Shown here: one piece after another, positions 1 to 64,000 of the stretch
Layout: every line of letters begins with the position of its first letter
Numbering within the stretch: position 1 is the stretch's first letter
DNA from: Halobacterium sp. DL1
GTDB lineage: Archaea; Halobacteriota; Halobacteria; Halobacteriales; Halobacteriaceae
Assembly: GCA_000230955.3 (NCBI GenBank)
Contig: CP007060.1
Location: forward strand, 1,674,001-1,738,000
Length of the DNA: 64,000 bases
Reading direction: 5' to 3'
Translations under genes and position numbers: made by a program
The notes under the pieces: generated by a model
The model's database searches: none
The model's input: only the letters and a program-made list of their open reading frames with translations
Told to the model about the DNA's origin: nothing

Positions 1-786
1 TTCCACGACTACCACGGCGACGGGCCCTACCAGTACATCAACAAGACCCTCGATGACCGCGGCGTCCTCGAGATAGAGTTCGACCGGCCGGAGCGCCTGA
101 ACGCCTTCTCCGAGACGATGTTCGGGGAGGTCGAGGCCGCCCTCGAGAACGCCGACACCGACGAGGTGTCGTGTGTCGTCTTCTCGGGCGCCGGCGACGA
201 CGCGTTCAGTTCCGGCGCGGACATCACGGGCTTCATGACCGCGTCGCCGACCGAGCTGATGGACGTCGACGAGACCATCGTCGCCATCGACGAGTTCGAG
301 CGGCCGACGGTCGCGGCCATCGACGGCTTCTGCCTGGGCGCGGGCTTCGAAATCGCGCTCGCCTGCGACCTCCGGGTTGCGACCGAGGACTCGACGTTCG
401 GCTCCCCGGAGATAAACCTGGGACTCATCCCGGGCGGCGGCGGCACCCAGCGCCTCACCCGCATCGTCGGGGAGGGCCGCGCGAAGGAACTCGTCTTCCG
501 CGGGGAGCAGATTCCCGCCGAGCGAGCCCAGGACTGGGGGCTCGTCAACCGCGCTGTTCCGGACGAAGAGTTCGACGACACGGTCGCGGAGTTCGTCGAC
601 GACCTCGCGAACGGCCCGTCGACGGCGCTGAAGGTCGCCAAGCGCGTCATCGACGACGGCCAGGACACGAGTCTGAAGGCCGGCCTCGACGCGGAGAGCC
701 AGGGCTTCGGCCTGCTCACGACGACCGACGACATGGTCGAGGGCGTGACGGCGTTCAGAGACGACCGCGAACCGGAGTTCGAGTGA
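1..786 (+). CDS. Enoyl-CoA hydratase/isomerase family protein (5' end outside window)
   Basis: The reading frame is open from base 1, so the start lies upstream; 261 residues are visible. It is a crotonase-fold enzyme that hydrates enoyl-CoA in beta-oxidation-like pathways. The crotonase signature IDGFCLGAGFEIALACD lies at about 322-372, with the first catalytic Glu in GFEIA, and the second in GSPEINLGLIPGGGGTQR at about 403-453, so both catalytic acids are present. Its TGA overlaps the ATG of the next gene (TGATG), showing translational coupling with the thiolase. The exact substrate cannot be read from the sequence. Confidence 0.9.
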   Translation, partial: FHDYHGDGPYQYINKTLDDRGVLEIEFDRPERLNAFSETMFGEVEAALENADTDEVSCVVFSGAGDDAFSSGADITGFMTASPTELMDVDETIVAIDEFERPTVAAIDGFCLGAGFEIALACDLRVATEDSTFGSPEINLGLIPGGGGTQRLTRIVGEGRAKELVFRGEQIPAERAQDWGLVNRAVPDEEFDDTVAEFVDDLANGPSTALKVAKRVIDDGQDTSLKAGLDAESQGFGLLTTTDDMVEGVTAFRDDREPEFE

Positions 787-1979
787 TGCCCCGGAACGCA
801 GCAATCGTCGGCGGCGGACACGCGGACTGGGGCAAGCGGGCGGCCACGTGGAAAGACCTCGCCCAGGAGGCGGGGAAGGCAACCTTCGACGACGTCGACG
901 GCCTCGGCCCCGACGACGTCGAGGGGCTGTTCCTCGGCGCGGTCCAGCCCGAGCGCTTCGCGTTCCAGAGCCACGTCGCGCCGCTCGCGGCGGAACTGCT
1001 CGGCGTCGACGTGACGAAGATGATAGCGCGGACGGAGCTCGCGTGCGCGAGCGGGCAGGCCGCGCTGCGGTACGCGTGGCTCGCCATCGCCGCGGGCCAG
1101 CTAGACGTCGCGCTCGTGCTCGGCGTCGAGAAGATGAACCTCGGCGACGACTACGTCGCGGAGACGCAAGCGAGCATGACGAACGTGCTCGACCGAGAGT
1201 TCGACGGCGTGAACGGCCTCAACGCGCCGTCGTTCTTCTCGATGTTCGCCCAGCGGCACATGCACGAGTACGGAACGACCCGCGAGCAGCTCGCGAAGGT
1301 CAGCGTGAAGAACAAGAACCACGCCGCGAACAACCCGTACGCGCAGTTCCAGCAGGAGGTCGACGTCGACGACGTCCTCGACTCCTACCCAATCGCGCCG
1401 CCGCTGTGCCTGCTCGACTGCAGCGGCATCACGGACGGCGCCGCCGGCCTCCTGCTCGTCAGTGAGGAGAAGGCCCGCGAACTCACGGACACCGCGGCCT
1501 ACGTCACGGGCAGCGGCCAGTCCTGCATGGCGGCCAACTCCATCAACAACCTCCCGTCGTTCTCGGCGTGGCCCCAGGCCACCCAGGCCGCCGAGGAGGC
1601 CTACGACCAGGCCGGCATCGAGGACCCCGTGAAGGAACTCGACGTCGCGGAGATACACGACTGCTTCTCCATCAGCGAGATCATCGAGTACGAGGACCTC
1701 GGCTGGGTGGAGAAGGGCGAGGGCGGCCAGTTCATCGAGGACGGCCGCAGCGAACTCGACGGCGACATCGCCGTCAACCCGCGGGGCGGCCTGCTGGGCT
1801 GTGGCCACCCGCTCGGCGCGACCGGCGTCTCCCAGGCGCTCGAAGTGTACAAGCAGTTCACGGGCGAAGTCGAGTCCGCACGACAGGTGCCGGACAGCCC
1901 GGAGACGGGGCTCATCCACAACCTCAGCGGGAGCGGCTCCGTCCACAGCGTCATGACGCTCGCGAGGGACCCACAATGA
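786..1979 (+). CDS. Thiolase family protein (acetyl-CoA acyltransferase-like)
   Basis: This 397-residue protein has the thiolase fold: an active-site Cys at about residue 87 in ELACASGQAALR, a His in IHDCFSISE and the terminal GCGHPLGATG loop with the second Cys/His. The archaeal/SCP-x-like subgroup usually needs a DUF35 partner, and exactly such a gene follows, overlapping by four bases (ATGA). The start ATG overlaps the stop of the hydratase gene. Role: thiolytic cleavage or Claisen condensation of acyl-CoA in the cytoplasm. Direction (degradation or synthesis) is not decided by sequence; the neighbouring hydratase and acyl-CoA synthetase favour degradation. Confidence 0.88.
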   Translation: MPRNAAIVGGGHADWGKRAATWKDLAQEAGKATFDDVDGLGPDDVEGLFLGAVQPERFAFQSHVAPLAAELLGVDVTKMIARTELACASGQAALRYAWLAIAAGQLDVALVLGVEKMNLGDDYVAETQASMTNVLDREFDGVNGLNAPSFFSMFAQRHMHEYGTTREQLAKVSVKNKNHAANNPYAQFQQEVDVDDVLDSYPIAPPLCLLDCSGITDGAAGLLLVSEEKARELTDTAAYVTGSGQSCMAANSINNLPSFSAWPQATQAAEEAYDQAGIEDPVKELDVAEIHDCFSISEIIEYEDLGWVEKGEGGQFIEDGRSELDGDIAVNPRGGLLGCGHPLGATGVSQALEVYKQFTGEVESARQVPDSPETGLIHNLSGSGSVHSVMTLARDPQ

Positions 1980-2527
1980 CCGACACGCACGACCAGGCGG
2001 ACGCGCGACCGGACGGCGGTGAGCCATCTGAGGACGCCGACGAATCCGCGCGTCGCACCATCTCGATTCCCGACAGCATCGAACTGCCGCGCCTGCTGGA
2101 CTTCTACGACCTGCAGGACGCCGACCACACACGCATCCACGAGTTCTACGACCGCCTCCGAGAGGGGTCGCTTTCTACCACCCAGTGTGAGGACTGCGGC
2201 GAACTCCACTTCCCGCCGCGGGTCGTCTGCCCGGAGTGCACGAGCGACGACCTCGACTACGTCTCGCTCCCGCACGAGGGGACGCTGTTCGCGTTCTCGA
2301 CGGTGCGCGGGAGCGGGCCGCTCGGGATGACCGACGACGTGCCGTTCGTGACGGGCGTCGTGGAACTCGACGGCGTCGACCTCCGACTGTCGGCCCGCAT
2401 CGACGGCGCTGAGTACGACGACCTCGCCATCGGCGACCCGGTGGAACTCGAAGTCGTGGACATCGACGGTCCCACCGACCAGCACCGGGTGTTTTACCGG
2501 TTCCGCCCCCGGGGTGAGACAGCATGA
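1976..2527 (+). CDS. DUF35 Zn-ribbon/OB-fold protein, thiolase partner
   Basis: A 183-residue protein with an acidic N-terminal extension of about 30 residues, a zinc ribbon (C71, C74, C85, C88; CEDCGELHFPP...CPEC) and then an OB-fold-like DUF35 region (residues about 90-180). In archaea, proteins of this family bridge thiolase and partner enzymes and bind the CoA arm of the substrate (established for the thiolase/HMG-CoA synthase complex). Here it is translationally coupled on both sides (ATGA overlaps), so it very probably forms a complex with the preceding thiolase. The disordered acidic N-terminus is longer than in many family members. Confidence 0.85.
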   Translation: MTDTHDQADARPDGGEPSEDADESARRTISIPDSIELPRLLDFYDLQDADHTRIHEFYDRLREGSLSTTQCEDCGELHFPPRVVCPECTSDDLDYVSLPHEGTLFAFSTVRGSGPLGMTDDVPFVTGVVELDGVDLRLSARIDGAEYDDLAIGDPVELEVVDIDGPTDQHRVFYRFRPRGETA

Positions 2528-4164
2528 CGATGGACTACGACCTGACGATCACGAAGTTCCTGGAGCGCGCGAACGACCTCTTCGACCACAAGGAGATCGT
2601 CACCGCGCTCCCCGACGGCAGCACGCACCGGTACACGTACGGCGACGCCTACGAGCGAATCAGCCAGCTCGCCCACGCACTCGACGACTACGGGATGGAT
2701 CCCGGCGATCGCTCGGGCGTGATGGCGGTCAACCACTTCCGCCACTACGAGCTCTACTTCGGGCCGTCGTGCAGCGCGCGCAGCATCCACATGGTGAACC
2801 ACCGGCTCCCCGAACACCACCTCGTCGAGATTATCAACGAGGCCGAAGACCGGTTGATGTTCGTCGACCCGCAGTTCGTCGACACCCTCGAACCCATCGC
2901 GGACGAACTCGAGACGGTCGAGCAGTACGTCGTGCTCGGCGACGAGGACGACGTCCCGGACACCTCCCTCGAACCGGTGACGGACTACGAGTCGTTCATC
3001 GCGGGCTACGACACCGACTACGACTGGCCCGAGATGGACGAGGAACGCGAGAGCGCGCTCTGCTACACCTCCGGAACGACGGGGTTACCGAAGGGCGTCC
3101 AGTACACCCACCGCGGCCAGTTCCTCCACACGATGATGCACAGCCACGTCGACGTCTTCGCGGTCAGCGAGTCCGACGTGGTGATGCCCGTGGTGCCGAT
3201 GTTCCACGTCAACGGCTGGGGGTTCCCCTACACGACGACGTTCACGGGCGCGAAGATCGTGCTGCCCGGCCAGCACACCGACCCCGATGACCTCATTCCC
3301 ATCATCCAGGACGAGGACGTGACCATCGCGGCCGCCGTCCCCACTGTGTGGATGGAGGTCGACCGCATCATCGAGGAATCCGACGACATGGGCCCGGAGG
3401 TCCTCGAGAGCCTCCAGGATGTCCTCATCGGCGGGAGCTCCCCACCCGAATCGCTCATCCGGAAGTACGACGAGGTGTACGAGGCGCCCATCGGGCAGGG
3501 CTACGGGATGACCGAGGCGTCCCCCCACCTCGCGAACACGCTGATGACGACCGAGGTGAAACAGCTCTCGGAGTCCGAACAGGACCGCCTCCGCATGAAG
3601 GCAGGCGTTCCGGCGCCGGGCGTGAAGATTCGGCTCCGTGACGAGGACGACGAAGACGTGCCCCACGACGGGGAGAGCCCGGGCGAGGTCCAGGCGCGAG
3701 CGCCGTGGCTCGCCGGCGAGTACTACGAGCGCCCCGACGCCACCGAGGCCTCCTTCAGCGACGACGGCTGGTTCTGCAGCGGCGACGTCGCGACGCTCGA
3801 CGAGTACGGCTACCTCGACGTCGTCGACCGACTCGACGACGTGATCAAGAGCGGCGGCGAGTGGATCTCCTCCATCGAACTGGAGAACGCCCTCATCGGG
3901 CACGACGGCGTCGAGGAGGCGACCGTCATCGGCGTCCCCCACGAGAAGTGGCAGGAACGCCCCGTTGCGTACGTCGTCACGGCCGACGGCGTGACCGTCG
4001 ACGACCTGCGCGAGTACCTCCTCGAGCAGTTCCCGAAGTGGTGGCTGCCGGACCGCTTCGAGTTCGTCGACAAAGTGCCGAAGACGACCACCGGGAAGTT
4101 CGACAAGAAGGTGCTCGTCGAGCAGTTCGAGTCCGAGCACGGGTCGCTGCCCGTCGAGGACTGA
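2524..4164 (+). CDS. AMP-forming acyl-CoA synthetase
   Basis: This 546-residue ANL-superfamily enzyme activates a carboxylic acid to its acyl-CoA with ATP. The phosphate-binding motif YTSGTTGLPKG starts at about residue 180, GYGMTEASP at about 327, and the C-terminal catalytic Lys motif KTTTGKFDKK at about 519. Overall layout resembles medium/long-chain fatty acid CoA ligases. It is the last gene of the four-gene overlapping operon and would feed substrate to the hydratase and thiolase. The acid used is unknown. A second, different ligase is encoded at 15783-17342, so two specificities are likely. Confidence 0.88.
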   Translation: MTMDYDLTITKFLERANDLFDHKEIVTALPDGSTHRYTYGDAYERISQLAHALDDYGMDPGDRSGVMAVNHFRHYELYFGPSCSARSIHMVNHRLPEHHLVEIINEAEDRLMFVDPQFVDTLEPIADELETVEQYVVLGDEDDVPDTSLEPVTDYESFIAGYDTDYDWPEMDEERESALCYTSGTTGLPKGVQYTHRGQFLHTMMHSHVDVFAVSESDVVMPVVPMFHVNGWGFPYTTTFTGAKIVLPGQHTDPDDLIPIIQDEDVTIAAAVPTVWMEVDRIIEESDDMGPEVLESLQDVLIGGSSPPESLIRKYDEVYEAPIGQGYGMTEASPHLANTLMTTEVKQLSESEQDRLRMKAGVPAPGVKIRLRDEDDEDVPHDGESPGEVQARAPWLAGEYYERPDATEASFSDDGWFCSGDVATLDEYGYLDVVDRLDDVIKSGGEWISSIELENALIGHDGVEEATVIGVPHEKWQERPVAYVVTADGVTVDDLREYLLEQFPKWWLPDRFEFVDKVPKTTTGKFDKKVLVEQFESEHGSLPVED

Positions 4165-4180
4165 CGGCGACCGCCGTCCG

Positions 4181-4708
4181 CTAGAACTTCCGGTTGTTCT
4201 CCGGGTCGAGGTTGTCGAACAGCTCGGGACTCGCGCCGAACTCCAGGACGTTCGTCATCACGGAGGTACGGACGTTCAGCACCGTCTTCCCGTGGTTCTT
4301 GTAGAACTCGTGGAGCCACCGCTCGCCGTGTTCCCGCGTCGGGAACAGCATGATGGTCTTCCACTGGTACTCGCCGTCAGAGAGGAAGTAGAGGAGGGTA
4401 TGCTCGTCGTCGCGGATGTGCTCCATCGTCCCCCGCCACTCCTCGGCGAAGTACTCGGGGTTGAACTTGAACTCGAACAGCTCGAAGACGAAGTACTCCT
4501 CGTTCGGGACGATGGCCTCCCGGAAGACGCCCGCCTCGCGCATGTTCCGGATGGACTCGTTGACGGTGACGTAGGAGACGTCGATGTCGTAGTCGGCCGC
4601 CAGAATCTCCGAGAGGTCCCGTGAGGAGACGCTGGGGTCCTTCGCGAGTTCGCGGAGAATGTAGATGTCCCGCTCCTTGAACTCGTGGGCCGGTCTGTCG
4701 TTCGCCAT
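4181..4708 (-). CDS. Winged-helix transcriptional regulator (haloarchaeal family)
   Basis: A 175-residue protein whose first 70 residues (KERDIYILRELAKDPSVSSRDLSEIL...) form a winged helix-turn-helix resembling the Lrp/MarR type. The remaining about 100 residues hold an aromatic-rich domain with no catalytic motif I recognise, possibly a ligand or dimer domain. It converges on the acyl-CoA synthetase gene with a 16-base gap, so control of that operon is plausible but unproven. It carries its own upstream region before tRNA-Glu. Specific family name not known to me. Confidence 0.75.
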   Translation of the reverse strand: MANDRPAHEFKERDIYILRELAKDPSVSSRDLSEILAADYDIDVSYVTVNESIRNMREAGVFREAIVPNEEYFVFELFEFKFNPEYFAEEWRGTMEHIRDDEHTLLYFLSDGEYQWKTIMLFPTREHGERWLHEFYKNHGKTVLNVRTSVMTNVLEFGASPELFDNLDPENNRKF

Positions 4709-4797
4709 GACGCTTCGTTGCCGAGTAGGCGTGTTAAGCGTCGTGATTCCTTGGCGATCCCCAGCAGTATCGTCCCGGGGTACGTTCCGCAGAAGAG

Positions 4798-4872
4798 TGC
4801 TCCGTCAGGGATTTGAACCCTAGTCCTTGCCGTGAGAGGGCAAGATGATTGGCCGGACTACACCAACGGAGC
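4798..4872 (-). tRNA. tRNA-Glu (anticodon CUC)
   Basis: The reverse strand folds as a cloverleaf of 75 nt: acceptor GCTCCGT pairing with ACGGAGC, discriminator A, anticodon stem TTGCC/GGCAA around loop CTCTCAC (anticodon CTC, reading GAG), and T arm with GGTTCAAATCC. No intron and no encoded CCA is seen. An AT-rich element (TTATTTGT at about 4899-4906) lies roughly 30 bases upstream and probably is its TATA box. Confidence 0.95.
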
Positions 4873-4987
4873 GCGACACTCCTCCGTAGCCTGGGTGTAC
4901 AAATAACGGTTTCGTCTCGCCGCCCGTGTGCCACGGTCTGACGGGTCGGAGCGGCGGGGGGGACGGGCTTGCGACGGGGGACCCAAC

Positions 4988-6499
4988 TCAGGGGTCGACG
5001 GACTTCGACACCCACCCGGAGGCCCCGCTCGGGTACGGCGACTCCTCCTCGCGTGGCTGGAGCGTGCCGGTGCCGTCGGTGGCGCGGACGACGACCTCGT
5101 GGGAGCGCTCCGGTGGGTCGTACTCGTAGGCCCACTGGCGCCAGACGTCCTCGCCGGGCAGCGGTCCCGAGAGGCGCGCGTCCGCCCACGAGTCGCCGCC
5201 ATCGGTCGACACCTCGACGCGCTCGATACCGCGCGTCCCGGCGTAGGCGTGGCCGGCCACCTGCTTGCGGCCGTCCTCGAGGTCGTTCTCGACGTGGAGT
5301 TTGGCGACAGTGTTCACCGGCCCGGTCCCGTGCCAGCCGCGCTCCTCCCAGTAGCCGTCCTCCTCGGTCTCCAGGATCTCGATCTCCGTGAGCCACTTGA
5401 CGTTGATCTCGCCCCAGTGCCCGGGAATCAGGGCGCGCGCCGGGTAGCCGTGCCCGCGGGGGAGCGCCTCGCCGTTCATGCCGAATGCGAGGAAGCCGTC
5501 CTCAAGGGCGGACAGCGGGAACTCCTCGTAGAACCCGTCCGCCGCGCGCAGCATCACGCAACAGCCCTCGGTGGGTACCGCGGGTTCGACGAGGTCCATA
5601 ATCGGCACGCCCTGCCAGAGCGCGTTGTCGAGTTTCCGGCCGTTGAGCCCCTCGCCGACGCAGCGCAGGGAGACGAACTGGTTCTCGGCGTCCATCGACG
5701 TCACGTCGTCGTACGTGTACGTCCGCTCCTCCTCGACAGCGCCGGTGACCGACAGCTCCCAGGAGTCGGCGCTCCGGTCCGGGTTCACCGAGTTGATGTC
5801 GACCTCGTAGAAGCTGTCGCTGACCAGGGGCTCCAGCCCCGCCACGTCGAGGGACTGTGTCTCGGCCGTACCGAGCAGGCTCTCGGTCTCGGATTCGAGG
5901 CTGCGGTCCACCTCGAGCGGTGCCACGGTGGTGTCGGAGTCGCGGCCCGACCCGAGGAGGAAGCCGGCCAGCGTGACCGTGACCGCACTCGCCACGCCGC
6001 CGAGGATGCGGCGCCTGTCCGCGGCGACGTCCGGCGTCCGGCCGTCCGCCGAGAGCGTCGTCGCAGCGATCACCACGCTGACGGCTGCGCCGGTCGCAAA
6101 GGCGGGGAGGAGGGCGCCAGTGAGGACGACGGACAGCAGCCCAGTCGAAGCGGCGCCGACCACCGGGGCGACGACCCGCGACCGGGCGCGCCGGCCGGCG
6201 GCCAGTCCGACGGAGGCGGCGAGCGTCAGCAGGAACCAAGCGAGGGCGAGCGCCGCCACCAGGTTGAGCGTCTCGCCGAGATCGCCGAGGACGAGAATCG
6301 CGAACCTGACGACCGCCGCGGGCATCTCGCGACTCAGCAGGCTGGCGATGGGTCCGGCGACGAACGAGGGGGTGAACCCCGCGACGGCGTACGAGGCGGC
6401 GAGCCCAGCGAGCCCCGCGAACAGGGAGACGATCACCGTGGCTGCGCCCGGGAGGCGGCGGGCCGCGGCGCGACGGACGCTGAGAGGCTGTTCGGTCAC
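4988..6499 (-). CDS. Five-TM membrane protein with external sulfite-oxidase-like molybdenum cofactor domain
   Basis: 503 residues from a GTG at 6499, chosen because it follows the upstream stop by four bases; an ATG at 6550 would overlap the upstream gene by about 47 bases. Residues 18-150 hold four hydrophobic helices (about 18-41, 77-100, 109-130, 132-150), with Arg-rich loops (RRAAARR; GRRARSR) on the predicted inside. A fifth helix (167-185) is preceded by DRRRILGG (161-168), a Tat-like motif. Residues 220-500 are a sulfite-oxidase/molybdopterin domain with the probable Mo-ligand Cys280 in SLRCVGEGLNG, and a C-terminal dimerisation-like Ig domain. Predicted topology puts the cofactor domain outside. 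Likely a membrane-anchored oxidoreductase; substrate and redox partner unknown. It follows the spondin lipoprotein in one operon. Confidence 0.85.
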   Translation of the reverse strand: MTEQPLSVRRAAARRLPGAATVIVSLFAGLAGLAASYAVAGFTPSFVAGPIASLLSREMPAAVVRFAILVLGDLGETLNLVAALALAWFLLTLAASVGLAAGRRARSRVVAPVVGAASTGLLSVVLTGALLPAFATGAAVSVVIAATTLSADGRTPDVAADRRRILGGVASAVTVTLAGFLLGSGRDSDTTVAPLEVDRSLESETESLLGTAETQSLDVAGLEPLVSDSFYEVDINSVNPDRSADSWELSVTGAVEEERTYTYDDVTSMDAENQFVSLRCVGEGLNGRKLDNALWQGVPIMDLVEPAVPTEGCCVMLRAADGFYEEFPLSALEDGFLAFGMNGEALPRGHGYPARALIPGHWGEINVKWLTEIEILETEEDGYWEERGWHGTGPVNTVAKLHVENDLEDGRKQVAGHAYAGTRGIERVEVSTDGGDSWADARLSGPLPGEDVWRQWAYEYDPPERSHEVVVRATDGTGTLQPREEESPYPSGASGWVSKSVDP

Positions 6500-6503
6500 A
6501 GGC

Positions 6504-7367
6504 TCAGGCCTCCATCGAGTCGACCGTAACGGTGACCTCGAGGACGTCACCGGTCGCGGGGTAGTCGAACCCGTCGTCGACGGACATGACGTTGCGGACG
6601 GTGGCGTCCTCGCTCGGTCCGGAGTCGGCCTCCATCTGCCGCGGGGCCTGGTCGCCCCCGGTTCCCGGCTCCTGGTTCTGCTCGGTGCCCGCGTCCCAGA
6701 GCGTGAACTGGTCGGTCACGTCGCCCGTGACCGGTTCACCGTCCTCGTACAGCGGGACGCCGTCCGTCCCGGGGGCGTAGAACAGGTCGTTCGACTGGAC
6801 GAACATCGTCGCCAGCGAGAGGCGCTTACCCGCGGCCGCTTCGACGGTGAACTCGTAGGACTCGCCTGGACCGATGGGCGCGGGTTCGTCGGCGTCTTTC
6901 GGCACGGCCACCGAGTCGACCGTCGCGTCACTCGTCTCCATCGAGACTTCCTCGACGAGTGCGGTCGGCGACCCGTCCTCGGCGAGCCGTTCCAGTCCCG
7001 TGCTGGCGGCCGCTCCGGGCGCGAACAGCGGGTTGTCGCCCTCGTGGACGGCGTAGGCCGCGGGAGAGAGCGGGACGGCTTTGCCGCCGTCCATCGTCTG
7101 GAGGGTCGACCTGTCGGAGACGTTCCGGACGCAGACGGTGAGCATCGTGGACATCATCTCGTCCTCCGTGGTGTCGTCCATGTCGTCACCGTCGTTCATC
7201 CCCTCTTCGGTCGTAGTCATGCCATCCTCCGTCGTCGTCATCATTTCCCCGGTCGTCGTGTCGTCGCTGCCACCGCGGTCCACGATATCCGTGCACCCGG
7301 CCAGGGCCGCGACGCCGAGGGTCGTTGCGCCAGTGACGAACCGCCGTCGGGTCGTGTCGTCTGACAT
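6504..7367 (-). CDS. Spondin-domain lipoprotein, Tat-exported
   Basis: 287 residues. The N-terminus TRRRFVTGATTLGVAALAGC has a twin-arginine motif at 7-10 and a lipobox ending in Cys25, so it should be exported by Tat and lipid-anchored. Residues 28-65 are a low-complexity Thr/Glu/Met/Asp linker. The rest (LTVCVRNVS ... APGAAASTGLERLAEDG ... YEFTVEA ... LATMFVQSNDLFYAP) matches the pattern of the Spondin_N family, beta-sandwich domains of unclear prokaryotic role. It ends four bases before the molybdenum-cofactor membrane protein, so the two are likely made together at the cell surface. Confidence 0.82.
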   Translation of the reverse strand: MSDDTTRRRFVTGATTLGVAALAGCTDIVDRGGSDDTTTGEMMTTTEDGMTTTEEGMNDGDDMDDTTEDEMMSTMLTVCVRNVSDRSTLQTMDGGKAVPLSPAAYAVHEGDNPLFAPGAAASTGLERLAEDGSPTALVEEVSMETSDATVDSVAVPKDADEPAPIGPGESYEFTVEAAAGKRLSLATMFVQSNDLFYAPGTDGVPLYEDGEPVTGDVTDQFTLWDAGTEQNQEPGTGGDQAPRQMEADSGPSEDATVRNVMSVDDGFDYPATGDVLEVTVTVDSMEA

Positions 7368-7510
7368 CTCGTTCGTACCGTGGACGTATCACTGAATAGT
7401 GATTTCTCAAACTCCGGACGAACTCCCACTCGGCTCTCTGCAGACTCTCTCTAGAGTTCGACCGAGTTCGCCCGGGCTGTTCCGAGAATTGGTGGCTGGG
7501 CGTCTCGCTG

Positions 7511-8254
7511 TCAGGGCGCGAGCCGGTTCTTGCGGTGTTTCATCTCCGACTCGTAGTAGTCGAACGTGTGCGGACACCACTCCGCGGCGATGTCGAGTAG
7601 CTCCTCGGTGAGCTCCCGGATCTCCCACTGGGCGTCGGCGGCCGCGCGCATGTCCGCGACGTGCATCAGCGAGCGCGGGTTGAGCGTGACGACGACGTTC
7701 ACCTCCGTGCCGATGGGGAGGACGAACCGGGCGTCCTCGGGGGGCATGCCCAGGTCGAGCAGTTCCTGGTACTCCTCGACCGACCGCCTGACCGAGGAGC
7801 GGAAGACCGCTTCGCGCTTCTCGATGGTGTCGTCGTCGACGTCGCTGTTCTTCTGGTTGCGGCCGACCCAGTCGGGGTCGATGGCCGACGGCGGCGTGAC
7901 GACCATCTCGCCGTCCTCGACGTCCGCCGGGTCGACGTCGTCGAACGCGACGTAGCGCATCGACTGGACGTCGAAGCTGGCGTGGCGGTGGCGGGTGAGC
8001 TGTGCCATGCAGGACCGGCTCATCCCCTCGATGGCGAACGTCGCGCTCGGGTGTTCGAACGGGCCGTAGTGGCCGCGCTTGAGGAGCTTCGCGAGGAAGT
8101 TTGCCGTCTGTTCGTCGATGGTGTCGCCCTCGACGCCGGCCATCGCCTCGTCGAAGGACTCGTCACCGACCCAGTCGCTCTTGTAGTCGTTTCGTGCCCC
8201 CCGGCAGATGAGTTCCTCCGGGTTGTCGGTTGCTTCGAGGAGGCGCACTCGCAT
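7511..8254 (-). CDS. thyX: FAD-dependent thymidylate synthase ThyX
   Basis: 247 residues from ATG 8254; ten extra upstream codons exist but begin with no conserved sequence. It methylates dUMP to dTMP using methylene-tetrahydrofolate and NADPH with FAD. The diagnostic RHRX7S motif is present (R88-H89-R90 ... S98), followed by MRY, and the C-terminal half holds NPRSLMHVADMRAAADAQWEIRELT, typical of the flavin/dUMP site. Haloarchaea vary in using ThyA or ThyX; no thyA is in this window. Confidence 0.95.
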   Translation of the reverse strand: MRVRLLEATDNPEELICRGARNDYKSDWVGDESFDEAMAGVEGDTIDEQTANFLAKLLKRGHYGPFEHPSATFAIEGMSRSCMAQLTRHRHASFDVQSMRYVAFDDVDPADVEDGEMVVTPPSAIDPDWVGRNQKNSDVDDDTIEKREAVFRSSVRRSVEEYQELLDLGMPPEDARFVLPIGTEVNVVVTLNPRSLMHVADMRAAADAQWEIRELTEELLDIAAEWCPHTFDYYESEMKHRKNRLAP

Positions 8255-8338
8255 ACTGCCGATGAGTGTCCGCCGCGTCACCAAAAACGCTCCGACCCTG
8301 CCGCCAACCCGAAGTGGGACTGGCAGGTACTAGCACAC

Positions 8339-8677
8339 ATGCCGTACCAGAAGCAGAACCTCGCGGACGCCGAATCGTTGCTCCCAGACGACGCGCGAGC
8401 GGAGATGTTCCAACTGAAGGACGCCCTGGGTACCGACGAGGTGGCGTTCACCGTCTACGCCATGGAGCCCGGTTCGGAGGGGATGGCCCACGACCACTCG
8501 GCCGACGACCAGGAGGAGGTGTACTACGTCGTCACCGGCGGCGTGGACATCGACTTCGGCACGGAGACGGTGCCACTGGAGGAGCGCGAGGCCATCCGCA
8601 TCGACCCGGACGAGGAGCGCCAGATCCGGAACCGGGACCACTACTCGGAGCTCGTGCTCGTTGGGGCGCCGCGATAG
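8339..8677 (+). CDS. Small cupin-domain protein
   Basis: 112 residues forming a single cupin barrel: metal-site motif HDHSADDQEEVYYVVTGG (His, His, Glu) and second motif EREAIRIDPDEERQIRNRDH. The family includes many small metal-binding enzymes and binding proteins; nothing here assigns a substrate. The gene lies alone, 84 bases downstream of the divergent thyX start, with a short gap before the hydrolase that follows. Confidence 0.8.
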   Translation: MPYQKQNLADAESLLPDDARAEMFQLKDALGTDEVAFTVYAMEPGSEGMAHDHSADDQEEVYYVVTGGVDIDFGTETVPLEEREAIRIDPDEERQIRNRDHYSELVLVGAPR

Positions 8678-8740
8678 GTCGCGGCCGTCCCCGCCGAAAT
8701 CGGCCAGAAACGTCTAAGTCGCGGCCGTCGTAGCGAGGGC

Positions 8741-9316
8741 ATGGTCACGAATCTCTCCGCGGGCGTCGACGCGTTCACGAGCAACGCGTTCCTCGTTCCC
8801 GGCGAGCGGCCCGTCCTCGTCGACACCGGCGCGAACTACGACGTCGTCTCCCGCATCCGGAGACACGTGAGTGACCTCGACGCCGTCGTCGTCACGCACC
8901 CCCACCCGGACCACGTCGGCAACGTGGAGGTCGTGAAGAACACCTTCGACGTGGACGCGTGGGGCTTCGACGCGGACGACGACTGCGTCGACCACGAACT
9001 CGCGGACGGCGACAGAGTGACCTTCGGCGACCACGAGTACGAGGTGCTCCACACCCCCGGCCACGAGCCACACCACCTCTGTTTCTACTCGGCGGACGCG
9101 GGCGTGCTGTTCTCCGCTGACCTCGTCTTCCAGAACGGGAGTTTCGGGCGCACGGACCTCCCCGGCGGCGACCGGCGGACGCTCTGGGAGAGTATCGACC
9201 GCGTCCGCGACACGGTCGACCAGAACCTCCGGGAGATGCATCCGGGCCACGGGCCGAGCGTCACCGAGGACGCCTACGCCGAACTCGAACTCGCCGCGCG
9301 GGCGGCCCAGTTCTAG
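8741..9316 (+). CDS. Metallo-beta-lactamase fold hydrolase
   Basis: 191 residues with the full dinuclear zinc set: H53-x-H55-x-D57-H58 (THPHPDH), H108 in HTPGH, D127 in FSADL and H170 in HPGHGP. Glyoxalase II-like and related thioester or lactone hydrolases have this length and order. Substrate unknown. A TATA-like CGTCTAAGT sits about 30 bases before the ATG. The stop overlaps by four bases the stop of the convergent small gene at 9313-9579. Confidence 0.88.
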   Translation: MVTNLSAGVDAFTSNAFLVPGERPVLVDTGANYDVVSRIRRHVSDLDAVVVTHPHPDHVGNVEVVKNTFDVDAWGFDADDDCVDHELADGDRVTFGDHEYEVLHTPGHEPHHLCFYSADAGVLFSADLVFQNGSFGRTDLPGGDRRTLWESIDRVRDTVDQNLREMHPGHGPSVTEDAYAELELAARAAQF

Positions 9317-9579
9317 GTGTCGACGCCGTAGAAGCCCGGTTCGTCGTCGTCGCGTGGTTCGGCGACGACCAGGTCCTCACTGTGGAACATCACCCACGGG
9401 ATCGCCCAGTCGAGCAGCACGTTCTCGACGTCCTGGCCGATGTCCTCGTCGGCGTCGAGGTCCTGCAGGAGACGCGCAATCTCGTACACCGTGTACAGTT
9501 TGTCCTCGTCAAGCAGTTCCGCGGGCGTGTAGAAGTCACAGGGGTACAGCGAGTCGAACTCGTCCTTCGGGACTGGCAT
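9313..9579 (-). CDS. Small conserved haloarchaeal protein, unknown function
   Basis: 88 residues, acidic (MPVPKDEFDSLYPCDFYTPAEL at the start), predicted mostly helical, no metal motif and no membrane segment. ATG 9579 is chosen because the frame upstream runs into the divergent promoter region of 9670. It converges on the hydrolase gene with a four-base overlap. Function not recognisable. Confidence 0.65.
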   Translation of the reverse strand: MPVPKDEFDSLYPCDFYTPAELLDEDKLYTVYEIARLLQDLDADEDIGQDVENVLLDWAIPWVMFHSEDLVVAEPRDDDEPGFYGVDT

Positions 9580-9669
9580 ACGGCTACTGCGAGCGGTGTG
9601 AGCAAAAAGTCCCCGATGGTGGGCGAACGTTTTTACGAGCGTCAACCAATTCACGAGCAAGGGGATTGC

Positions 9670-10116
9670 ATGACAGGCAACGACACACAACCCTCGTCGG
9701 ACCGCAACGAGGCCAAGTCGGCGCTCGTCTCCACGCTCCAGGCCGAACTCGGCGAGAATCTCAGGGACGTCTGGGTGCTCGACGAACGTACACAGGAGTC
9801 GCTGTACCTCAGGGCCGACGTAGCCGAACGCGTCTCCGACATCGACGTCGAGAAGTTCCTCGACAACGAGCGGTACGGTTTCGTCACCCGCCAGACGTAC
9901 AACCTCCTCCACTACTCCGACTTCCGGTACACCCACCGGGGATTCGACACGTGGGAGCTGTTCCGCACGTTCGTCGGCGACGAGACGCAGGTCGGCGTCG
10001 TCGTCGGCGTGGACTCTGACGGCACGAACTACGACTTCGGCGCGCTGACCGACGCTATCTGGGAACTCGGCGAGACGTACGGCGCTGACGCGCTCGCACC
10101 TGTGGCTACGGAGTGA
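9670..10116 (+). CDS. Conserved haloarchaeal protein, unknown function
   Basis: 148 residues from ATG 9670; about 40 codons before an alpha/beta core (VWVLDERTQESLYLRADVAERV ... YTHRGFDTWELFRTFVGDETQVGVVVGVD). No catalytic motif, signal peptide or membrane helix. A T-rich TATA-like element (GTTTTTACG, about 9628-9636) lies 35-40 bases upstream. Haloarchaeal proteins of this pattern are known only as hypothetical. Starts upstream of 9670 would overlap the divergent gene and are not favoured. Confidence 0.65.
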   Translation: MTGNDTQPSSDRNEAKSALVSTLQAELGENLRDVWVLDERTQESLYLRADVAERVSDIDVEKFLDNERYGFVTRQTYNLLHYSDFRYTHRGFDTWELFRTFVGDETQVGVVVGVDSDGTNYDFGALTDAIWELGETYGADALAPVATE

Positions 10117-10144
10117 CGCGAAAGAAAACGGGAGGTCGGCGCGG

Positions 10145-10747
10145 CTACTCGTGGTTCGAGACCGTCTTCTGGTAGTTCTCGGCGACGTCGTCCCAGTCGA
10201 CGACCTCGAAGAAGGCGTCGATGAAGTCGCCGCGCTTCGGGCCGTAGTCGTAGTAGTAGGAGTGCTCCCAGACGTCCAGCGCCAGAATCGGGTGCGAACC
10301 CCAGAGCGCGCCCTGGTCGTGCTTGTCTACGGCCAGGTTGCGCAGCTGCTTGGACACCGGGTCGTAGACGAGGAGCGCCCAGCCACCAGCGGCCGAGGCC
10401 GCGGCCTTGAACTCGCCCTTCCAGCCCTCGTAAGAGCCGAAGTCCTCCTCGATACGGTCGGCGAGTTCACCGGACGGCTCGCCGCCGCCGTTCTCGCTCA
10501 TGTTCTCCCAGAACATCGTGTGGAGGTAGTGGCCACTGCCGTTGTGGGTGACGCTGCCCAGCGCGCCGGCCGTGGAGCCGTACTCTCCGGACTCGCGGTT
10601 CTCCGCGAGCGTCCCCTCGGCGGCGTTCAGGCCGTTGACGTACCCCTGGTGGTGGGTGTCGTGATGCCACGTGAGCACCTGTTCGCTGATGTGAGGTTCG
10701 AGCGCGTCGTAGTCGTATGGAAGCGGCGGAAGTTCGTGCTGACTCAT
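10145..10747 (-). CDS. sod: Superoxide dismutase, Fe/Mn family
   Basis: 200 residues, cytoplasmic. Metal ligands follow the family pattern: H28 (TWHHDTHHQGYVNGLN), H76 (HYLHTMFW), D158 and H162 (LDVWEHSYYYDYG). The protein is the usual Mn-type length for halophiles; metal choice cannot be read with confidence. It disproportionates superoxide. The promoter has a TATA element at about 10784-10790 and an 18-base inverted repeat immediately downstream (10769-10786), suggesting repression or activation by a dimeric regulator. Confidence 0.96.
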   Translation of the reverse strand: MSQHELPPLPYDYDALEPHISEQVLTWHHDTHHQGYVNGLNAAEGTLAENRESGEYGSTAGALGSVTHNGSGHYLHTMFWENMSENGGGEPSGELADRIEEDFGSYEGWKGEFKAAASAAGGWALLVYDPVSKQLRNLAVDKHDQGALWGSHPILALDVWEHSYYYDYGPKRGDFIDAFFEVVDWDDVAENYQKTVSNHE

Positions 10748-10768
10748 TGTGCTATCACCAGGGTGTAC

Positions 10769-10786
10769 AACACGACGTATCGTGTT
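10769..10786. promoter_or_regulatory. Operator-like palindrome in the superoxide dismutase promoter
   Basis: AACACGA-CGTA-TCGTGTT is a perfect 7-base inverted repeat around a 4-base centre. On the gene strand it directly follows and partly overlaps the TATA element (ATTTAAC, 10784-10790) and would cover the transcription start, 22-39 bases before the ATG. This is the classic place for an archaeal repressor. The regulator is not identified. Confidence 0.6.
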
Positions 10787-10896
10787 AAATCTTGGTGGGG
10801 TTCACGACAACGACTACCACGAGAGAACCGGCAAGAGCCGCCGTCTGCGTGTGGTTTGGAAGGGTAGCAATTGACATACGAAGAGATGACTCGTGC

Positions 10897-12060
10897 ATGA
10901 AATCGTGGCGTAGTGTCGGGCTCGTGACCGGCTGGCAGCTCACCGCGAGCCTCGCGTTCTACGCCATCTTCGCGGCGACGGCGTTCGTCCGCGACACGTT
11001 CGGCGTCTCTCGGGCGATGACGGGCGTCGCCATCACCGCCATCATGTTCGGGTACACCGCGTTGTTGTTCGGTGCGGGCGCGGCCGTCGACGGCTACGGC
11101 GAACACCCGGTGATGGTCGTCGGCCTGCTCGGGATGGCCGTCGGCGCGGTGGGCGTCGCGTACGCCACGACGTTCCCGCTCCTGCTCGTCGCGCTCGTCG
11201 TACTCGGACTCGCCTACGCCAGCGCGATGCCGGCGACGAACCGCGCTATCGTCGTCGCCGCGCCGAAGGGGCGCCGCAACCTCGCGATGAACGTCAAGCA
11301 GGTCGGCGTCACCGCGGGTTCGGGACTCGGCGCGGTGCTCATCACGGGCATCGCGGCGACCCAGTTCGGCTGGCGCGGCGGCTTCCTCGTCGTCGCGGCC
11401 ATCGCCGTCGCTGTCGCCGGCGCGTTCGCGCTCGGCTACGAGGGGACGACGGGGTCGGAGACGCTCTCGCTGCCGGACGTCCGGGGGCTGCTCGACGACC
11501 GCGCGTACCGCGGCCTCGTCACCGCCGGGTTCTTCCTCGGCGCAGCAGTGTTCACGACCACTGGGTACGTCGTCCTCCACCTCACTGAATCCGTCCGCGT
11601 CGCCGCCGGGTTCGCGGGCGCGGTGCTCGCGGGCGTGCAGGTCACCGGGAGCGCGGGTCGGCTGGTCGGCGGTGAACTCGCCGACCGCATCCGCGGGCCG
11701 CCGGTCCGCGGCCCTGCGCTCGTGTTGACCGCACAGGCCGCGCTCTCGGCCGTCTGCTTCCTCGGCATCGTCGTCGCGGACGCGCCGCTGGCGGCCGCCG
11801 CTGCCTTCCCGCTGCTCGGACTCTTCATCCTCGGGTTCCCGGGCGTCTACTACGCGACCATGACCGCCATCGTCGACGACGACGAGGTCGGTGCGGCGAC
11901 CGCCGGCGGCCAGACCGCGCTCAACCTCGGTGGGCTGGCCGCACCGCCGCTGTTCGGACTCGTTGTCGACCTCCAGGGCTACGACGCGGCGTGGACGCTC
12001 GTCGCCGGCGTGACCGTCGTCGCGGCCGTCGTCCTGTGGACGCAGGTGACGCGGACCTGA
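10897..12060 (+). CDS. MFS transporter
   Basis: 387 residues with about 12 hydrophobic helices and the MFS loop pattern (VDGYGEHPVMVVG between helices 2 and 3; GRLVGGELADRIRGP between 8 and 9). ATG 10897 begins MKSWRSVGLVTGWQLTASLAF, a proper first helix. Substrate unknown; the drug or metabolite facilitator class is likely. Its stop lies four bases from the stop of the convergent PhoD gene, and the start shares a 149-base divergent region with sod. Confidence 0.85.
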   Translation: MKSWRSVGLVTGWQLTASLAFYAIFAATAFVRDTFGVSRAMTGVAITAIMFGYTALLFGAGAAVDGYGEHPVMVVGLLGMAVGAVGVAYATTFPLLLVALVVLGLAYASAMPATNRAIVVAAPKGRRNLAMNVKQVGVTAGSGLGAVLITGIAATQFGWRGGFLVVAAIAVAVAGAFALGYEGTTGSETLSLPDVRGLLDDRAYRGLVTAGFFLGAAVFTTTGYVVLHLTESVRVAAGFAGAVLAGVQVTGSAGRLVGGELADRIRGPPVRGPALVLTAQAALSAVCFLGIVVADAPLAAAAAFPLLGLFILGFPGVYYATMTAIVDDDEVGAATAGGQTALNLGGLAAPPLFGLVVDLQGYDAAWTLVAGVTVVAAVVLWTQVTRT

Positions 12061-12064
12061 GGAG

Positions 12065-13711
12065 TTAATCGCGGCGCTGGAGGACGTCGCTGCCCGCCGG
12101 TACCCGGTACCTGGTCAGAAGCTCGCGAGAGGCGTCCCCCGCGGGCACGGACTTGGGCACAGCGTAGGCCGTGTAGGTCGCTTCCTCGGGGGTGAACTCG
12201 ACGGTCGCGTACCCCCAGTGGTGGCTGTCGAAGAACGACACGTGGGGGTTCTCCTGGCGGGCGGCCCGCCCGAGCAACGCCGCCGCCAGGTCGCTGGTGG
12301 GTAGGTCAAGCGTCTCCTGGAGGTTCGCGCTCGACACCGCTGGCACCACGAACTCCACGCCGACCGGCTCCGAGGCGTCGTCGTAGGTCGGGTGGAGGTG
12401 GCCCACGGCGCAAGAGTGCAGGTCGCCGGTGAGCGCGACCGCGTTCTCCGTAGCCGCGAGGTCGCGGGCGACAGACGCACGCTCCTCCTCGTAGCCCGCC
12501 CACGAGTCCGCGCTGTACGCCGCCGCGCCGCGCACGTCGACGTCGAGGTCCATGTGGACGATTTCGTTCGCCCACGCGGTCCAGGTCGCCTCCGAGCTGC
12601 CGACCTCGTCGGCGAACCACGACCGCTGGCGCTCGCCGAGAACGGTTGGCGTGCCCCCCGGCCCACTCGGCTGGTCGGCGAGCGAAGTCGCGAGCGGCGT
12701 CGGCAGTTCGCTCTGGGGTGGCGCGGACCGGAACAGGCGCTCGTCGGTCACCACGAGGTCGAGGAGGTCGCCGAACTGGAACGACCGGTAGAGCCCCAGA
12801 GAATCCACCACGTCGGCGTCCGGGTCGTATCGAACCCGTGCGGGCGTGTACTCCCACCAGGCCCTGATGCCGGCTGCGAACAGCGACCGCATGAACGCGT
12901 CGTCGTCGTTTCGTGGGTGTGCGTCGTCGCCGGCGTACGGCCGGCCGTCCCGGTAGCTGTAGAACCGGTCGTTGACGATCTCGTGGTCGTCCCACGTGGT
13001 GATGGCGGTGTGCGCGGCGAGTGCGGCCTGGAGCGCGCGGTCTGTGCGGTACGTGCGGTGGAGGTGGCGGAAGTCCGAGAGCCCGCTCGCGACCGCGTTC
13101 CCGCTCGGCAGGTTGATGTCGCGGCCGGCGTACTCCGAGGGCCCACCGTGCTCGTAGACGAAGTCGCCGAGGTGGAGGAGGAAGTCCACGTCGTCGTCGG
13201 CGACGTGGCGGTACGCGCCGTAGTAGCCGTTGCGGTAGTCCTGGCACGTGCAGAGCGCGAAGGAGACGCTGTCCGGCGACGAGCCCGGTTCCGGCAGTGT
13301 CCGCAGGCGGCCGGCCGGCGAGACGCGGCCGTCGTGCTCGAACCGGTACCAGTACGTCCGGTTCGCGTCCAGTCGGCCGTCGAGGTCGGCTTTCACGGTG
13401 TAGTCGCGGTCCGCGCCCGTAGTGCCGGCGTCGTAGAAGCCGATGGGGAACTGGAAATCCTCGTCCCGGGCGACCGTCAGCGACACCGAATCGCCGTCGC
13501 TGTGAGCGGACGGGCTGAGACGCGTCCAGACGACGGCGCCGGAGGGCGTCGGGTCGCCGCTCGCGACGCCCTGCGGGAACGCCTCGCGGTCGGGTGCGCC
13601 CCTGGCAGTGCTCCGGTCGGTCGGCGCAGCCTCGACGGTCGGCGGGACGAGCGCGCCACCGGCGGCGAGACCCAGCGATTCGAGGAGTCGGCGGCGGTGG
13701 AGGCTGGGTAT
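12065..13711 (-). CDS. PhoD-family alkaline phosphatase/phosphodiesterase, Tat-exported, apparent ATA start
   Basis: The reading frame is continuous from 12065 to a stop at 13772-13774 and contains no ATG, GTG or TTG upstream of GTG 13486. Starting at 13486 would drop the conserved PhoD N-terminus (FPQGVASGDPTPSGAVVWTRL) and the Tat signal HRRRLLESLGLAAGGALV. Beginning at the ATA codon 13711-13709 gives 548 residues with an ideal Tat leader, and a TATA-like ATTACAAAT (13736-13744) is centred 29 bases upstream. Metallophosphatase motifs: DFLLHLGDFVYEHGG, TTWDDHEIVNDRF, ALTGDLHSCAVGH and the C-terminal SFFDSHHWGYATVEF. Secreted phosphate-scavenging enzyme. Alternatives: a start-codon mutation, a base-call error, or a one-base indel joining ATG 13737. 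Confidence 0.8.
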   Translation of the reverse strand: MPSLHRRRLLESLGLAAGGALVPPTVEAAPTDRSTARGAPDREAFPQGVASGDPTPSGAVVWTRLSPSAHSDGDSVSLTVARDEDFQFPIGFYDAGTTGADRDYTVKADLDGRLDANRTYWYRFEHDGRVSPAGRLRTLPEPGSSPDSVSFALCTCQDYRNGYYGAYRHVADDDVDFLLHLGDFVYEHGGPSEYAGRDINLPSGNAVASGLSDFRHLHRTYRTDRALQAALAAHTAITTWDDHEIVNDRFYSYRDGRPYAGDDAHPRNDDDAFMRSLFAAGIRAWWEYTPARVRYDPDADVVDSLGLYRSFQFGDLLDLVVTDERLFRSAPPQSELPTPLATSLADQPSGPGGTPTVLGERQRSWFADEVGSSEATWTAWANEIVHMDLDVDVRGAAAYSADSWAGYEEERASVARDLAATENAVALTGDLHSCAVGHLHPTYDDASEPVGVEFVVPAVSSANLQETLDLPTSDLAAALLGRAARQENPHVSFFDSHHWGYATVEFTPEEATYTAYAVPKSVPAGDASRELLTRYRVPAGSDVLQRRD

Positions 13712-13799
13712 GCGAGAGCGATGCCAAGCGCCGACATTTGTAATGAGGGTTGTACGAACTGTACGGCTTTCTTACCTGTGGTTAGGATGACCGTTCGGG

Positions 13800-15203
13800 T
13801 CAGTCCGCGTCGCCGCGCGCCCGCTCGAACGTTGCGATGGCTTCCTCGCGGCGCTCCGCGTGGTCGACGATGGGGGCCGGGTAGTCCGGGGCGAGTTCGT
13901 CGCGCTCCTCGGGCGAGAGGTCAGGCCACGCGTGGATTTTCGCGGGCGGAACGTCACGCAACTCGGGGACGTACCGCTTGACGAACTCCGCGTCCGGGTC
14001 GTAGCGCTCGCCCTGCGTCGTCGGGTTGAACACCCGGAAGTACGGCTGGGCGTCGGTGCCTGTCGAGGCGGCCCACTGCCAGCCGCCGGTGTCGTTGGCC
14101 GTGTCGTGGTCGACGAGGTGCTCGCGGAAATGGGCGTACCCCTCGCGCCAGTCCACCAGCAGGTCTTTCGTGAGGAACGCGGCGACGAGCATCCGGACGC
14201 GGTTGTGCACGTACGCCTCGTCTCTGAGCTGTCGCATCCCGGCGTCCACGATGGGGTAGCCCGTCTCGCCGTCCTTCCACGCGCGGAGTTCCGTGGGGTC
14301 GTCCCGCCACTCGATGGGCTGGGCGTACTCCTTGAAGTTCTCCGTGACTACCTCCGGGTTGAAGTACAGCACCTGCGCGTAGAACTCCCGCCAGGCGAGT
14401 TGCCCCTGGAACTCTTCGACGCTCGCGCGTTCGTCATCGTCGTCGGCGTCGGTCATCGCCTGCTCGGTCCGTTCGTACAGTTCCCGGACGCCGAGCGTGC
14501 CGAACTTGAGGTCCGCCGAGAGCCGGGACGTCGCGCGCTCGGCGGGGTAGTCTCGCGCGTCCTCGTAGCGAAAGACGTCCCGCTCGCAGAACGCTTCGAG
14601 TCGCTCCCGGGCCGCATCGGTCCCGGCAGCCGGAATCTCGGCGTCCGGTTCCTCGAAGCCGAGGGTCGCCGCGTCCGGTAGTTCGTCGCCCGTCACGTCG
14701 GCGACGGCGTCGGGTTCTGGCTCCGGCGCCGGGTCGGCCTTCTCCCGGTCGCGCCACTTCTTCCAGAAGTACGTGTACACGGAGTACGGGTCGCCAGCGT
14801 TCGTCCGGATCGCGCCCGGTTCGTGGAGGACGGCGTCGTGGACCTGCTCGTGGGCGGTGCCCTGGTCGTCGAGGGCCGCGCGCACCGCCTCGTCGCGCTC
14901 GCGGGCCAGCCCCGAGTAGTCGTGGTTCCAGACGACGCGGTCGGCGCCGAACTCGCGAGCGAGGTCTGGGAGGACGGCGGAGGGGTCGCCGTGGCGCACG
15001 AGCAGGTCGCCGCCGAGTTCCCGGTAGCGCTCGCGGAGCGCGGCGAGGGCGTCCAGCATGAACGCCATCCTGGACGGTGCGGCGTGGTCGAGGACAGCGT
15101 CGTCGAAGCAGAAGACCGGGACCACGTCGCCCGCATCCGCGGCCGCGGCGAGCCCCAGGTTGTCCGCGGTGCGGAGGTCCCGGCGGTGCCAGAACAGTTC
15201 CAT
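13800..15203 (-). CDS. phr: Deoxyribodipyrimidine photolyase
   Basis: 467 residues from ATG 15203 (MELFWHRRDLRTADN), the conserved photolyase N-terminus; seven further upstream codons are not conserved. The N-terminal alpha/beta chromophore domain (1-130) is followed by the helical FAD domain with QLAWREFY, DAGMRQL, YVHNRVRMLVAAFLTKDLL, and TGGWQWAASTGTDAQPYFRVFNP. These are the class I CPD-photolyase motifs, including the Trp/Asn cluster at the flavin. It repairs UV pyrimidine dimers with blue light, useful in sunlit brines. Confidence 0.93.
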   Translation of the reverse strand: MELFWHRRDLRTADNLGLAAAADAGDVVPVFCFDDAVLDHAAPSRMAFMLDALAALRERYRELGGDLLVRHGDPSAVLPDLAREFGADRVVWNHDYSGLARERDEAVRAALDDQGTAHEQVHDAVLHEPGAIRTNAGDPYSVYTYFWKKWRDREKADPAPEPEPDAVADVTGDELPDAATLGFEEPDAEIPAAGTDAARERLEAFCERDVFRYEDARDYPAERATSRLSADLKFGTLGVRELYERTEQAMTDADDDDERASVEEFQGQLAWREFYAQVLYFNPEVVTENFKEYAQPIEWRDDPTELRAWKDGETGYPIVDAGMRQLRDEAYVHNRVRMLVAAFLTKDLLVDWREGYAHFREHLVDHDTANDTGGWQWAASTGTDAQPYFRVFNPTTQGERYDPDAEFVKRYVPELRDVPPAKIHAWPDLSPEERDELAPDYPAPIVDHAERREEAIATFERARGDAD

Positions 15204-15240
15204 GTCCGTGGGTGGGGTTGCCACCGCCGTATAACCCCGG

Positions 15241-15690
15241 TCAGTCCGACTGGAAGACGCGGAACGACCCGCGGCCGACCGCGACCTCCTTCTCGTCGCC
15301 GTCGTCGTCCTCGGCGGTGACCTCGACCTCGGCGACGCCGACCGTCGAGCCGACGCGCACCACCTCGGCTTCCGCGACGAGGTCGCCGCGAGCGGGGCGG
15401 AGGTAGGAGACGTTCAGGTCGATGGTCGCGACGCCCGCCTCGACTGGGTTGTCGAGTGACGTGCGGACGGCGAGGCCACCCGCGGTGTCGATGATGGTCG
15501 CGGCGATGCCGCCGTGGACGTTGCCGCGACCGGCGCCGTGGTTCGCGAGTTTCTCGTGGTAGGGGATGCGCAGCGTCATCTCGCCCGACTCGACGTCCTC
15601 CACCTGGAGGTCGAGGAAGGAAAGGAAGCCGTGGTCGTCAACGTAGGACTGGATGAACGCTTGCGCGTCGTCCGCGTCGAACGCCGTCAT
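15241..15690 (-). CDS. PaaI-type hotdog thioesterase
   Basis: 149 residues with the hotdog-fold core NHGAGRGNVHGGIAATIIDTAGG (about 53-75) and the C-terminal strands NVSYLRPARGDLVAEAEVV. The HGG segment and following Asp/Thr region match acyl-CoA thioesterases of the PaaI/DUF4442-like group. It stands divergent from, and 92 bases before, an acyl-CoA ligase, which supports a role in acyl-CoA turnover. The start at 15690 precedes the first conserved helix; extra upstream codons are not conserved-looking. Confidence 0.82.
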   Translation of the reverse strand: MTAFDADDAQAFIQSYVDDHGFLSFLDLQVEDVESGEMTLRIPYHEKLANHGAGRGNVHGGIAATIIDTAGGLAVRTSLDNPVEAGVATIDLNVSYLRPARGDLVAEAEVVRVGSTVGVAEVEVTAEDDDGDEKEVAVGRGSFRVFQSD

Positions 15691-15782
15691 GTATCGGCGT
15701 GCGGTGTCTGCCCGCTTAAGCCCACCGAGGCCACCACGACGCAAAGTTTCTTGCCCGAGGGCACCGTGATATCGGTTGACAC

Positions 15783-17342
15783 ATGACGAACCTCGTCACG
15801 AACGTCGAGTCAGTCGTCGCGGACCACCCCGAGGAGCCGGCGCTGGTCTTCCGGGACCAGACGGTCTCCTACCGGGAGTTCTGGGCCCAGACCGGCCAGT
15901 TCGCCGCCGCCCTGCGCGAGCACGGCGCCGAACCCGGGGACAGGGTCGCCATCTACCTGCCGAATCTACCGCAGTTCGTCGTGGCGTTCCACGGGGCGCT
16001 CCGGGCCGGCTGCGTGGTCGTCCCGATGAACCCCCAGTACAAGAGCCGCGAAATCAGTCACCTGCTCGAGGACTCCGGGGCGACCACCGTTGTCGCGCTC
16101 GCGGACCTCGTGCCGTTCGTCCAGCAGGTACGCGACGACACCGGGGTCGAGCAGGTCGTCACGGTCGGCGGCGAGGCCGACGCGGGGACGCCGTTCCGAG
16201 AATTCCTCACCGACGGCGACGACAGCGTCGCCGAGCGCGCAGACGACGACGTGGCGGTCCAGCCCTACACCTCCGGGACCACGGGGCAACCGAAGGGCGT
16301 CGAACTCACCCACCACAACCTCGCGTCGAACGCCCAGCAGTCCGTCGACATCATCCCGGACGGCATCACCCCGGGCGACCGGCAGCTCGGCGTGCTGCCG
16401 CTGTTCCACATCTACGGGATGACAGTGGTGATGAACGCGACGCTGTTCGGCGGCGGAGCGTACTACCCGCTGCCCCAGTGGGACGTTCAGGAGGCGATGA
16501 CGCTCGTCGAGGAGGCGGAGCTCACGCTGATGCACGGTGTCCCCGCGATGTACAACGACGTCATCAACCAGCCGAACGCCGAGGAGTTCGACCTCTCGTC
16601 GCTCCGGCTCTGTGGCGTCGGCGGCTCCGGCATCCCCGTCGAGGTGCTCCGGAAGTTCGAGGAGCTCTACCCGGTGAAGCTCTACGAGGGGTACGGGCTC
16701 ACGGAGACCAGCCCGGTCACCCACTTCAACAGCCCGAAGTGGGGGCGCCGCGTCGGCTCCATCGGCAAACCGCTGGACGGCGTCCACGCCAAGATCGTCA
16801 CCGGCGACTTCGAGGAGGTCGAGGCGATACCGGAAGGACCCGTCGACGAGGACGAGGTGGACATCGACGAGATAACCGGCGAACTCGTCGTCTCCGGGCC
16901 GAACGTGATGCAGGGCTACTCCGGACTCCCGGAGGCCAACCGCGAGGCGTTCTCCGAGCACGAGGGGCGGCGCTGGTTCCACACGGGCGACCTGGGCTAC
17001 CACGACGAGGACGGCTACTTCTACGTCGTCGACCGGAAGAAGCACATGATCAACACCGCGGGCTACAACGTCTACCCGCGCGAAGTGGAGGAACTACTGT
17101 TCGAGCATGAGGCGGTCGCCGACGTCGCCGTGGTCGGCATCCCGGACGACCGGCGCGGCGAGACGGTGAAGGCGTTCGTCGTGAAGACGCCCGACGCCGA
17201 CGTCACCGAGGACGAACTCAAGCAGTTCTGCCTAGAGCGACTCGCGGAGTACAAACACCCACGCGAGGTGGAGTTCGTCGAGGAACTGCCGCGCACGACC
17301 ACCGGGAAGGTCAAGAAGTTCGAACTCACCGACGCGGAGTGA
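15783..17342 (+). CDS. Long-chain fatty acid-CoA ligase-like acyl-CoA synthetase
   Basis: 519 residues of the ANL superfamily: YTSGTTGQPKGVELTH (about residue 161), YEGYGLTETSP (about 300), the hinge VVDRKKHMINTAGYNVYP (about 418) and the catalytic Lys in RTTTGKVKKFEL near the C-terminus. It differs clearly from the ligase at 2524-4164, so it is not a recent duplicate. Neighbours are a thioesterase and an SDR enzyme, suggesting fatty or aromatic acid activation. Located in the cytoplasm; chain length preference not determinable. Confidence 0.88.
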   Translation: MTNLVTNVESVVADHPEEPALVFRDQTVSYREFWAQTGQFAAALREHGAEPGDRVAIYLPNLPQFVVAFHGALRAGCVVVPMNPQYKSREISHLLEDSGATTVVALADLVPFVQQVRDDTGVEQVVTVGGEADAGTPFREFLTDGDDSVAERADDDVAVQPYTSGTTGQPKGVELTHHNLASNAQQSVDIIPDGITPGDRQLGVLPLFHIYGMTVVMNATLFGGGAYYPLPQWDVQEAMTLVEEAELTLMHGVPAMYNDVINQPNAEEFDLSSLRLCGVGGSGIPVEVLRKFEELYPVKLYEGYGLTETSPVTHFNSPKWGRRVGSIGKPLDGVHAKIVTGDFEEVEAIPEGPVDEDEVDIDEITGELVVSGPNVMQGYSGLPEANREAFSEHEGRRWFHTGDLGYHDEDGYFYVVDRKKHMINTAGYNVYPREVEELLFEHEAVADVAVVGIPDDRRGETVKAFVVKTPDADVTEDELKQFCLERLAEYKHPREVEFVEELPRTTTGKVKKFELTDAE

Positions 17343-17412
17343 CCGGCTGACGGGCGACGGCCGCTGGCTGCAGCGGTCGAAACCCGGCGCACGTTGTCAG
17401 TCGTTGACACAG

Positions 17413-17419
17413 TTTTATG
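17413..17419 (+). promoter_or_regulatory. TATA element of the SDR/F420 operon
   Basis: TTTTATG is centred 27-28 bases before ATG 17444, the spacing of a leaderless haloarchaeal transcript. The ATG at 17417 lies inside this element, which argues against it being the start. Confidence 0.55.
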
Positions 17420-17443
17420 CGGAGCGGTGGCGAAGTTCGCCCC

Positions 17444-18208
17444 ATGACAGACCGATTCTCCGTGTCCGGCACGGCAATCGTCACGGGCGCGTCGAGTGGC
17501 ATCGGGCGGTCCATCGCCGAGCAGTTCGCCGCGGACGGCGCGAACGTCGTCGTCTGCTCGCGCGAGCAGGAGAACGTCGACCCCGTCGCGGAGGGCATCC
17601 GCGACGACGGCGGGGCCGCGCTCGCCGTGGAGTGCGACGTCACCGACCGCGACGCCGTGGACGCGCTGGTGGACGCGACGGTCGGGGAGTTCGGTGGCCT
17701 CGACGTCCTCGTGAACAACGCGGGCGCGAGTTTCGTCGCCGGCTTCGACGACATCTCACCGAACGGCTGGAAGACCATCGTGGAGATCAACCTCACCGGC
17801 ACCTACCACTGCACGCAGGCCGCCGCGGAGCACCTGCAGGACGGCGGCGGGAGTGTCGTCAACCTCGCGAGTGTCGCGGGCCAGAGCGGCGCGCCGTACA
17901 TGAGCCACTACTCCGCCGCGAAGGCCGGCGTCATCAACCTCACGAAGACGCTGGCGATGGAGTGGGCAGGGAAAGGGGTGCGCGTGAACTGCATCGCACC
18001 CGGGTTCGTCGCGACGCCCGGCCTGGCGTCCCAGATGGGCGTCTCCGCCGACGACATCGACCGCGAGGAGGTCGACCGACGCATCGGCGTCAGCGAGGAG
18101 ATATCGGACGTGGCGCGGTTCCTCGCGAGTCCGGCAGCCTCCTTCGTCGTGGGCGAGACGGTGACTGCTGGTGGCGTCCCGCAGGGCGAGGAGGTGCCGT
18201 CGCAGTGA
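17444..18208 (+). CDS. Short-chain dehydrogenase/reductase (SDR)
   Basis: 254 residues, classical SDR: cofactor motif TGASSGIG at 14-21, NNAG at about 91-94, catalytic Tyr156-x3-Lys160 in SHYSAAKAG, and AGKGVRVNCIAPGFVATP after it. These features resemble 3-oxoacyl reductases and hydroxyacyl-CoA dehydrogenases. Start 17444 is preferred to 17417 because of the promoter spacing. Its TGA overlaps the GTG of the next gene (GTGA), so both are translated from one message. Confidence 0.87.
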   Translation: MTDRFSVSGTAIVTGASSGIGRSIAEQFAADGANVVVCSREQENVDPVAEGIRDDGGAALAVECDVTDRDAVDALVDATVGEFGGLDVLVNNAGASFVAGFDDISPNGWKTIVEINLTGTYHCTQAAAEHLQDGGGSVVNLASVAGQSGAPYMSHYSAAKAGVINLTKTLAMEWAGKGVRVNCIAPGFVATPGLASQMGVSADDIDREEVDRRIGVSEEISDVARFLASPAASFVVGETVTAGGVPQGEEVPSQ

Positions 18209-19209
18209 CCGACCGCACGGTCCACCTCCCGGTCGCCGCCCAGGAATCCCTCGACGACGTACTCGACATCGGCGTCCGCGCGGAAGAACTCGGCTACGAC
18301 CGGGCGTGGTTCCCAGAGACGTGGGGCCGGGACGCGGCCACGACGCTGGCCGCGCTCGCCGACCGCACCGAGGATATCGGCATCGGGACGAGCATCGTGA
18401 ACACGTACTCTCGCAGTCCCGCGCTCGTGGGCCAGACGGCCGCGACGCTCGACGAACACTCCGACGGTCGGTTCCGCCTCGGCCTCGGGCCGAGCGGGCC
18501 CGCGGTCATCGAGGGGTGGCACGGCGAATCCTTCGAGCGACCGCTCCGGCGTACACGCGAGTACGTCGAGGTCGTCCGGCAGGTGCTCTCGGGCGAGCAG
18601 GTCGACTACGACGGCGACCTGGTCCAGACCCGGGGGTTCCGACTCCGCCAGGACGCCCCGGAGCCGGCGCCCGAGATAGACGTCACCGGGATGGGACCGA
18701 AGGCCGTGGAACTCGCGGGCCGGTTCGCGGACGGCTGGCACGCGCTGATGTTCACCCGCGAGGGGTTCGCCGAGCGTCTCGGCGACCTGCGGACGGGCGC
18801 CGAACTCGGCGACCGCGACCCTGAGGACGTGCGGACGACGTTCGTGCTGCCGTGCTGTGCGCTTCCGGACGCGGACGCCGCGCGCAACCTCGCGCGCCAG
18901 CACCTCGCGTTCTACGTCGGCGGGATGGGGGACTTCTACCGGAACGCGCTCGCCCGACAGGGGTACGAGAAGCAGGCCCACGCCATCCACGACGCGTGGC
19001 AAGAGGGCGAACACAAGCGCGCGGTGGGCACCGTGAGCGACGACCTGCTCGACGCGCTGGCCGCCGTGGGGACGCCCGAGGAGGTCAAAGAGCGCTATGA
19101 CGAGTTCGCGGACATCGACGGTCTCGACGCCGTCGCCGTCTCCTTCCCGCGAGCGGCCGACCGCGAGGTCATCGACGCGACGATGCAGGCGCTCGCCCCG
19201 GAACGCTGA
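18205..19209 (+). CDS. LLM-class oxidoreductase, probably F420-dependent
   Basis: 334 residues from a GTG overlapping the SDR stop. It has the luciferase-like TIM-barrel pattern: AEELGYDRAWFPETWGRDA, GIGTSIVNTYSRSPALVGQTAATLDEHSDGRFRLGLGPSGP, and DVTGMGPKAVELAGRFADGWHALMFT. These match the methylene-tetrahydromethanopterin reductase-like group that uses coenzyme F420 in haloarchaea. Hydride transfer to an unknown substrate. Coupling to the SDR suggests both act on the same metabolite. Confidence 0.85.
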   Translation: MTDRTVHLPVAAQESLDDVLDIGVRAEELGYDRAWFPETWGRDAATTLAALADRTEDIGIGTSIVNTYSRSPALVGQTAATLDEHSDGRFRLGLGPSGPAVIEGWHGESFERPLRRTREYVEVVRQVLSGEQVDYDGDLVQTRGFRLRQDAPEPAPEIDVTGMGPKAVELAGRFADGWHALMFTREGFAERLGDLRTGAELGDRDPEDVRTTFVLPCCALPDADAARNLARQHLAFYVGGMGDFYRNALARQGYEKQAHAIHDAWQEGEHKRAVGTVSDDLLDALAAVGTPEEVKERYDEFADIDGLDAVAVSFPRAADREVIDATMQALAPER

Positions 19210-19276
19210 GGGAACCCGAGTCCCGTTTCCCGGGGTTTGACCCGCCTTTTTGCGAGTGGCCCGCCTACGACAAGCC

Positions 19277-20248
19277 ATGCAAGCAATCGAGGTCACCGAG
19301 TTCGGCGACGACGAGGTGCTGACGCGCGTCGAGCACGAGCGACCCGAACCCGGCCCAGGCGAGGTACTGATCGACGTCGAGGCGGCGGGCGTGAACTTCG
19401 CGGACGTGATGCAGCGCCGCGGCCACTACCACGGCGGCCCCCAGCCCTCGTACGTTCCGGGGATGGAGGCCGCGGGAACCATCGCCGCCGTCGGCGACGG
19501 CGCGGAACGTGAGGTCGGCGAGCGCGTCGTCGCGATGGTCGGCCGTGGCGCCTACGCGGAGTACGTCACGGCACCCGCGCTCGCGCTGTTCGACGTCCCT
19601 GAGTCGATGTCGTTCGCGGAGGCTGCGGGCTTCCCAGTCCAGTTCCTCACCGCCCACCACTGCCTCCACGACTGGGGCGAACTCGACGCCGACGAATCCG
19701 TCCTCGTCCACGCCGCCGCGGGCGGGGTCGGCACCGCGGCTGTCCAGCTAGCCGACCACCACGGCGCGGAGGTGTTCGGCACGGCGAGCACCGAGGAGAA
19801 ACTAGCGCTCGCCGAGCGACTCGGCTGCGACCACCCCATCAACTACACGGAGGTCGACTTCGCCGACGTCACCGACGACCTGACCGACGGCGCAGGCATC
19901 GACCTCGTCCTCGACGGCGTGGGCGGCGAGACGTTCCGGGAGAGCGTCGACGCGCTCTCGCACTTCGGCCGCGTCGTCGCCTACGGTGCAGCCTCGGGAG
20001 AGCCCGGCACCGTCGACACGGCGACGCTGCTGTTCGGCAACAAGTCCGTCGAAGGGTTCCACCTCGGCCAGGCGATGGAGCGCGACCCCGAGCGAATCTA
20101 CGAGGCCGTTCCCGAACTCTCCGCGCTGCTCCGCGACGACGTCCTCGAAGTCGTGGTCGGCCAGACGTTCGACCTCGCGGACGCCGCCGACGCCCACCGG
20201 GCACTGGAGAACCGCGAGACCACCGGGAAGGTCGTTCTCGAACCCTGA
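19277..20248 (+). CDS. Quinone oxidoreductase-like MDR enzyme (zinc-independent)
   Basis: 323 residues of the medium-chain reductase superfamily. GroES-like domain 1-120 with GPGEVLIDVEAAGVNFADVMQR, then a Rossmann domain with AAAGGVGTAAVQLADHHGAEVFGTAST. No zinc-ligand cluster is present, which fits the NADPH:quinone reductase branch. The C-terminus LENRETTGKVVLEP is typical. Gene starts 67 bases after the F420 enzyme and has its own T-rich upstream element (CCTTTTTGCG), so it may have a separate promoter. Confidence 0.87.
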   Translation: MQAIEVTEFGDDEVLTRVEHERPEPGPGEVLIDVEAAGVNFADVMQRRGHYHGGPQPSYVPGMEAAGTIAAVGDGAEREVGERVVAMVGRGAYAEYVTAPALALFDVPESMSFAEAAGFPVQFLTAHHCLHDWGELDADESVLVHAAAGGVGTAAVQLADHHGAEVFGTASTEEKLALAERLGCDHPINYTEVDFADVTDDLTDGAGIDLVLDGVGGETFRESVDALSHFGRVVAYGAASGEPGTVDTATLLFGNKSVEGFHLGQAMERDPERIYEAVPELSALLRDDVLEVVVGQTFDLADAADAHRALENRETTGKVVLEP

Positions 20249-20335
20249 CAGGGAAACCCAACTGACTGGAGCCGGGAGTACTGCGAGTCTTTGAGTTATC
20301 CGGACACTTTTCACCCTAGTAGACGACAGGTGTGT

Positions 20336-20695
20336 GTGAACAGACGATTCCGGCAAGTCGCCCTCGCTGCCCTCCTCGCAGTCCTCGTCGCGTCGGCGGG
20401 GTGCAGCGCGTTCGGCGGCGGCGCCACGACGAACCTCCTCCTGGTGAACAACGACGAGACCCAGCACGACGTCACCGTCGAAATCGTGCAGGACGGCGAA
20501 GCGCAGTACACCTCTGAGAAGACGCTGCCGGCGGAGGCCCAGGCAGACCTCCTGACGTTCGAGGGGTCGGGCGAGTACACGGTGGCCGTCACCGTCGACG
20601 GGACGACCACCGAACAGACTCACGAGTTCAGTAGCGACGACGACACGCTCTCCATCGGCGTCCAGAACGACGGTTCGGTCATCGTCGGCGGGTAG
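20336..20695 (+). CDS. Small secreted lipoprotein, unknown function
   Basis: 119 residues from a GTG (a second GTG lies two codons upstream). NRRFRQVALAALLAVLVASAGC is a short signal with lipobox VASAGC (Cys near residue 23), so it should be lipid-anchored outside. The rest is a single beta-rich domain (LLLVNNDETQHDVTVEIVQDGE ... YTVAVTVDGTTTEQTHEF), like small haloarchaeal Ig-like lipoproteins. It converges end-to-end with the MptE gene (adjacent stops). Confidence 0.7.
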   Translation: MNRRFRQVALAALLAVLVASAGCSAFGGGATTNLLLVNNDETQHDVTVEIVQDGEAQYTSEKTLPAEAQADLLTFEGSGEYTVAVTVDGTTTEQTHEFSSDDDTLSIGVQNDGSVIVGG

Positions 20696-21385
20696 CTACA
20701 CGCCGACCGACTCGATGTCGCCGCGCCGCCCGTCGAGGACGGCGAATCGCTCCCCGCGTCGCGTCTCCAGCCAGGAGAGCATGCGCTCGGCCCACGCCAG
20801 TTTCTTCGCCTTCTCCGCGTCCACGCTCTGGTCGTCGAAGTCCCACCCGGGGAAGACGAGTTCCGCTGCGCCGCAGTGGTCGGCGAGGAACGCCGCCCGG
20901 TCGCCGTCGGTGAATCCGCCGAAGTTCCGCACCGGGCCCGCGGGTTCGGCCTGCGTCGTGCCGAGGACGTGGGCGGCGTCGAACGTCGGAACGTGCTCGC
21001 GGACGGCGGGGACGTTGTCGCCGTGGGCGTGCGCGGCGACTGGGACGCCAGTTTCGGTGAGTCGGCGCGCTGTGTCGGGGTTCTTGTCGAGGTCGGTCAC
21101 CATCAGGTCGACGTCCACTCGCGCCTCCACGAGGACGTCGACGGCCGTCGAGGCAGCGAACACGCGGTCTGCATCGGCCGCGGCGTCCGTCTCGTCGGCG
21201 AGCGACGGCGCGCCACCGGTGATTGCGACCGTCGCTCCCGAACAGTCCAGTCGCGAGCTGTCGAACGGTTCGACGTACTCGGCGAGCACGTCGCGGGCGC
21301 GCTCGTCGGCGCTCCGCGGGTACCCGAAGTCGGCGAGTATCGTCTCGTACACCGGCTCCCAGTCGTCGAACTCCATGGTAGTCAC
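20696..21385 (-). CDS. mptE: 6-hydroxymethylpterin diphosphokinase MptE-like
   Basis: 229 residues of the DUF115 family: ITGGAPSLADETDAA, DLMVTDLDKNPDTA, AHAHGDNVP and NFGGFTDGDRAAFLA. In archaea MptE adds diphosphate to 6-hydroxymethyl-dihydropterin, the step before condensation with a p-aminobenzoate moiety. An alternative ATG lies three codons in (21376). The dihydropteroate-synthase gene lies immediately upstream on the same strand (122-base gap), the next enzyme of the pathway, which strongly supports this assignment. Confidence 0.85.
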   Translation of the reverse strand: MTTMEFDDWEPVYETILADFGYPRSADERARDVLAEYVEPFDSSRLDCSGATVAITGGAPSLADETDAAADADRVFAASTAVDVLVEARVDVDLMVTDLDKNPDTARRLTETGVPVAAHAHGDNVPAVREHVPTFDAAHVLGTTQAEPAGPVRNFGGFTDGDRAAFLADHCGAAELVFPGWDFDDQSVDAEKAKKLAWAERMLSWLETRRGERFAVLDGRRGDIESVGV

Positions 21386-21507
21386 TACTCGGTGGAATAA
21401 ATGAAAGATTCCGTGGTCCGAGCCGAGACGCCCCGCAAAGTACCCCTACCCGGCGGGAGTCCGGCTTCCAGTCCCGGCTTCTTGCCCCTCGGGTATAAGC
21501 TTTCCCG

Positions 21508-22623
21508 TTAGTTGCCAACTGTCTCCCAGGTGGCACCTAGCTCACCCAGGGCTCCGTCACGGCCTGCCAGCGCCGACGACGCGTCCCGCAGTCTATCGAC
21601 AGTTCCCGCGACGAACGCGGGGTCCTCGCCCGTGACGGCGACGCCGAACTCGGCGAGTTCCGCCCGCTCCGCCGGTCCGAGACCTCGAACTTCGTACGCC
21701 CGGGCCGTGGCGTCCGTCGCCGCGTCCGCGTCGCCGCCGAGTCGGTCGACGTGCCGCTCGGCCTCCCGCACGGTGGTCGCCTCCAGTTCCTCGACGTCGG
21801 CGGTGCGAGTCCGGTCGCGGGCGAACGCCTGCCCGACGAACGCGGCGTCCCGCGTCTCCGCCACGTCGTGGGTGCGGACAACGTGGGCGCCGCGCTCGAC
21901 AGCCATCGACGTCGCCGCCAGCGAGACCGGGAGCGCGTCCTCCGTCGAGCGGTCGGCGAGTTCGCGGAGGAAGTTCTTCCGGTTGATGGAGACCAGGATG
22001 GGGTAGCCGTGGCCGCGGAACTCCCGCAGTCGCTCGAAGGTCTCCCGGTCGTCTGCGGTGGTCTTGGCCTCCGACCAGCCGCCGAACGCGGGGTCGACGA
22101 TGGTCTTGTCCGTGAAGCCGTTGAGCGCGAGCGCGTCGTAGATGTCGTCGACCGACTCGACCGCGCCCGGTCGTTCGAGGTCCGGCGGGCTCGCCATCTT
22201 CGCGACGGCGACGTCGTGGGCCTCGCAGACCGCGGGCATCTCCGGGTCGGCGAAGCCGCAGATGTCGTTGACCATGTCGAAGCCCCGCGAGAGCGCCTCG
22301 TCGGCGACCTCGCTGTAGCGCGTCTCGATGGAGAAGACGGCGTCGCCCTCCACGCTGTCGATGGTCTCGACGGCCGTCTCGAGGCGGTCGAGTTCCTGCT
22401 CGGCGGAGAGCACCTCGAATCGCTTGTTCGCCGACTCCAGGCCGACGTCGACGATGTCCGCGCCCTCGCCGATCAGTTCCTCGTCGACGTACGCGGCGGC
22501 GTCCGCCGGGTCGTCGAAGACGCTCGGGTCGTACGGCGATTCCTTCGAGACGTTCAGCACGCCCATCACGCGGGGCGGGTGGTCGTCCCCGATGGGGAGG
22601 CCGGCGGCGTCGACCGTTCGCAT
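21508..22623 (-). CDS. folP: Dihydropteroate synthase-like protein with C-terminal extension
   Basis: 371 residues from ATG 22623. The TIM-barrel DHPS pattern begins with RVMGVLNVSKESPYDPSVF, then GADIVDVGLES, DMVNDICGF, and SINRKNFL (barrel about 18-285). The first motif deviates from the bacterial DSFSDGG form, as in archaeal homologues. The last about 85 residues (helical, ending RLRDASSALAGRDGALGELGATW) exceed the usual bacterial length of about 280. It would join pterin diphosphate to a p-aminobenzoate-type acceptor. Next to mptE, hence pterin coenzyme synthesis. Confidence 0.82.
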   Translation of the reverse strand: MRTVDAAGLPIGDDHPPRVMGVLNVSKESPYDPSVFDDPADAAAYVDEELIGEGADIVDVGLESANKRFEVLSAEQELDRLETAVETIDSVEGDAVFSIETRYSEVADEALSRGFDMVNDICGFADPEMPAVCEAHDVAVAKMASPPDLERPGAVESVDDIYDALALNGFTDKTIVDPAFGGWSEAKTTADDRETFERLREFRGHGYPILVSINRKNFLRELADRSTEDALPVSLAATSMAVERGAHVVRTHDVAETRDAAFVGQAFARDRTRTADVEELEATTVREAERHVDRLGGDADAATDATARAYEVRGLGPAERAELAEFGVAVTGEDPAFVAGTVDRLRDASSALAGRDGALGELGATWETVGN

Positions 22624-22686
22624 ACACCCACCGCGGGCCCGTGCGTGCATAGGCGATGCGGTTCCGGCGGCGCCGGCTTCAGGCGA

Positions 22687-22692
22687 CTTATG
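22687..22692 (+). promoter_or_regulatory. TATA element for the 22717 gene
   Basis: CTTATG is centred about 27 bases before ATG 22717, consistent with leaderless transcription of the following two-gene operon. Confidence 0.5.
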
Positions 22693-22716
22693 TGGCGGCG
22701 CTGCCAACACCCGGCA

Positions 22717-23256
22717 ATGACGAAGGTGAGCATCGGCTTCCGTGGGTGGCGCTTCGACGAGGACGAGGTGTTCGACGAGAGCGGCGACTACCGGCCGCTC
22801 GAGGAGATGAGCGAGGACACCCGCGAGCGCCTCGGCCGCCTCCCGGTGCTGGCCGACCAGCCCTGCGACGCCTGCTACCTGAGCGACGGCGACGACAACT
22901 CGCCGACGGCGGTGTACGGCGAACCCAACGCGGAGGTGCTGGTCTGCGACGACCACGAGGCGGAGTTCTACTACTGGTTCCTCGAGGACGGCGGCGACGA
23001 GCACCGCGGCACCGACGCCCTGCAGGACGCCTTCCACGAGTGGTTCGCAGCGGGCAACCGCGCCCCCGAGTGGTACGACGGTCCCGACCACGTGGAGACC
23101 GAACCCGAGAGCCTGCCCGAACCCGACCTCGACAACGTCGAGGCGGTGAACGTCGACCTGCCCGAGGACGAGCAGGCGAGCGTCGACCTGCGCGAGGTCG
23201 AGGAGAGCATCCGGGACGCGGACATCGAGATGGACTACCCGACCGCAGATGAGTGA
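22717..23256 (+). CDS. Acidic protein with CxxC...CxxH site, unknown function
   Basis: 179 residues. A probable zinc site is formed by C50-x2-C53 and C77-x2-H80 (DQPCDACYLSD ... VLVCDDHEAEFYYWF). The C-terminal third (about 115-179) is a highly acidic, probably extended tail (EPDLDNVEAVNVDLPEDEQ). No known family recognised. Its end overlaps the methyltransferase gene by eight bases, so a functional link with RNA methylation is likely. Confidence 0.72.
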   Translation: MTKVSIGFRGWRFDEDEVFDESGDYRPLEEMSEDTRERLGRLPVLADQPCDACYLSDGDDNSPTAVYGEPNAEVLVCDDHEAEFYYWFLEDGGDEHRGTDALQDAFHEWFAAGNRAPEWYDGPDHVETEPESLPEPDLDNVEAVNVDLPEDEQASVDLREVEESIRDADIEMDYPTADE

Positions 23257-23986
23257 GGGCGGCGGGAAGCGGAGCAAGCCGGCGGTCGCTGTGGTCGACG
23301 CCAAGACCGCCGGGAACGTGGGCACCATCGCGCGGGCGATGAAGAACTTCGGGTTCGAGGACCTCCTCCTCGTGGACCCGCCGTACCTCGGCCGGGACTC
23401 CGAGGCGTACGGCTTCGCCGGCCAGGCCCGCGAGGACGTGCTGCCGAACGCCACGGAACTCTCCTTCGACGAACTCGCCGAGACCTACCACACCGTCGGC
23501 TTCACGGCGGTGACGAACCAGGACGCGACGAAGCACGCCCGCTTCCCGTTCCGGACGCCCGCGGAACTCGGCGCGAGTCTCGCGGACGTCGAGTCGAAGA
23601 CGGCGCTCGTATTCGGCCGCGAGCGCGTCGGCCTCACGAACGAGGAACTCGAACGCATCGACGAGGTGTGTGCGATACCCGCGAGCGAGGAGTACCCCGT
23701 CCTGAATCTGGGGCAGGCCGCAACCATCGCGCTGTACGAACTCCGGGACCTGGCGATGGGCCGCGACCAGTTGCCGGACGTCGAACGCCACCGCGCGACG
23801 GAGGAGGAGATAGAGGCGTTCTACGAGCACGCCGCCGAGTTCCTCGACGCCGTCGACTACCCCGCGGAGAAGCGCGAGAAGACGCTGCGGATGCTCCGCC
23901 GGATGCTCGGCCGCACGCACCCGACCGGCCGGGAGATCAACACGGTCCACGGACTGCTGCGCCGCGCCGAGAACCGGATGGACTGA
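23249..23986 (+). CDS. SPOUT-family RNA 2'-O-methyltransferase, TrmJ-like
   Basis: 245 residues. The SPOUT knot motifs are clear: KTAGNVGTIARAMKNFGF near the N-terminus, ALVFGRERVGLTNEEL in the middle and PVLNLGQAATIALYEL. These match TrmJ-type enzymes that methylate the ribose of tRNA residue 32. The C-terminal about 75 residues (ERHRATEEEIEAFYEHAAEFLD) are a helical extension typical of TrmJ. The start overlaps the preceding zinc-site gene by eight bases. Confidence 0.88.
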   Translation: MSEGGGKRSKPAVAVVDAKTAGNVGTIARAMKNFGFEDLLLVDPPYLGRDSEAYGFAGQAREDVLPNATELSFDELAETYHTVGFTAVTNQDATKHARFPFRTPAELGASLADVESKTALVFGRERVGLTNEELERIDEVCAIPASEEYPVLNLGQAATIALYELRDLAMGRDQLPDVERHRATEEEIEAFYEHAAEFLDAVDYPAEKREKTLRMLRRMLGRTHPTGREINTVHGLLRRAENRMD

Positions 23987-24005
23987 GAGGCCGGACCTCG
24001 CCGCG

Positions 24006-24458
24006 TCACTCCCTGGGGCGCCGCTCGTACATGCTGATGGGCTTCATCGACGCCTTCACATCGCCGTCCTGGTTCGTCGTCGTGAGTTTCGTCCGGACGA
24101 TGCCGCGGCTCGGGTCACTCTCCATCGGGCGCTTGGATAGCACTTCGATGGTGACGGACAGCGACTCGCCGGGGAACGTGGGGTTCGGCCAGCGCAGTTC
24201 GTCCACGCCGATGGCGCCGAGACTCCCCGCTTCCGAGAGGTGTTCGTCGACGAGCAAACGCATCGACATCGCCGCCGTGTGCCAGCCGGAGGCCGCGAGG
24301 TCACCGAAGTGTGATTCCTCACGAGCACGCTCGGCGTCGACGTGGAACCACTGCGGGTCGTACTGCTCGGCGAAGGCGACGATCTCCTCCGCGGTCACCT
24401 CGTATGTGCCGAACTGCATCGTGTCGCCGACCGAGAGGTCCTCGTAGTAGACGGTCAT
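24006..24458 (-). CDS. MaoC-like hotdog dehydratase
   Basis: 150 residues with the R-hydratase/MaoC pattern: FAEQYDPQWFHVDAERARESHFG-type helix (here YDPQWFHVDAERAREESHFGDLAASGWHTAAMSMRLL) with the Asp and His of the active site, and LRWPNPTFPGESLSVTIEV. It would hydrate or dehydrate enoyl-CoA-type substrates. It converges on the methyltransferase gene with a 19-base gap. A palindrome lies 60 bases upstream (24519-24534). Confidence 0.87.
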   Translation of the reverse strand: MTVYYEDLSVGDTMQFGTYEVTAEEIVAFAEQYDPQWFHVDAERAREESHFGDLAASGWHTAAMSMRLLVDEHLSEAGSLGAIGVDELRWPNPTFPGESLSVTIEVLSKRPMESDPSRGIVRTKLTTTNQDGDVKASMKPISMYERRPRE

Positions 24459-24807
24459 GGCGTGGGCTTCGACGGTCGGGATGGTAGCTGTTGGGTTCGC
24501 GGCGGGTCAGTACGAGGGTACTGTATTCACAGTATCGCGGTGACGAATCGTAGCACGTAGGTGGAAGTTTCAGATGTATTTCACTCGAATCATCAACACA
24601 GGTAATTCCGGGGGAAGAGGGACGACCAGTCAGTAACTCCGTCGTATTCGGCGGTGAAATTGCCCAATTGCGGAGCTGGCGAACGACTCGGAGGTTGCTG
24701 ACGACATATCGAACGTACGACAGTACTACGGCATTCTGGGGGAACAATAACAATACATATCATACTCCTTATATCGATTCGTCGGACCTGACAGTCCGGC
24801 TGAACTA
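24459..24807. other. Divergent AT-rich intergenic region (349 bp)
   Basis: No open frame with protein-like composition is visible. It is clearly AT-richer than its flanks and holds a palindrome TACTGT-ATTC-ACAGTA (24519-24534) on the MaoC side and a run of A/T (AACAATAACAATACATATC, 24743-24761) plus a TATA element CCTTATAT (24767-24774) on the ferritin-like side. It therefore looks like two divergent promoters and possibly regulator sites. Confidence 0.6.
24767..24774 (+). promoter_or_regulatory. TATA element of the ferritin-like gene
   Basis: CCTTATAT, embedded in an A/T-rich run, lies about 38 bases before ATG 24808. Transcription would then start about 24797-24800, giving a leader of roughly 8-10 bases. 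Confidence 0.5.
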
Positions 24808-25614
24808 ATGACGGACTCAAACGAGACACCTGACGACGTCGCGAGGCGCATCGCTACCGCAGTACGTGACCAACTGAACGAAGCCGACCCGTCCCGGCGG
24901 GGGTTCCTCGGCAAGACAGCTATCGCCGGCGGTAGCCTCCTCGCACTCGGAACTGGCGTCGGCGCCGCGAGTTCTGACCACGGGGACGAGGGGGACGGTG
25001 GGTCGTCGGCAGCGTTCGACGACACCGAAGGCACCGACCTCGACGTCCTGAACTACGCGCTCACGCTCGAACACCTCGAGGACGCACTCTACCAGCAGGG
25101 CATCGAGATGTTCGACGAGGGGGACTTCGCCGACTCCAGTACACTCGAAGACGCCCCCGAGGGGCAGGTCGCCGAGGTCTACGAGTACGTCCAGACCGCC
25201 GGCGAACAGGAGTCCATCCACGTCGAGACACTCTCGAAAGCCGTCTCGTTCCTCGGTGGCGAGCCTGTCGAACCCGCAGAGTACTCCTTCGGCGTCGACT
25301 CGGTAGACACCTTCCTGGCGACCGCCGCTGCGATAGAGAACGTGGGGGTGTCTGCGTACGCGGGTGCTGCCCCATTCGTGGAGAGCCCCGACCTGCTGGG
25401 CGTCGCGCTCGCGATCCACAGCGTCGAGGCGCGCCACGCCGCCGTCCTCAACAACGTCGTCGGCGAGCCGCCGTTCCCGAACGCCTTCGACCCGGCACGT
25501 TCCCAGGAGGAGGTTCTCGAGGCTGCGGGCCCGTTCTTCGCGAGTAGCGCGGAGGAAAGCGACGACGGTGACGGCGGCGATGGAGACAACAGCTCGGCCC
25601 AGTCTCTCATCTAA
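24808..25614 (+). CDS. Tat-exported ferritin-like domain protein
   Basis: 268 residues. The N-terminal 20 residues precede a Tat signal RRGFLGKTAIAGGSLLALGTGVGA (R30-R31 region). The mature part is a four-helix ferritin-like bundle with candidate metal ligands in NYALTLEHLEDALYQ, GEQESIHVETLSKA, and IHSVEARHAAVLNN (Glu and His placed as in the family). The C-terminus is a Ser/Asp/Gly linker. The group resembles desiccation-related PCC13-62 proteins; their function is unsettled. Exported and metal-binding is the safe reading. Confidence 0.82.
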   Translation: MTDSNETPDDVARRIATAVRDQLNEADPSRRGFLGKTAIAGGSLLALGTGVGAASSDHGDEGDGGSSAAFDDTEGTDLDVLNYALTLEHLEDALYQQGIEMFDEGDFADSSTLEDAPEGQVAEVYEYVQTAGEQESIHVETLSKAVSFLGGEPVEPAEYSFGVDSVDTFLATAAAIENVGVSAYAGAAPFVESPDLLGVALAIHSVEARHAAVLNNVVGEPPFPNAFDPARSQEEVLEAAGPFFASSAEESDDGDGGDGDNSSAQSLI

Positions 25615-25741
25615 ACCGTCGACAGTCCGCAGCGGCGTCCCTCCCCGTCCGGACGCAGGCACGCCGTCCGACCTGGCCCCGCAGATTCCTGTTCGTCTGG
25701 CGAATCGAGGGGCACAGCAGACCCGGTTCGTGGTTCGACGG

Positions 25742-26680
25742 TCAGTGGTGTGACCTGACGGCGTCGGCGGTGTCGAGGGCCACAGACGACAGCGCGTCGC
25801 GCTTCAGGAGGGCGAACCCGAGGAAGATTGCCGCGAAGCCGACCAGCGCCTGCGCGTCGACGACCTGTCCGAGGAGCACCCAGGCCGCGAACGCGGCGAC
25901 GACGGGTTCGAGGTAGCCGACGAGGTTGAGTTCGGTGGCGCCGATGCGGTCGAGCAGTTCGAAGTACATGAGGAAGCCGACACAGCCCGAAATCAGCGTG
26001 AGGTAGACCAGACTCGCCACGGCGGGCGCGGTCCACTCGACGCCCGACAGGGACTCCCCGCGGGCGCCGGCCCCGACCCACAGCACAGCCGACCCGAGCA
26101 GCATCGCCCATGCCTCGAGCGTCTCGATGGGGAGGCCGGTCGAGAGCGGGCGCGCGAGCACGGCGCCGAGGGCGAACGCCACGGCACCCGCAAAGACGAG
26201 CACGACGCCGAGCAGGTCCGTGCCGCCACCGCCCGGCGCGGCGACGGCCGCGACGCCCGCGAAGCCGAGCAGGAGACCCGTGCCCTCCACGCGGTCCACG
26301 CCAGCGTCGTCGAGGAGGCTGCTGGCGAACGCGACGGTGAGAATGGGGGAGAGGCTAACGACGATGGCCGCCACGGCGCCCGACACCCGGAGTTCACCGA
26401 GGTAGAGGGCGCCGTGGTAGACGGCGATGACGAACACGCCGGCGACGGTGGCGGCGAACCACTCGCGCCTGCCGCGTGGCCGCCAGCGGTCGGTGGCGAC
26501 CGCGGCGTACGCGAGGATGATCGCCCCCGCGACGGTGTACCGGAGCGCTGCGAACGACAGCGCGGGGACGGCGTGTAGTCCGATTTCGATGGCGACGAAC
26601 GAGGTGCCCCAGACCGCGGCGAGCAGCAGGAACATCGCGGTCGTGGGAGACGGAGCGAACGAGGGGCGACGGTAGCTCAT
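25742..26680 (-). CDS. EamA-family (DMT) transporter
   Basis: 312 residues from ATG 26680, ten hydrophobic helices in two EamA repeats: first repeat AAVWGTSFVAIEIGLHAVPALSFAALRY, second AMLLGSAVLWVGAGA ... LDRIGATELNLVGYLEPVVAAFAAWVLLGQ. This is the drug/metabolite carrier pattern, often an exporter. Start 26680 is supported by an AT-rich TATA-like stretch at 26701-26709 (about -27). A divergent Lrp-type regulator starts 143 bases away and may control it. Confidence 0.85.
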   Translation of the reverse strand: MSYRRPSFAPSPTTAMFLLLAAVWGTSFVAIEIGLHAVPALSFAALRYTVAGAIILAYAAVATDRWRPRGRREWFAATVAGVFVIAVYHGALYLGELRVSGAVAAIVVSLSPILTVAFASSLLDDAGVDRVEGTGLLLGFAGVAAVAAPGGGGTDLLGVVLVFAGAVAFALGAVLARPLSTGLPIETLEAWAMLLGSAVLWVGAGARGESLSGVEWTAPAVASLVYLTLISGCVGFLMYFELLDRIGATELNLVGYLEPVVAAFAAWVLLGQVVDAQALVGFAAIFLGFALLKRDALSSVALDTADAVRSHH

Positions 26681-26700
26681 ATCCACCCAACTATTCGAGA

Positions 26701-26709
26701 GTATATTAG
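26701..26709 (-). promoter_or_regulatory. TATA element of the EamA carrier gene
   Basis: On the gene strand the sequence reads CTAATATAC, centred 25 bases before ATG 26680, fitting leaderless transcription. The divergent Lrp gene is on the other side. Confidence 0.5.
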
Positions 26710-26823
26710 AGTTATCTTCAAGAGATGCCACAAGAGTGGAAATGTCCGCAATCACTGCCGCTTTCGTAGACGATGCGACCGACTCCCACAGGCTTTTGCC
26801 GGCGGTCGCCGATTCGGCGAACG

Positions 26824-27309
26824 ATGGACGAACGCGACGTGCGCCTGCTGAAAGCGATCTCGGACCTCGGCACTGGCAGCCCAGAGCGGCTCCACGAGGA
26901 GACCGACATCCCCGTGTCGACCATCCACTACCGGCTGAACAACCTCCGCGAGGAGGGCGTCGTCGAGAACGACCTCTACGACCTGGACCTCGACGAACTC
27001 GGCCTCGGCGTCACCGTCGTCCTCGAGGTGCTCACCAGCTACGAGGGGAGCTACGAGGACGTCGGGGAGAAGATCAGCGCCATCGAGGGCGTCACACAGA
27101 CGTTCTTCACGATGGGCGAGACGGACTTCATGGTGGTCGCCCGCCTCCCCGACTCCGAGGACGTCGAGCGACTCATCTCCGACTTCGAGACCATCCCGGA
27201 GGTCGACCGCACGAACTCCACGTTCGTCGTCGAAGAACAGAAGGACCTGACGCGACCGCTGCAGAGCTACGACCTGGAGACGCTGCTGTCCGAACTGGCC
27301 GGCGACTAG
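26824..27309 (+). CDS. Lrp/AsnC-family transcriptional regulator
   Basis: 161 residues. Residues 1-60 form the winged helix (DERDVRLLKAISDLGTGSPERLHEETDIPVSTIHYRLNNLREEGVV), the rest a RAM-like ligand domain (LGLGVTVVLEVL ... MGETDFMVVARLPDSEDVERLISDFETIPEVDRTNSTFVV). ATG 26824 begins the conserved helix; earlier in-frame starts are not conserved. It is divergent from the EamA carrier, a common regulator-exporter layout. Its stop overlaps the convergent gatE stop. Confidence 0.87.
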   Translation: MDERDVRLLKAISDLGTGSPERLHEETDIPVSTIHYRLNNLREEGVVENDLYDLDLDELGLGVTVVLEVLTSYEGSYEDVGEKISAIEGVTQTFFTMGETDFMVVARLPDSEDVERLISDFETIPEVDRTNSTFVVEEQKDLTRPLQSYDLETLLSELAGD

Positions 27310-29225
27310 CTACGCGCCTGTATCTCCTCGCGCAGCACCTCACTGACCAGGTCGCCGTCCGCCTTCCCGCGGAGCGCGCCCATGCACTCGCCCATCAGCG
27401 CGGAGAACGCCCCCATCCCCTCCGCTTCGACCTGCTCGCTGTTCTGCTCGACGACCTCCGAGACCGCATCCCGGACCTCGTCCTCGCCAGCGGAGCCCAG
27501 ACCGAGTTCCTCGGCGAGTTCTGCGGGTTCCCGGTCAGGGTTCTCCGCGAGGCCGGTCAACAGGTCCGGCACGCCCTCCTGTGCGAGGTCGCCCGAAGCG
27601 ACGAGGTCGAGGACGCCCCGGAAGTGGTCGTCGGTGAGGTTCTCGACCGGCACGTCGTCGCGCCGGAGCTCCGTCACCGTCGATTCGAGAGTCTGGGCGG
27701 CGAGCGTGGCGTCGACGCCCGACTCGACGCGCTCCTCGAACAGCGGCCAGCGGCGCCCGAACGCTACCTGTTCGGCCAGTCCCTCACCGAGACCGAACTC
27801 GGACTGGTAGCGCTCGACCTTCGCCGTCAGCAGTTCGGGGACCGTCACGTCCGCGAGGTCGGGGTCGACGGGCGGCACGTCCGTCTCGGGGTACATCCGC
27901 GCCGCGCCCGGGAGCGGACGCAGGTAGCGACTCGTGCCGTCGTCGTTCGCGCCCCGCGTCTCCTCGGGGACGCCCTCGATGGCCGTCCGCGCGCGCTCGG
28001 CAACCGCACCGATTGCGCTCTCCGCGATTTCTTGGGCGTCCGCGACGATTGCGACCGCGTCTTCCTCGTCCGCGTCTACCGCTTCGCGGAGCGCGGCGAC
28101 TTCATCGCCGGTGACGCCGTAGGCTGGGAGTTCGTCCGTGTGGAAGATGCCACCCGCGCCGTGGCGCTTCGCGTGGTCCGAGAACTCCGTGCCGACGCGG
28201 CGGTCGTCCTGCAGTTCGCGGCCGACGAAGCCATCGAAACCGTACAGTGGCACGGCGTGGACCTGCCCGCCGGCTCGCGGCTCGTCGCCGCTCGCGTTTT
28301 CCGCGGAGCGTGGCTCCGCGCCGTCGTCCAGTGCACCGCGGATGACACCCGACTCCGTCTCCGCAAACACGTCGGTGACGTCCTGCGTGTCGCCGACGCT
28401 CGCGTCGCGGTCCTGGAGTTCCTCGCTGACGTCGACGAGTTCGACCTGCCGGCGGACCTCCTCGCGCACCAGGTCGTCGATGTCGTCGAGACTCTGGACG
28501 CCTTTCATCTCGACGCGCGCGCCCTCGGCGATGGAAACGTTGACGTCTTGGCGGATGGTGCCCAGGCCGCGCTTGACCTGCCCCGTCGAGCGGAGCAGCA
28601 TCCCGATGGTCTCGGCGGCCTCGCGGGCCTGCTCGGGCGAGGCGATGTCGGGTTTCGTGCCGATCTCGACCAGCGGGATGCCGAGGCGGTCCAGGGAGAA
28701 CAGCACGCCGTCCTCGCGCTCCTCGACGCGCTGGGCGGACTCCTCCTCGAGCATCACGTCCTCGACGCCGACCGGCCCTTCACTCGTCTCGATCTCGCCG
28801 TCCTGGGCGACAAGCGTCGAGCGCTGGAACCCCGAGGTGTTCGACCCGTCGATGACGACCTTCCGCATCACGTGGGCGCGGTCGACGGGGTCCATGTCTA
28901 GCAGTTCGGCGATTTCCAGGGTCGTCGCCAGCGCCTCCTCGTCCAGACGGTGGGGCGGCTCGTCGTCCTCTTCGACGAGGCAGGTCGAGTCGTAGGCGAG
29001 ATACTCGAACTCGCGTTCGACCTTGCTCTCCTCGAGAGCCGCCTCGTCGATCTCGCCAAGCTCCGAGCGCGTCGGGTGGAGGTAGCGCGTGAACGTCCGC
29101 TCGGACGCCTCGGGCTCCCGGAGCTCGGTCGGGCACTCGCAGAACAGCTTCGTCGCCGTGTCGAGTTGCTGGTGGATCTCCAGCCCGGCGACGAGGCCCA
29201 GTTCGTCGTAGTCGAACTCGGTCAT
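27306..29225 (-). CDS. gatE: Glu-tRNA(Gln) amidotransferase subunit E
   Basis: 639 residues, the usual GatE length. GatE with GatD converts Glu-tRNA(Gln) to Gln-tRNA(Gln), the archaeal route. N-terminal kinase-like core LVAGLEIHQQLDTATKLFCECP, then EMKGVQSLDDIDDLV, then a GAD insertion domain (about 280-420), and a C-terminal helical tail with GMGAFSALMGECMGALRGKADG. gatD is not in the window. Codes convergently with the Lrp regulator (4-base overlap). Confidence 0.95.
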   Translation of the reverse strand: MTEFDYDELGLVAGLEIHQQLDTATKLFCECPTELREPEASERTFTRYLHPTRSELGEIDEAALEESKVEREFEYLAYDSTCLVEEDDEPPHRLDEEALATTLEIAELLDMDPVDRAHVMRKVVIDGSNTSGFQRSTLVAQDGEIETSEGPVGVEDVMLEEESAQRVEEREDGVLFSLDRLGIPLVEIGTKPDIASPEQAREAAETIGMLLRSTGQVKRGLGTIRQDVNVSIAEGARVEMKGVQSLDDIDDLVREEVRRQVELVDVSEELQDRDASVGDTQDVTDVFAETESGVIRGALDDGAEPRSAENASGDEPRAGGQVHAVPLYGFDGFVGRELQDDRRVGTEFSDHAKRHGAGGIFHTDELPAYGVTGDEVAALREAVDADEEDAVAIVADAQEIAESAIGAVAERARTAIEGVPEETRGANDDGTSRYLRPLPGAARMYPETDVPPVDPDLADVTVPELLTAKVERYQSEFGLGEGLAEQVAFGRRWPLFEERVESGVDATLAAQTLESTVTELRRDDVPVENLTDDHFRGVLDLVASGDLAQEGVPDLLTGLAENPDREPAELAEELGLGSAGEDEVRDAVSEVVEQNSEQVEAEGMGAFSALMGECMGALRGKADGDLVSEVLREEIQARS

Positions 29226-29261
29226 TACGTGGAGGTGTGCGTCCGAGCGGTAAAAAACCGT

Positions 29262-30758
29262 TCAGTCGCTCCCGAGCGCGTCGAGGAGGCGGGTCTCCAC
29301 GTTGTCGGAGATGTCGTCGGCCTCCTCGTCGTCGCGGTCCAGCGCAGCGGCGTCGCTCCCCGCGATGGAGCGCGACCCGGCGGTGTCGACGACGACAGAG
29401 GTGAGCGACCAGCGCCGCTGGAACACCGTCTGTCGCCGGATGACCGTCTGCACGCGGTCGTAGGGGACGATGCGGGTCTGGCGCCGCCAGAACCCGGCCT
29501 GCGTGACGACGTGGTCAGGCCCCAGGTCGTAGCCGCGGTTCCGGTGGGCGCGGTCCGCGGCCGGAACAGCGAGCACGAGCAGCGGGACGAGCGCCTGCCA
29601 CGGGAACGAGACGAGGAACCGACTAATGGCGTAGCCGACGACGAGCAGGCCGACGCCCACGAACAGGTAGCGTCGGATGTAGCGCTTCCGGGCGCGCTCG
29701 GGCGGCCGGGAGAGGCGGATGTCGTGGAACGGCTCTAGCGTGTCCGCCATCTCGAATACCGCCGCGCGGGAGGCGATGGGGATGGCGGCCTCGGAGCCGC
29801 CGCTCGGGGAGCTACCGGGAGCGTAGCCAGCCGTCTCGACGGCCAGCGACGCGAAGCCGTAGCGCCGCATCAGGGGGTTGTCCTCGACGGAGACGGTCTG
29901 GAGCTTCGACAGCGGGATGGTGCCGTCTTTGACCTCGAAGAGGCCACGCTCGTAGCGGAGGTCGTCGCCGACGCGGCGGAGTTCGAAGCCGTAGAACCGC
30001 ACCATCCGCGCGACGGCCGACACGACCCACAGCGCGACCATGGCAACGACGGCGATAGCGACGAGCAGGACAACGCCGAATCTGGTTATCTCCACCCTGT
30101 CGCTGACGAACGGCACGAGGAACGGCGCGAACGCCAGCACACTCGAGAACAGCCGCGGGTCGAAGGATAGCGCGCCGTACAGCGCCAGGTCGCGGTTCGA
30201 CAGTTCGAACAGCGTCTCGCCGCGCCGCGTCGACTCGGTGCTCTCCGCCTCGGCCAGGTCCCCGGGCGCTCGTTCGTCGGCACCCTCCGCTTCGGCGCTC
30301 GGCGTGCCCGTTTTGCCCTGTGCGGCCGCGCGGCGCTCCCGGACCTCCTCCTGGAGTCGCTGGGCCTCCTCGCGGGAGACGTACCGGAGGCTGGCCTCGG
30401 TGCCCCCGCCGCCCGCCGTCTCCACGTCCACCTTGGCGAGGCCGAGCAAGCGGGCGACGAACGACCGCGTGACGTCGACGTTCTGGACGCGGCGGAGCGG
30501 AATCTCGCGCTCCCGCCGGGAGAACACTCCCGAGTAGATGTCGAGGCTGTCGGGCGTGAGTTCGTAGTGGAAGCGGCGGTAGTACGCCACCTCGTAGGTG
30601 AACACGGCGGCGATGGCGAGCACCGCGAGCACGACGGCGCCGCTCGTCAACAGCGGGTCGCCCTGGGCGAGTGCCACGCCGCCGACGAGGAACGCCCAGG
30701 CCATGCCGACGCCGCGGGAGACGACGCGGTACGGAATCGACAGCGGGTGGAGTTTCAT
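29262..30758 (-). CDS. Membrane protein with three bacterial PH (bPH2) domains, YdbT-like
   Basis: 498 residues from ATG 30758. Three repeats of the bPH2 pattern are visible: RFHYELTPDSLDIYSGVFSRREREIPLRRVQNVDV, FELRRVGDDLRYERGLFEVKDGTIPLSKLQTVSV, and YDLGPDHVVTQAGFWRRQTRIVPYDRVQTVI, each followed by a short beta segment ending in a TAG motif. Hydrophobic helix pairs separate them (about 10-50, 215-260, 385-425). A charged linker (residues 135-195) lies after the first. It overlaps the ATGA of the single-domain partner upstream. Function of the pair is not known. Confidence 0.85.
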   Translation of the reverse strand: MKLHPLSIPYRVVSRGVGMAWAFLVGGVALAQGDPLLTSGAVVLAVLAIAAVFTYEVAYYRRFHYELTPDSLDIYSGVFSRREREIPLRRVQNVDVTRSFVARLLGLAKVDVETAGGGGTEASLRYVSREEAQRLQEEVRERRAAAQGKTGTPSAEAEGADERAPGDLAEAESTESTRRGETLFELSNRDLALYGALSFDPRLFSSVLAFAPFLVPFVSDRVEITRFGVVLLVAIAVVAMVALWVVSAVARMVRFYGFELRRVGDDLRYERGLFEVKDGTIPLSKLQTVSVEDNPLMRRYGFASLAVETAGYAPGSSPSGGSEAAIPIASRAAVFEMADTLEPFHDIRLSRPPERARKRYIRRYLFVGVGLLVVGYAISRFLVSFPWQALVPLLVLAVPAADRAHRNRGYDLGPDHVVTQAGFWRRQTRIVPYDRVQTVIRRQTVFQRRWSLTSVVVDTAGSRSIAGSDAAALDRDDEEADDISDNVETRLLDALGSD

Positions 30759-31243
30759 ACGGCGTCCCCGGCGTCGCCCTCGGTCGGTTCGCTCTCGATG
30801 GCGAGGCGGCGAAGCGTCTCCTGGGCTTCGTCGGCGCGTGCGGCCGTCAGCCCGGGTATCGAGACGTCCGCACCCCGGGAGCCCGCGGTGTAGACGACGA
30901 CGCTCCCCAGGCCGAGCAGGCGCTGGAGCGGGCCGCGGCGGGCGTCGACGTGCTGGACCCGAACGTACGGGACGACCGTTCGCACGCTCACGAGGACGCC
31001 GCGCTCGATGTACAGCGTGTCCTCGCGCACGTCGAAGCGCCACGCACGGTAGCGCAGGAGGAGGTGGATAGTGCCCAGCACGCCGATGGTGCCGAACACG
31101 GCGGCGACGGCGACGACGGGAGCGACGACCCCGAGGAAGTCGACGTTGGCGACCGCGACGCCCGCGAGGACGGCCGCGACGGTGGCGAAGACGAGGACGC
31201 GGACGAACCAGACGAGCCGAACCCGGGAGTCGAGTCGTTCCAT
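30755..31243 (-). CDS. Membrane protein with single bPH2 domain, YdbS-like
   Basis: 162 residues: two hydrophobic helices (about 10-65) followed by one bPH2 domain (RFDVREDTLYIERGVLVSVRTVVPYVRVQHVDARRGPLQRLLGLGSVVVYTAGS). The stop overlaps the ATG of the three-domain gene by four bases. This one-plus-three arrangement is the YdbS/YdbT pair seen in bacteria. Probable hetero-oligomeric membrane complex; role unknown. Confidence 0.85.
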   Translation of the reverse strand: MERLDSRVRLVWFVRVLVFATVAAVLAGVAVANVDFLGVVAPVVAVAAVFGTIGVLGTIHLLLRYRAWRFDVREDTLYIERGVLVSVRTVVPYVRVQHVDARRGPLQRLLGLGSVVVYTAGSRGADVSIPGLTAARADEAQETLRRLAIESEPTEGDAGDAV

Positions 31244-31307
31244 GCGTTCGCGTTGTGGAGGACGGTTAAGAAAGTAGGCGGAGCTTACCTGCCGTCGCGA
31301 GCGCTCT

Positions 31308-32714
31308 TCAGTCCTGACCGGGGATGCCGCGGTGGGTCATCTTCTCCGGGTCGAGGGCGTCTTCGGCCTCCTCCTCGCTGAGGTAGCCCTTCTCGACGAC
31401 GACCTCCTTCACCGTCTTCCCCTCCTTGAGTGCGGTCTTCGCGACCTCGCTGGCCTTGTCGTAGCCGATGGCGGGGTTGAGCGCGGTCGCCAGCGCCATC
31501 GAGCGGTCGACCTGGCGCTCGCAGTGTTCCTCGTTGGCCTCGAGTTTCGCGACGAAGCGCTCAGCGAACACCTCGCTGGCGTTCGCGAGCATGTTCGCCG
31601 ACTCAAGGAAGTTGTGCGCGAGCACGGGTTTGTAGAGGTTGAGGTCGAGTTGCCCCTCCGCGGCGCCCGCGCTCACGGCGGCGTCGTTGCCCACGACCTG
31701 CTTGTGGACCTGGTTGACGGCCTCCGCAACGACGGGGTTGATCTTCCCAGGCATGATTGAGGAGCCGGGTTGGTTCTCGGGCTGTTCTATCTCGCCGAGG
31801 CCGTTGCGCGGCCCGGAGGCGAGCAGGCGGAGGTCGTTGGCGATCTTGTTGAGGCTTCCTGCCACCGTGCGGAGTGCGCCGTGGGCCTCGGACATCGCGT
31901 CGTGGGCGGCCTGGGCCTCAAAGTGGTTGTCGGCCTCGCGGAAATCGATGCCAGTCTCCTTGCTGATGTACTCGGCCGCCTTCTCCGGGAAGTCGGGGTG
32001 CGTGTTGAGTCCCGTCCCGACGGCGGTGCCGCCGAGCGCGAGTTCCGCCAAACGCGGCTTCACGTCCTCGACGCGGCGCCGTCCCTTCTCGACCTGCGTC
32101 CGGTAGCCCCCGAACTCCTGGCCGAGTCGGACGGGCGTGGCGTCCTGCAGGTGGGTGCGCCCCGTCTTCACCACGTCGTCGAACTCCTCGGCCTTCTCGT
32201 CGAGGGCGTCCCGGAGCGTCTCCAGGGCCGGTTCGACGTCCTTCTCGACGGCCTCCAGCGCCGCGACGTGCATCGCGGTCGGGATGACGTCGTTGCTCGA
32301 CTGCCCGTAGTTCACGTCGTCGTTCGGGTGAACGGCGCGGTCGCCGACCTCCTTGCCGAGAATCTCGGCGGCGCGGTTCGCCACGACCTCGTTGACGTTC
32401 ATGTTCGAGGACGTGCCGCTGCCCGTCTGGAAGACGTCGACGGGGAACTGGTCGTCGTGCTCGCCCGCGATGACCTCGTCGGCGGCGTCGGCGATGGCGT
32501 CGGCCGTCTCCTCGTCGAGGAGGCCGAGGTCGTAGTTCGCCTGCGCGGCGGCCTTCTTCACGACGCCGAGCGCTCGCACGAACCGCCGCCCGAAGGTGAT
32601 GCCCGAGATGGGGAAGTTCTCGACGGCGCGCTGGGTCTGGGCGCCCCAGTAGGCGTCCGCCGGCACCTGCATCTCCCCTAAACTGTCCCGCTCCGTCCGG
32701 TAGTCCTCGCTCAT
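31308..32714 (-). CDS. fumC: Class II fumarate hydratase
   Basis: 468 residues from ATG 32714 (MSEDYRTERDSLGEMQVP). TCA-cycle hydration of fumarate to malate. Signature GSSIMPGKINPV is present, plus TGSGTSSNMNVNEVVANRA and GRTHLQDATPVRLGQEFGGY, the canonical fumarase active-site segments. No iron-sulfur cysteines, as expected. Oxygen-stable type, suited to an aerobe. Confidence 0.96.
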   Translation of the reverse strand: MSEDYRTERDSLGEMQVPADAYWGAQTQRAVENFPISGITFGRRFVRALGVVKKAAAQANYDLGLLDEETADAIADAADEVIAGEHDDQFPVDVFQTGSGTSSNMNVNEVVANRAAEILGKEVGDRAVHPNDDVNYGQSSNDVIPTAMHVAALEAVEKDVEPALETLRDALDEKAEEFDDVVKTGRTHLQDATPVRLGQEFGGYRTQVEKGRRRVEDVKPRLAELALGGTAVGTGLNTHPDFPEKAAEYISKETGIDFREADNHFEAQAAHDAMSEAHGALRTVAGSLNKIANDLRLLASGPRNGLGEIEQPENQPGSSIMPGKINPVVAEAVNQVHKQVVGNDAAVSAGAAEGQLDLNLYKPVLAHNFLESANMLANASEVFAERFVAKLEANEEHCERQVDRSMALATALNPAIGYDKASEVAKTALKEGKTVKEVVVEKGYLSEEEAEDALDPEKMTHRGIPGQD

Positions 32715-32778
32715 GTGCAGAACGTGGGGAGGTGGCTGCGTAAAACCCACCGAATCGGGTCGGCGTTGTCGCGAGCGC

Positions 32779-33033
32779 TCAGTCCCGCTGAGCCTCGTAC
32801 TCCTCGGGGGTGTACGTCGACAGTTCGAGCGCGTGGACGTCTGTCGTCATGACGCCGTCGAGGGCGTCGTAGACGTGCTGGTGCTGCTGAACGAGGCGCT
32901 CGCCCTCGAAGGCGGGGGAGACGACCGTGGCGCGGAGGTGGTCCTCGTCGTGGTCACCGCGCATCTTCGTCACCGTCGCCTCGCTGTCCGGAATCGCGTC
33001 CTCGATGAGCGCTTCGACGTCGGAGAGGTCCAT
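32779..33033 (-). CDS. BolA-family protein
   Basis: 84 residues with the BolA fold pattern: VEALIEDAIPDSEATVTKMRGDHDEDHLRATVVSPAFEGERLVQQHQHVYDAL. The conserved central His region and the loop before it fit the family, which partners monothiol glutaredoxins in iron-sulfur handling in other organisms. It stands between fumC and the flap endonuclease gene on the same strand; whether they share a transcript is unclear. Confidence 0.82.
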   Translation of the reverse strand: MDLSDVEALIEDAIPDSEATVTKMRGDHDEDHLRATVVSPAFEGERLVQQHQHVYDALDGVMTTDVHALELSTYTPEEYEAQRD

Positions 33034-33175
33034 ACGCCACCTGGGTGGGCCGGCGAGAAAAGCGCGTGGGTCGACCCTGCTATCCCCCGCTTGTGTCTGG
33101 AAGGTCGGCTCGTACCACGTCTAGCGGTGGTCTCGGACACCACCGAGCGCCAGTCGCCCGGCTACAACCCGCAAC

Positions 33176-34159
33176 TCAGGTCCACTGGTCGAGACCGGTC
33201 TGCGTGACCGCCTCCTCGATGCGGGAGAACCCCCGTTCGACCTCGTCGGCGTCGACCTCCCACTGCTCAGTGACGAACTCGCGGGCTGCCGCCACGTCCG
33301 GCGAGAGGGCGGTCTCGATGTCGTAGTCGTCGGTGACGTCCGGGTTCAGGAACAGTTCGCGGATGCGGTCGCCGTACTCGACGTACTCGTCCTCGGCGTC
33401 GAGGACGGCCCAGAGGTCGCCGTGTTCGTGGATTGCTTTCAGCGCCGTCTTCGGCCCGAAACCGTCGATTCCGGGGTTGAAGTCCGTCCCGCAGAGGATG
33501 CCGACGTCGACGAGCTGTTCCCACGTCAGGTCGTGACGGTCGAGCGTCGCCTGGAAGTCCATGCGCTCGGGGTCGCCCTTGCTCGTCAACTGGCGGAGCG
33601 TCAGCGGCGACCCGAGCAGGAGGCAGTCGTAGTCGTCGCTGCCGGCGTAGTCGACAGCGTCGTCGACGCGCGCCATGTAGGAGGCCTGCGCCTCGCCCTC
33701 CGCGGGCGCCTCGACCTGCGGGACGTCGAGCAGGTCGAACAGCTCCCGCGTGGTTTCGTGGATGGTCTCGGTGAGCCGCTGGGTGCGGGCGTCGAGGCGT
33801 GCGGCCTCGAGGTGGTCGCCCGCCTCGCGGGCGTCCGCGAGTTGCTCCTCGTACTCCTCGCGCTGGTCGCGGCGCTCTTCGATCTCCTCGTCCTTGAGTT
33901 CGGTGACCCCGCCGTCCCAGACGAAGACGGGCGTCAGGTCGTGCTCGAAGAACTTCGGGAGGCCCTGCACGACGCCGACGAGATTCGCCACTTCGGTGCC
34001 AGCGGCGGTCGTGTAGACATCGTCGCTGGTCCACTGCACCGTCGTCGTGAGGTACTTGTACAGCCAGTTGTGCACGTCGACGGCCACCACGCTCCCCTCC
34101 ACGTCCGCGAAGGGAACCTCCTCGATGGCCGCGAGCTGACGGAGGTCGGCGTTACCCAT
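33176..34159 (-). CDS. fen: Flap endonuclease FEN-1
   Basis: 327 residues. N-terminal and internal XPG nuclease motifs are clear: [53 protein letters not shown] and the helix-hairpin-helix [21 protein letters not shown]. The end QTGLDQWT fits a PCNA-interacting PIP box (QxxLxxW). It removes Okazaki-fragment flaps. Gene lies downstream of two small membrane-protein genes and a GNAT gene on the same strand. Confidence 0.95.
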
Positions 34160-34196
34160 TACGCGTGCTTGGTTCCCCCCGTGCTTGAAGCTTCAG

Positions 34197-34409
34197 TCAC
34201 GACCCGAGCGCGCCCGCGATCAAGAGCAGGGAGATGCCAACCGAGGTGACTCCCATGCCGAACCCGCGCCACTGACGGCGCTCGCCGACTGCCTCGGCGT
34301 ACCGCGGCGGCAGACGCGTTCGGACGAACCCGGGCGCGAGCATCGCTGGGGCGCCGATGAGGAGGTGGAGCGCGGCGAGCACGTACAGGAGGAGTGAGAG
34401 TGTGGACAC
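34197..34409 (-). CDS. Tiny membrane protein, first of a tandem pair
   Basis: 70 residues from a GTG, two hydrophobic segments (SLLLYVLAALHLLIGAPAML, about 4-25, and GVTSVGISLLLIAGAL at the end). Central charged part RTRLPPRYAEAVGERRQWRG. It aligns in pattern with the next protein (WRGFGMGVTSVGISLLLIAG against WRAAGLVSAGIGLLLITS). Role unknown. Confidence 0.65.
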   Translation of the reverse strand: MSTLSLLLYVLAALHLLIGAPAMLAPGFVRTRLPPRYAEAVGERRQWRGFGMGVTSVGISLLLIAGALGS

Positions 34410-34416
34410 GGGTGAG

Positions 34417-34635
34417 TCAGACGCTGGTGATCAACAGCAGGCCGATGCCGGCGGAGACGAGGCCCGCGGCGCGCCACTGCTGGTCGTTGCCGCCGATACC
34501 CGGGAACACCCTCCGGAGGGCGGCTTCGACTCTGGTCGGTACGAACACGGTGGCCGCGCCGACGACAACGCAGAGCGACCCGACAGCCAGCGCGACGAGC
34601 GAAACGGGAGACACGCGGAGGAGTTGGCTGGCCAC
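34417..34635 (-). CDS. Tiny membrane protein, second of a tandem pair
   Basis: 72 residues from a GTG, again two hydrophobic segments (VSLVALAVGSLCVVVGAATVFVP and AAGLVSAGIGLLLITSV) around a charged loop with PTRVEAALRRVFPG and QQWR. The shared order (helix, APGFVRTRLP or VPTRVEAALR, QWR, G-rich helix) indicates an old duplication with its neighbour seven bases away. Confidence 0.65.
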   Translation of the reverse strand: MASQLLRVSPVSLVALAVGSLCVVVGAATVFVPTRVEAALRRVFPGIGGNDQQWRAAGLVSAGIGLLLITSV

Positions 34636-34644
34636 CGTGAAAAG

Positions 34645-35223
34645 TCACCCGTCGACTCTCGCGGGCGGCGACGCGCCGCGCTTCCGGTCGAGGAACGCGA
34701 CTTCCGCGTCAGAGAGGTCCCGCTCGCGGTAGCGGTCGAGGCCCGACTGGTAGGTCGCCCCGCGGTCCGCGCAGGGGCGTTCGAGGACGAGTTCCGCGAT
34801 GCCCGTCTCCTCGCTGGTGAACCCGAACCCGGCCCTGTACAGCGCCTCGTATGCGAACGGGTTGTTCACGGCGATTCGCACGCGGTCGTACTCGTCGCGG
34901 AGGTGGTCGGTCGCGAACGCGCAGAGCCGGGGGCCGACACCGTCACCACGTCTGTCCTCGTGGACAGTGACGTACCGGAGCCACGCCGTTCCGGAGTCGG
35001 TGCGGTCCTCGTTGAACGAGACGGCCGCCACGACGTCCTCCAGTGGGTCGTCCATCTCCCGGGCGGCAGGTGGCCAGCTCTCCCTGTCCGCGAGCGGGAC
35101 ACCCTGGTAGGCGATCGCCTTCCCCGTGTTCGACATGACGAACTTGCCGGCGTAGCTGAACGCCCGCCAGTCGAGGCGGAGCGTCGGGCCGTCTTCGGGG
35201 CCGCCGAGCACCGCGTATCGCAC
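34645..35223 (-). CDS. GNAT-family N-acetyltransferase
   Basis: 192 residues from a GTG; the N-terminal MRYAVLGGPEDGPTLRLDWRAFSYAGKFVMSNTGKA is a conserved-looking leader in haloarchaeal members, which supports the GTG. The acetyl-CoA motif region is WLRYVTVHEDRRGDGVGPRLCAFATDHL, with the Q/RxxGxG/A pattern, followed by IAVNNPFAYEALYRAGF. Substrate unknown. Begins the run GNAT, two small membrane proteins, fen. Confidence 0.8.
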   Translation of the reverse strand: MRYAVLGGPEDGPTLRLDWRAFSYAGKFVMSNTGKAIAYQGVPLADRESWPPAAREMDDPLEDVVAAVSFNEDRTDSGTAWLRYVTVHEDRRGDGVGPRLCAFATDHLRDEYDRVRIAVNNPFAYEALYRAGFGFTSEETGIAELVLERPCADRGATYQSGLDRYRERDLSDAEVAFLDRKRGASPPARVDG

Positions 35224-35445
35224 GACCGGCAGTTGGCAACCGAGCGCAAAGAGTTGCGTGGGTGGCAGCCGTTCTCTCTCGCTTGCCGACCTACCGCACT
35301 TCGACCAGTCCGCGGGCGTCTACGACCTCGCGATGCTGGCTGCTCACAGGGAGTACCTGGAGGGAGGGGCGCAGGGACGGGACCCGCTGAGTCCGCTCTC
35401 GACGGCGGGTTCAGGGCGACGACCGTCGGCGCGAAATCGGGAGAC

Positions 35446-35453
35446 GGATAATC
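35446..35453 (+). promoter_or_regulatory. TATA element of the DUF3054 gene
   Basis: GGATAATC is centred about 26 bases before ATG 35475, consistent with leaderless transcription. Confidence 0.45.
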
Positions 35454-35474
35454 CCCCGCCGAGAAGCGCGCTCC

Positions 35475-35876
35475 ATGAATCTCGTCGACGTCGACGCGCG
35501 GGCGTTCGTGCGGTTCCTCCCAGGGGACCTGCTGGCAGTCCTCACGATGGTGTTGCTCGGCACGATGCGTCACGGCTCGCTGACAGCCGAGCGGTACGCC
35601 GGCGTCCTCGTTCCGTTCCTCGTGGGCTGGCTCCTCGTCGCGCCGCTGGCCGGCGGCTACGACTCGCAGGTTCTTTCGTCCACCCGCAGCGCGCTCGTGC
35701 TCGGTGTCGCGTCGTGGCTGGGCGCCGACTTCGTCGGCCAGGTGCTTCGTGGCACCGACTACTTCCCGGGGGAGGCCGACCCCGTGTTCTTCCTCGTCGC
35801 GCTGCTGTTCGGCGGCCTGCTGATCGCGGTCATGCGGTTCGCGACGCTCGTCGTCGTGGACCTCACCGGAAACTGA
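35475..35876 (+). CDS. DUF3054 family membrane protein
   Basis: 133 residues with four hydrophobic helices. The family pattern GDLLAVLTMVLLGTMRHG at the start and VGWLLVAPLAGGYD in the middle is present. DUF3054 proteins are small membrane proteins of unknown role. The end overlaps the convergent MFS gene by 14 bases. Confidence 0.82.
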   Translation: MNLVDVDARAFVRFLPGDLLAVLTMVLLGTMRHGSLTAERYAGVLVPFLVGWLLVAPLAGGYDSQVLSSTRSALVLGVASWLGADFVGQVLRGTDYFPGEADPVFFLVALLFGGLLIAVMRFATLVVVDLTGN

Positions 35877-37104
35877 GCCAGACGGCGACCCCCGAGGCGA
35901 GCGCGGCGAACACCGCGAGCACCGCGAACAGCGTTGGCGGGCCGGCGTACTGGAGGACGCCCCCGGCGATAGCCGCGCCGAGCGCGCCGACGCCGAACAC
36001 GCCGAGGTAGGTGTAGCCGTAGGAGAGCCCCCGGGTGCCGGCGGGCGTGTAGAGGGCGACCGTCGCCTGGTAGAGCGGTTGGATGACGAACAGCGTGAAC
36101 CCGAGGAGCGCGCCGACCACGAGCAGCGGGACGAGACCCGCCTCCGCCGCTGGCAGGAACGCGAGTGCGAGGACGACGAGCGCGCCGAACCCGACCGCGA
36201 TGGCGCGCTCCGTCGACACGCGGTCCGTGAGTTTCCCGCCGACGTACTGCCCGAGGACCCCCACCATCAGCAGTCCCGCGTAGGCGTACCGGTAGGGCTC
36301 TATCTCGCGGCCGGCAAACTCGACGGGCGCGAACGCGGGGAACTCCGAGAGCACGTTCGGCAGGAAGGTCAGCACGCCGCGGTAGTAGAGACCGTCGAGC
36401 ATCACGACCAGCAGGATGGCGGCGAAGGGACCGACGAGCAACAGTTTCGACTCGGCGAGGAACTCCGAGAGGGAGCCGACGCCCACGCTCGCCTTCGAGT
36501 CGCCGCCGTCGGCTTCCGCCCCGGCGACTGCCGCGCGCTCGTCGAAACGCACGCGGAGTGCGACGAGCCCGGCGACCACGGCGGGGGCGGCGAGTACGAT
36601 GGCGACCGTCCGCCAGTCGGCGACGAGCAACAGCAGCGTGACCGCCAGGGGGCCGAGGGCGATGCCGACGTTGCCCGCGATGCCGTGGTAGGCGAAGGCG
36701 TTCCCGCGGGCCTCGACGCCAGTGCTGATGAGCGAGAGGCCGGAGGGGTGGTAGACGCTCGCGGCGACCCCCCAGCAGACGAGCGCGAATCCGACGGCGA
36801 GAATCGAGGGCGCCAGCGAGAGCACGACGAACGAGGCGGCCATCCCGAACAGACAGCCAGCGATGAGTCGCCGGGAACCGAACCGGTCCGAGAGCACGCC
36901 ACCCGGGAGTGCGCCGAGGCCGAACAGCCCGTAGCCGATGGCGACGACGACGCCGATGGTCGCCCGGTCGACCTGGAACGCCTCCAGCCACAGCGGGATG
37001 AGGATGGGGATGGAGAGTTCGTAGGTGTGGACCATCGCGTGCGCGAGGGAGACGAGGCCGACGATGGCGCGGTCGTTCCGGTTCACTGCAATCGTCCCTA
37101 CCAT
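35863..37104 (-). CDS. MFS transporter (12 helices)
   Basis: 413 residues from ATG 37104 with about 12 helices. Loop 2-3 GVLSDRFGSRRLIAG is a typical MFS signature and the long central loop (residues about 185-215, EADGGDSKASVG) is charged. Resembles the fosmidomycin-resistance/YfdC-like sugar or drug facilitators; substrate unknown. The gene overlaps the end of DUF3054 by 14 bases. A 223-base gap precedes it. Confidence 0.85.
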   Translation of the reverse strand: MVGTIAVNRNDRAIVGLVSLAHAMVHTYELSIPILIPLWLEAFQVDRATIGVVVAIGYGLFGLGALPGGVLSDRFGSRRLIAGCLFGMAASFVVLSLAPSILAVGFALVCWGVAASVYHPSGLSLISTGVEARGNAFAYHGIAGNVGIALGPLAVTLLLLVADWRTVAIVLAAPAVVAGLVALRVRFDERAAVAGAEADGGDSKASVGVGSLSEFLAESKLLLVGPFAAILLVVMLDGLYYRGVLTFLPNVLSEFPAFAPVEFAGREIEPYRYAYAGLLMVGVLGQYVGGKLTDRVSTERAIAVGFGALVVLALAFLPAAEAGLVPLLVVGALLGFTLFVIQPLYQATVALYTPAGTRGLSYGYTYLGVFGVGALGAAIAGGVLQYAGPPTLFAVLAVFAALASGVAVWLSFR

Positions 37105-37291
37105 CCACGCGGGGCGTTATAGACGTGTCCACATCGGAAACAGTCCCTCGTTACACACCGCGAAAGAAGCCGCACTCTCTGCACCATCCGCCTGTTAGCT
37201 ACTGTCAACCCGGCTCAACGCCGCGTTGTCCCCCGGGTACCGCCCGCCACTGCATAACTTACGCAGCACATTTGCCAATAGTCCAAGAACC

Positions 37292-37300
37292 CTTTTATTG
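37292..37300 (+). promoter_or_regulatory. TATA element of the small membrane gene
   Basis: CTTTTATTG lies 28-36 bases before ATG 37328, giving a very short leader of about five bases. Confidence 0.5.
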
Positions 37301-37327
37301 TGGTTCGGTCACAGCGAAAAGACAACC

Positions 37328-37540
37328 ATGACCGGCTACTACGACGCACTCCTCGTTCTCATTCCGGTCGCGCTCGTCGGCGTCAGCGCCGTCCTCGCGG
37401 CCATCGGCGCGGCGAACACGACGGCCGTCACCCTCGGCGGCGTCGTCGCGGCAGGACTGGTTGCACACGGCCTCTTCGTCAACGAACCCAGCGACACCGG
37501 GACTCACTCGTCGTCATCGTCCTACGAACCCGCTGACTGA
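37328..37540 (+). CDS. Small membrane protein, unknown function
   Basis: 70 residues with two hydrophobic segments (DALLVLIPVALVGVSAVLAAIG; AVTLGGVVAAGLVAHGLF) and a Ser-rich acidic tail. It has its own strong TATA-like element, so it is probably expressed as a monocistron. No family recognised. Confidence 0.68.
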   Translation: MTGYYDALLVLIPVALVGVSAVLAAIGAANTTAVTLGGVVAAGLVAHGLFVNEPSDTGTHSSSSSYEPAD

Positions 37541-37610
37541 AACGACCGCGGTAGCACCGACTCGGCGAGCGGCCTCAATTCTTAACCCGTTGACGCGCGA
37601 ATCGGCGCAT

Positions 37611-38609
37611 ATGACCGAGACGCTGTTCCTCGCCGACGAGGACGTCGCCGACCTCGCCGACCCCGCCGACTACGTCGACGCCGTCAGAGATGGGTACCGG
37701 CAGCGCGGCGAGGGCGCGCCGGCGAAACCCCGGACGAAGCTCCTCAACGAGTCTCCACCGGGCATGTTCACGGCGTACGCCGCAATCCTCCCGGAGACCG
37801 GCGCGATGGGGGGCTACATGTACAGCGCCGGCTTCGGGGAGCGGGACGCGTGGTTCGTCACGCCGCTGTTCGACGCCGAGTCGGGCGAACCGCGCGCGAT
37901 AGTCGACGGGGCGCGGATGAACCCGTTCAAGACTGGTGCCGCGGGCGCCGTCGGTGTGGACGCGCTCGCCCGGGAGGACGCCAGCACGCTCGCCGTCATC
38001 GGGAGCGGCGCACAGGCGCGCGGACAGGTCCGGGCGACCGCTACCGTCCGCGACCTCGACACCGTCTGGGTGTACTCCCCGACGAAGGAGCACCGCGAGT
38101 CGTTCGCCGCGGAGATGAACGAGCGACTGGACGCGTCGGTCGCTGCCGTCGCGTCCAGCGCCGCGGCGGTCGAGGAGGCCGACGTCGTCGTCACCGCGAC
38201 AAACGCGAGCGAACCCGTCTTCGACGGCGCGAACCTGGCGGACGGCACCCACGTCACCGCGATGGGGCAGTACGACCCGGAGAAGCGGGAACTCGACGCG
38301 ACCACCATCGAGCGCGCAGTCTACGTGCCTGACCTCCGGGAACGCGCGACGCAGGACGCCGGCTCGTTCATCCAGGCTGTCGAGGAGGGCGTCGTCACGG
38401 CGGACCACGTCCACGCGGAACTCGGGGAGGTCGTGGCCGGAAGCGCGCCCGGCCGGGAGTCCCCCGAGGACGTCACGGTCTTCGACAGCGGCGGGACGGG
38501 CATCGAGACGGCGGCCGCCGCTCACATGCTGTACGAGCGCGCGGTCGAGCGGAATCGCGGGAAAGAGATCGAGTTCGCGCCCGCGAGCGAGGCGCTCACC
38601 GGCGAGTAG
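37611..38609 (+). CDS. Ornithine cyclodeaminase/mu-crystallin family protein
   Basis: 332 residues. Two-lobed Rossmann enzyme with NAD motif LAVIGSGAQARGQVRATATVRD (about 125-147) and the family signatures GMFTAYAAILPETGAMGGYM and ATNASEPVFDGANLADGTHVTAMGQYDPEKREL. Members include ornithine cyclodeaminase, alanine dehydrogenase and imine reductases, so the substrate is not fixed by sequence. CTTAACCC about 31 bases upstream could be its TATA box. Confidence 0.87.
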   Translation: MTETLFLADEDVADLADPADYVDAVRDGYRQRGEGAPAKPRTKLLNESPPGMFTAYAAILPETGAMGGYMYSAGFGERDAWFVTPLFDAESGEPRAIVDGARMNPFKTGAAGAVGVDALAREDASTLAVIGSGAQARGQVRATATVRDLDTVWVYSPTKEHRESFAAEMNERLDASVAAVASSAAAVEEADVVVTATNASEPVFDGANLADGTHVTAMGQYDPEKRELDATTIERAVYVPDLRERATQDAGSFIQAVEEGVVTADHVHAELGEVVAGSAPGRESPEDVTVFDSGGTGIETAAAAHMLYERAVERNRGKEIEFAPASEALTGE

Positions 38610-38713
38610 TCCGAGGGTTTACGTACCAGAGCGGGGCCATCCCCGGCCGTGACCTGAAAGCCAGCGTGGAGCGACGAGTGGGATCGCGGCGGCCCCCTCC
38701 ACGATACCCGAAC

Positions 38714-38748
38714 GTGAGCCTCCGGTGGAAGCTTCCCGGAGCGCTCAC
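38714..38748. terminator. Hairpin between convergent genes
   Basis: GTGAGC ... GCTCAC and CTCCGG ... CCGGAG pair as a 12-bp stem with one bulged C and a 10-base loop. It lies between two genes that run towards each other (ending 38609 and 38768), where a two-way terminator or insulator is expected. There is no T tract, so the role is tentative. Confidence 0.4.
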
Positions 38749-38767
38749 CTGCCGCCGCCTGTTCGCC

Positions 38768-39718
38768 CTACACCCACTGCGTCAGGCCCAGCGCCTCCAC
38801 GAGCGGGATTCCCGCCGCGAGCGCGCCGACCAGATAACCGAGGATGGCGCCCCCGTTCAGCAGCGGTAGCCCCGCGTGCGCCCGTCCCTTGAACACCATT
38901 CGCATCAGGACGAGGAGGCCCACTATCGTCCCGACGATGGCCGTCAGCGCGGCGAGTTCGACGCCGAACACCCTCGGCGTGTCGAGAAAGAACGCCGCGC
39001 TCGCCACGAGTATCGTCGGCATCACGGCGTCCCCGAGTCCGATGAAGTACGCGCTACGGTCCGCCCCCGACTCGTCGCGTTCACTCTCCTCGGCACTCTC
39101 TGCCACCTCCTCGGCGTCCTCGCGGAAAGAGTACGCCAGCGTCGTCGGCACGACCAGCACCACGGGGAGCCGTAGCTCCATGACGCCCGAGGCGAGCGTC
39201 AGCATGTGTTCGGTGCCGTAGACGCTGATGGCGTCGTAGACGGCCAGCGCCGTCAGCAGCACGATAGCGGGGAGGATGCCGAAGCTGATGCCGAACAGCG
39301 CCGCGGCCCCCATCCCCATGATTGCGCCGGCGCTGTCGATGACCCACCACTCGGGGTAAGCGTACAGCGCGACCACCAGAACGGCCGCGGGGAGGTACGC
39401 CGCGAGGTTCACGCCCTCGACGATGACGGCCGGGAACGCCACGCCGAAGACGTAGGAGGCGATGAAGCCGCTCGTCAGCAGGACGAATCCGCGGAGAATC
39501 CACTGCACGTCGTACTTGATGACGAGCAGGATGGCGCCCGTGACGACCAGCAAGAAGCCGACGTAGAAGACGCTGTTGAGCGGGTTCTGGGGGTCCTCCG
39601 TCGACTGCAGGCCAGCTGACTCGAACGGTTCGAGGAGTGCGAGCGCGCCGAACTGGACGACGAGAAAGAGCGCGACGACGGCGCCGAGCACGGTGGCGAC
39701 GCGGGTCGAGTCGTTCAT
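38768..39718 (-). CDS. Presenilin-like A22 family intramembrane aspartyl protease
   Basis: 316 residues, about nine helices. The two catalytic Asp residues are in YDAISVY (D162) and GLGDAVMP (D230), the YD and GxGD motifs of presenilin/signal-peptide-peptidase homologues. The later PAL motif appears as GLPLLNGG (about 283-290), a PLL variant. A cytoplasmic acidic loop (FREDAEEVAESAEESERDES) precedes the second helix pair. It would cleave transmembrane helices inside the membrane; substrates unknown. Confidence 0.88.
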   Translation of the reverse strand: MNDSTRVATVLGAVVALFLVVQFGALALLEPFESAGLQSTEDPQNPLNSVFYVGFLLVVTGAILLVIKYDVQWILRGFVLLTSGFIASYVFGVAFPAVIVEGVNLAAYLPAAVLVVALYAYPEWWVIDSAGAIMGMGAAALFGISFGILPAIVLLTALAVYDAISVYGTEHMLTLASGVMELRLPVVLVVPTTLAYSFREDAEEVAESAEESERDESGADRSAYFIGLGDAVMPTILVASAAFFLDTPRVFGVELAALTAIVGTIVGLLVLMRMVFKGRAHAGLPLLNGGAILGYLVGALAAGIPLVEALGLTQWV

Positions 39719-39770
39719 ACCCAGGTTCTCTCACCCGCCCCGCTTTGGTGTTGCGACTCGACTGAGTCGG

Positions 39771-39998
39771 TCACCGGACGTAGAGGGTCTGTCCGACGAG
39801 CGCCGGCAGGTGGACGCCGCGGTCGGGCGTGACCGAGAGGTACGGCCGTTCGACCGGGCCGAACACGTCCACGACGCGCCCGACAGAGTCCAGGTTCTGG
39901 TCGACGACGCTGTCCCCGATGTCGGGGTGGTCCTCGCCGTCGCAGCGCACCACCGCGACGTTCTGTGCGGTCCGCACCACGTCGCCGGCGCGCCGCAT
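39771..39998 (-). CDS. gar1: Gar1, H/ACA RNP component
   Basis: 75 residues. NVAVVRCDGEDHPDIGDSVVDQNLDSVGRVVDVFGPVERPYLSV matches the RNA-guided pseudouridylation partner Gar1. The start ATG overlaps the stop of SRP19 (TGATG), so translation is coupled. It acts with Cbf5, Nop10 and L7Ae. Confidence 0.88.
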   Translation of the reverse strand: MRRAGDVVRTAQNVAVVRCDGEDHPDIGDSVVDQNLDSVGRVVDVFGPVERPYLSVTPDRGVHLPALVGQTLYVR

Positions 39999-40279
39999 CA
40001 GTCACGGAGCGCCGTCACGTACGCGGCGACGGCCTGCAGGAGGTCAGACTTCCCGGCGTCGTCGGCGTCCTTCACGAGGACGCGACCCGACTGCTCCCAG
40101 TGTCGCCGGGGGTAGGATACGTCACGCTCGACGACGGCGTCGTAGCCGACCTGCTGGACGGCGGTCGCGATCTCGTCGACGGTCGGCTCCTCGACCGCGA
40201 GTGATCGAGGGATGCGACGTCCATCGCGGCGGGAGAGCGTCGCGTCGAAGTAGGCTGGCCAGATGACGTTCTCGACCAT
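39998..40279 (-). CDS. srp19: Signal recognition particle subunit SRP19
   Basis: 93 residues. [41 protein letters not shown] matches SRP19, which binds 7S RNA and stabilises the SRP54 site. TATA element ATTTAACC at 40302-40309 is centred 27 bases before the ATG. Its stop overlaps the gar1 start. Confidence 0.92.
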
Positions 40280-40301
40280 GGCGGAGCGTACCGGTTCACG
40301 C

Positions 40302-40309
40302 GGTTAAAT
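40302..40309 (-). promoter_or_regulatory. TATA element of srp19-gar1
   Basis: Gene strand ATTTAACC, centred 27 bases before ATG 40279, fits a leaderless transcript covering srp19 and gar1. Confidence 0.55.
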
Positions 40310-40341
40310 GGTATCGGAGCGGACCGAGAGAATGGGCTGCG

Positions 40342-41466
40342 TTATCGGCGTGCGAGCAGCGCGGCGCCGAGCACGGCGACGATTGCAGCGGGAACACCGA
40401 ACCCGGGGACACCGCCGCCGGACTCGCCGTCAGTGGTGGTTGTCGTGGCCGGCGCGTCGGCCGTCGTGGTCGTCGGCGCTGCCGTGGTGGTCGTCGTGGT
40501 CGTGGTGTTGGCGTCGGCGTACGCCTCGGGGTGGAACGCCTGGGCCATCTGCGTCATCGGTTCGACGATGCGCGGCGCGGGCTGACTCAGGTGGTTGGTG
40601 TCCACGACGACGATGTTGCCTTCCTCCCAGGCGGTCGTGTTCCGGATGACCGAGTCCTGGGGGATGTACGAGCGGGACTCGTTGCCCAGCTGTTCCGGGT
40701 AGACGCTGACGACGACGAACTCGGGGTCCTGGTCGGCGATGAACTCCTCGGAGAGCTGCGGGTACGGCGCGCTAGAGTTCGCCTCGGCGGCGATGTTCTG
40801 CCCGCCCGCCCGCTCGATTATCTGACCGACGAAGGTGTTGGGGCCAGCGGTGAAGCCGGCTTCGGTGCCCCAGTAGACGCTGGGCTTCTGCTCGCCGGCG
40901 ACGGCTTCCTCGACGGTCTGGACGCGGTCGCGCATCTGGGTGACGGTCTCCTCGGCGCCAGCGCACTCGCCGGTCAGCCGACCGATGAGCTGGGTCTTGT
41001 TGTAGATGCTGTCGATGGAGTCGGCCAGTTCGAAGCGGTAGACGGCGATGCCGGCACCCCGTATCTGCTGGACCGTGTCGTTGTTGATGGTGTTGGGCGC
41101 GAGCACAAGGTCGGGTTCGAGGCTGATGACCTGCTCGACGTTCACGGTCGACGGGAAGCCGGAGGTCACGACCTCACGGGAGTCGGCTCCCTCGAGGTAG
41201 CCCCCGAACTGCGAGATGCCGACGACCTTCTCGCGGCCGCCGATCTCCCACATCGTCTGTGCGGCGCTCGGGTTCAGTGTGACGACGCGTTCCGGTTCCG
41301 CGTCGACGGTGACCTCGTGGCCGCTGGCGTCGCTCTCGGTCAGCGGGAACTCGCACTCGAGCGTTCCGCCGTCCTGTGCACCGACGGCGCTGGCGGCACC
41401 GGCGGCCGGGGCCACCGCACTAAGAACGAGTAGGACTACACCAACTACGGTTGCAGTTCTGCGCAT
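40342..41466 (-). CDS. btuF: Cobalamin-type ABC transporter substrate-binding protein, PGF-CTERM anchored
   Basis: 374 residues. N-terminal signal peptide (about 1-28), then a helical-backbone binding domain (PERVVTLNPSAAQTMWEIGGREKVVGISQFGG ... DLVLAPNTINNDTVQQIRGAGIAVY). The C-terminal region is a Thr-rich linker of about 35 residues, then VPGFGVPAAIVAVLGAALLARR, a PGF-CTERM anchor cleaved and lipid-attached by archaeosortase. Start near 41466. Divergent from btuC, with one AT-rich element between them. Specificity for vitamin B12 rests on the adjoining permease/ATPase. Confidence 0.88.
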   Translation of the reverse strand: MRRTATVVGVVLLVLSAVAPAAGAASAVGAQDGGTLECEFPLTESDASGHEVTVDAEPERVVTLNPSAAQTMWEIGGREKVVGISQFGGYLEGADSREVVTSGFPSTVNVEQVISLEPDLVLAPNTINNDTVQQIRGAGIAVYRFELADSIDSIYNKTQLIGRLTGECAGAEETVTQMRDRVQTVEEAVAGEQKPSVYWGTEAGFTAGPNTFVGQIIERAGGQNIAAEANSSAPYPQLSEEFIADQDPEFVVVSVYPEQLGNESRSYIPQDSVIRNTTAWEEGNIVVVDTNHLSQPAPRIVEPMTQMAQAFHPEAYADANTTTTTTTTAAPTTTTADAPATTTTTDGESGGGVPGFGVPAAIVAVLGAALLARR

Positions 41467-41489
41467 ACCTCATCGAGGCAGCTAACGCA

Positions 41490-41497
41490 ATAAATAT
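41490..41497. promoter_or_regulatory. Shared AT-rich element between btuF and btuC
   Basis: ATAAATAT sits in the 58-base gap. On the btuF strand it is centred 28 bases before ATG 41466, and on the btuC strand about 30 bases before ATG 41525. One element may position RNA polymerase in both directions, forcing mutual exclusion or joint control. Confidence 0.5.
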
Positions 41498-41524
41498 CTG
41501 TCTAAAGCAAATACGGTTGTAGTA

Positions 41525-42628
41525 ATGCGCGTTCGAACCCGAGCGAGCCTCTGGAGTGCCGTCGCGTTCGCCGTCCTCGTGGCGGTCATGCTCGTCAGCG
41601 CCACCATCGGCCACGTCTCCATCCCCATCGAGCAGGTGGCCCTCGCAGCCCTGGAGACGGTCGCCGTCCCCACGGCCGTCTCCCCGTTCGTCGATTCGGC
41701 GACGATTCCGTTCGTCGGGTCGCTGCCTTGGCCCGCCATCGACGTCGGCTACAGTTCGCCGCTCCAGTTCGACGTACCCGGCGAGGCGCAGTACATCGTC
41801 GGCCAGCTCAGGATGCCCCGCATCGTGCTCGGGGCCACCGTCGGCGCCGCGCTCGCCGTCGCGGGCACGGTCATGCAGGGGTTCTTCCGGAACCCGATGG
41901 CCGACCCCTCCATCATCGGCGTCTCCTCGGGCGCCGCGGTGGCCGCAGTCACCGTCATCGCGTTCCCGGCCTTCCTCCCGTTCGGCGTCCAGGTCGCCGC
42001 GTTCGTCGGCGCGCTCGTCGCTGCGTTCGCCGTCTACCTCCTCGCCACGCAGGACGGCCGCACGCCGGTCGCGACGCTCCTGCTCGCGGGCATCGCCGTC
42101 CAGACGCTGCTCGGCGCCGTCACGTCGTTCGTCATCGTGAAATCCGGGCGGAGCATCCGCGAGGCGATGTACTGGCTGATGGGACACCTCAACGGGACGC
42201 GCTGGCACGAGGTCGAACTCGCGCTTCCAACGGTCGTTCTCGGAACCCTCGTCCTCCTCGCGTACGCGCGGGACATGAACGTCCTGCTCGCCGGGGAGGA
42301 GGACGCACACACCCTCGGTGTCGACGTCGAGCGGACGAAGCGGCTCCTGCTCGCGGTGTCGAGCGTCGTCACCGCTGCCGCCGTCGCCGTCGCTGGCGTC
42401 ATCGGCTTCGTCGGCCTCGTCGTGCCCCACGCGATGCGCCTGCTCGTTGGCCCCGACCACCGCGTGCTCCTCCCGACGTCGGCGTTCGCGGGCGGCGCGT
42501 TCCTCGTCCTCGCCGACACCGTCGCCCGGACCGGGGCGGCCGAACTTCCGGTCGGCATCGTCACCGCGTTCGTCGGCGCGCCGTTCTTCCTCTACCTGCT
42601 CCGCGACAGGGAGGTGCGTGCGCTGTGA
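41525..42628 (+). CDS. btuC: Cobalamin-type ABC transporter permease
   Basis: 367 residues, about ten helices of the FecCD/BtuC fold. Signature pieces: [47 protein letters not shown] and [40 protein letters not shown] loop of about 50 residues between first helices (residues 45-90) is unusually long. TGA overlaps the GTG of btuD, so translation is coupled. Confidence 0.92.
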
Positions 42629-43824
42629 CCCTCGACGTCCGTGACGTCGACGTGGAACTCGGCGGCGAACAGATCCTCGACGCCGTCAGCGCGACAGTGG
42701 CCGACGGACGACTCGTGGGCGTCGTCGGTCCGAACGGCGCCGGGAAGTCGACGCTGCTGCGCGCGATGAACGGCGTCATCGACCCGGAAAACGGGACCGT
42801 CCTCGTCGACGACCAGGCGGTCGAAGAGCTCTCCTCGAAGGCCGCCAGCCGGCGCATCGCCAGCGTCCCACAGGACACCCACGTCGCCTTCGAGTTCACC
42901 GTGCGCCAGACCGTCGAGATGGGGCGCCACCCCCACATCCCGCGGTTCGGTGCTGACGACGACCCGGACGCCGTCGACCGCGCGATGGAGCGCGCGGAGG
43001 TCGCGCAGTTCGCAGACCGCGACGTCACCTCGCTGTCCGGCGGCGAGACCCAGCGCGTGCTGCTGGCGCGCGCGCTCGCCCAGGAGGCGCCCGTCCTCCT
43101 GCTCGACGAACCGACCGCGAGCCTCGACGTGAACCACCAGATCCGCACGCTCGAACTCGTCCGCGGCCTCGCCGACGACGCCGACCGCGCGGTCGTCGCA
43201 GCCATCCACGACCTCGACCTGGCCGCGCGCTACTGCGACGAACTCGTCCTCGTCGCGGACGGCCGCGTCGTCGACTCCGGGCGCCCGGCGGACGTGCTCA
43301 CGCCAGCCGCTGTCAGGGACGCCTTCGACGCGCGGGTCGCGGTCGGCACGGACCCCGCGACGGGGGCGCCGACAGTCACGCCCCTCCCCGACGTAGAGGA
43401 CGGCCTCGACCGCCGGGTGCACGTGCTCGGCGGCGGAGCCACCGGGGCGCCGCTGATTCGACGTCTCGCGGACGCCGGGGCCGAGGTGACGGTCGGCCCG
43501 GTCGTCGACGGCGACGTCGACCACGAGACGGCCCGCCGGTTCGGCGCGCAGGTGGTCACCGTTCCGCCGTTCGCCCCACCCGCGGAAGCAGTCGATCGCG
43601 CTCAGGAACTCGTCAAAGCGGCCGACGCAGTCGTCATTGCGAGCGAGGCCGCCGAACTCGGGGCGAACCCCGAACTCCAGCGGGCTGCGACGAACGTCCT
43701 GGTCGTCGGCGACCAGGGGTCGGGGACGCGAGTCGCTCCCGACGGGCTGGTTCCCGCGGTCGCGGCGCTCGACGACGTTGGCGACCAGTTCGCGGTGGCA
43801 GACGGCGGCAACGACGAGGGGTGA
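42625..43824 (+). CDS. btuD: Cobalamin-type ABC transporter ATPase with C-terminal domain
   Basis: 399 residues from GTG 42625. ABC motifs: Walker [10 protein letters not shown] (about 33-41), signature [15 protein letters not shown] (about 133-147), Walker [13 protein letters not shown] (about 155-166), switch His in [12 protein letters not shown]. After residue 255 an extra domain of about 140 residues begins ([33 protein letters not shown]), with a Rossmann-like GGGxxG motif. Halobacterium BtuD is about the same size, so the extension is a clade feature. Its role is unknown. Confidence 0.9.
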
Positions 43825-43867
43825 CGCGGCCACGTCGCCTATGAGTGTCGGGCTCAGAGGTGGGGGC

Positions 43868-45874
43868 ATGATACGTGCGGTGGCGCTGTCGGTGCTGGTC
43901 TTCGCGTCGCTGGTCGCAGGTCCCGCCGCCGCTGCGGTGCCGGCCGCTGGTGACTCTCTCGACGCGCCAGCCGTCGAACAGTTCCGAACGGCGGACACGC
44001 AGTCGGCCGACGCCCGGTCGGCGACCACCCGGACCATCGAGAAGTCGATACGACTCCACCGGACACCGGACGAACCCGGTGAGATAGACGTCAGCGCGAC
44101 GTACGACGTCCCCGACGAACTCACGTCGATGAAGGTGCGGCTCCCCGCCGAGGCCCACGACGTCAGGAGCGACTCGTTCTCGCAGGACGGCGACCGCTAC
44201 GCCTGGGACGGGAGCACCGACCCCGCGACGCTGCGGTTCTCGATACCGGCGAACCAGTCGGCCAGCGGCCCGCGGGCACCCGCGGGGTCCGCGGACCAGC
44301 AGTACTCCTTCACCGACACGGGCGAGTGGGCGCTCGTCACGGTGCCGGGACTCCAGACGGGGTGGGGCTGGCGAGGCCCCGACTCCCTCACTGTCACGAT
44401 AGACGAGGACGTGGCCGTCGACGGCCCGGGCTCGACGGGCGGCGAGATAGCGTACATGGGGGACGTCGAGGAGTACACCCGCACGGCGAACGGCCAGACG
44501 TTCACGCTGGTCGTCCCGGAGCGCGCCTCGATGGCCGAGTCGCCGGGGGACGTCCTCGAGGCCCTCGGGGCCGCCTCGAGTCGGCTCCGAGTCGGTTCGA
44601 AGGACGAGAACGTCTGGTTCGTCGCCGCGCCGGCGAACGCGAATTGGGGCGTCAGGGGCGTCGAGTACGGCGGTAACGACGCGTGGGTCGTCGCGGACTC
44701 CCGGCTCTCGGACCCGGGGAACGTCTGGCTCCACGAGTACGTGCACACGCGCCAGGACTACACCACGGCGACCAGCGGCCGCTGGACGATGGAGGCGGCA
44801 GCAGAGTACTACGCGGGGTCGCTCTCCCTGCGCGCCGGCTACGTCGACTTCCAGTCGTTCCAGCGGTACCTCGGCTACGGCGAGCGCGACCCGTGGCGCG
44901 ACGCGATTCTCGCCCAGCCGACCACGTGGGCCTCCGGCGCGAACTACCTCAAAGGGAGCCTGGTGTGGGGGAGCGTGGACCGGCAGATTCGACTCGACAC
45001 GAACAGCGCTGCCACCACTGACGACGTGCTGTGGCGGCTGAACCAGCACGACGGTCCGGTGTCGAACGAGGACGTGTTGGACGTCGTCGCTGCGGTGTCC
45101 TCGTCGTCGGCCCGCGAGTACGCCCAGCGCTACACGGAGACCAGCGACACGCCCGAGATGTGGTCCGAGGCCGAACACGGCGAGGCGTTCGACACCCAGC
45201 CGGCCCGCATGCGCTACGACGTCGAGTCCTACCAGGTCACGGGCCCGTTCCGCGACGAGACGTTCACCTCGCAGCCGACCCTCTACGTCGGCGAGACGCT
45301 CGCGGTCAGCGCGAAGGTGACCAACGACGGCGGTAGCCAGGGGTCGTACGTCGTGAAACTCGGCTTCGATGACTCCACGCTGGCGGCGGTGCGCGGCGAG
45401 CTCGACCCCACGCGGAGCGACGACGTCGCCCTCCAGCACCAGTTCACCGAAGCCGGGACGTACAACCTCACGGTCGGAAGGAACACGGTTCCGGTCACTG
45501 TCCGAGAACCCGCCGACCCCGTCGTCGATAACCTCTCCGTCTCCCCGGGGAGTGTCGCACCGGGCGAGGACGTCACCGTCACCGCCACGTTCGCGAGTCC
45601 GACCGCCCACCCCGCGACGGGGACCCTCCCGCTCACTGTGGACGGCCAGCAGGTCGGGAGCTTCGACGTCACCCTCGACGCGGGCGAGTCGGTCACGCGC
45701 TCCCGGACCGTCACCCTCGACGAAGTGGGGGAGCGCGAACTCGCGGTCGGCGACCTGAGCGTGACCGTCGACGTCAGTGAGTCGGACGCCACGGTTCCCG
45801 GATTCGGTGTCGGTGTCGCGCTGGTCGCGCTCGCGCTGACGGTTGGCGCGCTGGTCGCGCGGCGCGAACGTTAA
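43868..45874 (+). CDS. PGF-CTERM anchored HExxH metallopeptidase-like protein
   Basis: 668 residues from ATG 43868. N-terminal signal peptide (about 1-22). H289-E290-x2-H293 (LHEYVHTRQD) with a glutamate-rich helix 16-20 residues on (WTMEAAAEYYAG; E309 or E313 as third ligand) resembles gluzincin metalloproteases. Residues about 455-630 contain two beta-sandwich segments (VTGPFRD ... LYVGETLAVSAKVTNDGGSQGSYVVKLGF; PVVDNLSVSPGSVAPGEDVTVTATFAS) like CARDB/Ig repeats. Ends VPGFGVGVALVALALTVGALVARR, an archaeosortase anchor. It follows btuD by 43 bases, so it may be part of the importer transcript. Confidence 0.8.
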   Translation: MIRAVALSVLVFASLVAGPAAAAVPAAGDSLDAPAVEQFRTADTQSADARSATTRTIEKSIRLHRTPDEPGEIDVSATYDVPDELTSMKVRLPAEAHDVRSDSFSQDGDRYAWDGSTDPATLRFSIPANQSASGPRAPAGSADQQYSFTDTGEWALVTVPGLQTGWGWRGPDSLTVTIDEDVAVDGPGSTGGEIAYMGDVEEYTRTANGQTFTLVVPERASMAESPGDVLEALGAASSRLRVGSKDENVWFVAAPANANWGVRGVEYGGNDAWVVADSRLSDPGNVWLHEYVHTRQDYTTATSGRWTMEAAAEYYAGSLSLRAGYVDFQSFQRYLGYGERDPWRDAILAQPTTWASGANYLKGSLVWGSVDRQIRLDTNSAATTDDVLWRLNQHDGPVSNEDVLDVVAAVSSSSAREYAQRYTETSDTPEMWSEAEHGEAFDTQPARMRYDVESYQVTGPFRDETFTSQPTLYVGETLAVSAKVTNDGGSQGSYVVKLGFDDSTLAAVRGELDPTRSDDVALQHQFTEAGTYNLTVGRNTVPVTVREPADPVVDNLSVSPGSVAPGEDVTVTATFASPTAHPATGTLPLTVDGQQVGSFDVTLDAGESVTRSRTVTLDEVGERELAVGDLSVTVDVSESDATVPGFGVGVALVALALTVGALVARRER

Positions 45875-45900
45875 CAAGTCCGAGCGCCCAACCCCGCCCC

Positions 45901-46437
45901 GTGAACCGACGCGCGCTCGCCGTCGTCGTCCTCGTCGCGCTCGCCGGCTGTTCCGGGTCGCTGCTCGGTCCCGAGACCACGCCGGACGAACGCACCGCGA
46001 CCGTCGTCCACGTCGTCGACGGCGACACCCTCGACGTGCGCTTCGCGGACGGCAGCGAGGACCGGGTCCGCCTGCTCGGCGTCGACACCCCGGAGGTCCA
46101 CGAGGGCGTGAGCCCGGACGAGTTCGAGGGCGTCCCCGACACCGAGGCCGGACGCGCCTGCCTCCGGTCGTGGGGCGAGCGCGCCAGCGAGTTCGCCACC
46201 GAGCGCCTCGCGGGCGCCAGCGTCACCGTCACAACCGACAGCGAGGCCGACCGCCGCGGCGGCTACGACCGCCTGCTCGCGTACGTCACCGTCGAGGGTG
46301 AGTCGTTCAACCGCGCGCTCCTCGAGGACGGCTACGCGCGACTCTACGACACCCAGTTCTCGAAGCGCGACGCGTTCGCCGCCGCCGAACAGCGCGCCCG
46401 CGAGAACGGGACCGGCCTCTGGTCGTGCGCCAGTTGA
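45901..46437 (+). CDS. Thermonuclease-like lipoprotein
   Basis: 178 residues from GTG 45901. Lipoprotein signal ends LVALAGC (Cys17). The SNase core is present: VVDGDTLDVRFADGSEDRVRLLGVDTPE with the catalytic Arg, RRGGYDRLLAYVTVEGESFNRALLEDGYARLY. It would degrade external DNA or RNA. A TATA-like GTTAACAA (45869-45876) lies at -28, within the 3' end of the protease gene, implying separate transcription. Confidence 0.87.
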   Translation: MNRRALAVVVLVALAGCSGSLLGPETTPDERTATVVHVVDGDTLDVRFADGSEDRVRLLGVDTPEVHEGVSPDEFEGVPDTEAGRACLRSWGERASEFATERLAGASVTVTTDSEADRRGGYDRLLAYVTVEGESFNRALLEDGYARLYDTQFSKRDAFAAAEQRARENGTGLWSCAS

Positions 46438-46506
46438 CCCAGGGAGTGCCGGACGGAGCCCCCGCGGCGAGAAACTATTTCACCGGCTCCGTCGTACGAC
46501 GTTCGC

Positions 46507-46827
46507 ATGGCCGGGCACACCGGGGACATCGACGCACTGCTGGACGACATGCACGAGCGGGCTGCGGCGATGGAGGGGCAGGCCGACCTCCCGCTCGCGG
46601 AGATGTTCCCGCCGGCGTTCATGCGGAGACACACTCACGAGGACTCCATCGACTCGTTCCTCGACGCCTGCCGGTGGGACGTCGACTCCCGAGAGGCGTT
46701 CGCTGACGTCTCACAGGACGAGTTCGACGACTACGTCGCCGAGCGGACGCGCTTCGATGACTGGGACGCGATGGTCGGCCGCGCCGGCGAGGAGTGGATG
46801 GCGCGACAGATGGGGATGGAGCTCTGA
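46507..46827 (+). CDS. Acidic haloarchaeal protein, unknown function
   Basis: 106 residues, helical and acidic (MHERAAAMEGQADLPLAEMFPPAFMRRHTHEDSIDSFLDACRWD). No signal, membrane helix or metal motif. Converges on the zinc-ribbon membrane gene with a 33-base gap. Function not recognisable. Confidence 0.65.
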   Translation: MAGHTGDIDALLDDMHERAAAMEGQADLPLAEMFPPAFMRRHTHEDSIDSFLDACRWDVDSREAFADVSQDEFDDYVAERTRFDDWDAMVGRAGEEWMARQMGMEL

Positions 46828-46860
46828 ATCGGGGCGACGACAGAGAAGTCGGGCTGGTTC

Positions 46861-47463
46861 TCAGAACGGGTTCTTGTTCGAGGGGCGCCACTTCGACGCG
46901 GCGTACGTGCTCAGCGCCCCGAACAGCACCATCGGGATGCCGACGATTGCGCCGACGACCGTGAGCGTCAGCAGCGCGCCGAACAGGACGAACAGCAGGC
47001 GCCCGGTCGCGTGGCGGTTCTTCGGTTCGTAGCCACACTGGGGGCAGCGGACGACCACCGTGGAGATGTTCGTCCCGCAGGCGCGACACGGTGCGGTGTC
47101 CGCGTCCCCGGTCGGCGCCTCCTCGGTGGCCGTCGCCGCCACGTCTAACTTGTCGGTCGGTGCCGCTCCACGGACGATTGGGCGGTTGCCGCCGCGGGTG
47201 ACTCGCCCGTAAACCCGGTAGAGGGCCGTGGCGCCGAAGACCCACGTGAAGGCAACCAGTGCGCCGACGACTAATCCGGAGGCGAGTTCGACGAAGGTCG
47301 CGTCCGCCGACATGCCGGTCACGACCAGCAGGACCGCGATTCCGACGACGACGCCCCACTTCCACCGCGGCATCCAGTCGCGGAGCACCGCCCGCATCCG
47401 TCTCCACCTCGACCGGCCGTCCGTCACTGCCGGTTCGTTCTCCGACTCGGGTGCGCTAGCCAT
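46861..47463 (-). CDS. Membrane protein with zinc ribbon
   Basis: 200 residues from ATG 47463. Two hydrophobic helices (about 37-52 and 58-78), a linker, then a zinc ribbon PCRACGTNISTVVVRCPQCGYEP (two CxxC pairs, about residues 124-143), and two further helices at the end (LLFVLFGALLTLTVVGAIVGIPMVLFG). Zinc-ribbon-plus-membrane architecture of unknown role. Start 47463 precedes the first acidic helix; a longer in-frame extension exists but is not convincing. Confidence 0.72.
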   Translation of the reverse strand: MASAPESENEPAVTDGRSRWRRMRAVLRDWMPRWKWGVVVGIAVLLVVTGMSADATFVELASGLVVGALVAFTWVFGATALYRVYGRVTRGGNRPIVRGAAPTDKLDVAATATEEAPTGDADTAPCRACGTNISTVVVRCPQCGYEPKNRHATGRLLFVLFGALLTLTVVGAIVGIPMVLFGALSTYAASKWRPSNKNPF

Positions 47464-47806
47464 ACCCCACGCTATCAGTCCCCGTAGAAAGCAGTTGGGT
47501 ATGTTCACACTCGGCAGGGACGCTCCCGCTCGTCGACGCGAGCCGCTTCGTGGAGTCGTACCGGGAGACACATCCCCGACGACACGGAGACACTGGACAG
47601 AGTCGACCTGCTGGATGGTCCGCTTGACGACCAGAACTGCAAACGGCCCCGCTCAATCGAACAGGGGACGACTCAAAGCACGCGGCGCGTCGAGTGGCGT
47701 CCAGCCCCATTGAACCACTGCACACTCCATACGGATACTGCCAAAAGTCGTCTGGTGAATCCAGGGAGCGGTTACAGGAAGTCGATGATTCGAATGGAAG
47801 ACGCCC
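47464..47806. other. 343-bp intergenic region with a possible gene remnant
   Basis: On the + strand about 47520-47580 reads as TLPLVDASRFVESYRETHP, a protein-like string resembling the FVDxYRxxHP stretch of exonuclease/endonuclease/phosphatase-fold proteins, and the reading can be continued after a shift ([20 protein letters not shown]). No complete frame or start is present. It may be a decayed gene fragment or chance. No tRNA or hairpin evident. Confidence 0.3.
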
Positions 47807-50011
47807 TCACAGGCTGTCGTCCTCGTCGTCGGGATCGGCGTCTTCCGGACTGACCTCCTCGAGTGCCGCTTCGAAGTGCGCCTGGGTTAGCACGATATCC
47901 TCGACGGCCGTCGCCGAACCCTCCGTCTGGGACCGGACGTGCTCCCGAACGGCTACCGTCGCCGCCTCCCGACACAGCGCGGCCAGATCCGCACCCACGA
48001 AGCTGTCCGTCTCGGCCGCCAGACGGTCGAGATCGACGTCGTCCGCCAGTGGCCGGTCCCGGGTATGGATCGCCAGGATTTCGCGCCGAGTCTCCTCGTC
48101 CGGCTCTCCCACTTCTATTTTGCGCTCGATTCGACCCGCACGCGTGAGGGCGTCGTCGATGAGGTCTGGCCGGTTCGTGGCCGCGATCACGACCACGTCC
48201 TCCAGTTCTTCGAGCCCGTCGAGTTCGGTTAACAGCTGTGAGACGACGCGTTCACCGACGTTCGAATCGCTGCCGCCGCTCCCGCGTTTCGTCGCGATGG
48301 AGTCGATCTCGTCGAAGAAGATGACGGTCGGAGCGTTCGACCGCGCCTTCTCGAAGATCTCCCGGACGCCCTTCTCGGACTCCCCGACGTACTTGTCGAA
48401 CAGTTCGGGTCCTTTGACGGAGATGAAGTTGGACTGGGCTTCGTTCGCGACGGCCTTCGCGAGCAGCGTCTTCCCGGTTCCGGGCGGCCCGTGGAGCAGT
48501 ATCCCCTTCGGCGACTGGAGGTCGACCTGTCTGTACGCCTCGGGATACTCCAGTGGCCACTGGATGGCCTCCTGGAGTCGGGCTTTGGTCTCCTCGAGAC
48601 CGCCGACGTCCTCCCAGGTGACGTCGGGCGTCTCGACGAATACCTCTCGGAGCGCGCTGGGGTCGATCTCCCGGAGTGCCGCTCGAAAGTCCGGCTCGGT
48701 CACGTCGAGCGTTTCGAGCGTCTCGGCGTCGATCTCGTCGCCTTCGAGGTCGAGGTCGGGGCGGACACGTCGGAGCGCGTTCATCGCCGCCTCGCGGACG
48801 AGACTCTCGAGGTCGGCGCCGACGAACCCGTGGGTGTTCTCGGCGTACTGTTCGAGATCCACGGACTCGGCGATGGGCATCTCCCGGGTGTGGACCTGGA
48901 GGATCTCCTTGCGGCCCCTGGTGTCCGGCGCGCCGATCTCGATCTCGCGGTCGAAGCGGCCGCCGCGGCGCAGCGCGGGGTCGATGGCGTCGACGCGGTT
49001 GGTTGTTCCGATGACCGTCACCTGCCCACGGTCCTCGAGGCCGTCCATCAGCGAGAGCAACTGCGCCACGACGCGGCGCTCGACGTCGCCTTGCGTGTCG
49101 TCCCGGTTCGGGGCGATGGAGTCGATCTCGTCGATGAAGACGATCGCGGGTTCGTTCTCCTCGGCCTCGTCGAAGACCTCGCGCAACCGCTCCTCGCTCT
49201 CGCCGTGGTACTTCGACATGATCTCGGGGCCGGAGATGGTCTGGAAGTTGGCGTCGATCTCGTTGGCGACCGCCTTCGCGATGAGCGTCTTGCCAGTTCC
49301 GGGCGGGCCGTGGAGCAAGACGCCCTGCGGTGGCTCGATGCCGAGTGCCTGGAAGAGCTCGGGATGCGACATCGGCAGTTCGATCATCTCCCGAACCTGG
49401 TCCAGTTCCTCGTCGAGCCCGCCGACGTCCTCGTAGGTGATTCCCGGGGCCTCGGAGCTCCCGGTCGCGTCGTCCGGGTGTCCGGCGTCGACCTCCTCCG
49501 CAGACTGTTCGACTACGTTGATGCTCGTCGACTGCGTGACGATCACGGTCCCGTCGGGATCACTGTCGACGATGCGGACCGGAATCCGGCGGTTGGATCG
49601 CCCCGGCATGGAGCCGAACCCGATCGCTAGTGGCACGGTCTGACCCGTCTGGACCGCGCGGTTGACCAACTTCTCGCGCAGATACGGTGTGAGATCGCCG
49701 CGGATCTGCAGGGCGGGCGGGAGCGCGATCGACAGCTCCTCTGCCGTCGCCACGTCGGCCGGTTCCACCCGGGCAAGTTGGTCGATTCGTACCCCAGTGG
49801 TCTGGCGCGTCTGGCCGTCGATGCCGACGACGCCGCGCTGTCGTTCGCCCGCCCGTCCCGGTCGGACACGGGCAACCACGGTCCCTTCCTCGCCCTCGAT
49901 CGTGACGAAGTCACCGCTACTGAGGTTGAGTTCCGCCATCGCCTCGCGGTCGATCGCCGCGATACCTTTTCCTGCACTCTGCCGGTCGAGTGGTTTGACA
50001 ACGAGTTTCAT
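47807..50011 (-). CDS. cdc48: CDC48 / AAA+ ATPase (VCP-like)
   Basis: 734 residues from ATG 50011 ([16 protein letters not shown]). N-terminal double-psi barrel substrate domain (1-180), then two AAA domains. Both Walker A loops are GPPGTGKT (D1 and D2), Walker [11 protein letters not shown] in D1 and [10 protein letters not shown] in D2, arginine fingers in [12 protein letters not shown] and [12 protein letters not shown]. Acidic C-terminus [11 protein letters not shown]. It unfolds proteins for degradation by the proteasome. Haloarchaea often carry several copies; this one has a long (about 420-bp) upstream region. Confidence 0.95.
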
Positions 50012-50431
50012 GAGTGGTAGTCTCACCAGGCATCATTCGAACGGGAACACCCCTCACCGCGGGTGGTCGAGAGAAGTATAGCGCTGGGTTAGGTGTACGA
50101 GTGTCCGGAGAACTGAAATAAGTACGTGCCTCGAACCCCATAGATACCAACAGGTGACTTCCCCAATAGTTCACTGCCTCACAGGCGCGCCGTAATCACC
50201 ACCTTCTATCCAGGGCCAGCCGACAGTGATTGAGTCCAGCCGAAGTCCGCCGGTAGTGGTGGTTGCCCCCGACGCTGCGGGCCTACCCCGGGGTCGACTC
50301 ACGGCACCTGCCGCCTATCCGACACCGGCGTGCCTCGATCCGTTCGGGACAGATACGGAAAGCCGAGTGACCGCTATTGACCAGTTCGGCCGAATTGCGA
50401 GAATACGAGGGTTACGAACCCGTTTCCCTGA
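50012..50431. other. 420-bp region upstream of cdc48
   Basis: No frame with protein-like composition is visible. On the cdc48 strand, possible TATA elements are CTATACTT (about 50074-50081) and CTTATTTC (about 50115-50122), so transcription probably starts here and the message may have a leader. Toward 50431 it runs into tRNA-Thr, which reads in the same direction and lies upstream of cdc48. Confidence 0.5.
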
Positions 50432-50505
50432 AGCCGGTAAAGGGATTTGAACCCTTGGCCTATTCCTTACGAAGGAATCGCTCTACCAGTCTGAGCTATA
50501 CCGGC
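50432..50505 (-). tRNA. tRNA-Thr (anticodon CGU)
   Basis: 74 nt on the minus strand: acceptor GCCGGTA pairing with TACCGGC, discriminator U, anticodon stem ATTCC/GGAAT around loop TTCGTAA (anticodon CGT, reading ACG), T arm GGTTCAAATCC. No intron or encoded CCA. Confidence 0.93.
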
Positions 50506-50566
50506 ACGGCTCGGACACGCTCGCTGCACTCTACCGTAGCCGCATACGAGAAATAAGGCTTGCGAA

Positions 50567-51550
50567 TCAGCGGCGGACGAGGCGAGCGTCCACGACGACG
50601 TTGAGTTCGTGGGGCGCGTACGACCGGACCGACCGGCGGTTCTCGACGGTCACGTCGTACGCCGGTTCGGCGGCCTCGCGGATGGCGTCCTCTGCGGGGC
50701 CGTACGGGTCGTCCTCGTGCTGGATGTCGTAGAGGTGGAGCACGCAGTCGTCGCCCGCGAGCGCGACGGCGGTGTCGAGGAACTCGTCGGCCGTGTGGGG
50801 GAGGTTCATCACGACGCGGTCGGCCCAGTTCTCGTAGTCTCCGGCGACGACTCGGACGTCTCCCGCGATGGCGGTGACGCGGTCGGCGACGCCGTTTCGC
50901 TCGGCGTTCCGCCGGAGGTAGTGGATGGCGCGTTCGTTGATGTCGGTGGCGACGATCTCGGCGCCCGCGGCGGCTATCGGCACCGCGTAGGGGCCGACGC
51001 CAGCGAACATGTCGAAGGCGTGTTCGCCGGGCGTAACCTGCTCGACGACGCGGTGGCGCTCGGTGGCGAGGCGCGGCGAGAAGTACACCTCGGCGATGTC
51101 GAGTTCGAACTCGTAGCCGTACTCCCGGTGGACTGTCTCCGTGCTCTCCCCGGCGAGGACGTCCCAGTCGCGGACACGCTCGGTGCCCTTGATCTTCGAC
51201 GCCCGGTTGACCACCGTCCGCGCGCGCACGTCCGACTCGACGATTGCGTCGGCGATGCGCTGGGCGCGCTCGGGGTCGTCCTCGTCGACGATGACGACGT
51301 CGCCGAGGCGCTCGTAGGACGGTTCGAAGCCGAGGATATCTGCAGGGTTCGTCTGCGTGCGGCGCTCGGGCGCGTCGAACTCGACGACCGCGAGGTCCTC
51401 TGGGACAGCCTCTGGTTCTGTGACCGGGATGTAGAGCGACCCGTCCTCGCCGGTGATGGTGTACTCGGCGTCGACGAGGTCGGCGTCCGCGAGGCGGCGT
51501 CGGGTGGTTTCGCCGTCCTCGGTGGGGACGCGCACGCACGGGACTGGCAT
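50567..51550 (-). CDS. trm5: tRNA (guanine37-N1)-methyltransferase Trm5
   Basis: 327 residues. Archaeal Trm5 layout: N-terminal domain (1-110), then YGYEFELDIAEVYFSPRLATERHRVVEQV and SAM motif FDMFAGVGPYAVPIAAAGAEIVATDINE, catalytic NLPH loop VVMNLPHTADEF. It makes m1G37, which prevents frameshifting. Located downstream of tRNA-Thr in the opposite order of transcription. Confidence 0.93.
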   Translation of the reverse strand: MPVPCVRVPTEDGETTRRRLADADLVDAEYTITGEDGSLYIPVTEPEAVPEDLAVVEFDAPERRTQTNPADILGFEPSYERLGDVVIVDEDDPERAQRIADAIVESDVRARTVVNRASKIKGTERVRDWDVLAGESTETVHREYGYEFELDIAEVYFSPRLATERHRVVEQVTPGEHAFDMFAGVGPYAVPIAAAGAEIVATDINERAIHYLRRNAERNGVADRVTAIAGDVRVVAGDYENWADRVVMNLPHTADEFLDTAVALAGDDCVLHLYDIQHEDDPYGPAEDAIREAAEPAYDVTVENRRSVRSYAPHELNVVVDARLVRR

Positions 51551-51616
51551 CGTCGGAGTTCGGCGCGGCGCGGCCTTACCGGTGTCGCTTCCGCGACGAC
51601 TAGCGGCCTCGGGCGC

Positions 51617-52618
51617 TCAGTCGTCGGTGTCGCCCGCTCCGGTGCGGGCGTCGTCGATGCGCGCTCGCTGGTCCTCCGAAAGTGAGAACTCGGTGGCGCC
51701 GACGTTCTCGTCCAGCTGGTCGGTGGTTCGCGCGCCGATAATGGGCGTGCAGGTGAACGCCTCGCGCTCGACGAGCCAGCGGAGCGCGACCTGCGCGGGC
51801 GTCCGGTCCAGTTCGTCGGCGACGGCGCGCAGTTCGTCGAGGACCTGCCAGCCGCGCTCGCTCACGTAGTACTCCGCGAACCGGTCGTCGAGGTCCGCCC
51901 GGGCGCCCTCGGGTCCAGTGACGCCCCCGTCCTCGGTGCGCTCGTACTTACCGGTAAGGAAGCCACCGGCGAGCGGCGAGTAGGGACAGACCGCGAGGTC
52001 CTGGTCGGCGCAGACCTCGAGGTAGTCGGCGACGTCGTCGCCGGCCGCGGCGTGGAACATCGGCTGGGTGACGTCGAAGCGCGCGTGGTCCTCCACGTCG
52101 GCCGTCCAGAGCGCCTTCGTCAGCTTCCAGGCCGCCATCGTGGAGGCGCCGAGGTGGTTGACTTTCCCCGCCTCGACCAGGTCCGTGAGTGCGTCCAGCG
52201 TCTCCGCGATGGGCGTCTCGTCGTCCCAGCGGTGGATGTAGTAGACGTCGAGGTAGTCCGTGCCGAGTCGCTCGAGAGTGTCGTCGATCTGGCTCCGGAT
52301 GTGCTTCCGGGAGAGGCCGCTGTCGTTCGGGCCGTCGCCCATCTCCCCGTACACCTTCGACGCGAGCACGAACTCCTCGCGGTCGTGGTCCGCGAGCCAG
52401 TCGCCGATCCACTCCTCGCTGGTGCCCGACGGCGTGCCGTAGACGTTCGCGGTGTCGAGGAAGTTGACGCCGTGGTCCCACGCCCGGTCGAGCAGGCGGT
52501 GGGCCTCCCGCTTCGTGGTCTCGGTCTCACCGCTGGCCGCCTCGCGCCCGAATCGCCAGGTGCCCAGACAGAGCTGTGAGACCTTCGTTCCCGTGTTGCC
52601 GAGGGTGACGTACTCCAT
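51617..52618 (-). CDS. Aldo/keto reductase
   Basis: 333 residues from ATG 52618 (MEYVTLGNTGTKVSQLCLG). AKR barrel: Asp in FLDTANVYG (with catalytic Tyr), Lys in VLASKVYGEM, His in DVYYIHRWDDETP, and the cofactor site PIIGARTTDQLDENV. Belongs to the yajO/potassium-channel beta-like group. NADPH-dependent carbonyl reduction; substrate unknown. Confidence 0.9.
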   Translation of the reverse strand: MEYVTLGNTGTKVSQLCLGTWRFGREAASGETETTKREAHRLLDRAWDHGVNFLDTANVYGTPSGTSEEWIGDWLADHDREEFVLASKVYGEMGDGPNDSGLSRKHIRSQIDDTLERLGTDYLDVYYIHRWDDETPIAETLDALTDLVEAGKVNHLGASTMAAWKLTKALWTADVEDHARFDVTQPMFHAAAGDDVADYLEVCADQDLAVCPYSPLAGGFLTGKYERTEDGGVTGPEGARADLDDRFAEYYVSERGWQVLDELRAVADELDRTPAQVALRWLVEREAFTCTPIIGARTTDQLDENVGATEFSLSEDQRARIDDARTGAGDTDD

Positions 52619-52704
52619 GTGTCTGCAATGGTCGGCCACGCGCAAAGTCGTTAGTCCCGCAGCGGTCTCGAAACCCATAGGGTCGCTCGCGCACAACCCC
52701 GCCC

Positions 52705-53490
52705 ATGCTCACGTTCGTCGGCCTCGGACTCTACGACGAGCGCTCGGTCACTGTCGAGGGCCGCGAGGCCATCGCCGACGCAGACCGCGCGTTCGCGGAG
52801 TTCTACACCAGCAGACTCGTCGGCGCGGACGTCGCCGACCTCGAAGCCTACCACGACACCGACATCGAGGTCCGGGACCGCGCGGGCGTCGAACAGGACC
52901 CGGAGCCGATTCTCGACGCCGCAGAGGCGGGGGACACCGTCTTCCTCACCGCTGGCGACACGATGATCTCTACGACCCACGTCGACCTCCGCCTGCGCGC
53001 CGAGGACCGCGACATCGACACCCGCGTCGTCCACGCGCCGACCGCCGAATCCGCGGCGTCGAGTCTGACGGGGCTCCAGAACTACCGCTTCGGGAAGGCG
53101 ACGACGCTCCCGTTCGAGTGGGCCCACGGCGCCGACGGCGTCCCGGGTTCGGTCGTCGACACCATCGAGGCCAATCTGGAGCGGGGGATCCACACGCTCT
53201 GCTACCTGGACATCAAGGTCGACCACCCGCGAATCGAGGGCGACGAGTACATGACCGCGAGCCACGCCGCCGCACTCCTCGCGAAGCACTGGGACCCGGA
53301 CGCGCTCGGCGTCGTCGTCGCACGTGCGGGTGCGCCCGACGCGAGAGTCAGGGCGGACACGCTCGCTGCGCTCGCAGAACTCGACTTCGGCGACCCGCTC
53401 CACCTGCTCGTGCTCCCGGGCGACCTCCACCACGTCGAACGGGACGCGCTGGTCGGACTGGCCGACGCGCCCGAGGACCGTCTGGACTGA
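52705..53490 (+). CDS. dphB: Diphthine synthase
   Basis: 261 residues. MLTFVGLGLYDERSVTVEGREAIADADRAFAEFYTS is the tetrapyrrole-methylase fold start, followed by DTVFLTAGDTMISTTHVDL and GLQNYRFGKATTLPFEWAHG. It methylates the His side chain of aEF-2 in diphthamide synthesis. ATG 52705 follows a divergent start region of the reductase. Confidence 0.93.
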   Translation: MLTFVGLGLYDERSVTVEGREAIADADRAFAEFYTSRLVGADVADLEAYHDTDIEVRDRAGVEQDPEPILDAAEAGDTVFLTAGDTMISTTHVDLRLRAEDRDIDTRVVHAPTAESAASSLTGLQNYRFGKATTLPFEWAHGADGVPGSVVDTIEANLERGIHTLCYLDIKVDHPRIEGDEYMTASHAAALLAKHWDPDALGVVVARAGAPDARVRADTLAALAELDFGDPLHLLVLPGDLHHVERDALVGLADAPEDRLD

Positions 53491-53508
53491 TTCGCCGAGC
53501 GTTCCCGA

Positions 53509-53643
53509 CTACCGCAGCTTATCGAACACCGTGCTGTCGCAGTTCGAGCAGCTGCGCCGGTTGCGCCGGTAGCTCTTCCCGCAGTTCTGGCACTCCCACT
53601 TCGGCTTCAGCGACTCCGGCTTCAGCGACTGGAGCAGTCCCAT
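53509..53643 (-). CDS. 44-residue zinc-ribbon protein
   Basis: A very short frame from ATG 53643: MGLLQSLKPESLKPKWECQNCGKSYRRNRRSCSNCD... with two CxxC knuckles (C18/C21 and C32/C35) spaced as in a zinc ribbon, then DSTVFDKLR. A 15-base direct repeat encodes the doubled SLKPE/SLKPK. Converges on dphB with 18 bases between stops. Small zinc-finger proteins of this size are common in haloarchaea; function unknown. Confidence 0.72.
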   Translation of the reverse strand: MGLLQSLKPESLKPKWECQNCGKSYRRNRRSCSNCDSTVFDKLR

Positions 53644-53698
53644 GCGCTGGGTAGGTCGCCCGCGCAGAAAAACTGCCCGAAGACGGGGAGGTCGTCGG

Positions 53699-54484
53699 TC
53701 AGACCGAGCGGTCCATCGGCGACTCGTCGGGGTTCAGCACCTCTATCTCGTGGCCGTCGGGGGTCTTCGTGAACGCGTAGTTCATGTCGCAGGACTCGGG
53801 GTCGCGGTAGTCCGCGGCCTCCCGGACGAGGAGGTCCTCCCAGTCGCCGACAAGGTCGTCGGTGCGCACCGCGAGGTGGCCCCAGCCGTCGCCGAGCGTG
53901 TACGAGCGACCGTCGTAGTTGTAGGTGAGTTCGACGGCCATCGCCTCGTCGCTCGCCCCCTCGGGCTTCATGAAGTAGTTCGCGAACGTGTCTGACTCCC
54001 AGCGGCCGGTGTGCTCGTAGCCGAACTTCCGCGTCCAGAAGCCGAGGTGCTGGTCGGCGTCCTCGACTCGAACCATCGTGTGGTCGATGCTCCACTGCTG
54101 GCCGTAGTCGCGCTCGACGAGTTCGACCTCGTGGCCGTCCGGGTCCTTGACGAACGCGTACGAACCGCCACAGGAGTCGGGGTCGCGGTAGTCCTGGGCG
54201 CCTCCGTCCATCAGTTGCTCGTAGGCGTCGTAGACGTCCTCCGTGCGCACGGCGATGTGGCCGAACGCGTCGCCCATATCGTACTCGTTGGTGTCGTGGT
54301 TGTGCGTGAGTTCGAGGAGCGCGCCCTCCTCGTGGGGGTCCGCCGGACCGAGGTAGACGTTCGTGAACGTCTCGCCCTCCCAGCGCGCGTGCTCGACGTA
54401 GTCGAGGTGGGTCTCGTACCAGGCCAGAGACGCCTCGAGGTCGCCGACGCGCAGCATCGCGTGGTCGAGTACGAAGTCGCTCAT
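53699..54484 (-). CDS. Double VOC/glyoxalase-like protein
   Basis: 261 residues made of two vicinal-oxygen-chelate domains: 1-127 (LDHAMLRVGDLEASLAWYETHLDY ... GGSYAFVKDPDGHEVELVE) and 133-255 (IDHTMVRVEDADQHLGFWTRKFGY ... MNYAFTKTPDGHEIEVLN). Each has the His and Glu ligands of the glyoxalase I fold, so one chain could build the metal site that most homologues make by dimerising. Substrate unknown; could be lactoylglutathione lyase-like. Confidence 0.88.
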   Translation of the reverse strand: MSDFVLDHAMLRVGDLEASLAWYETHLDYVEHARWEGETFTNVYLGPADPHEEGALLELTHNHDTNEYDMGDAFGHIAVRTEDVYDAYEQLMDGGAQDYRDPDSCGGSYAFVKDPDGHEVELVERDYGQQWSIDHTMVRVEDADQHLGFWTRKFGYEHTGRWESDTFANYFMKPEGASDEAMAVELTYNYDGRSYTLGDGWGHLAVRTDDLVGDWEDLLVREAADYRDPESCDMNYAFTKTPDGHEIEVLNPDESPMDRSV

Positions 54485-54540
54485 GTTCTCACGGTGTACT
54501 GCGTGGTCGAAAAGCGTACCGGAGGCGGAACAGCGGGTCG

Positions 54541-54945
54541 TCAGTCAGCGAACTGGTCGGTGTAGCAGACGGCGGCGGCCGCCCAGAGCCACAGCGTTCC
54601 GAGCGGAACCGCGGTGATGCCGCGCTGGCCGGACAGCGAGAGGGAGAGCGAGAGCACGCTGGCCCCCGCGAGCGCGAGTAGGCCCACGGTCACAGCCGAG
54701 TCGACCCGGTCGACGGCTGCGGTGACGACGGCGCCAGCCCACAGCAGGACTGCTATCGGCCACGCCTGCAGGTGGCTCGGGAAGGCACCCACGCGGGCGA
54801 CGTACGTCGGGAGCGACGTGAACGCGAGCGTCTCGACGCGGAGGAAGCCGGCGGAGAAGATTGGGTACCAGCCCCCGGGCCAGGCGACGACGACCCACGG
54901 CAGCAGGCCGGCGAGGACGACGACGCCGACGCGGCGACGGTTCAT
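54541..54945 (-). CDS. Four-helix membrane protein, haloarchaeal
   Basis: 134 residues, four hydrophobic segments (VGVVVLAGLLPWVVVAWPGGW, WPIAVLLWAGAVVTAAV, VTVGLLALAGASVLSLSLSLS, VPLGTLWLWAAAAVCY). No conserved polar motif. It ends where the DRG-type GTPase gene starts on the same strand (adjacent 54946). Unknown role; resembles small TIGR-type haloarchaeal membrane families, unconfirmed. Confidence 0.65.
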   Translation of the reverse strand: MNRRRVGVVVLAGLLPWVVVAWPGGWYPIFSAGFLRVETLAFTSLPTYVARVGAFPSHLQAWPIAVLLWAGAVVTAAVDRVDSAVTVGLLALAGASVLSLSLSLSGQRGITAVPLGTLWLWAAAAVCYTDQFAD

Positions 54946-56058
54946 CTACCGCCGCGCGACGACACGCAGAATGTCCTCGTCCGCCAGTTCGTGGTCGCGG
55001 CCGACCTGCTGTTCGTCGTGCTGGCCGGAGGGACCGGTCACGCGAGCGAAGCGGAAGCGCTCGTCGAGCGTGCCGCCGAGTTTCCGCAGCGCGTCGTCGA
55101 CTGTGTCGCCCTCGCGGACGATGAGCGGTTCCTCGTAGTCGACGCCACGTCCGGGCTTGTCCATGTAGATGCGGATGAGACCGAGTTCCTCCCAGATGCG
55201 TTCTTTGAGCGTGTCGAGGCCCTTCTCCTCCGCCGCGGAGATGAAGATGGCGTCCTCGGGGTCGATGCCCTGCTCGCGGAGGTTCTCCTTCATCGTCTCC
55301 GCGTACGACGGGTCGATGAGGTCGACCTTGTTCACCGCGACGAGCGACGGCATGTAGACGCGGTTGTCCATCACGCCGTCGACGAGGCGGTCGACGGAGG
55401 GGTTGCCGCGGATGGTCACGTTCGCGTTGACGAACCCGCGTTCGCGGAGGATGCCCTTCACCGTCCCCTCGTCGAGGTCCATCTCGCCCGAGGAGTTCAC
55501 GTCGATGCCGTCCTTACCCTTCGGGCGGACGTTCACCGTCGGGGGCTCCTCGTCGACGCGGATGTTGACGTTGTACAGTTCGTCCGCGAGGCGCTGGTAG
55601 CGGTCGATCTCGAACGCCGACAGCATGTAGATGACGAGGTCGGCGGCGCGGATGACCGAGAGGATCTCCTTGCCACCACCGCGGCCGCCGGCGGCGCCTT
55701 CGATGAGCCCCGGCACGTCGAGCAGCTGGATGTTCGCGCCGCGGTAGTCGAGCATCCCGGGGTTCACGTCGAGGGTCGTGAACTCGTAGGAGCCGACCTC
55801 GCTGTCTGCGTTCGTCATCGAGTTGATGAGCGAGGATTTCCCGACCGATGGGAAGCCGACGAGCGCCACCGTCGCGTCGCCGTGCTGCTCAACGGCGTAG
55901 CCGCCACCGCCGCCGCTGCCCGCCTCTTGCTTCTCGAGTTTCTCCTTCTTCTCCGCGAGCTTCGCCTTCAGGCGCCCGACGTGGGCCTCCGTCGACTTGT
56001 TGTACGGCGTGTTGGAGATTTCTTCTTCGAGCGATTCGATCTCCTCCTCGATACCCAT
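54946..56058 (-). CDS. DRG/Obg-family GTPase with TGS domain
   Basis: 370 residues. N-terminal helix-turn region (1-45), G domain with GFPSVGKSSLINSM, LLDVPGLIEGA, NKVDLID, and SAAEEKGL, and a C-terminal TGS domain (IRIYMDKPGRGVDYEEPLIVREGDTVDDALRKLG). DRG proteins bind ribosomes and act in translation. The gene is directly upstream (same strand) of the four-helix gene, with no gap. Confidence 0.93.
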   Translation of the reverse strand: MGIEEEIESLEEEISNTPYNKSTEAHVGRLKAKLAEKKEKLEKQEAGSGGGGGYAVEQHGDATVALVGFPSVGKSSLINSMTNADSEVGSYEFTTLDVNPGMLDYRGANIQLLDVPGLIEGAAGGRGGGKEILSVIRAADLVIYMLSAFEIDRYQRLADELYNVNIRVDEEPPTVNVRPKGKDGIDVNSSGEMDLDEGTVKGILRERGFVNANVTIRGNPSVDRLVDGVMDNRVYMPSLVAVNKVDLIDPSYAETMKENLREQGIDPEDAIFISAAEEKGLDTLKERIWEELGLIRIYMDKPGRGVDYEEPLIVREGDTVDDALRKLGGTLDERFRFARVTGPSGQHDEQQVGRDHELADEDILRVVARR

Positions 56059-56127
56059 TGACCGAGGCTATGCTGCTGGTGCCGAAAAGCGCTTTCCTCC
56101 GCGCCCGCCGGCGTTGCTTTCGACACG

Positions 56128-56135
56128 TTAATAGT
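56128..56135 (+). promoter_or_regulatory. TATA element of the VNG_1110C-like gene
   Basis: GTTAATAG is centred 28 bases before ATG 56160, fitting a leaderless transcript. Confidence 0.5.
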
Positions 56136-56159
56136 TCGTCTCAAAGCAAGGGAGACGTA

Positions 56160-56366
56160 ATGGGCGACCCCTCCACGTTCCGCGACAGCACCCAGATAGT
56201 GCTGCCATCGTCCACGCTGGCGGAGTTCCGCGAGGACCTGGAGGCGGAGTTCGTCGTCACCGTCTTCGAGCCCGAGGACAGCGACCTCGTCCGCATCATC
56301 GGAAGCCCGGTCGTCATCAAGGAGGTCAGCGACTACCTCGCGCGGCAGGGCGTCAGTCTCCCTTGA
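56160..56366 (+). CDS. VNG_1110C-like small protein
   Basis: 68 residues (GDPSTFRDSTQIVLPSSTLAEFREDLEAEFVVTVFEPEDSDLVRIIGSPVVIKEVSDYLARQGVSLP). It lies just before uL11, the same position as VNG_1110C in Halobacterium (from memory). Single alpha/beta domain; unknown function, possibly ribosome-associated by context. Confidence 0.75.
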   Translation: MGDPSTFRDSTQIVLPSSTLAEFREDLEAEFVVTVFEPEDSDLVRIIGSPVVIKEVSDYLARQGVSLP

Positions 56367-56374
56367 AAAGAAAG

Positions 56375-56382
56375 GGTTAAAA
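56375..56382 (+). promoter_or_regulatory. TATA element of uL11
   Basis: GGTTAAAA is centred 27-28 bases before ATG 56406, after the stop of the small upstream gene, giving uL11 its own promoter. Confidence 0.5.
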
Positions 56383-56405
56383 CCGCGGCGGCGGTTCTTC
56401 TGGGT

Positions 56406-56897
56406 ATGGCTGAGACGATAGAAGTGCTCGTACCCGGCGGTCAGGCCGATCCCGGCCCACCGCTCGGTCCCGAGCTCGGACCTACTCCCGTGGACGTGCA
56501 GGGCGTCGTTGCAGAGATCAACGACCAGACCGAAGCGTTCGACGGCACCGAGGTACCGGTCACCGTCGAGTACGAGGAGGACGGCTCCTTCAGCATCGAA
56601 GTCGGCGTTCCGCCGACGGCGGCGCTCATCAAGGACGAGGCTGGCTTCGAGACCGGCTCCGGCGAACCCCAGGAGACCTTCGTCGCGGACCTCTCCATCG
56701 AGCAGCTGAAGAAGATCGCCGAGCAGAAGAAGCCGGACCTGCTCTCCTACGACACCCGCAACGCGGCAAAGGAGGTCGCGGGCACCTGCGCCTCCCTCGG
56801 CGTCACCATCGAGGGCGAGGACGCGCGGACGTTCAAGCAGCGCGTCGAGAACGGCGACTACGACGACGTGCTTGGCGCGGAAGAAGCCGCAGCGTAA
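56406..56897 (+). CDS. rpl11: Ribosomal protein uL11
   Basis: 163 residues, the archaeal length. PGGQADPGPPLGPELGPTPVDVQGVVAEINDQTEAFDGTEVPV and C-terminal RNA-binding part CASLGVTIEGEDARTFKQRVENG. Binds the GTPase-associated centre of 23S rRNA. In many archaea it heads the stalk operon, but here a methyltransferase on the other strand separates it from uL1. Confidence 0.97.
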   Translation: MAETIEVLVPGGQADPGPPLGPELGPTPVDVQGVVAEINDQTEAFDGTEVPVTVEYEEDGSFSIEVGVPPTAALIKDEAGFETGSGEPQETFVADLSIEQLKKIAEQKKPDLLSYDTRNAAKEVAGTCASLGVTIEGEDARTFKQRVENGDYDDVLGAEEAAA

Positions 56898-56949
56898 GTC
56901 TGGTAACCAATCGCAGTTCGCTGTTCTCCGATTCTCCGCCGCCGACCAG

Positions 56950-57729
56950 TCAGACTGCTGTCTTCACGGCGACGAAGCGAAGCCGTCGGTAGTCCGCGGT
57001 CCAGACGCCGCCTTCGAAGTGGTCGGCCCGGAGTTCGTCCTCGACGGCGGCGACGACGTCGTCCAGTTCCGACGCCGGCACTGGGGAGAGCAGGCTGTCG
57101 CCGAACATCTCCAGCCACGAGGCGAGGCCGTCCTCTCCGTCGTCGAGTTCGGTGGGTCGGTCGAACAGCGTCGCGTACTGCACCTCGAAGCCGTGCGCTT
57201 CGAGGCGCGGAGCGTACTCGCCGATACTCGGGAAGTACCACGGGTCAGATTGCTCGTAGCCCCGGCGCTCCAGTTCGGTGAACACCGCGTCGACGATGGC
57301 GCTGACGTTGCCGGTTCCGCCGAGTTCCGCGACGAACCGACCGCCGGGCTCGAGCACCGAGGCGACCGACTCCAGGACGCTGTCCTGGTCGGCAATCCAG
57401 TGGAGGGCGGCGTTCGAGAACACCGCGTCGAAGGATTCCTCGAACGCCAGGTCGCGGGCGTCTCCGTGCACGAACTCGTGGTCGGGGTAGTCCGAGCGCG
57501 CTTCCGCGAGCATCGACTCGGCGCTGTCGACACCGACGACCTCTGCCCCCGAGTCGGCGATCGCGTCTGTCAGGTGACCGGTCCCGCAGCCGAGGTCGAG
57601 GACGCGTTCGCCGGCCTGCGGGTCGAGTAGCGAGACGACGTCCTCGCCGTACTCGAAGACGAAGGAGTGGCTCCCGTCGTACGTCTCGGTGTTCCAGTGG
57701 TTGGGACTGTCGTCGGGCGAACGGGTCAT
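56950..57729 (-). CDS. Class I SAM-dependent methyltransferase
   Basis: 259 residues from ATG 57729 (MTRSPDDSPNHWNTETYDGSH). Motif I LDLGCGTGHL, VVGVDSAESMLAEAR, HGDARDLAFEE, and FSNAALHWIADQDSVLESVASVL. This resembles trans-aconitate/small-molecule methyltransferases. It sits between uL11 and uL1, antisense, which is an unusual place and suggests an insertion of this gene in the ribosomal cluster. Substrate unknown. Confidence 0.85.
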   Translation of the reverse strand: MTRSPDDSPNHWNTETYDGSHSFVFEYGEDVVSLLDPQAGERVLDLGCGTGHLTDAIADSGAEVVGVDSAESMLAEARSDYPDHEFVHGDARDLAFEESFDAVFSNAALHWIADQDSVLESVASVLEPGGRFVAELGGTGNVSAIVDAVFTELERRGYEQSDPWYFPSIGEYAPRLEAHGFEVQYATLFDRPTELDDGEDGLASWLEMFGDSLLSPVPASELDDVVAAVEDELRADHFEGGVWTADYRRLRFVAVKTAV

Positions 57730-57895
57730 CTCTACCCGGGACCCTCGCGGTCGGGCCGGATTACTCCACCGCTCGGCCGCATGTTTGCCGGTCGAGCCAC
57801 GCAAATCGGTACCCTGAACTGACTGGGCTGGAGCCGCTGTATCAGGAGCTCTCAGGCCGTGGGAACGTCGCACGCGGGCGGGACTGGTTCGACGG

Positions 57896-57903
57896 TTTTA
57901 AGG
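57896..57903 (+). promoter_or_regulatory. TATA element of the uL1-uL10-P1 operon
   Basis: TTTTAAGG, followed about 25 bases on by the probable start of a leader of roughly 75-80 bases before ATG 58003. Confidence 0.5.
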
Positions 57904-57926
57904 CCGGCATCCCCCTCTGTCGAAGC

Positions 57927-57947
57927 GAGACAGGCGTAGCCTGTTTC
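57927..57947 (+). promoter_or_regulatory. Hairpin in the uL1 leader (candidate L1 autoregulatory site)
   Basis: GAGACAGGC-GTA-GCCTGTTTC forms a nine-pair stem (one G-T) with a three-base loop near the predicted 5' end of the uL1 message. In archaea, uL1 represses its own operon by binding an mRNA copy of its rRNA site (established in Methanococcus and described in halophiles). Whether this is that site is inference. Confidence 0.45.
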
Positions 57948-57991
57948 ACTGACCCGTAGGAGATCTGGCCTTCACAGGGTCGACGCACTAC

Positions 57992-57999
57992 GGAGGTGA
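57992..57999 (+). promoter_or_regulatory. Strong Shine-Dalgarno before uL1
   Basis: GGAGGTGA, a near-perfect complement to 16S rRNA, ends three bases before ATG 58003. Many haloarchaeal genes are leaderless, so such a clear site marks a leadered, highly translated message. Confidence 0.7.
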
Positions 58000-58002
58000 A
58001 AG

Positions 58003-58641
58003 ATGGCAGACAACGATATCCAAGAGGCGGTAGCTCGCGCACTCGACGAGGCCCCAGAGCGGAACTTCCGTGAGACGGTGGACCTCGCGATCAACCTGCG
58101 CGACCTCGACCTCAACGACCCGTCGAATCGAGTCGACGAGGGCGTCGTACTGCCGTCGGGCACCGGACAGGAGACGAAGATCGTGGTCTTCGCAGATGGC
58201 GAGACCGCGGTTCGAGCCGAGGAGGTCGCCGACGAGGTTCTCGACGCAGACGACCTCGCAGACCTCGCAGACGACACCGACGCCGCGAAGGACCTCGCTG
58301 ACGATACGGACTTCTTCGTGGCGCAGGCATCCCTGATGCAGGACATCGCGGGTGCACTCGGTCAAGTTCTCGGCCCGCGCGGCAAGATGCCGACGCCGCT
58401 CCAGCCCGACGACGACGTCGTCGAGACAGTAAACCGAATGAAAAACACCGTGCAGCTTCGCAGCCGCGACCGGCGCACGTTCCACACGCGCGTCGGCGCG
58501 GAGGACATGTCCGCCGAGGACATCGCCAGCAACATCGACGTTATCCTGCGTCGCCTGCACGCGGACCTCGAGAAGGGCCCACTCAACATCGACGGCGTCT
58601 ACGTCAAGACGACGATGGGGCCCGCCGTGGAGGTGGCCTGA
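58003..58641 (+). CDS. rpl1: Ribosomal protein uL1
   Basis: 212 residues, the archaeal length, starting [45 protein letters not shown], then [17 protein letters not shown]. It binds the L1 stalk and often its own mRNA. First of three genes with 1- and 2-base gaps. Strong ribosome-binding site upstream. Confidence 0.97.
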
Positions 58642-58642
58642 T

Positions 58643-59689
58643 ATGTCCGCAGAAGAGCGCACGACGGACCACGTCCCCGAGTGGAAACAGCAGGAGGTCG
58701 ACGAACTGGTCGACCTCCTCGAACAGTACGACAGCGTGGGTGTCGTGAGCGTCACGGGCATCCCGAGCAAGCAGCTCCAGGACATGCGCCGCGGCCTCCA
58801 CGGTTCGGCGGCCCTGCGCATGAGCCGCAACACGCTGCTCGTTCGCGCGCTCGAGGAGGTCGACGACGGCCTCGAGGAGCTCACCCAGTACATCTCGGGT
58901 GAGGTCGGACTGGTCGCCACGAACGACAACCCGTTCGGGCTGTTCAAGCAGCTCGAGGCGTCGAAGACGCCGGCACCGATCAACGCCGGCGAGGTCGCCC
59001 CGAACGACATCGTCATCCCCGAGGGTGACACCGGCATCGACCCCGGTCCGTTCGTCGGCGAACTCCAGACCATCGGCGCCAACGCGCGCATCCAGGAGGG
59101 CTCCATCCAGGTGCTCGAGGACTCCGTCGTCACCGAGGAAGGTGAGACGGTGTCCAACGACGTGGCCAACGTCCTCGCGGAACTCGGCATCGAGCCGAAG
59201 GAGGTCGGCCTCGACCTGCGCGGCGTCTTCTCCGAAGGCGTCCTGTTCACGCCGGACGAACTGGAGATCGACGTCGAGGAGTACCGCGCGGACATCCAGT
59301 CCGCGGTGGCCTCGGCCCGGAATCTCTCGATCAACGCGGAGTACCCGACGGCGCAGACCGTCGGCGCGCTGGTCGCGAAGGCCAGCGGCGAGGCGAAGAG
59401 CCTCGGCCTCCAGGCGGCCATCGAGAGCCCGGATCTCGCCGACGACCTCGTCAGCAAGGCGGACGCGCAGGTTCGCGCGCTCGCCGCGCAGATCGACGAC
59501 GAGGAGGCGCTCCCCGAGGAGCTCCAGGACGTCGAAGCGCCCGCTGCGCCCGCCGAGGGCGACAGCGAGGAGGAGGAGGAAGCACAGAGCGACGACCAAG
59601 ATACTGAATCCGAGGCAGACGCCGACGACTCCGACGATGACGACGACGGAGACGACGGCGCCGAAGGCCTCGGGGAGATGTTCGGATAA
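58643..59689 (+). CDS. rplP0: Ribosomal protein uL10 (P0)
   Basis: 348 residues. [39 protein letters not shown] and [19 protein letters not shown], then [16 protein letters not shown]. The C-terminal tail is a very acidic Glu/Asp run ending GLGEMFG, shared with the P1 stalk protein. A GGAGGTGG sequence (58629-58636) precedes the ATG, within the end of rpl1. Confidence 0.96.
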
Positions 59690-59691
59690 CA

Positions 59692-60036
59692 ATGGAGTAC
59701 GTTTACGCAGCACTCATCCTGAACGAGACTGGTGAAGAGCTCAACGAAGAAAACATCACTGGCGTCCTCGAGGCCGCCGGTGTCGATGTCGAGGAGTCCC
59801 GAGTGAAGGCGCTCGTCGCCGCGCTCGAGGACGTCGACATCGAGGAGGCCGTCGAACAGGCCGCCGCCGCACCCGCCGCGGGCGCCGCGCCCGCCGGTGG
59901 TGCCGCGGAGGCCGACGAGGCCGAAGCCGAGGAAGCGGACGAAGAGGAGCCCGAAGCGGAAGCGGAAGACGAGGGCGACGACGACGACGAGGAAGAGGAG
60001 GCCAGCGGCGAAGGTCTCGGCGACCTCTTCGGCTAA
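59692..60036 (+). CDS. rpl12: Ribosomal stalk protein P1 (archaeal L12)
   Basis: 114 residues. [35 protein letters not shown] is the archaeal P1 dimerisation domain, then an Ala-rich linker, an acidic run of about 30 residues and the universal tail GLGDLFG that binds translation factors. Follows uL10 by two bases. A T-rich stretch (ATTCTTTCG) downstream may end the transcript. Confidence 0.97.
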
Positions 60037-60138
60037 TCCGGTTCCACAGCGACCCACATTCTTTCGCGCGCCACGCCACGTAGCGACGCGTACGTTCGTC
60101 CGTCCGGCATCGACAACGGGAGCGACGCGTAGGTTGAA

Positions 60139-61398
60139 ATGCGAGTACGGGACCAACTCGACTCGATGGACGTCGTGGGGGTGCGCGTGTTCGTCGGGCC
60201 GGGTGCGACAGCGGTCGCGCTGGCAGCCGTCTCGACCGGCATCCTGCTCGGAACCTGCTCCGGCCTCGTCCCCGGGTTGCACGTCAACACGCTGGCGCTC
60301 CTGCTCGCCGCCGCCGCGCCGGCCGTTCCGGGACCGCCCCACCTCGTCGGCGCGGCGCTGCTCGCCGCGGGCGTGACCCACTCGTTCCTGGACGTCGTGC
60401 CGACGCTCGCGCTCGGGGTCCCGGACCCGGCGATGGCGGTCAGCGCGCTCCCCGGCCACCGACTCGTGATGGGAGGGCGTGGGCGAGAGGCGCTGCGCAT
60501 CTCTGCGCTCGGTAGCGGCGTCGCTGTGGGGGTGGCCTTCGTCCTCGGGATTCCGGTGACCTGGGTCGCCAACCGCGTCGCGCCGCTCGTCTACGCCCAC
60601 CTGACCGTGGTGGTCGCGGCGCTGCTGGTGTTTCTGCTCGCCCGCGAGACGTCGTGGCGGGCGCGCGCCGGCGGACTACTATCCGTCGTCGCGAGTGGCG
60701 CGCTCGGCGTCGTCGCACTCCCGATGGACCCGACCGGCGTGGTCCCGACGGGGGACGTGCTGGCGCCGCTGTTCGCGGGCCTGTTCGGTGCACCGGTGTT
60801 GCTCGCGGCCTACCGCGGGGCCGGCGTCCCCGAACAGGGCGACCCGGTTGTCGCCGACCGCCCGCGCGACGTGGTCGAACCCGGCGTGGCAGGGAGTCTG
60901 GCCGGCGCCGCAGTTGCGTACGTGCCCGGCGTCTCGGGCGCCATCGCGGCCATCTTCGCGCTCGAGGCCACCCGCACGGAGGGTGACCGGGCGTTCGTCG
61001 CGGCGCTCTCCGGAGTGAACACGGCCAACACGGTCTTCGCGCTGTACGCACTGTTCGCCCTGGGTGATCCGCACACGGGCGTCCTGGTGGCGTTCGAGCG
61101 GGCGAAACTCCCCCGGACGCTCCCCCTGCTGCTCGCGAGCGTCGCGCTGGCTGCCGTCGTCGCGGCCGTCCTTGTCCCGGTGCTCGGTGACCGGTACTTC
61201 CGGCTCGTCCGTGCCGTCAACCATCGGCGACTCACGGTCGCGGTCTGCGTCCTCCTGGTAGTCCTGTCGTGGCTATTCGCGGGGGTGGTTGGCGTCGCGT
61301 TACTCGTCGTCGCGACGCTGGTCGGGACGATTCCGCCATGGTTCGGCGCCCGTCGCGTCCACCTGATGGCAGTGTTGCTCGTCCCCATCGCGCTCTGA
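60139..61398 (+). CDS. TctA/DUF112-like multi-helix permease
   Basis: 419 residues, about ten to twelve helices. The TctA/DUF112 pattern GTCSGLVPGLHVNTLALLLAA near the N-terminus, GVPDPAMAVSALPGHRLV, and GVAGSLAGAAVAYVPGVSGAIAAIFAL recur. Such proteins are the large membrane subunit of tripartite carriers in bacteria; archaeal stand-alone members without a TctB/C partner are of unknown substrate. No partner gene is next to it here. Confidence 0.8.
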   Translation: MRVRDQLDSMDVVGVRVFVGPGATAVALAAVSTGILLGTCSGLVPGLHVNTLALLLAAAAPAVPGPPHLVGAALLAAGVTHSFLDVVPTLALGVPDPAMAVSALPGHRLVMGGRGREALRISALGSGVAVGVAFVLGIPVTWVANRVAPLVYAHLTVVVAALLVFLLARETSWRARAGGLLSVVASGALGVVALPMDPTGVVPTGDVLAPLFAGLFGAPVLLAAYRGAGVPEQGDPVVADRPRDVVEPGVAGSLAGAAVAYVPGVSGAIAAIFALEATRTEGDRAFVAALSGVNTANTVFALYALFALGDPHTGVLVAFERAKLPRTLPLLLASVALAAVVAAVLVPVLGDRYFRLVRAVNHRRLTVAVCVLLVVLSWLFAGVVGVALLVVATLVGTIPPWFGARRVHLMAVLLVPIAL

Positions 61399-61508
61399 CC
61401 GCGGCCGGGCGCCGACCGACCCGACGCCTGTGGAGTCTCTCGAAAGCCGGCGTTTCGCGGTGTACGGCGTTCATACCAATGGTGGCCGGCCTGCTACTGT
61501 GGGTCGGC

Positions 61509-61721
61509 ATGACTGCTGTCAAAATCATCAAAGTGCTGGGCACTTCAGAGGAGTCCTGGGAACACGCCGCCGAGAACGCGGTCGAACAGGCGAGCAACAC
61601 CGTCGAGAACATCAGCGGGGTGGAGGTAGAGGACTGGACTGCGGACGTGGAGGGAGGAACCGTCACCAACTACAAGGCGACCGTGGAGATCGCGTTCCCC
61701 GTAAAGGGGTCCCAGGAATGA
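61509..61721 (+). CDS. Dodecin
   Basis: 70 residues: TAVKIIKVLGTSEESWEHAAENAVEQASNTVENISGVEVEDWTADVEGG. The dodecin fold, with a Trp in the flavin-stacking strand (VEDWTADV), known in Halobacterium to bind riboflavin in a 12-mer. It stores or buffers flavin and protects against light. ATG 61509 begins the conserved part; upstream codons are not conserved. Confidence 0.9.
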   Translation: MTAVKIIKVLGTSEESWEHAAENAVEQASNTVENISGVEVEDWTADVEGGTVTNYKATVEIAFPVKGSQE

Positions 61722-61753
61722 GGGCTTCGGACGTCAGCGGGTGAGCGGCCGGG

Positions 61754-61972
61754 TCAGACCATCGTCTCGAGGTCGCAGATGGCCGATTCCTCGACGACCA
61801 TGAACGCGTCCTCACGAAGCATGTCCTCGTCCTCGGGCAGGACGAGCACCTGCGGCCGGCCGCCGGCGGTGGTCTGGATGACGTCGAGTTCGATGAGTTC
61901 GTACTCGAGGTCGTTCGACGGGTCGGGGTCAGGGGAGACTTCCTTCCAGTCGGTGGCAGGGAGAGACGCCAT
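61754..61972 (-). CDS. Small acidic protein, unknown function
   Basis: 72 residues (MASLPATDWKEVSPDPDPSNDLEYELIELDVIQTTAGGRPQVLVLPEDEDMLREDAFMVVEESAICDLETMV). No motif recognised. It begins two bases after the stop of the secreted beta-helix gene on the same strand, so the two are probably co-transcribed. Confidence 0.68.
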   Translation of the reverse strand: MASLPATDWKEVSPDPDPSNDLEYELIELDVIQTTAGGRPQVLVLPEDEDMLREDAFMVVEESAICDLETMV

Positions 61973-61974
61973 CG

Positions 61975-63819
61975 TTAGACGTCCCGGTAAATGGCGATCT
62001 CGGCGTCGCCGCTGACCGTCACGTTCTCGACACTCCCGCTGAACCGGTAGGAGTCGACGCCGCTGCCGACGATGCCGACGACCTGTCCGTCGCTGGCGAT
62101 GTCCTCCAGTTCGTCCCACTCGTTGCCGTCGCTGGTGACGACGCTCGCCGCGGCGTCCCGGGTGACTTCCTCTGTCACCGTGAACGTGTACGTCGACGCG
62201 GCTTCCTTGTCCCGCGCGAACACGGAGACGCGGTGCGGGAGAGGGTCGTCTGTGCTGCCGTCGGACGTGCTGCCATCAGACGTGGTGTCGTCGCTCGTGC
62301 TGTCGTCCGTCGTCTTCCCGGTCGACTCGTCGTAGATGGTGGCGCCGTCGGCGACGAGTTCCTCGAACGTCGTCGTGACGCCGTTGAGCGCCAGCGTGTA
62401 GTCGTAACCGTCGTCGAGCGCGTAGTCGACGACTGTGCCGGTGAACCGGAAGGAGTCCAGTTCGTCGGGCCCGAGGTTGTTGATCTCGACCTGCGTGTTC
62501 CCGTCCGAGAGCGTCGTGATGGAGTCGCTGCCGGACTCGGCGTGCTCGCCGAGCGTCGCGTCGCCGCTCACGACCACGTCGAGGTCGAAGTCGCCAGCGA
62601 CTGCGTCGCTGGACGTGGGGTTATCGGGGTCGCCGTGGAGAACGAGCGTGTGCTCGTACTCCGTCGTCGTGGTCTCCTCCTCGGTCGGCTCCTGGGTGGT
62701 CGTGCCGCTACCGCTCCCAAAAGGGCCGACGTCGGAGCCAACACCCTCGATTTCGTCGGCGACGGCGTAGCCAGTGATCTCCGAGGGGAGGGGCACCGTG
62801 ACCTCCTGGTCCGTGAGTCCGTTCCCGGAGTAGTCCGGCTGGATGCCGCGGTTGCCCGAGCCGGAGAACGTGCAGTCCTCGATGGTGACGGTGCAGTCAC
62901 CGCCGGTCTTGTCGCGGACGACCCAGCCGTCGGTGTCGTTGTGGAAGTGGCAGTTCCGGATCTCGACGTTGGCGCCCGGCGCTTCGTCGTGGATCTCGAC
63001 CAGGTCGGCCGTGCCGGTGACGTCGAGGTAGACGACGTAGCAGTTCTCGATGACGAAGTTGCCCGGGTAGCGCATCCGGATGCCGCGGGCGTACGAACCG
63101 GCCTCGTAGTCGCTTCGTGTCTGCTGGGTCACGGCGACCAGGCAGTTCCGGATGTACGTCGTGTGGTCCATCGGGTTCGACGTCCCGGCGCTCTCTCGGT
63201 GACCGACACGGATGTTGGCGATGTTGTTGTTGACCGCTGCGACGTTCTCGTACGTCGCCGGTGCTTTGTCGGTGTACGCGCCGTTGTTCGCCATCCACGC
63301 GATCGCGGAGTTCCGGACGGTCGTCCGCTCACTGCCACCGTCGGGGTGGTAGAACGCGCGGTCCTCGCCCTGGCCGCCGCCCTCCGGCCAGATGAAGCCG
63401 TCGACGACGCTGCCCGGGTGGAGGTCGAGACCGGACTTCGACTGTGGGTTGTCGCCGCGGACCACGACGTTCTCGAGTGTCCCCTCGACGGAGCCGGACA
63501 TCGTGCCGGACTCGAGATTCCAGACGACGTCGCCAGGGTTCCCCTCGCCGACGAGCGAGTCGCCGGACGCGATGTCCACGCCCGAGCCGCTCCACGAGTA
63601 CTCGCCAGCGGGGATGGTGACGTCGCCACTCGCGTCGAGGAACTCTTCGACACTGCCCTGAGCCCGCGCATTGCCGAGTAGGGTCGTGCTACCGCCGATT
63701 GCGGCGGCCGCACCGACTGTCTTGATGAACGTCCGCCGGCTGGTAGACGGAGCTTTCTCGTCGCTCGCGTCGGTAGGAGTCTCTTTCTGCGTTTCGTCGT
63801 CGTTGTGGCGTTTCGCCAT
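61975..63819 (-). CDS. Tat-exported right-handed beta-helix protein with two C-terminal haloarchaeal modules
   Basis: 614 residues. Tat signal SRRTFIKTVGAAAAIGGSTTLLGNARAQ (about 27-54). Residues 55-370 read like a parallel beta-helix of the pectate-lyase-like type (VVRGDNPQSKSGLDLHPGSVVDGFIWPEG ... YIRNCLVAVTQQ ... VIENCYVVYLDV ... VEIRNCHFHND ... TIEDCTFSGS). After a Thr-rich linker come two similar modules: EYEHTLVLHG ... SFRFTGTVVDYALDDGYDYTLALNG and HRVSVFARDKEA ... SYRFSGSVENVTVSGDAEIAIYRD. Polysaccharide-binding or cleaving at the surface is possible; catalytic residues are not identified. Promoter: TTTTTAGG at 63843-63850. Confidence 0.78.
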   Translation of the reverse strand: MAKRHNDDETQKETPTDASDEKAPSTSRRTFIKTVGAAAAIGGSTTLLGNARAQGSVEEFLDASGDVTIPAGEYSWSGSGVDIASGDSLVGEGNPGDVVWNLESGTMSGSVEGTLENVVVRGDNPQSKSGLDLHPGSVVDGFIWPEGGGQGEDRAFYHPDGGSERTTVRNSAIAWMANNGAYTDKAPATYENVAAVNNNIANIRVGHRESAGTSNPMDHTTYIRNCLVAVTQQTRSDYEAGSYARGIRMRYPGNFVIENCYVVYLDVTGTADLVEIHDEAPGANVEIRNCHFHNDTDGWVVRDKTGGDCTVTIEDCTFSGSGNRGIQPDYSGNGLTDQEVTVPLPSEITGYAVADEIEGVGSDVGPFGSGSGTTTQEPTEEETTTTEYEHTLVLHGDPDNPTSSDAVAGDFDLDVVVSGDATLGEHAESGSDSITTLSDGNTQVEINNLGPDELDSFRFTGTVVDYALDDGYDYTLALNGVTTTFEELVADGATIYDESTGKTTDDSTSDDTTSDGSTSDGSTDDPLPHRVSVFARDKEAASTYTFTVTEEVTRDAAASVVTSDGNEWDELEDIASDGQVVGIVGSGVDSYRFSGSVENVTVSGDAEIAIYRDV

Positions 63820-63842
63820 GGACCGGTAGATTGGGGTTACCT

Positions 63843-63850
63843 AAAAAGGG
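63843..63850 (-). promoter_or_regulatory. TATA element of the beta-helix gene
   Basis: The gene strand reads CTTTTTAGG here, centred 27 bases before ATG 63819, consistent with leaderless transcription. Confidence 0.5.
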
Positions 63851-64000
63851 ATTCTGACGGGGTAGCCGTCCGACGGTAGTAGGATGCTCCTTCTTGCGGA
63901 CAGATGGATGCAAGATAGGGACGAGTTAGATACCAGATAAAGGTGAACGACGGTAGATACCCCTTACCCATCTATAGAAGCGGCTTTCGAGGCGGAAGGT

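Follow-up and report, generated by a model that had tools for sequence, protein, structure and literature searches.

A haem-free, membrane-anchored molybdenum-cofactor protein family with a predicted dual Sec/Tat layout in haloarchaea and actinobacteria

The gene described here lies in a 64,000-nucleotide stretch of Halobacterium sp. DL1 DNA, the whole of which is called the window, and its product is a membrane-anchored molybdenum-cofactor (MoCo) oxidoreductase (Table 1). Judged from sequence, the family of this protein is a second Sec/Tat MoCo family, common to haloarchaea and actinobacteria and separate from that of Sco3746. We put at roughly three in four the probability that the protein is assembled first by Sec and then by Tat, and that it works with a probably soluble electron partner on a substrate other than sulfite.

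Sco3746 and its relatives were described by Tooke et al. (2017; PMC5449189) as proteins of five helices with a twin arginine before helix 5 and the MoCo domain outside. Histidines in helices 2–4 were predicted to bind two haem b, and Sco3746 reporter fusions were shown to be Tat dependent in E. coli (PMC5449189). The same authors already listed Haloprofundus marisrubri WP_058581003.1 in this family, listed a Thermoplasmatales polyferredoxin as dual-targeted as well, and concluded on bioinformatic grounds, with experiments in E. coli, that dual-targeted proteins occur in two domains of life, in bacteria and euryarchaea (PMC5449189). The initial annotation saw in a haloarchaeal example an extension of the mechanism to Archaea, a step therefore anticipated bioinformatically by that work. 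The literature searched yielded no experimental test of dual targeting in an archaeon and no paper describing the haem-free family, although subscription journals lay outside the search and the supplementary list of Tooke et al. may name members. What is new is narrower, namely a distinct haem-free Sec/Tat MoCo family whose membrane module has no assigned role.

Table 1. Features of the MoCo gene and its surroundings, in positions of the window
Feature	Position	Strand	Basis
CDS, 503 aa + stop; five-helix haem-free MoCo membrane oxidoreductase	4988..6499	-	ORF, start and Shine-Dalgarno context, Pfam, AlphaFold2
Transmembrane helix 1, residues 19-40	6380..6445	-	AlphaFold2, hydropathy
Predicted external helical hairpin with Pro60, residues 48-71 (48-58/61-71)	6287..6358	-	AlphaFold2, combined alignment
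Transmembrane helix 2, residues 73-105	6185..6283	-	AlphaFold2, hydropathy
Transmembrane helix 3, residues 110-127	6119..6172	-	AlphaFold2, hydropathy
Transmembrane helix 4, residues 130-150	6050..6112	-	AlphaFold2, hydropathy
Twin-arginine motif D-R-R-R-I-L, residues 161-166 (D161 first)	6002..6019	-	Sequence; homologue conservation
Tat-type helix 5, AlphaFold2 helix 158-188, uncharged stretch 165-185	5936..6028	-	AlphaFold2, hydropathy
Oxidored_molyb (PF00174), residues 240-384	5348..5782	-	Pfam E 1e-33; Foldseek to SorA E 1.3e-21
Cys280, predicted Mo ligand	5660..5662	-	Aligned with SorA Mo cysteine; Cys in 267/268 homologues
Mo-co_dimer (PF03404) dimerisation domain, residues 406-484	5048..5284	-	Pfam E 1.3e-9
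Upstream spondin-domain gene, likely same transcript, own Tat-lipoprotein signal TRRRFVTGATTLGVAALAGC (TRRRF...LAGC)	6504..7367	-	NCBIfam NF038123 E 2.2e-48, neighbours
tRNA-Glu (CTC), just downstream of the MoCo gene	4797-4872	-	

The gene, its catalytic domain and the question of sulfite

The MoCo gene starts with GTG at 6499, with GGAGG a few bases 5' and the stop of the upstream spondin-domain gene 4 bases before. In a class-wide search, 120 of 194 haloarchaeal genomes contained a homologue with an E-value of 1e-50 or lower, and the set compared below holds 268 sequences, 121 distinct haloarchaeal and 147 actinobacterial; a Nocardia plasmid match was left out of the membrane comparisons, its membrane part not being intact in the frame found. 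The external sulfite-oxidase-like domain and the molybdenum ligand Cys280, both proposed in the initial annotation, are borne out by the Pfam match, by SorA as the best Foldseek match and by the alignment of Cys280 with the SorA cysteine, and the window protein thus has both the fold and the cysteine of the sulfite oxidases.

Three other key residues, among them the arginine that binds sulfite (R55 in SorA) and the catalytic tyrosine (Y236), are replaced. Profile alignment to SorA structures, including those of the R55M, H57A and Y236F mutants, places V233, I235 and W389 at the positions of SorA R55, H57 and Y236; a one-residue gap alternative sets E232 opposite R55, a position that is variable in haloarchaea and Arg in actinobacteria. 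Among the haloarchaeal members valine occupies the R55 position in 119 of 121 and tryptophan the Y236 position in all 121. The window protein also misses the curated cut-offs for SorA, SorT and SoxC (96–109 bits against 420–600) and for MsrP (43 bits against 207).

These data bear on whether the window protein is simply a membrane-anchored sulfite dehydrogenase of the SorA/SorT/SoxC kind. These three enzymes are its best fold and sequence matches and share with it the catalytic fold, the Mo cysteine and the dimerisation domain, but they are soluble where the window protein is anchored, its scores fall far below their cut-offs, and R55, H57 and Y236 are all exchanged, with the register at R55 permitting the one-residue shift noted above. 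We consider such an enzyme unlikely. From the replaced residues together with the failed SorA, SorT, SoxC and MsrP cut-offs we infer another substrate. The MoCo domain of MsrP (of the MsrP/MsrQ, or YedY/YedZ, system) belongs to the same Pfam family and has an FYE start similar to that of the window protein's domain. MsrP is Tat-exported and, unlike the window protein, is itself soluble and pairs with a distinct haem b protein in the membrane.

Membrane topology and the twin arginine

The AlphaFold2 model of the window protein (pLDDT 92.2, pTM 0.87) and the distribution of charges agree with the initial annotation in giving four N-terminal helices with the N-terminus inside and with RRAAARR at the N-terminus and GRRARSR in loop 2–3 on the predicted inner side. 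Neither basic cluster is among the conserved positions of the homologues. The model adds a helical hairpin between helices 1 and 2 that the annotation lacked, and Pro60 within it is kept in 267 of the 268 haloarchaeal and actinobacterial sequences of the combined alignment. Conserved charges (D57, K64-D/E65, F-G-T-x-D-K) mark the hairpin and the beginning of helix 2 in the actinobacterial homologues (e.g. at loci L161 and L138); in their place the haloarchaeal homologues have neutral residues or Q or H.

The Tat-like motif that had been proposed ahead of the fifth helix is present, and its conservation across homologues, which the annotation had named as a check, is high: R163 is found in 268/268 and R162 in 260/268 sequences, and in the 121 haloarchaeal proteins the only membrane-part positions conserved at 85% or above, besides the start Met, are F46, P60, I68, G72, R162, R163 and L166. 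By an approximate TATFIND-like rule, 259 of the 268 place a strict RR in a setting typical of Tat signals, where position +4 is hydrophobic and there is an uncharged stretch; the strict RR is missing in eight, of which five carry KR. About 11 residues separate the end of helix 4 (residue 150) from the twin arginine (162–163), above the minimum cytoplasmic loop of 8 aa ahead of the Tat motif given by Tooke et al. (PMC5449189). On the hydrophobicity scale used, helix 5 falls below the mean of helices 1–4 in 66 of 77 homologues; in the window protein itself it scores close to helices 3 and 4 and only slightly below the mean of helices 1–4. A single positive charge, R186, closely follows it, where the dual-targeted class of Tooke et al. 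is marked by positive charges behind a last helix of low hydrophobicity. By its modelled helices, its charges and its Pfam domains, the window protein has the layout of that class: an even number of helices starting from an inside N-terminus, then a twin arginine heading one final helix, and the cofactor domain at the C-terminus. Actinobacterial polytopic Rieske proteins likewise have a Tat-type last helix behind Sec-type helices; they usually have three helices and bear a Rieske iron-sulfur domain instead of MoCo.

Sec could alternatively insert all five helices, with the twin arginine a mere positive-inside topology signal and the catalytic domain folding outside. Basic residues ahead of the helix would be expected inside in any case, and in the window protein the hydrophobicity of helix 5 does not fall clearly below that of helices 3 and 4. 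Against this, near-invariance is confined, among the inside basic residues, to the two arginines. A base rate comes from 44 clusters of unrelated polytopic genes at the same haloarchaeal loci: by the approximate rule given above, only 3 of them have a Tat-like RR ahead of any helix but the first. Insertion wholly by Sec also conflicts with the need of the cofactor domain for cytoplasmic assembly, since MoCo proteins acquire their cofactor in the cytoplasm and for that reason depend on Tat (review, PMC7317946). We regard the all-Sec route as distinctly unlikely, and dependence of the window protein on both Sec and Tat as likely.

Haem-type and haem-free proteins

A MoCo-domain search of the organism's own genome returned three genes. 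One of them (L003:1474-2508, minus strand; G000:C1 near 2009711-2010745) encodes a second five-helix MoCo protein of 345 aa with haem-type anatomy and RR before helix 5. In 20 haloarchaeal haem-type proteins H43, H111, H125 and the pair R141-R142, numbered as in this own-genome copy, are invariant. The actinobacterial haem-type proteins agree with what was published for Sco3746 on the spacing of the helices, the histidines and the features of helix 5, the haem type being equated with Sco3746 by anatomy, set against the published description rather than by direct alignment. The membrane part of the window protein contains no histidine, and helices 3 and 4 of the 121 haloarchaeal homologues contain no conserved one; a histidine occurs at the start of helix 2 in 30 of the 121. 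On these predictions the genome carries both a haem and a haem-free kind. That the actinobacterial homologues are Sco3746 itself was ruled out by their missing histidines and by the haem-type proteins found separately.

The MoCo domains of the two kinds are homologous (hhalign 99.8%, E 2.3e-27), whereas their membrane modules, compared by sequence profile rather than by fold as the AlphaFold2 model of the haem paralogue is moderate (pLDDT 72), show no similarity when the RR is left out (0.1–0.2%). Positive controls, in which haloarchaeal and actinobacterial modules were compared within each kind, gave 89.5% (E 2e-6) and 88.5% (E 2.7e-6). Profile searches gave weak cytochrome b561 matches for the haem module (E 1.2e-5 and 0.022) and nothing meaningful for the haem-free module. 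In the MoCo-domain tree, with the root assumed between the kinds, haloarchaeal and actinobacterial haem-free proteins form one group (support 0.92), within which each lineage is a clade of its own (1.0 and 0.87, respectively). The membrane modules are accordingly not detectably related by profile, and it is possible that they have diverged past detection.

The Sco3746 family resembles the window protein in its five helices with the N-terminus in, its RR before helix 5 and its external MoCo domain of the same superfamily, and, like the window family, it occurs in actinobacteria and haloarchaea. It differs in a b561-like membrane part with three invariant histidines and in lacking a dimerisation domain. 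In the window protein, by contrast, histidines are absent from the membrane part, the four helices and their external hairpin form a module unrelated by profile, and a Mo-co_dimer domain is present. The dual Sec/Tat architecture proposed earlier thus stands as to the five-helix layout, the Tat-like helix 5 and the external MoCo domain, but membership of the same MoCo family does not, given the missing histidines, the unrelated module and the replaced catalytic residues. That the window protein is a divergent member of the haem/MoCo family of Tooke et al. is very unlikely, for although layout and MoCo domain (99.8%) are shared, the haem histidines are absent, the modules score 0.1–0.2% against about 89% in the controls, the genome has another gene for a true haem type, the window protein has the extra dimerisation domain, and the two kinds form separate clades. 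It is an evenly balanced proposition that molybdenum enzymes acquired the dual Sec/Tat layout on two or more occasions, through separate fusions of a b561-like haem module and an unrelated haem-free module with an external hairpin, each of four helices, to a Tat-type helix followed by a MoCo domain, with both kinds present in haloarchaea and actinobacteria and here in one genome.

Proposed assembly, electron partner and significance

In the assembly that we favour, Sec followed by Tat, helices 1–4 would be inserted co-translationally by Sec, and Sec would not complete the insertion of helix 5, which is weakly hydrophobic and has the essentially invariant RR in front. This helix and the catalytic domain would be held in the cytoplasm until the domain has folded around the molybdenum cofactor, after which Tat would carry the folded domain outside and helix 5 would remain as the fifth anchor. 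Haloarchaea make heavy use of Tat, and the genome itself has three TatC-domain matches, two of them within one 730-aa open frame. At the outer face the catalytic domain is probably a dimer. As the membrane part has no haem ligands, the protein would probably exchange electrons with a soluble carrier, either halocyanin or a c-type cytochrome, instead of passing them through the membrane as the haem-type relatives do, and the substrate is probably not sulfite.

No universal partner gene was found in the neighbourhoods of about 98 loci. The spondin-domain gene adjoins the MoCo gene in only five of them, which rules out its lipoprotein product as a general partner. At about 25–27 of about 98 loci (e.g. 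L040, L058 and L128) the next gene downstream, in the same orientation, encodes a small ArsR-type winged-helix regulator, often followed by a small uncharacterised membrane protein. In one haloarchaeal clade (L096, L098, L102-L104, L108, L111-L113) the MoCo gene sits beside CcmE, a cytochrome c assembly protein and a CcdA-like gene.

Overall, cytochrome c maturation genes lie near the MoCo gene in 8–9 of about 98 loci, and they hint at a c-type cytochrome partner in the clade that has them. Together with 13 copper-protein domain matches in the organism's own genome, these neighbours are circumstantial pointers to a soluble partner. The soluble partner and the non-sulfite substrate are probable readings, drawn from absences and from the neighbours of some clades only.

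If the two origins are true, the haem-free module would be an uncharacterised membrane device, because the conservation of Pro60 in its hairpin matches that of the twin arginine. The presence of haem and haem-free versions in one cell would make the electron-transfer role of the membrane module separable from its role as an anchor. If the Sec/Tat assembly is confirmed, a widespread second MoCo family would join the short list of proteins that require both translocases, and a native test of dual targeting would become possible in haloarchaea.

Follow-up and report, generated by a model that had tools for sequence, protein, structure and literature searches.

Where does translation of phoD begin in Halobacterium sp. 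DL1, and is its product made at all? The question is raised by a locus in a window of 64,000 nucleotides (contig CP007060.1, positions 1,674,001 to 1,738,000; the coordinates below are those of the window), where the codon in front of the predicted export signal of a PhoD-like phosphatase is ATA.

The phoD reading frame

The phoD frame, on the minus strand, comprises 568 open codons between an upstream stop at 13774-13772 and its own stop at 12067-12065. The first ATG, GTG or TTG in this frame is GTG 13486, and none is found earlier in the open stretch, as a sequence-only reading of this DNA had claimed. The features of the frame are as follows.

12065..13711, minus strand: inherited extent of the phoD coding region, running 548 codons between ATA and the stop (direct translation and profile search)
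13709..13711, minus strand: ATA, occupying the place of the ancestral ATG start (the orthologues in genomes G012 and G004 have ATG when aligned here)
13655..13711, minus strand: predicted leader of the twin-arginine type, PSLHRRRLLESLGLAAGG, directly after ATA (direct translation; RRRLLESLGLAAG is kept in G012)
13484..13486, minus strand: codon 76, the earliest in-frame GTG; starting translation at this codon would omit the Tat leader together with PhoD_N positions 1-30

ATA makes up 0.14% of codons in the sampled genes, and the single ATA among the 548 codons of phoD sits precisely at the start position. ATA 13711-13709 had been proposed to head a Tat-type leader, and in direct translation the codon is followed by PSLHRRRLLESLGLAAGG; its twin-arginine motif, HRRRLLESLGLAAGGAL, was predicted by eye and is conserved in G012.

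Read from ATA, the product contains a PhoD_N domain (residues 47-138) and a PhoD catalytic domain (residues 151-513). PF09423 (PhoD) is matched with 268.9 bits, against a curated cut-off of 27, over profile positions 1-341 of 343, which is near full length. PF16655 (PhoD_N) is matched with 81.2 bits over positions 1-90 of 90 from ATA, and over positions 31-90 only from GTG 13486. The protein thus resembles PhoD-type alkaline phosphatases (PF09423 with PF16655) in having both domains at full length and a predicted Tat-type leader, and it differs from them in the start codon only. It scores 258.8 bits against the NCBIfam PhoD equivalog AlkPhosPhoDBac (NF058638) and does not reach the cut-off of 1000 bits, so an exact substrate is not implied. 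phoD is the sole PF09423 match in the DL1 genome (3.16 Mb, 2 contigs).

Ancestry of the start codon

Orthologues of phoD are present in 2 of 12 other genomes of the same genus: the one in G012 has 91% protein identity to the DL1 protein, and the one in G004 has 71%. In other genera of the family, 13 genomes gave none at E <= 1e-100. G012 shares the gene order near phoD, and G004 shares much of it. The sequence-only reading had noted that one substitution would restore ATG and had suggested that homologues be aligned at this codon; in the alignment, both same-genus orthologues read ATG. Specifically, the gene starts with ATG CCC AGC CGT CGC CGA in G012 and with ATA CCC AGC CTC CAC CGC CGC CGA in DL1, while the ATG of G004 lies five codons ahead of its twin arginines, the same count as for the ATA of DL1. 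With ATG in both relatives, ATA is, by parsimony, the derived state, attributable to a single ATG-to-ATA substitution on the DL1 lineage.

More distant haloarchaeal homologues can be compared through the motif FPQSVASG, which is present, as such or as a variant, in 23 of the 30 examined. In every one of these 23, an in-frame ATG, GTG or TTG occurs at least once at a distance of 52 or more codons ahead of the motif. In DL1 phoD, where the motif lies 44 codons after ATA, there is no in-frame ATG, GTG or TTG in the whole open stretch ahead of it. A scan of IMG/VR with the start region gave no match.

G004 carries a second PhoD copy (G004:C1:490625-492187), which is more divergent, with 50% identity, and has no obvious Tat leader. 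Copies of PhoD without a twin-arginine leader also occur among other haloarchaeal homologues.

Promoter box and predicted 5' end of the mRNA

The region upstream of ATA contains the following features.

13737..13744, minus strand: conserved TATA-like box of the promoter, ATTACAAA, which spans -33 to -26 counted from ATA
13735..13737, minus strand: out-of-frame ATG that overlaps the promoter box at its end, found only in the DL1 genome in comparison with relatives
13800..15224, minus strand: photolyase/cryptochrome-like gene (by sequence reading), upstream of phoD; orthologue likewise in G012

A TATA-like box centred 29 bases upstream of ATA had been described, and it is indeed present, as ATTACAAAT at 13744-13736. 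The core of this box, ATTACAAA, is identical in DL1, G012 and G004, and its first base is at -33, -34 and -33, respectively. Its spacing had been said to fit that of leaderless haloarchaeal mRNAs. The shared distance of 33-34 nt agrees with this, as does the A+T content ahead of the 226 sampled genes, which peaks at -29 to -26. Leaderless transcripts make up 72% of the protein-coding ones in Hfx. volcanii (PMC4983044). From the position of the box relative to ATA, we infer that the phoD mRNA is leaderless or nearly so, and its 5' end would be at, or a few bases from, AUA.

A C-to-T change unique to the DL1 genome made ATG 13737 at the edge of the conserved box.

Coding constraint ahead of GTG 13486

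Compared with G012, codons 1-75 of phoD have a dN of 0.070, a dS of 0.362 and a dN/dS of 0.19; for the remainder of the gene the values are 0.043, 0.230 and 0.19. Since codons 1-75 are constrained like the rest, the stretch from ATA to GTG is coding. This upstream constraint, together with the complete PhoD_N obtained from ATA, indicates that a start called at GTG 13486 would be wrong for the inherited gene, and GTG 13486, which breaks PhoD_N, was rejected as a genuine start.

It is highly improbable that PhoD starts elsewhere today, either at GTG 13486 directly or on a transcript that continues from the photolyase-like gene, on which ribosomes would translate the frame of ATG 13737 and then re-initiate at GTG 13486. 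The arrangement of the locus would allow it: the upstream gene, on the same strand, stops 88 nt before ATA, and the ATG 13737 frame (13477-13737, minus strand; 86 codons, with an unrelated product) ends at 13477, beside GTG 13486. However, codons 1-75 are constrained as strongly as the others, the product from GTG 13486 would lack one third of PhoD_N as well as the Tat leader, G012 and G004 both start upstream with ATG, and ATG 13737, at the edge of the promoter box, exists in the DL1 genome only.

TTG 13727 is also out of the phoD frame and its product is unrelated. An indel or frameshift joining either ATG 13737 or TTG 13727 to phoD was rejected, because G004 has the identical distance of 33 nt from box to start, with ATG. 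The 1-base indel to ATG 13737 that had been proposed is therefore unneeded, this ATG being confined to DL1.

In the window at 10792-12060, on the plus strand, a frame opens with TTG after a stop; its alignment to G012 begins at codon 25, and its true start is probably further in.

Absence of decay

The whole-gene dN/dS of phoD, 0.185, is inside the range of neighbouring genes. When differences are polarised by G004, with 33 ambiguous sites set aside, nonsynonymous and synonymous changes number 23:29 on the DL1 branch and 25:33 on the G012 branch. None of the 548 codons carries a stop or a frameshift. In a simple model in which the whole branch evolved without selection, about 5 stops are expected, and the probability of none is 0.005; from the counts, the 95% upper bound on the unconstrained fraction of the DL1 branch is about 0.23 under such a model. 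The lack of decay leaves three readings: a recent change, a protein that continues to be made, or a wrong base.

Start codons in the rest of the genome

We screened 364 kb of the DL1 genome against 420 kb of G012 for gene starts, which left 226 orthologous genes after filtering. phoD is the only 1 of the 226 with a long conserved coding stretch ahead of the first NTG in DL1 alone. The weaker rows of the screen have 16-22 aligned codons with very few differences and mostly concern both genomes, and the window edge truncates one of them; they are not evidence for missing starts. The screen samples the genome and is blind to genes with a chance NTG upstream. Less filtered versions, in which antisense shadow frames predominated, were excluded. 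General use of ATA starts in the DL1 genome was rejected, as the 226-gene sample holds no second clear case.

Consequences for expression

We prefer silencing or strong down-regulation of phoD over a working AUA start. With somewhat better than even confidence, we regard the locus as a recent loss or near-loss-of-expression allele of an accessory, dispensable gene, from which little or no PhoD is expected. That phoD is dispensable is indicated by its distribution, with orthologues in only 2 of 12 same-genus genomes and 0 of 13 genomes of other genera; that the event is isolated is indicated by the single affected gene among the 226 sampled. Mechanistically, an initiator tRNA with a CAU anticodon would pair poorly with AUA at the start of a leaderless mRNA and, without an in-frame NTG before codon 76, little or no exported PhoD would result. 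Should ribosomes initiate internally at GTG 13486, the most to be expected is a truncated protein that lacks the Tat leader and is retained in the cell. A tRNA with a CAU anticodon and an initiator-like sequence is present in the genome; an altered initiator tRNA was rejected, because the initiator-like tRNA carries this anticodon.

Reporters with very short or no leaders in Hfx. volcanii are consistent with such a loss: GUG was 5-37 fold below AUG in efficiency and UUG was undetectable (PMC4574771). An earlier study is cited as having found GUG and UUG non-functional in leaderless initiation (PMC3986360). Because leaderless haloarchaeal reporters depend strongly on AUG, silencing is favoured over the use of AUA. 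Against a loss stand the intact frame, the dN/dS of 0.19 and the branch ratios of 23:29 versus 25:33, so the loss must be recent or some protein must be made.

The latter could come from AUA itself, as a real but weak start on the predicted leaderless mRNA that supplies a low, sufficient amount of PhoD under purifying selection; the substitution would then be a down-tuning rather than a null mutation. We consider this unlikely. It would account for purifying selection on phoD without sign of relaxation and for the retention of both promoter box and Tat leader, and AUA differs from AUG in the third position only. Precedents for other codons exist: Hfx. volcanii has native GUG starts on leaderless mRNAs, with transcript coverage of these genes below average (PMC4983044), and GUC initiation on a leaderless mRNA in Hbt. 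salinarum is cited in PMC4574771. These cases, the latter as it is reported there, resemble phoD in combining a non-AUG first codon with a leaderless mRNA, which for phoD is predicted, but AUA is absent from the codons in those papers; our literature search found no report of AUA tested as a leaderless haloarchaeal start. In addition, UUG and mostly GUG too fail in leaderless haloarchaeal reporters (PMC4574771, PMC3986360), and no second ATA start is seen in the 226 sampled genes. Among 61,358 reconstructed ancestral AUG starts there were switches to GUG, UUG, CUG and AUU and none to AUA, a result limited by annotation (PMC5622118).

If AUA is used, phoD is a natural test of how strictly archaeal leaderless initiation needs AUG. 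If it is unused, as we prefer, phoD is a null allele of a phosphatase gene, recent and otherwise intact. It then also illustrates how automatic annotation, in its search for NTG, would place a start at an internal GTG, at the cost of the export signal and of part of a domain.

Sequence error, culture mutation and frame breaks

A wrong base in the assembly, or a change fixed in the sequenced culture while the wild population has ATG, seems quite unlikely. A single base is concerned, the gene is undecayed and the relatives have ATG, all of which would fit, and a laboratory Halobacterium has acquired a comparable ATG-to-ATA change (PMC11834397). However, the assembly, in 2 contigs, approaches completeness (99.81%), and its frame breaks, in only 2 of 208 orthologous genes, indicate few gross errors; a start codon is also a small target for a substitution error. 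The laboratory case is nadA of an engineered Halobacterium salinarum strain, likewise a single haloarchaeal start-codon substitution; it arose during strain construction, whereas the phoD change is found in a genome sequence, without decay of the gene. At phoD the codon is non-NTG in the DL1 lineage only and ATG in G012 and G004, and it is a new example of this known kind of mutation.

The sequence-only reading had left a choice between a rare non-canonical start, a silenced gene, a strain mutation and an error. A mutation in the lineage stands, given the ATG of the relatives; silencing is the probable outcome, and the working start and the error are both disfavoured.

Of 208 orthologous genes, 2 are frame-broken in DL1, and the opposite comparison gives up to 6 of 212. 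With about 1% of orthologous genes frame-broken, occasional null alleles are ordinary. Start loss accounts for about 5% of the phoD substitutions that would create a stop or remove the start.

Two loci of the DL1 genome, G000:C1:1913677-1915532 and G000:C1:1965738-1967340, are split between frames in DL1 and are single frames in G012; they are possible pseudogenes or fusions. In the window at 21511-23454, on the minus strand, DL1 has one frame of 648 codons where G012 has two, split near codon 247.
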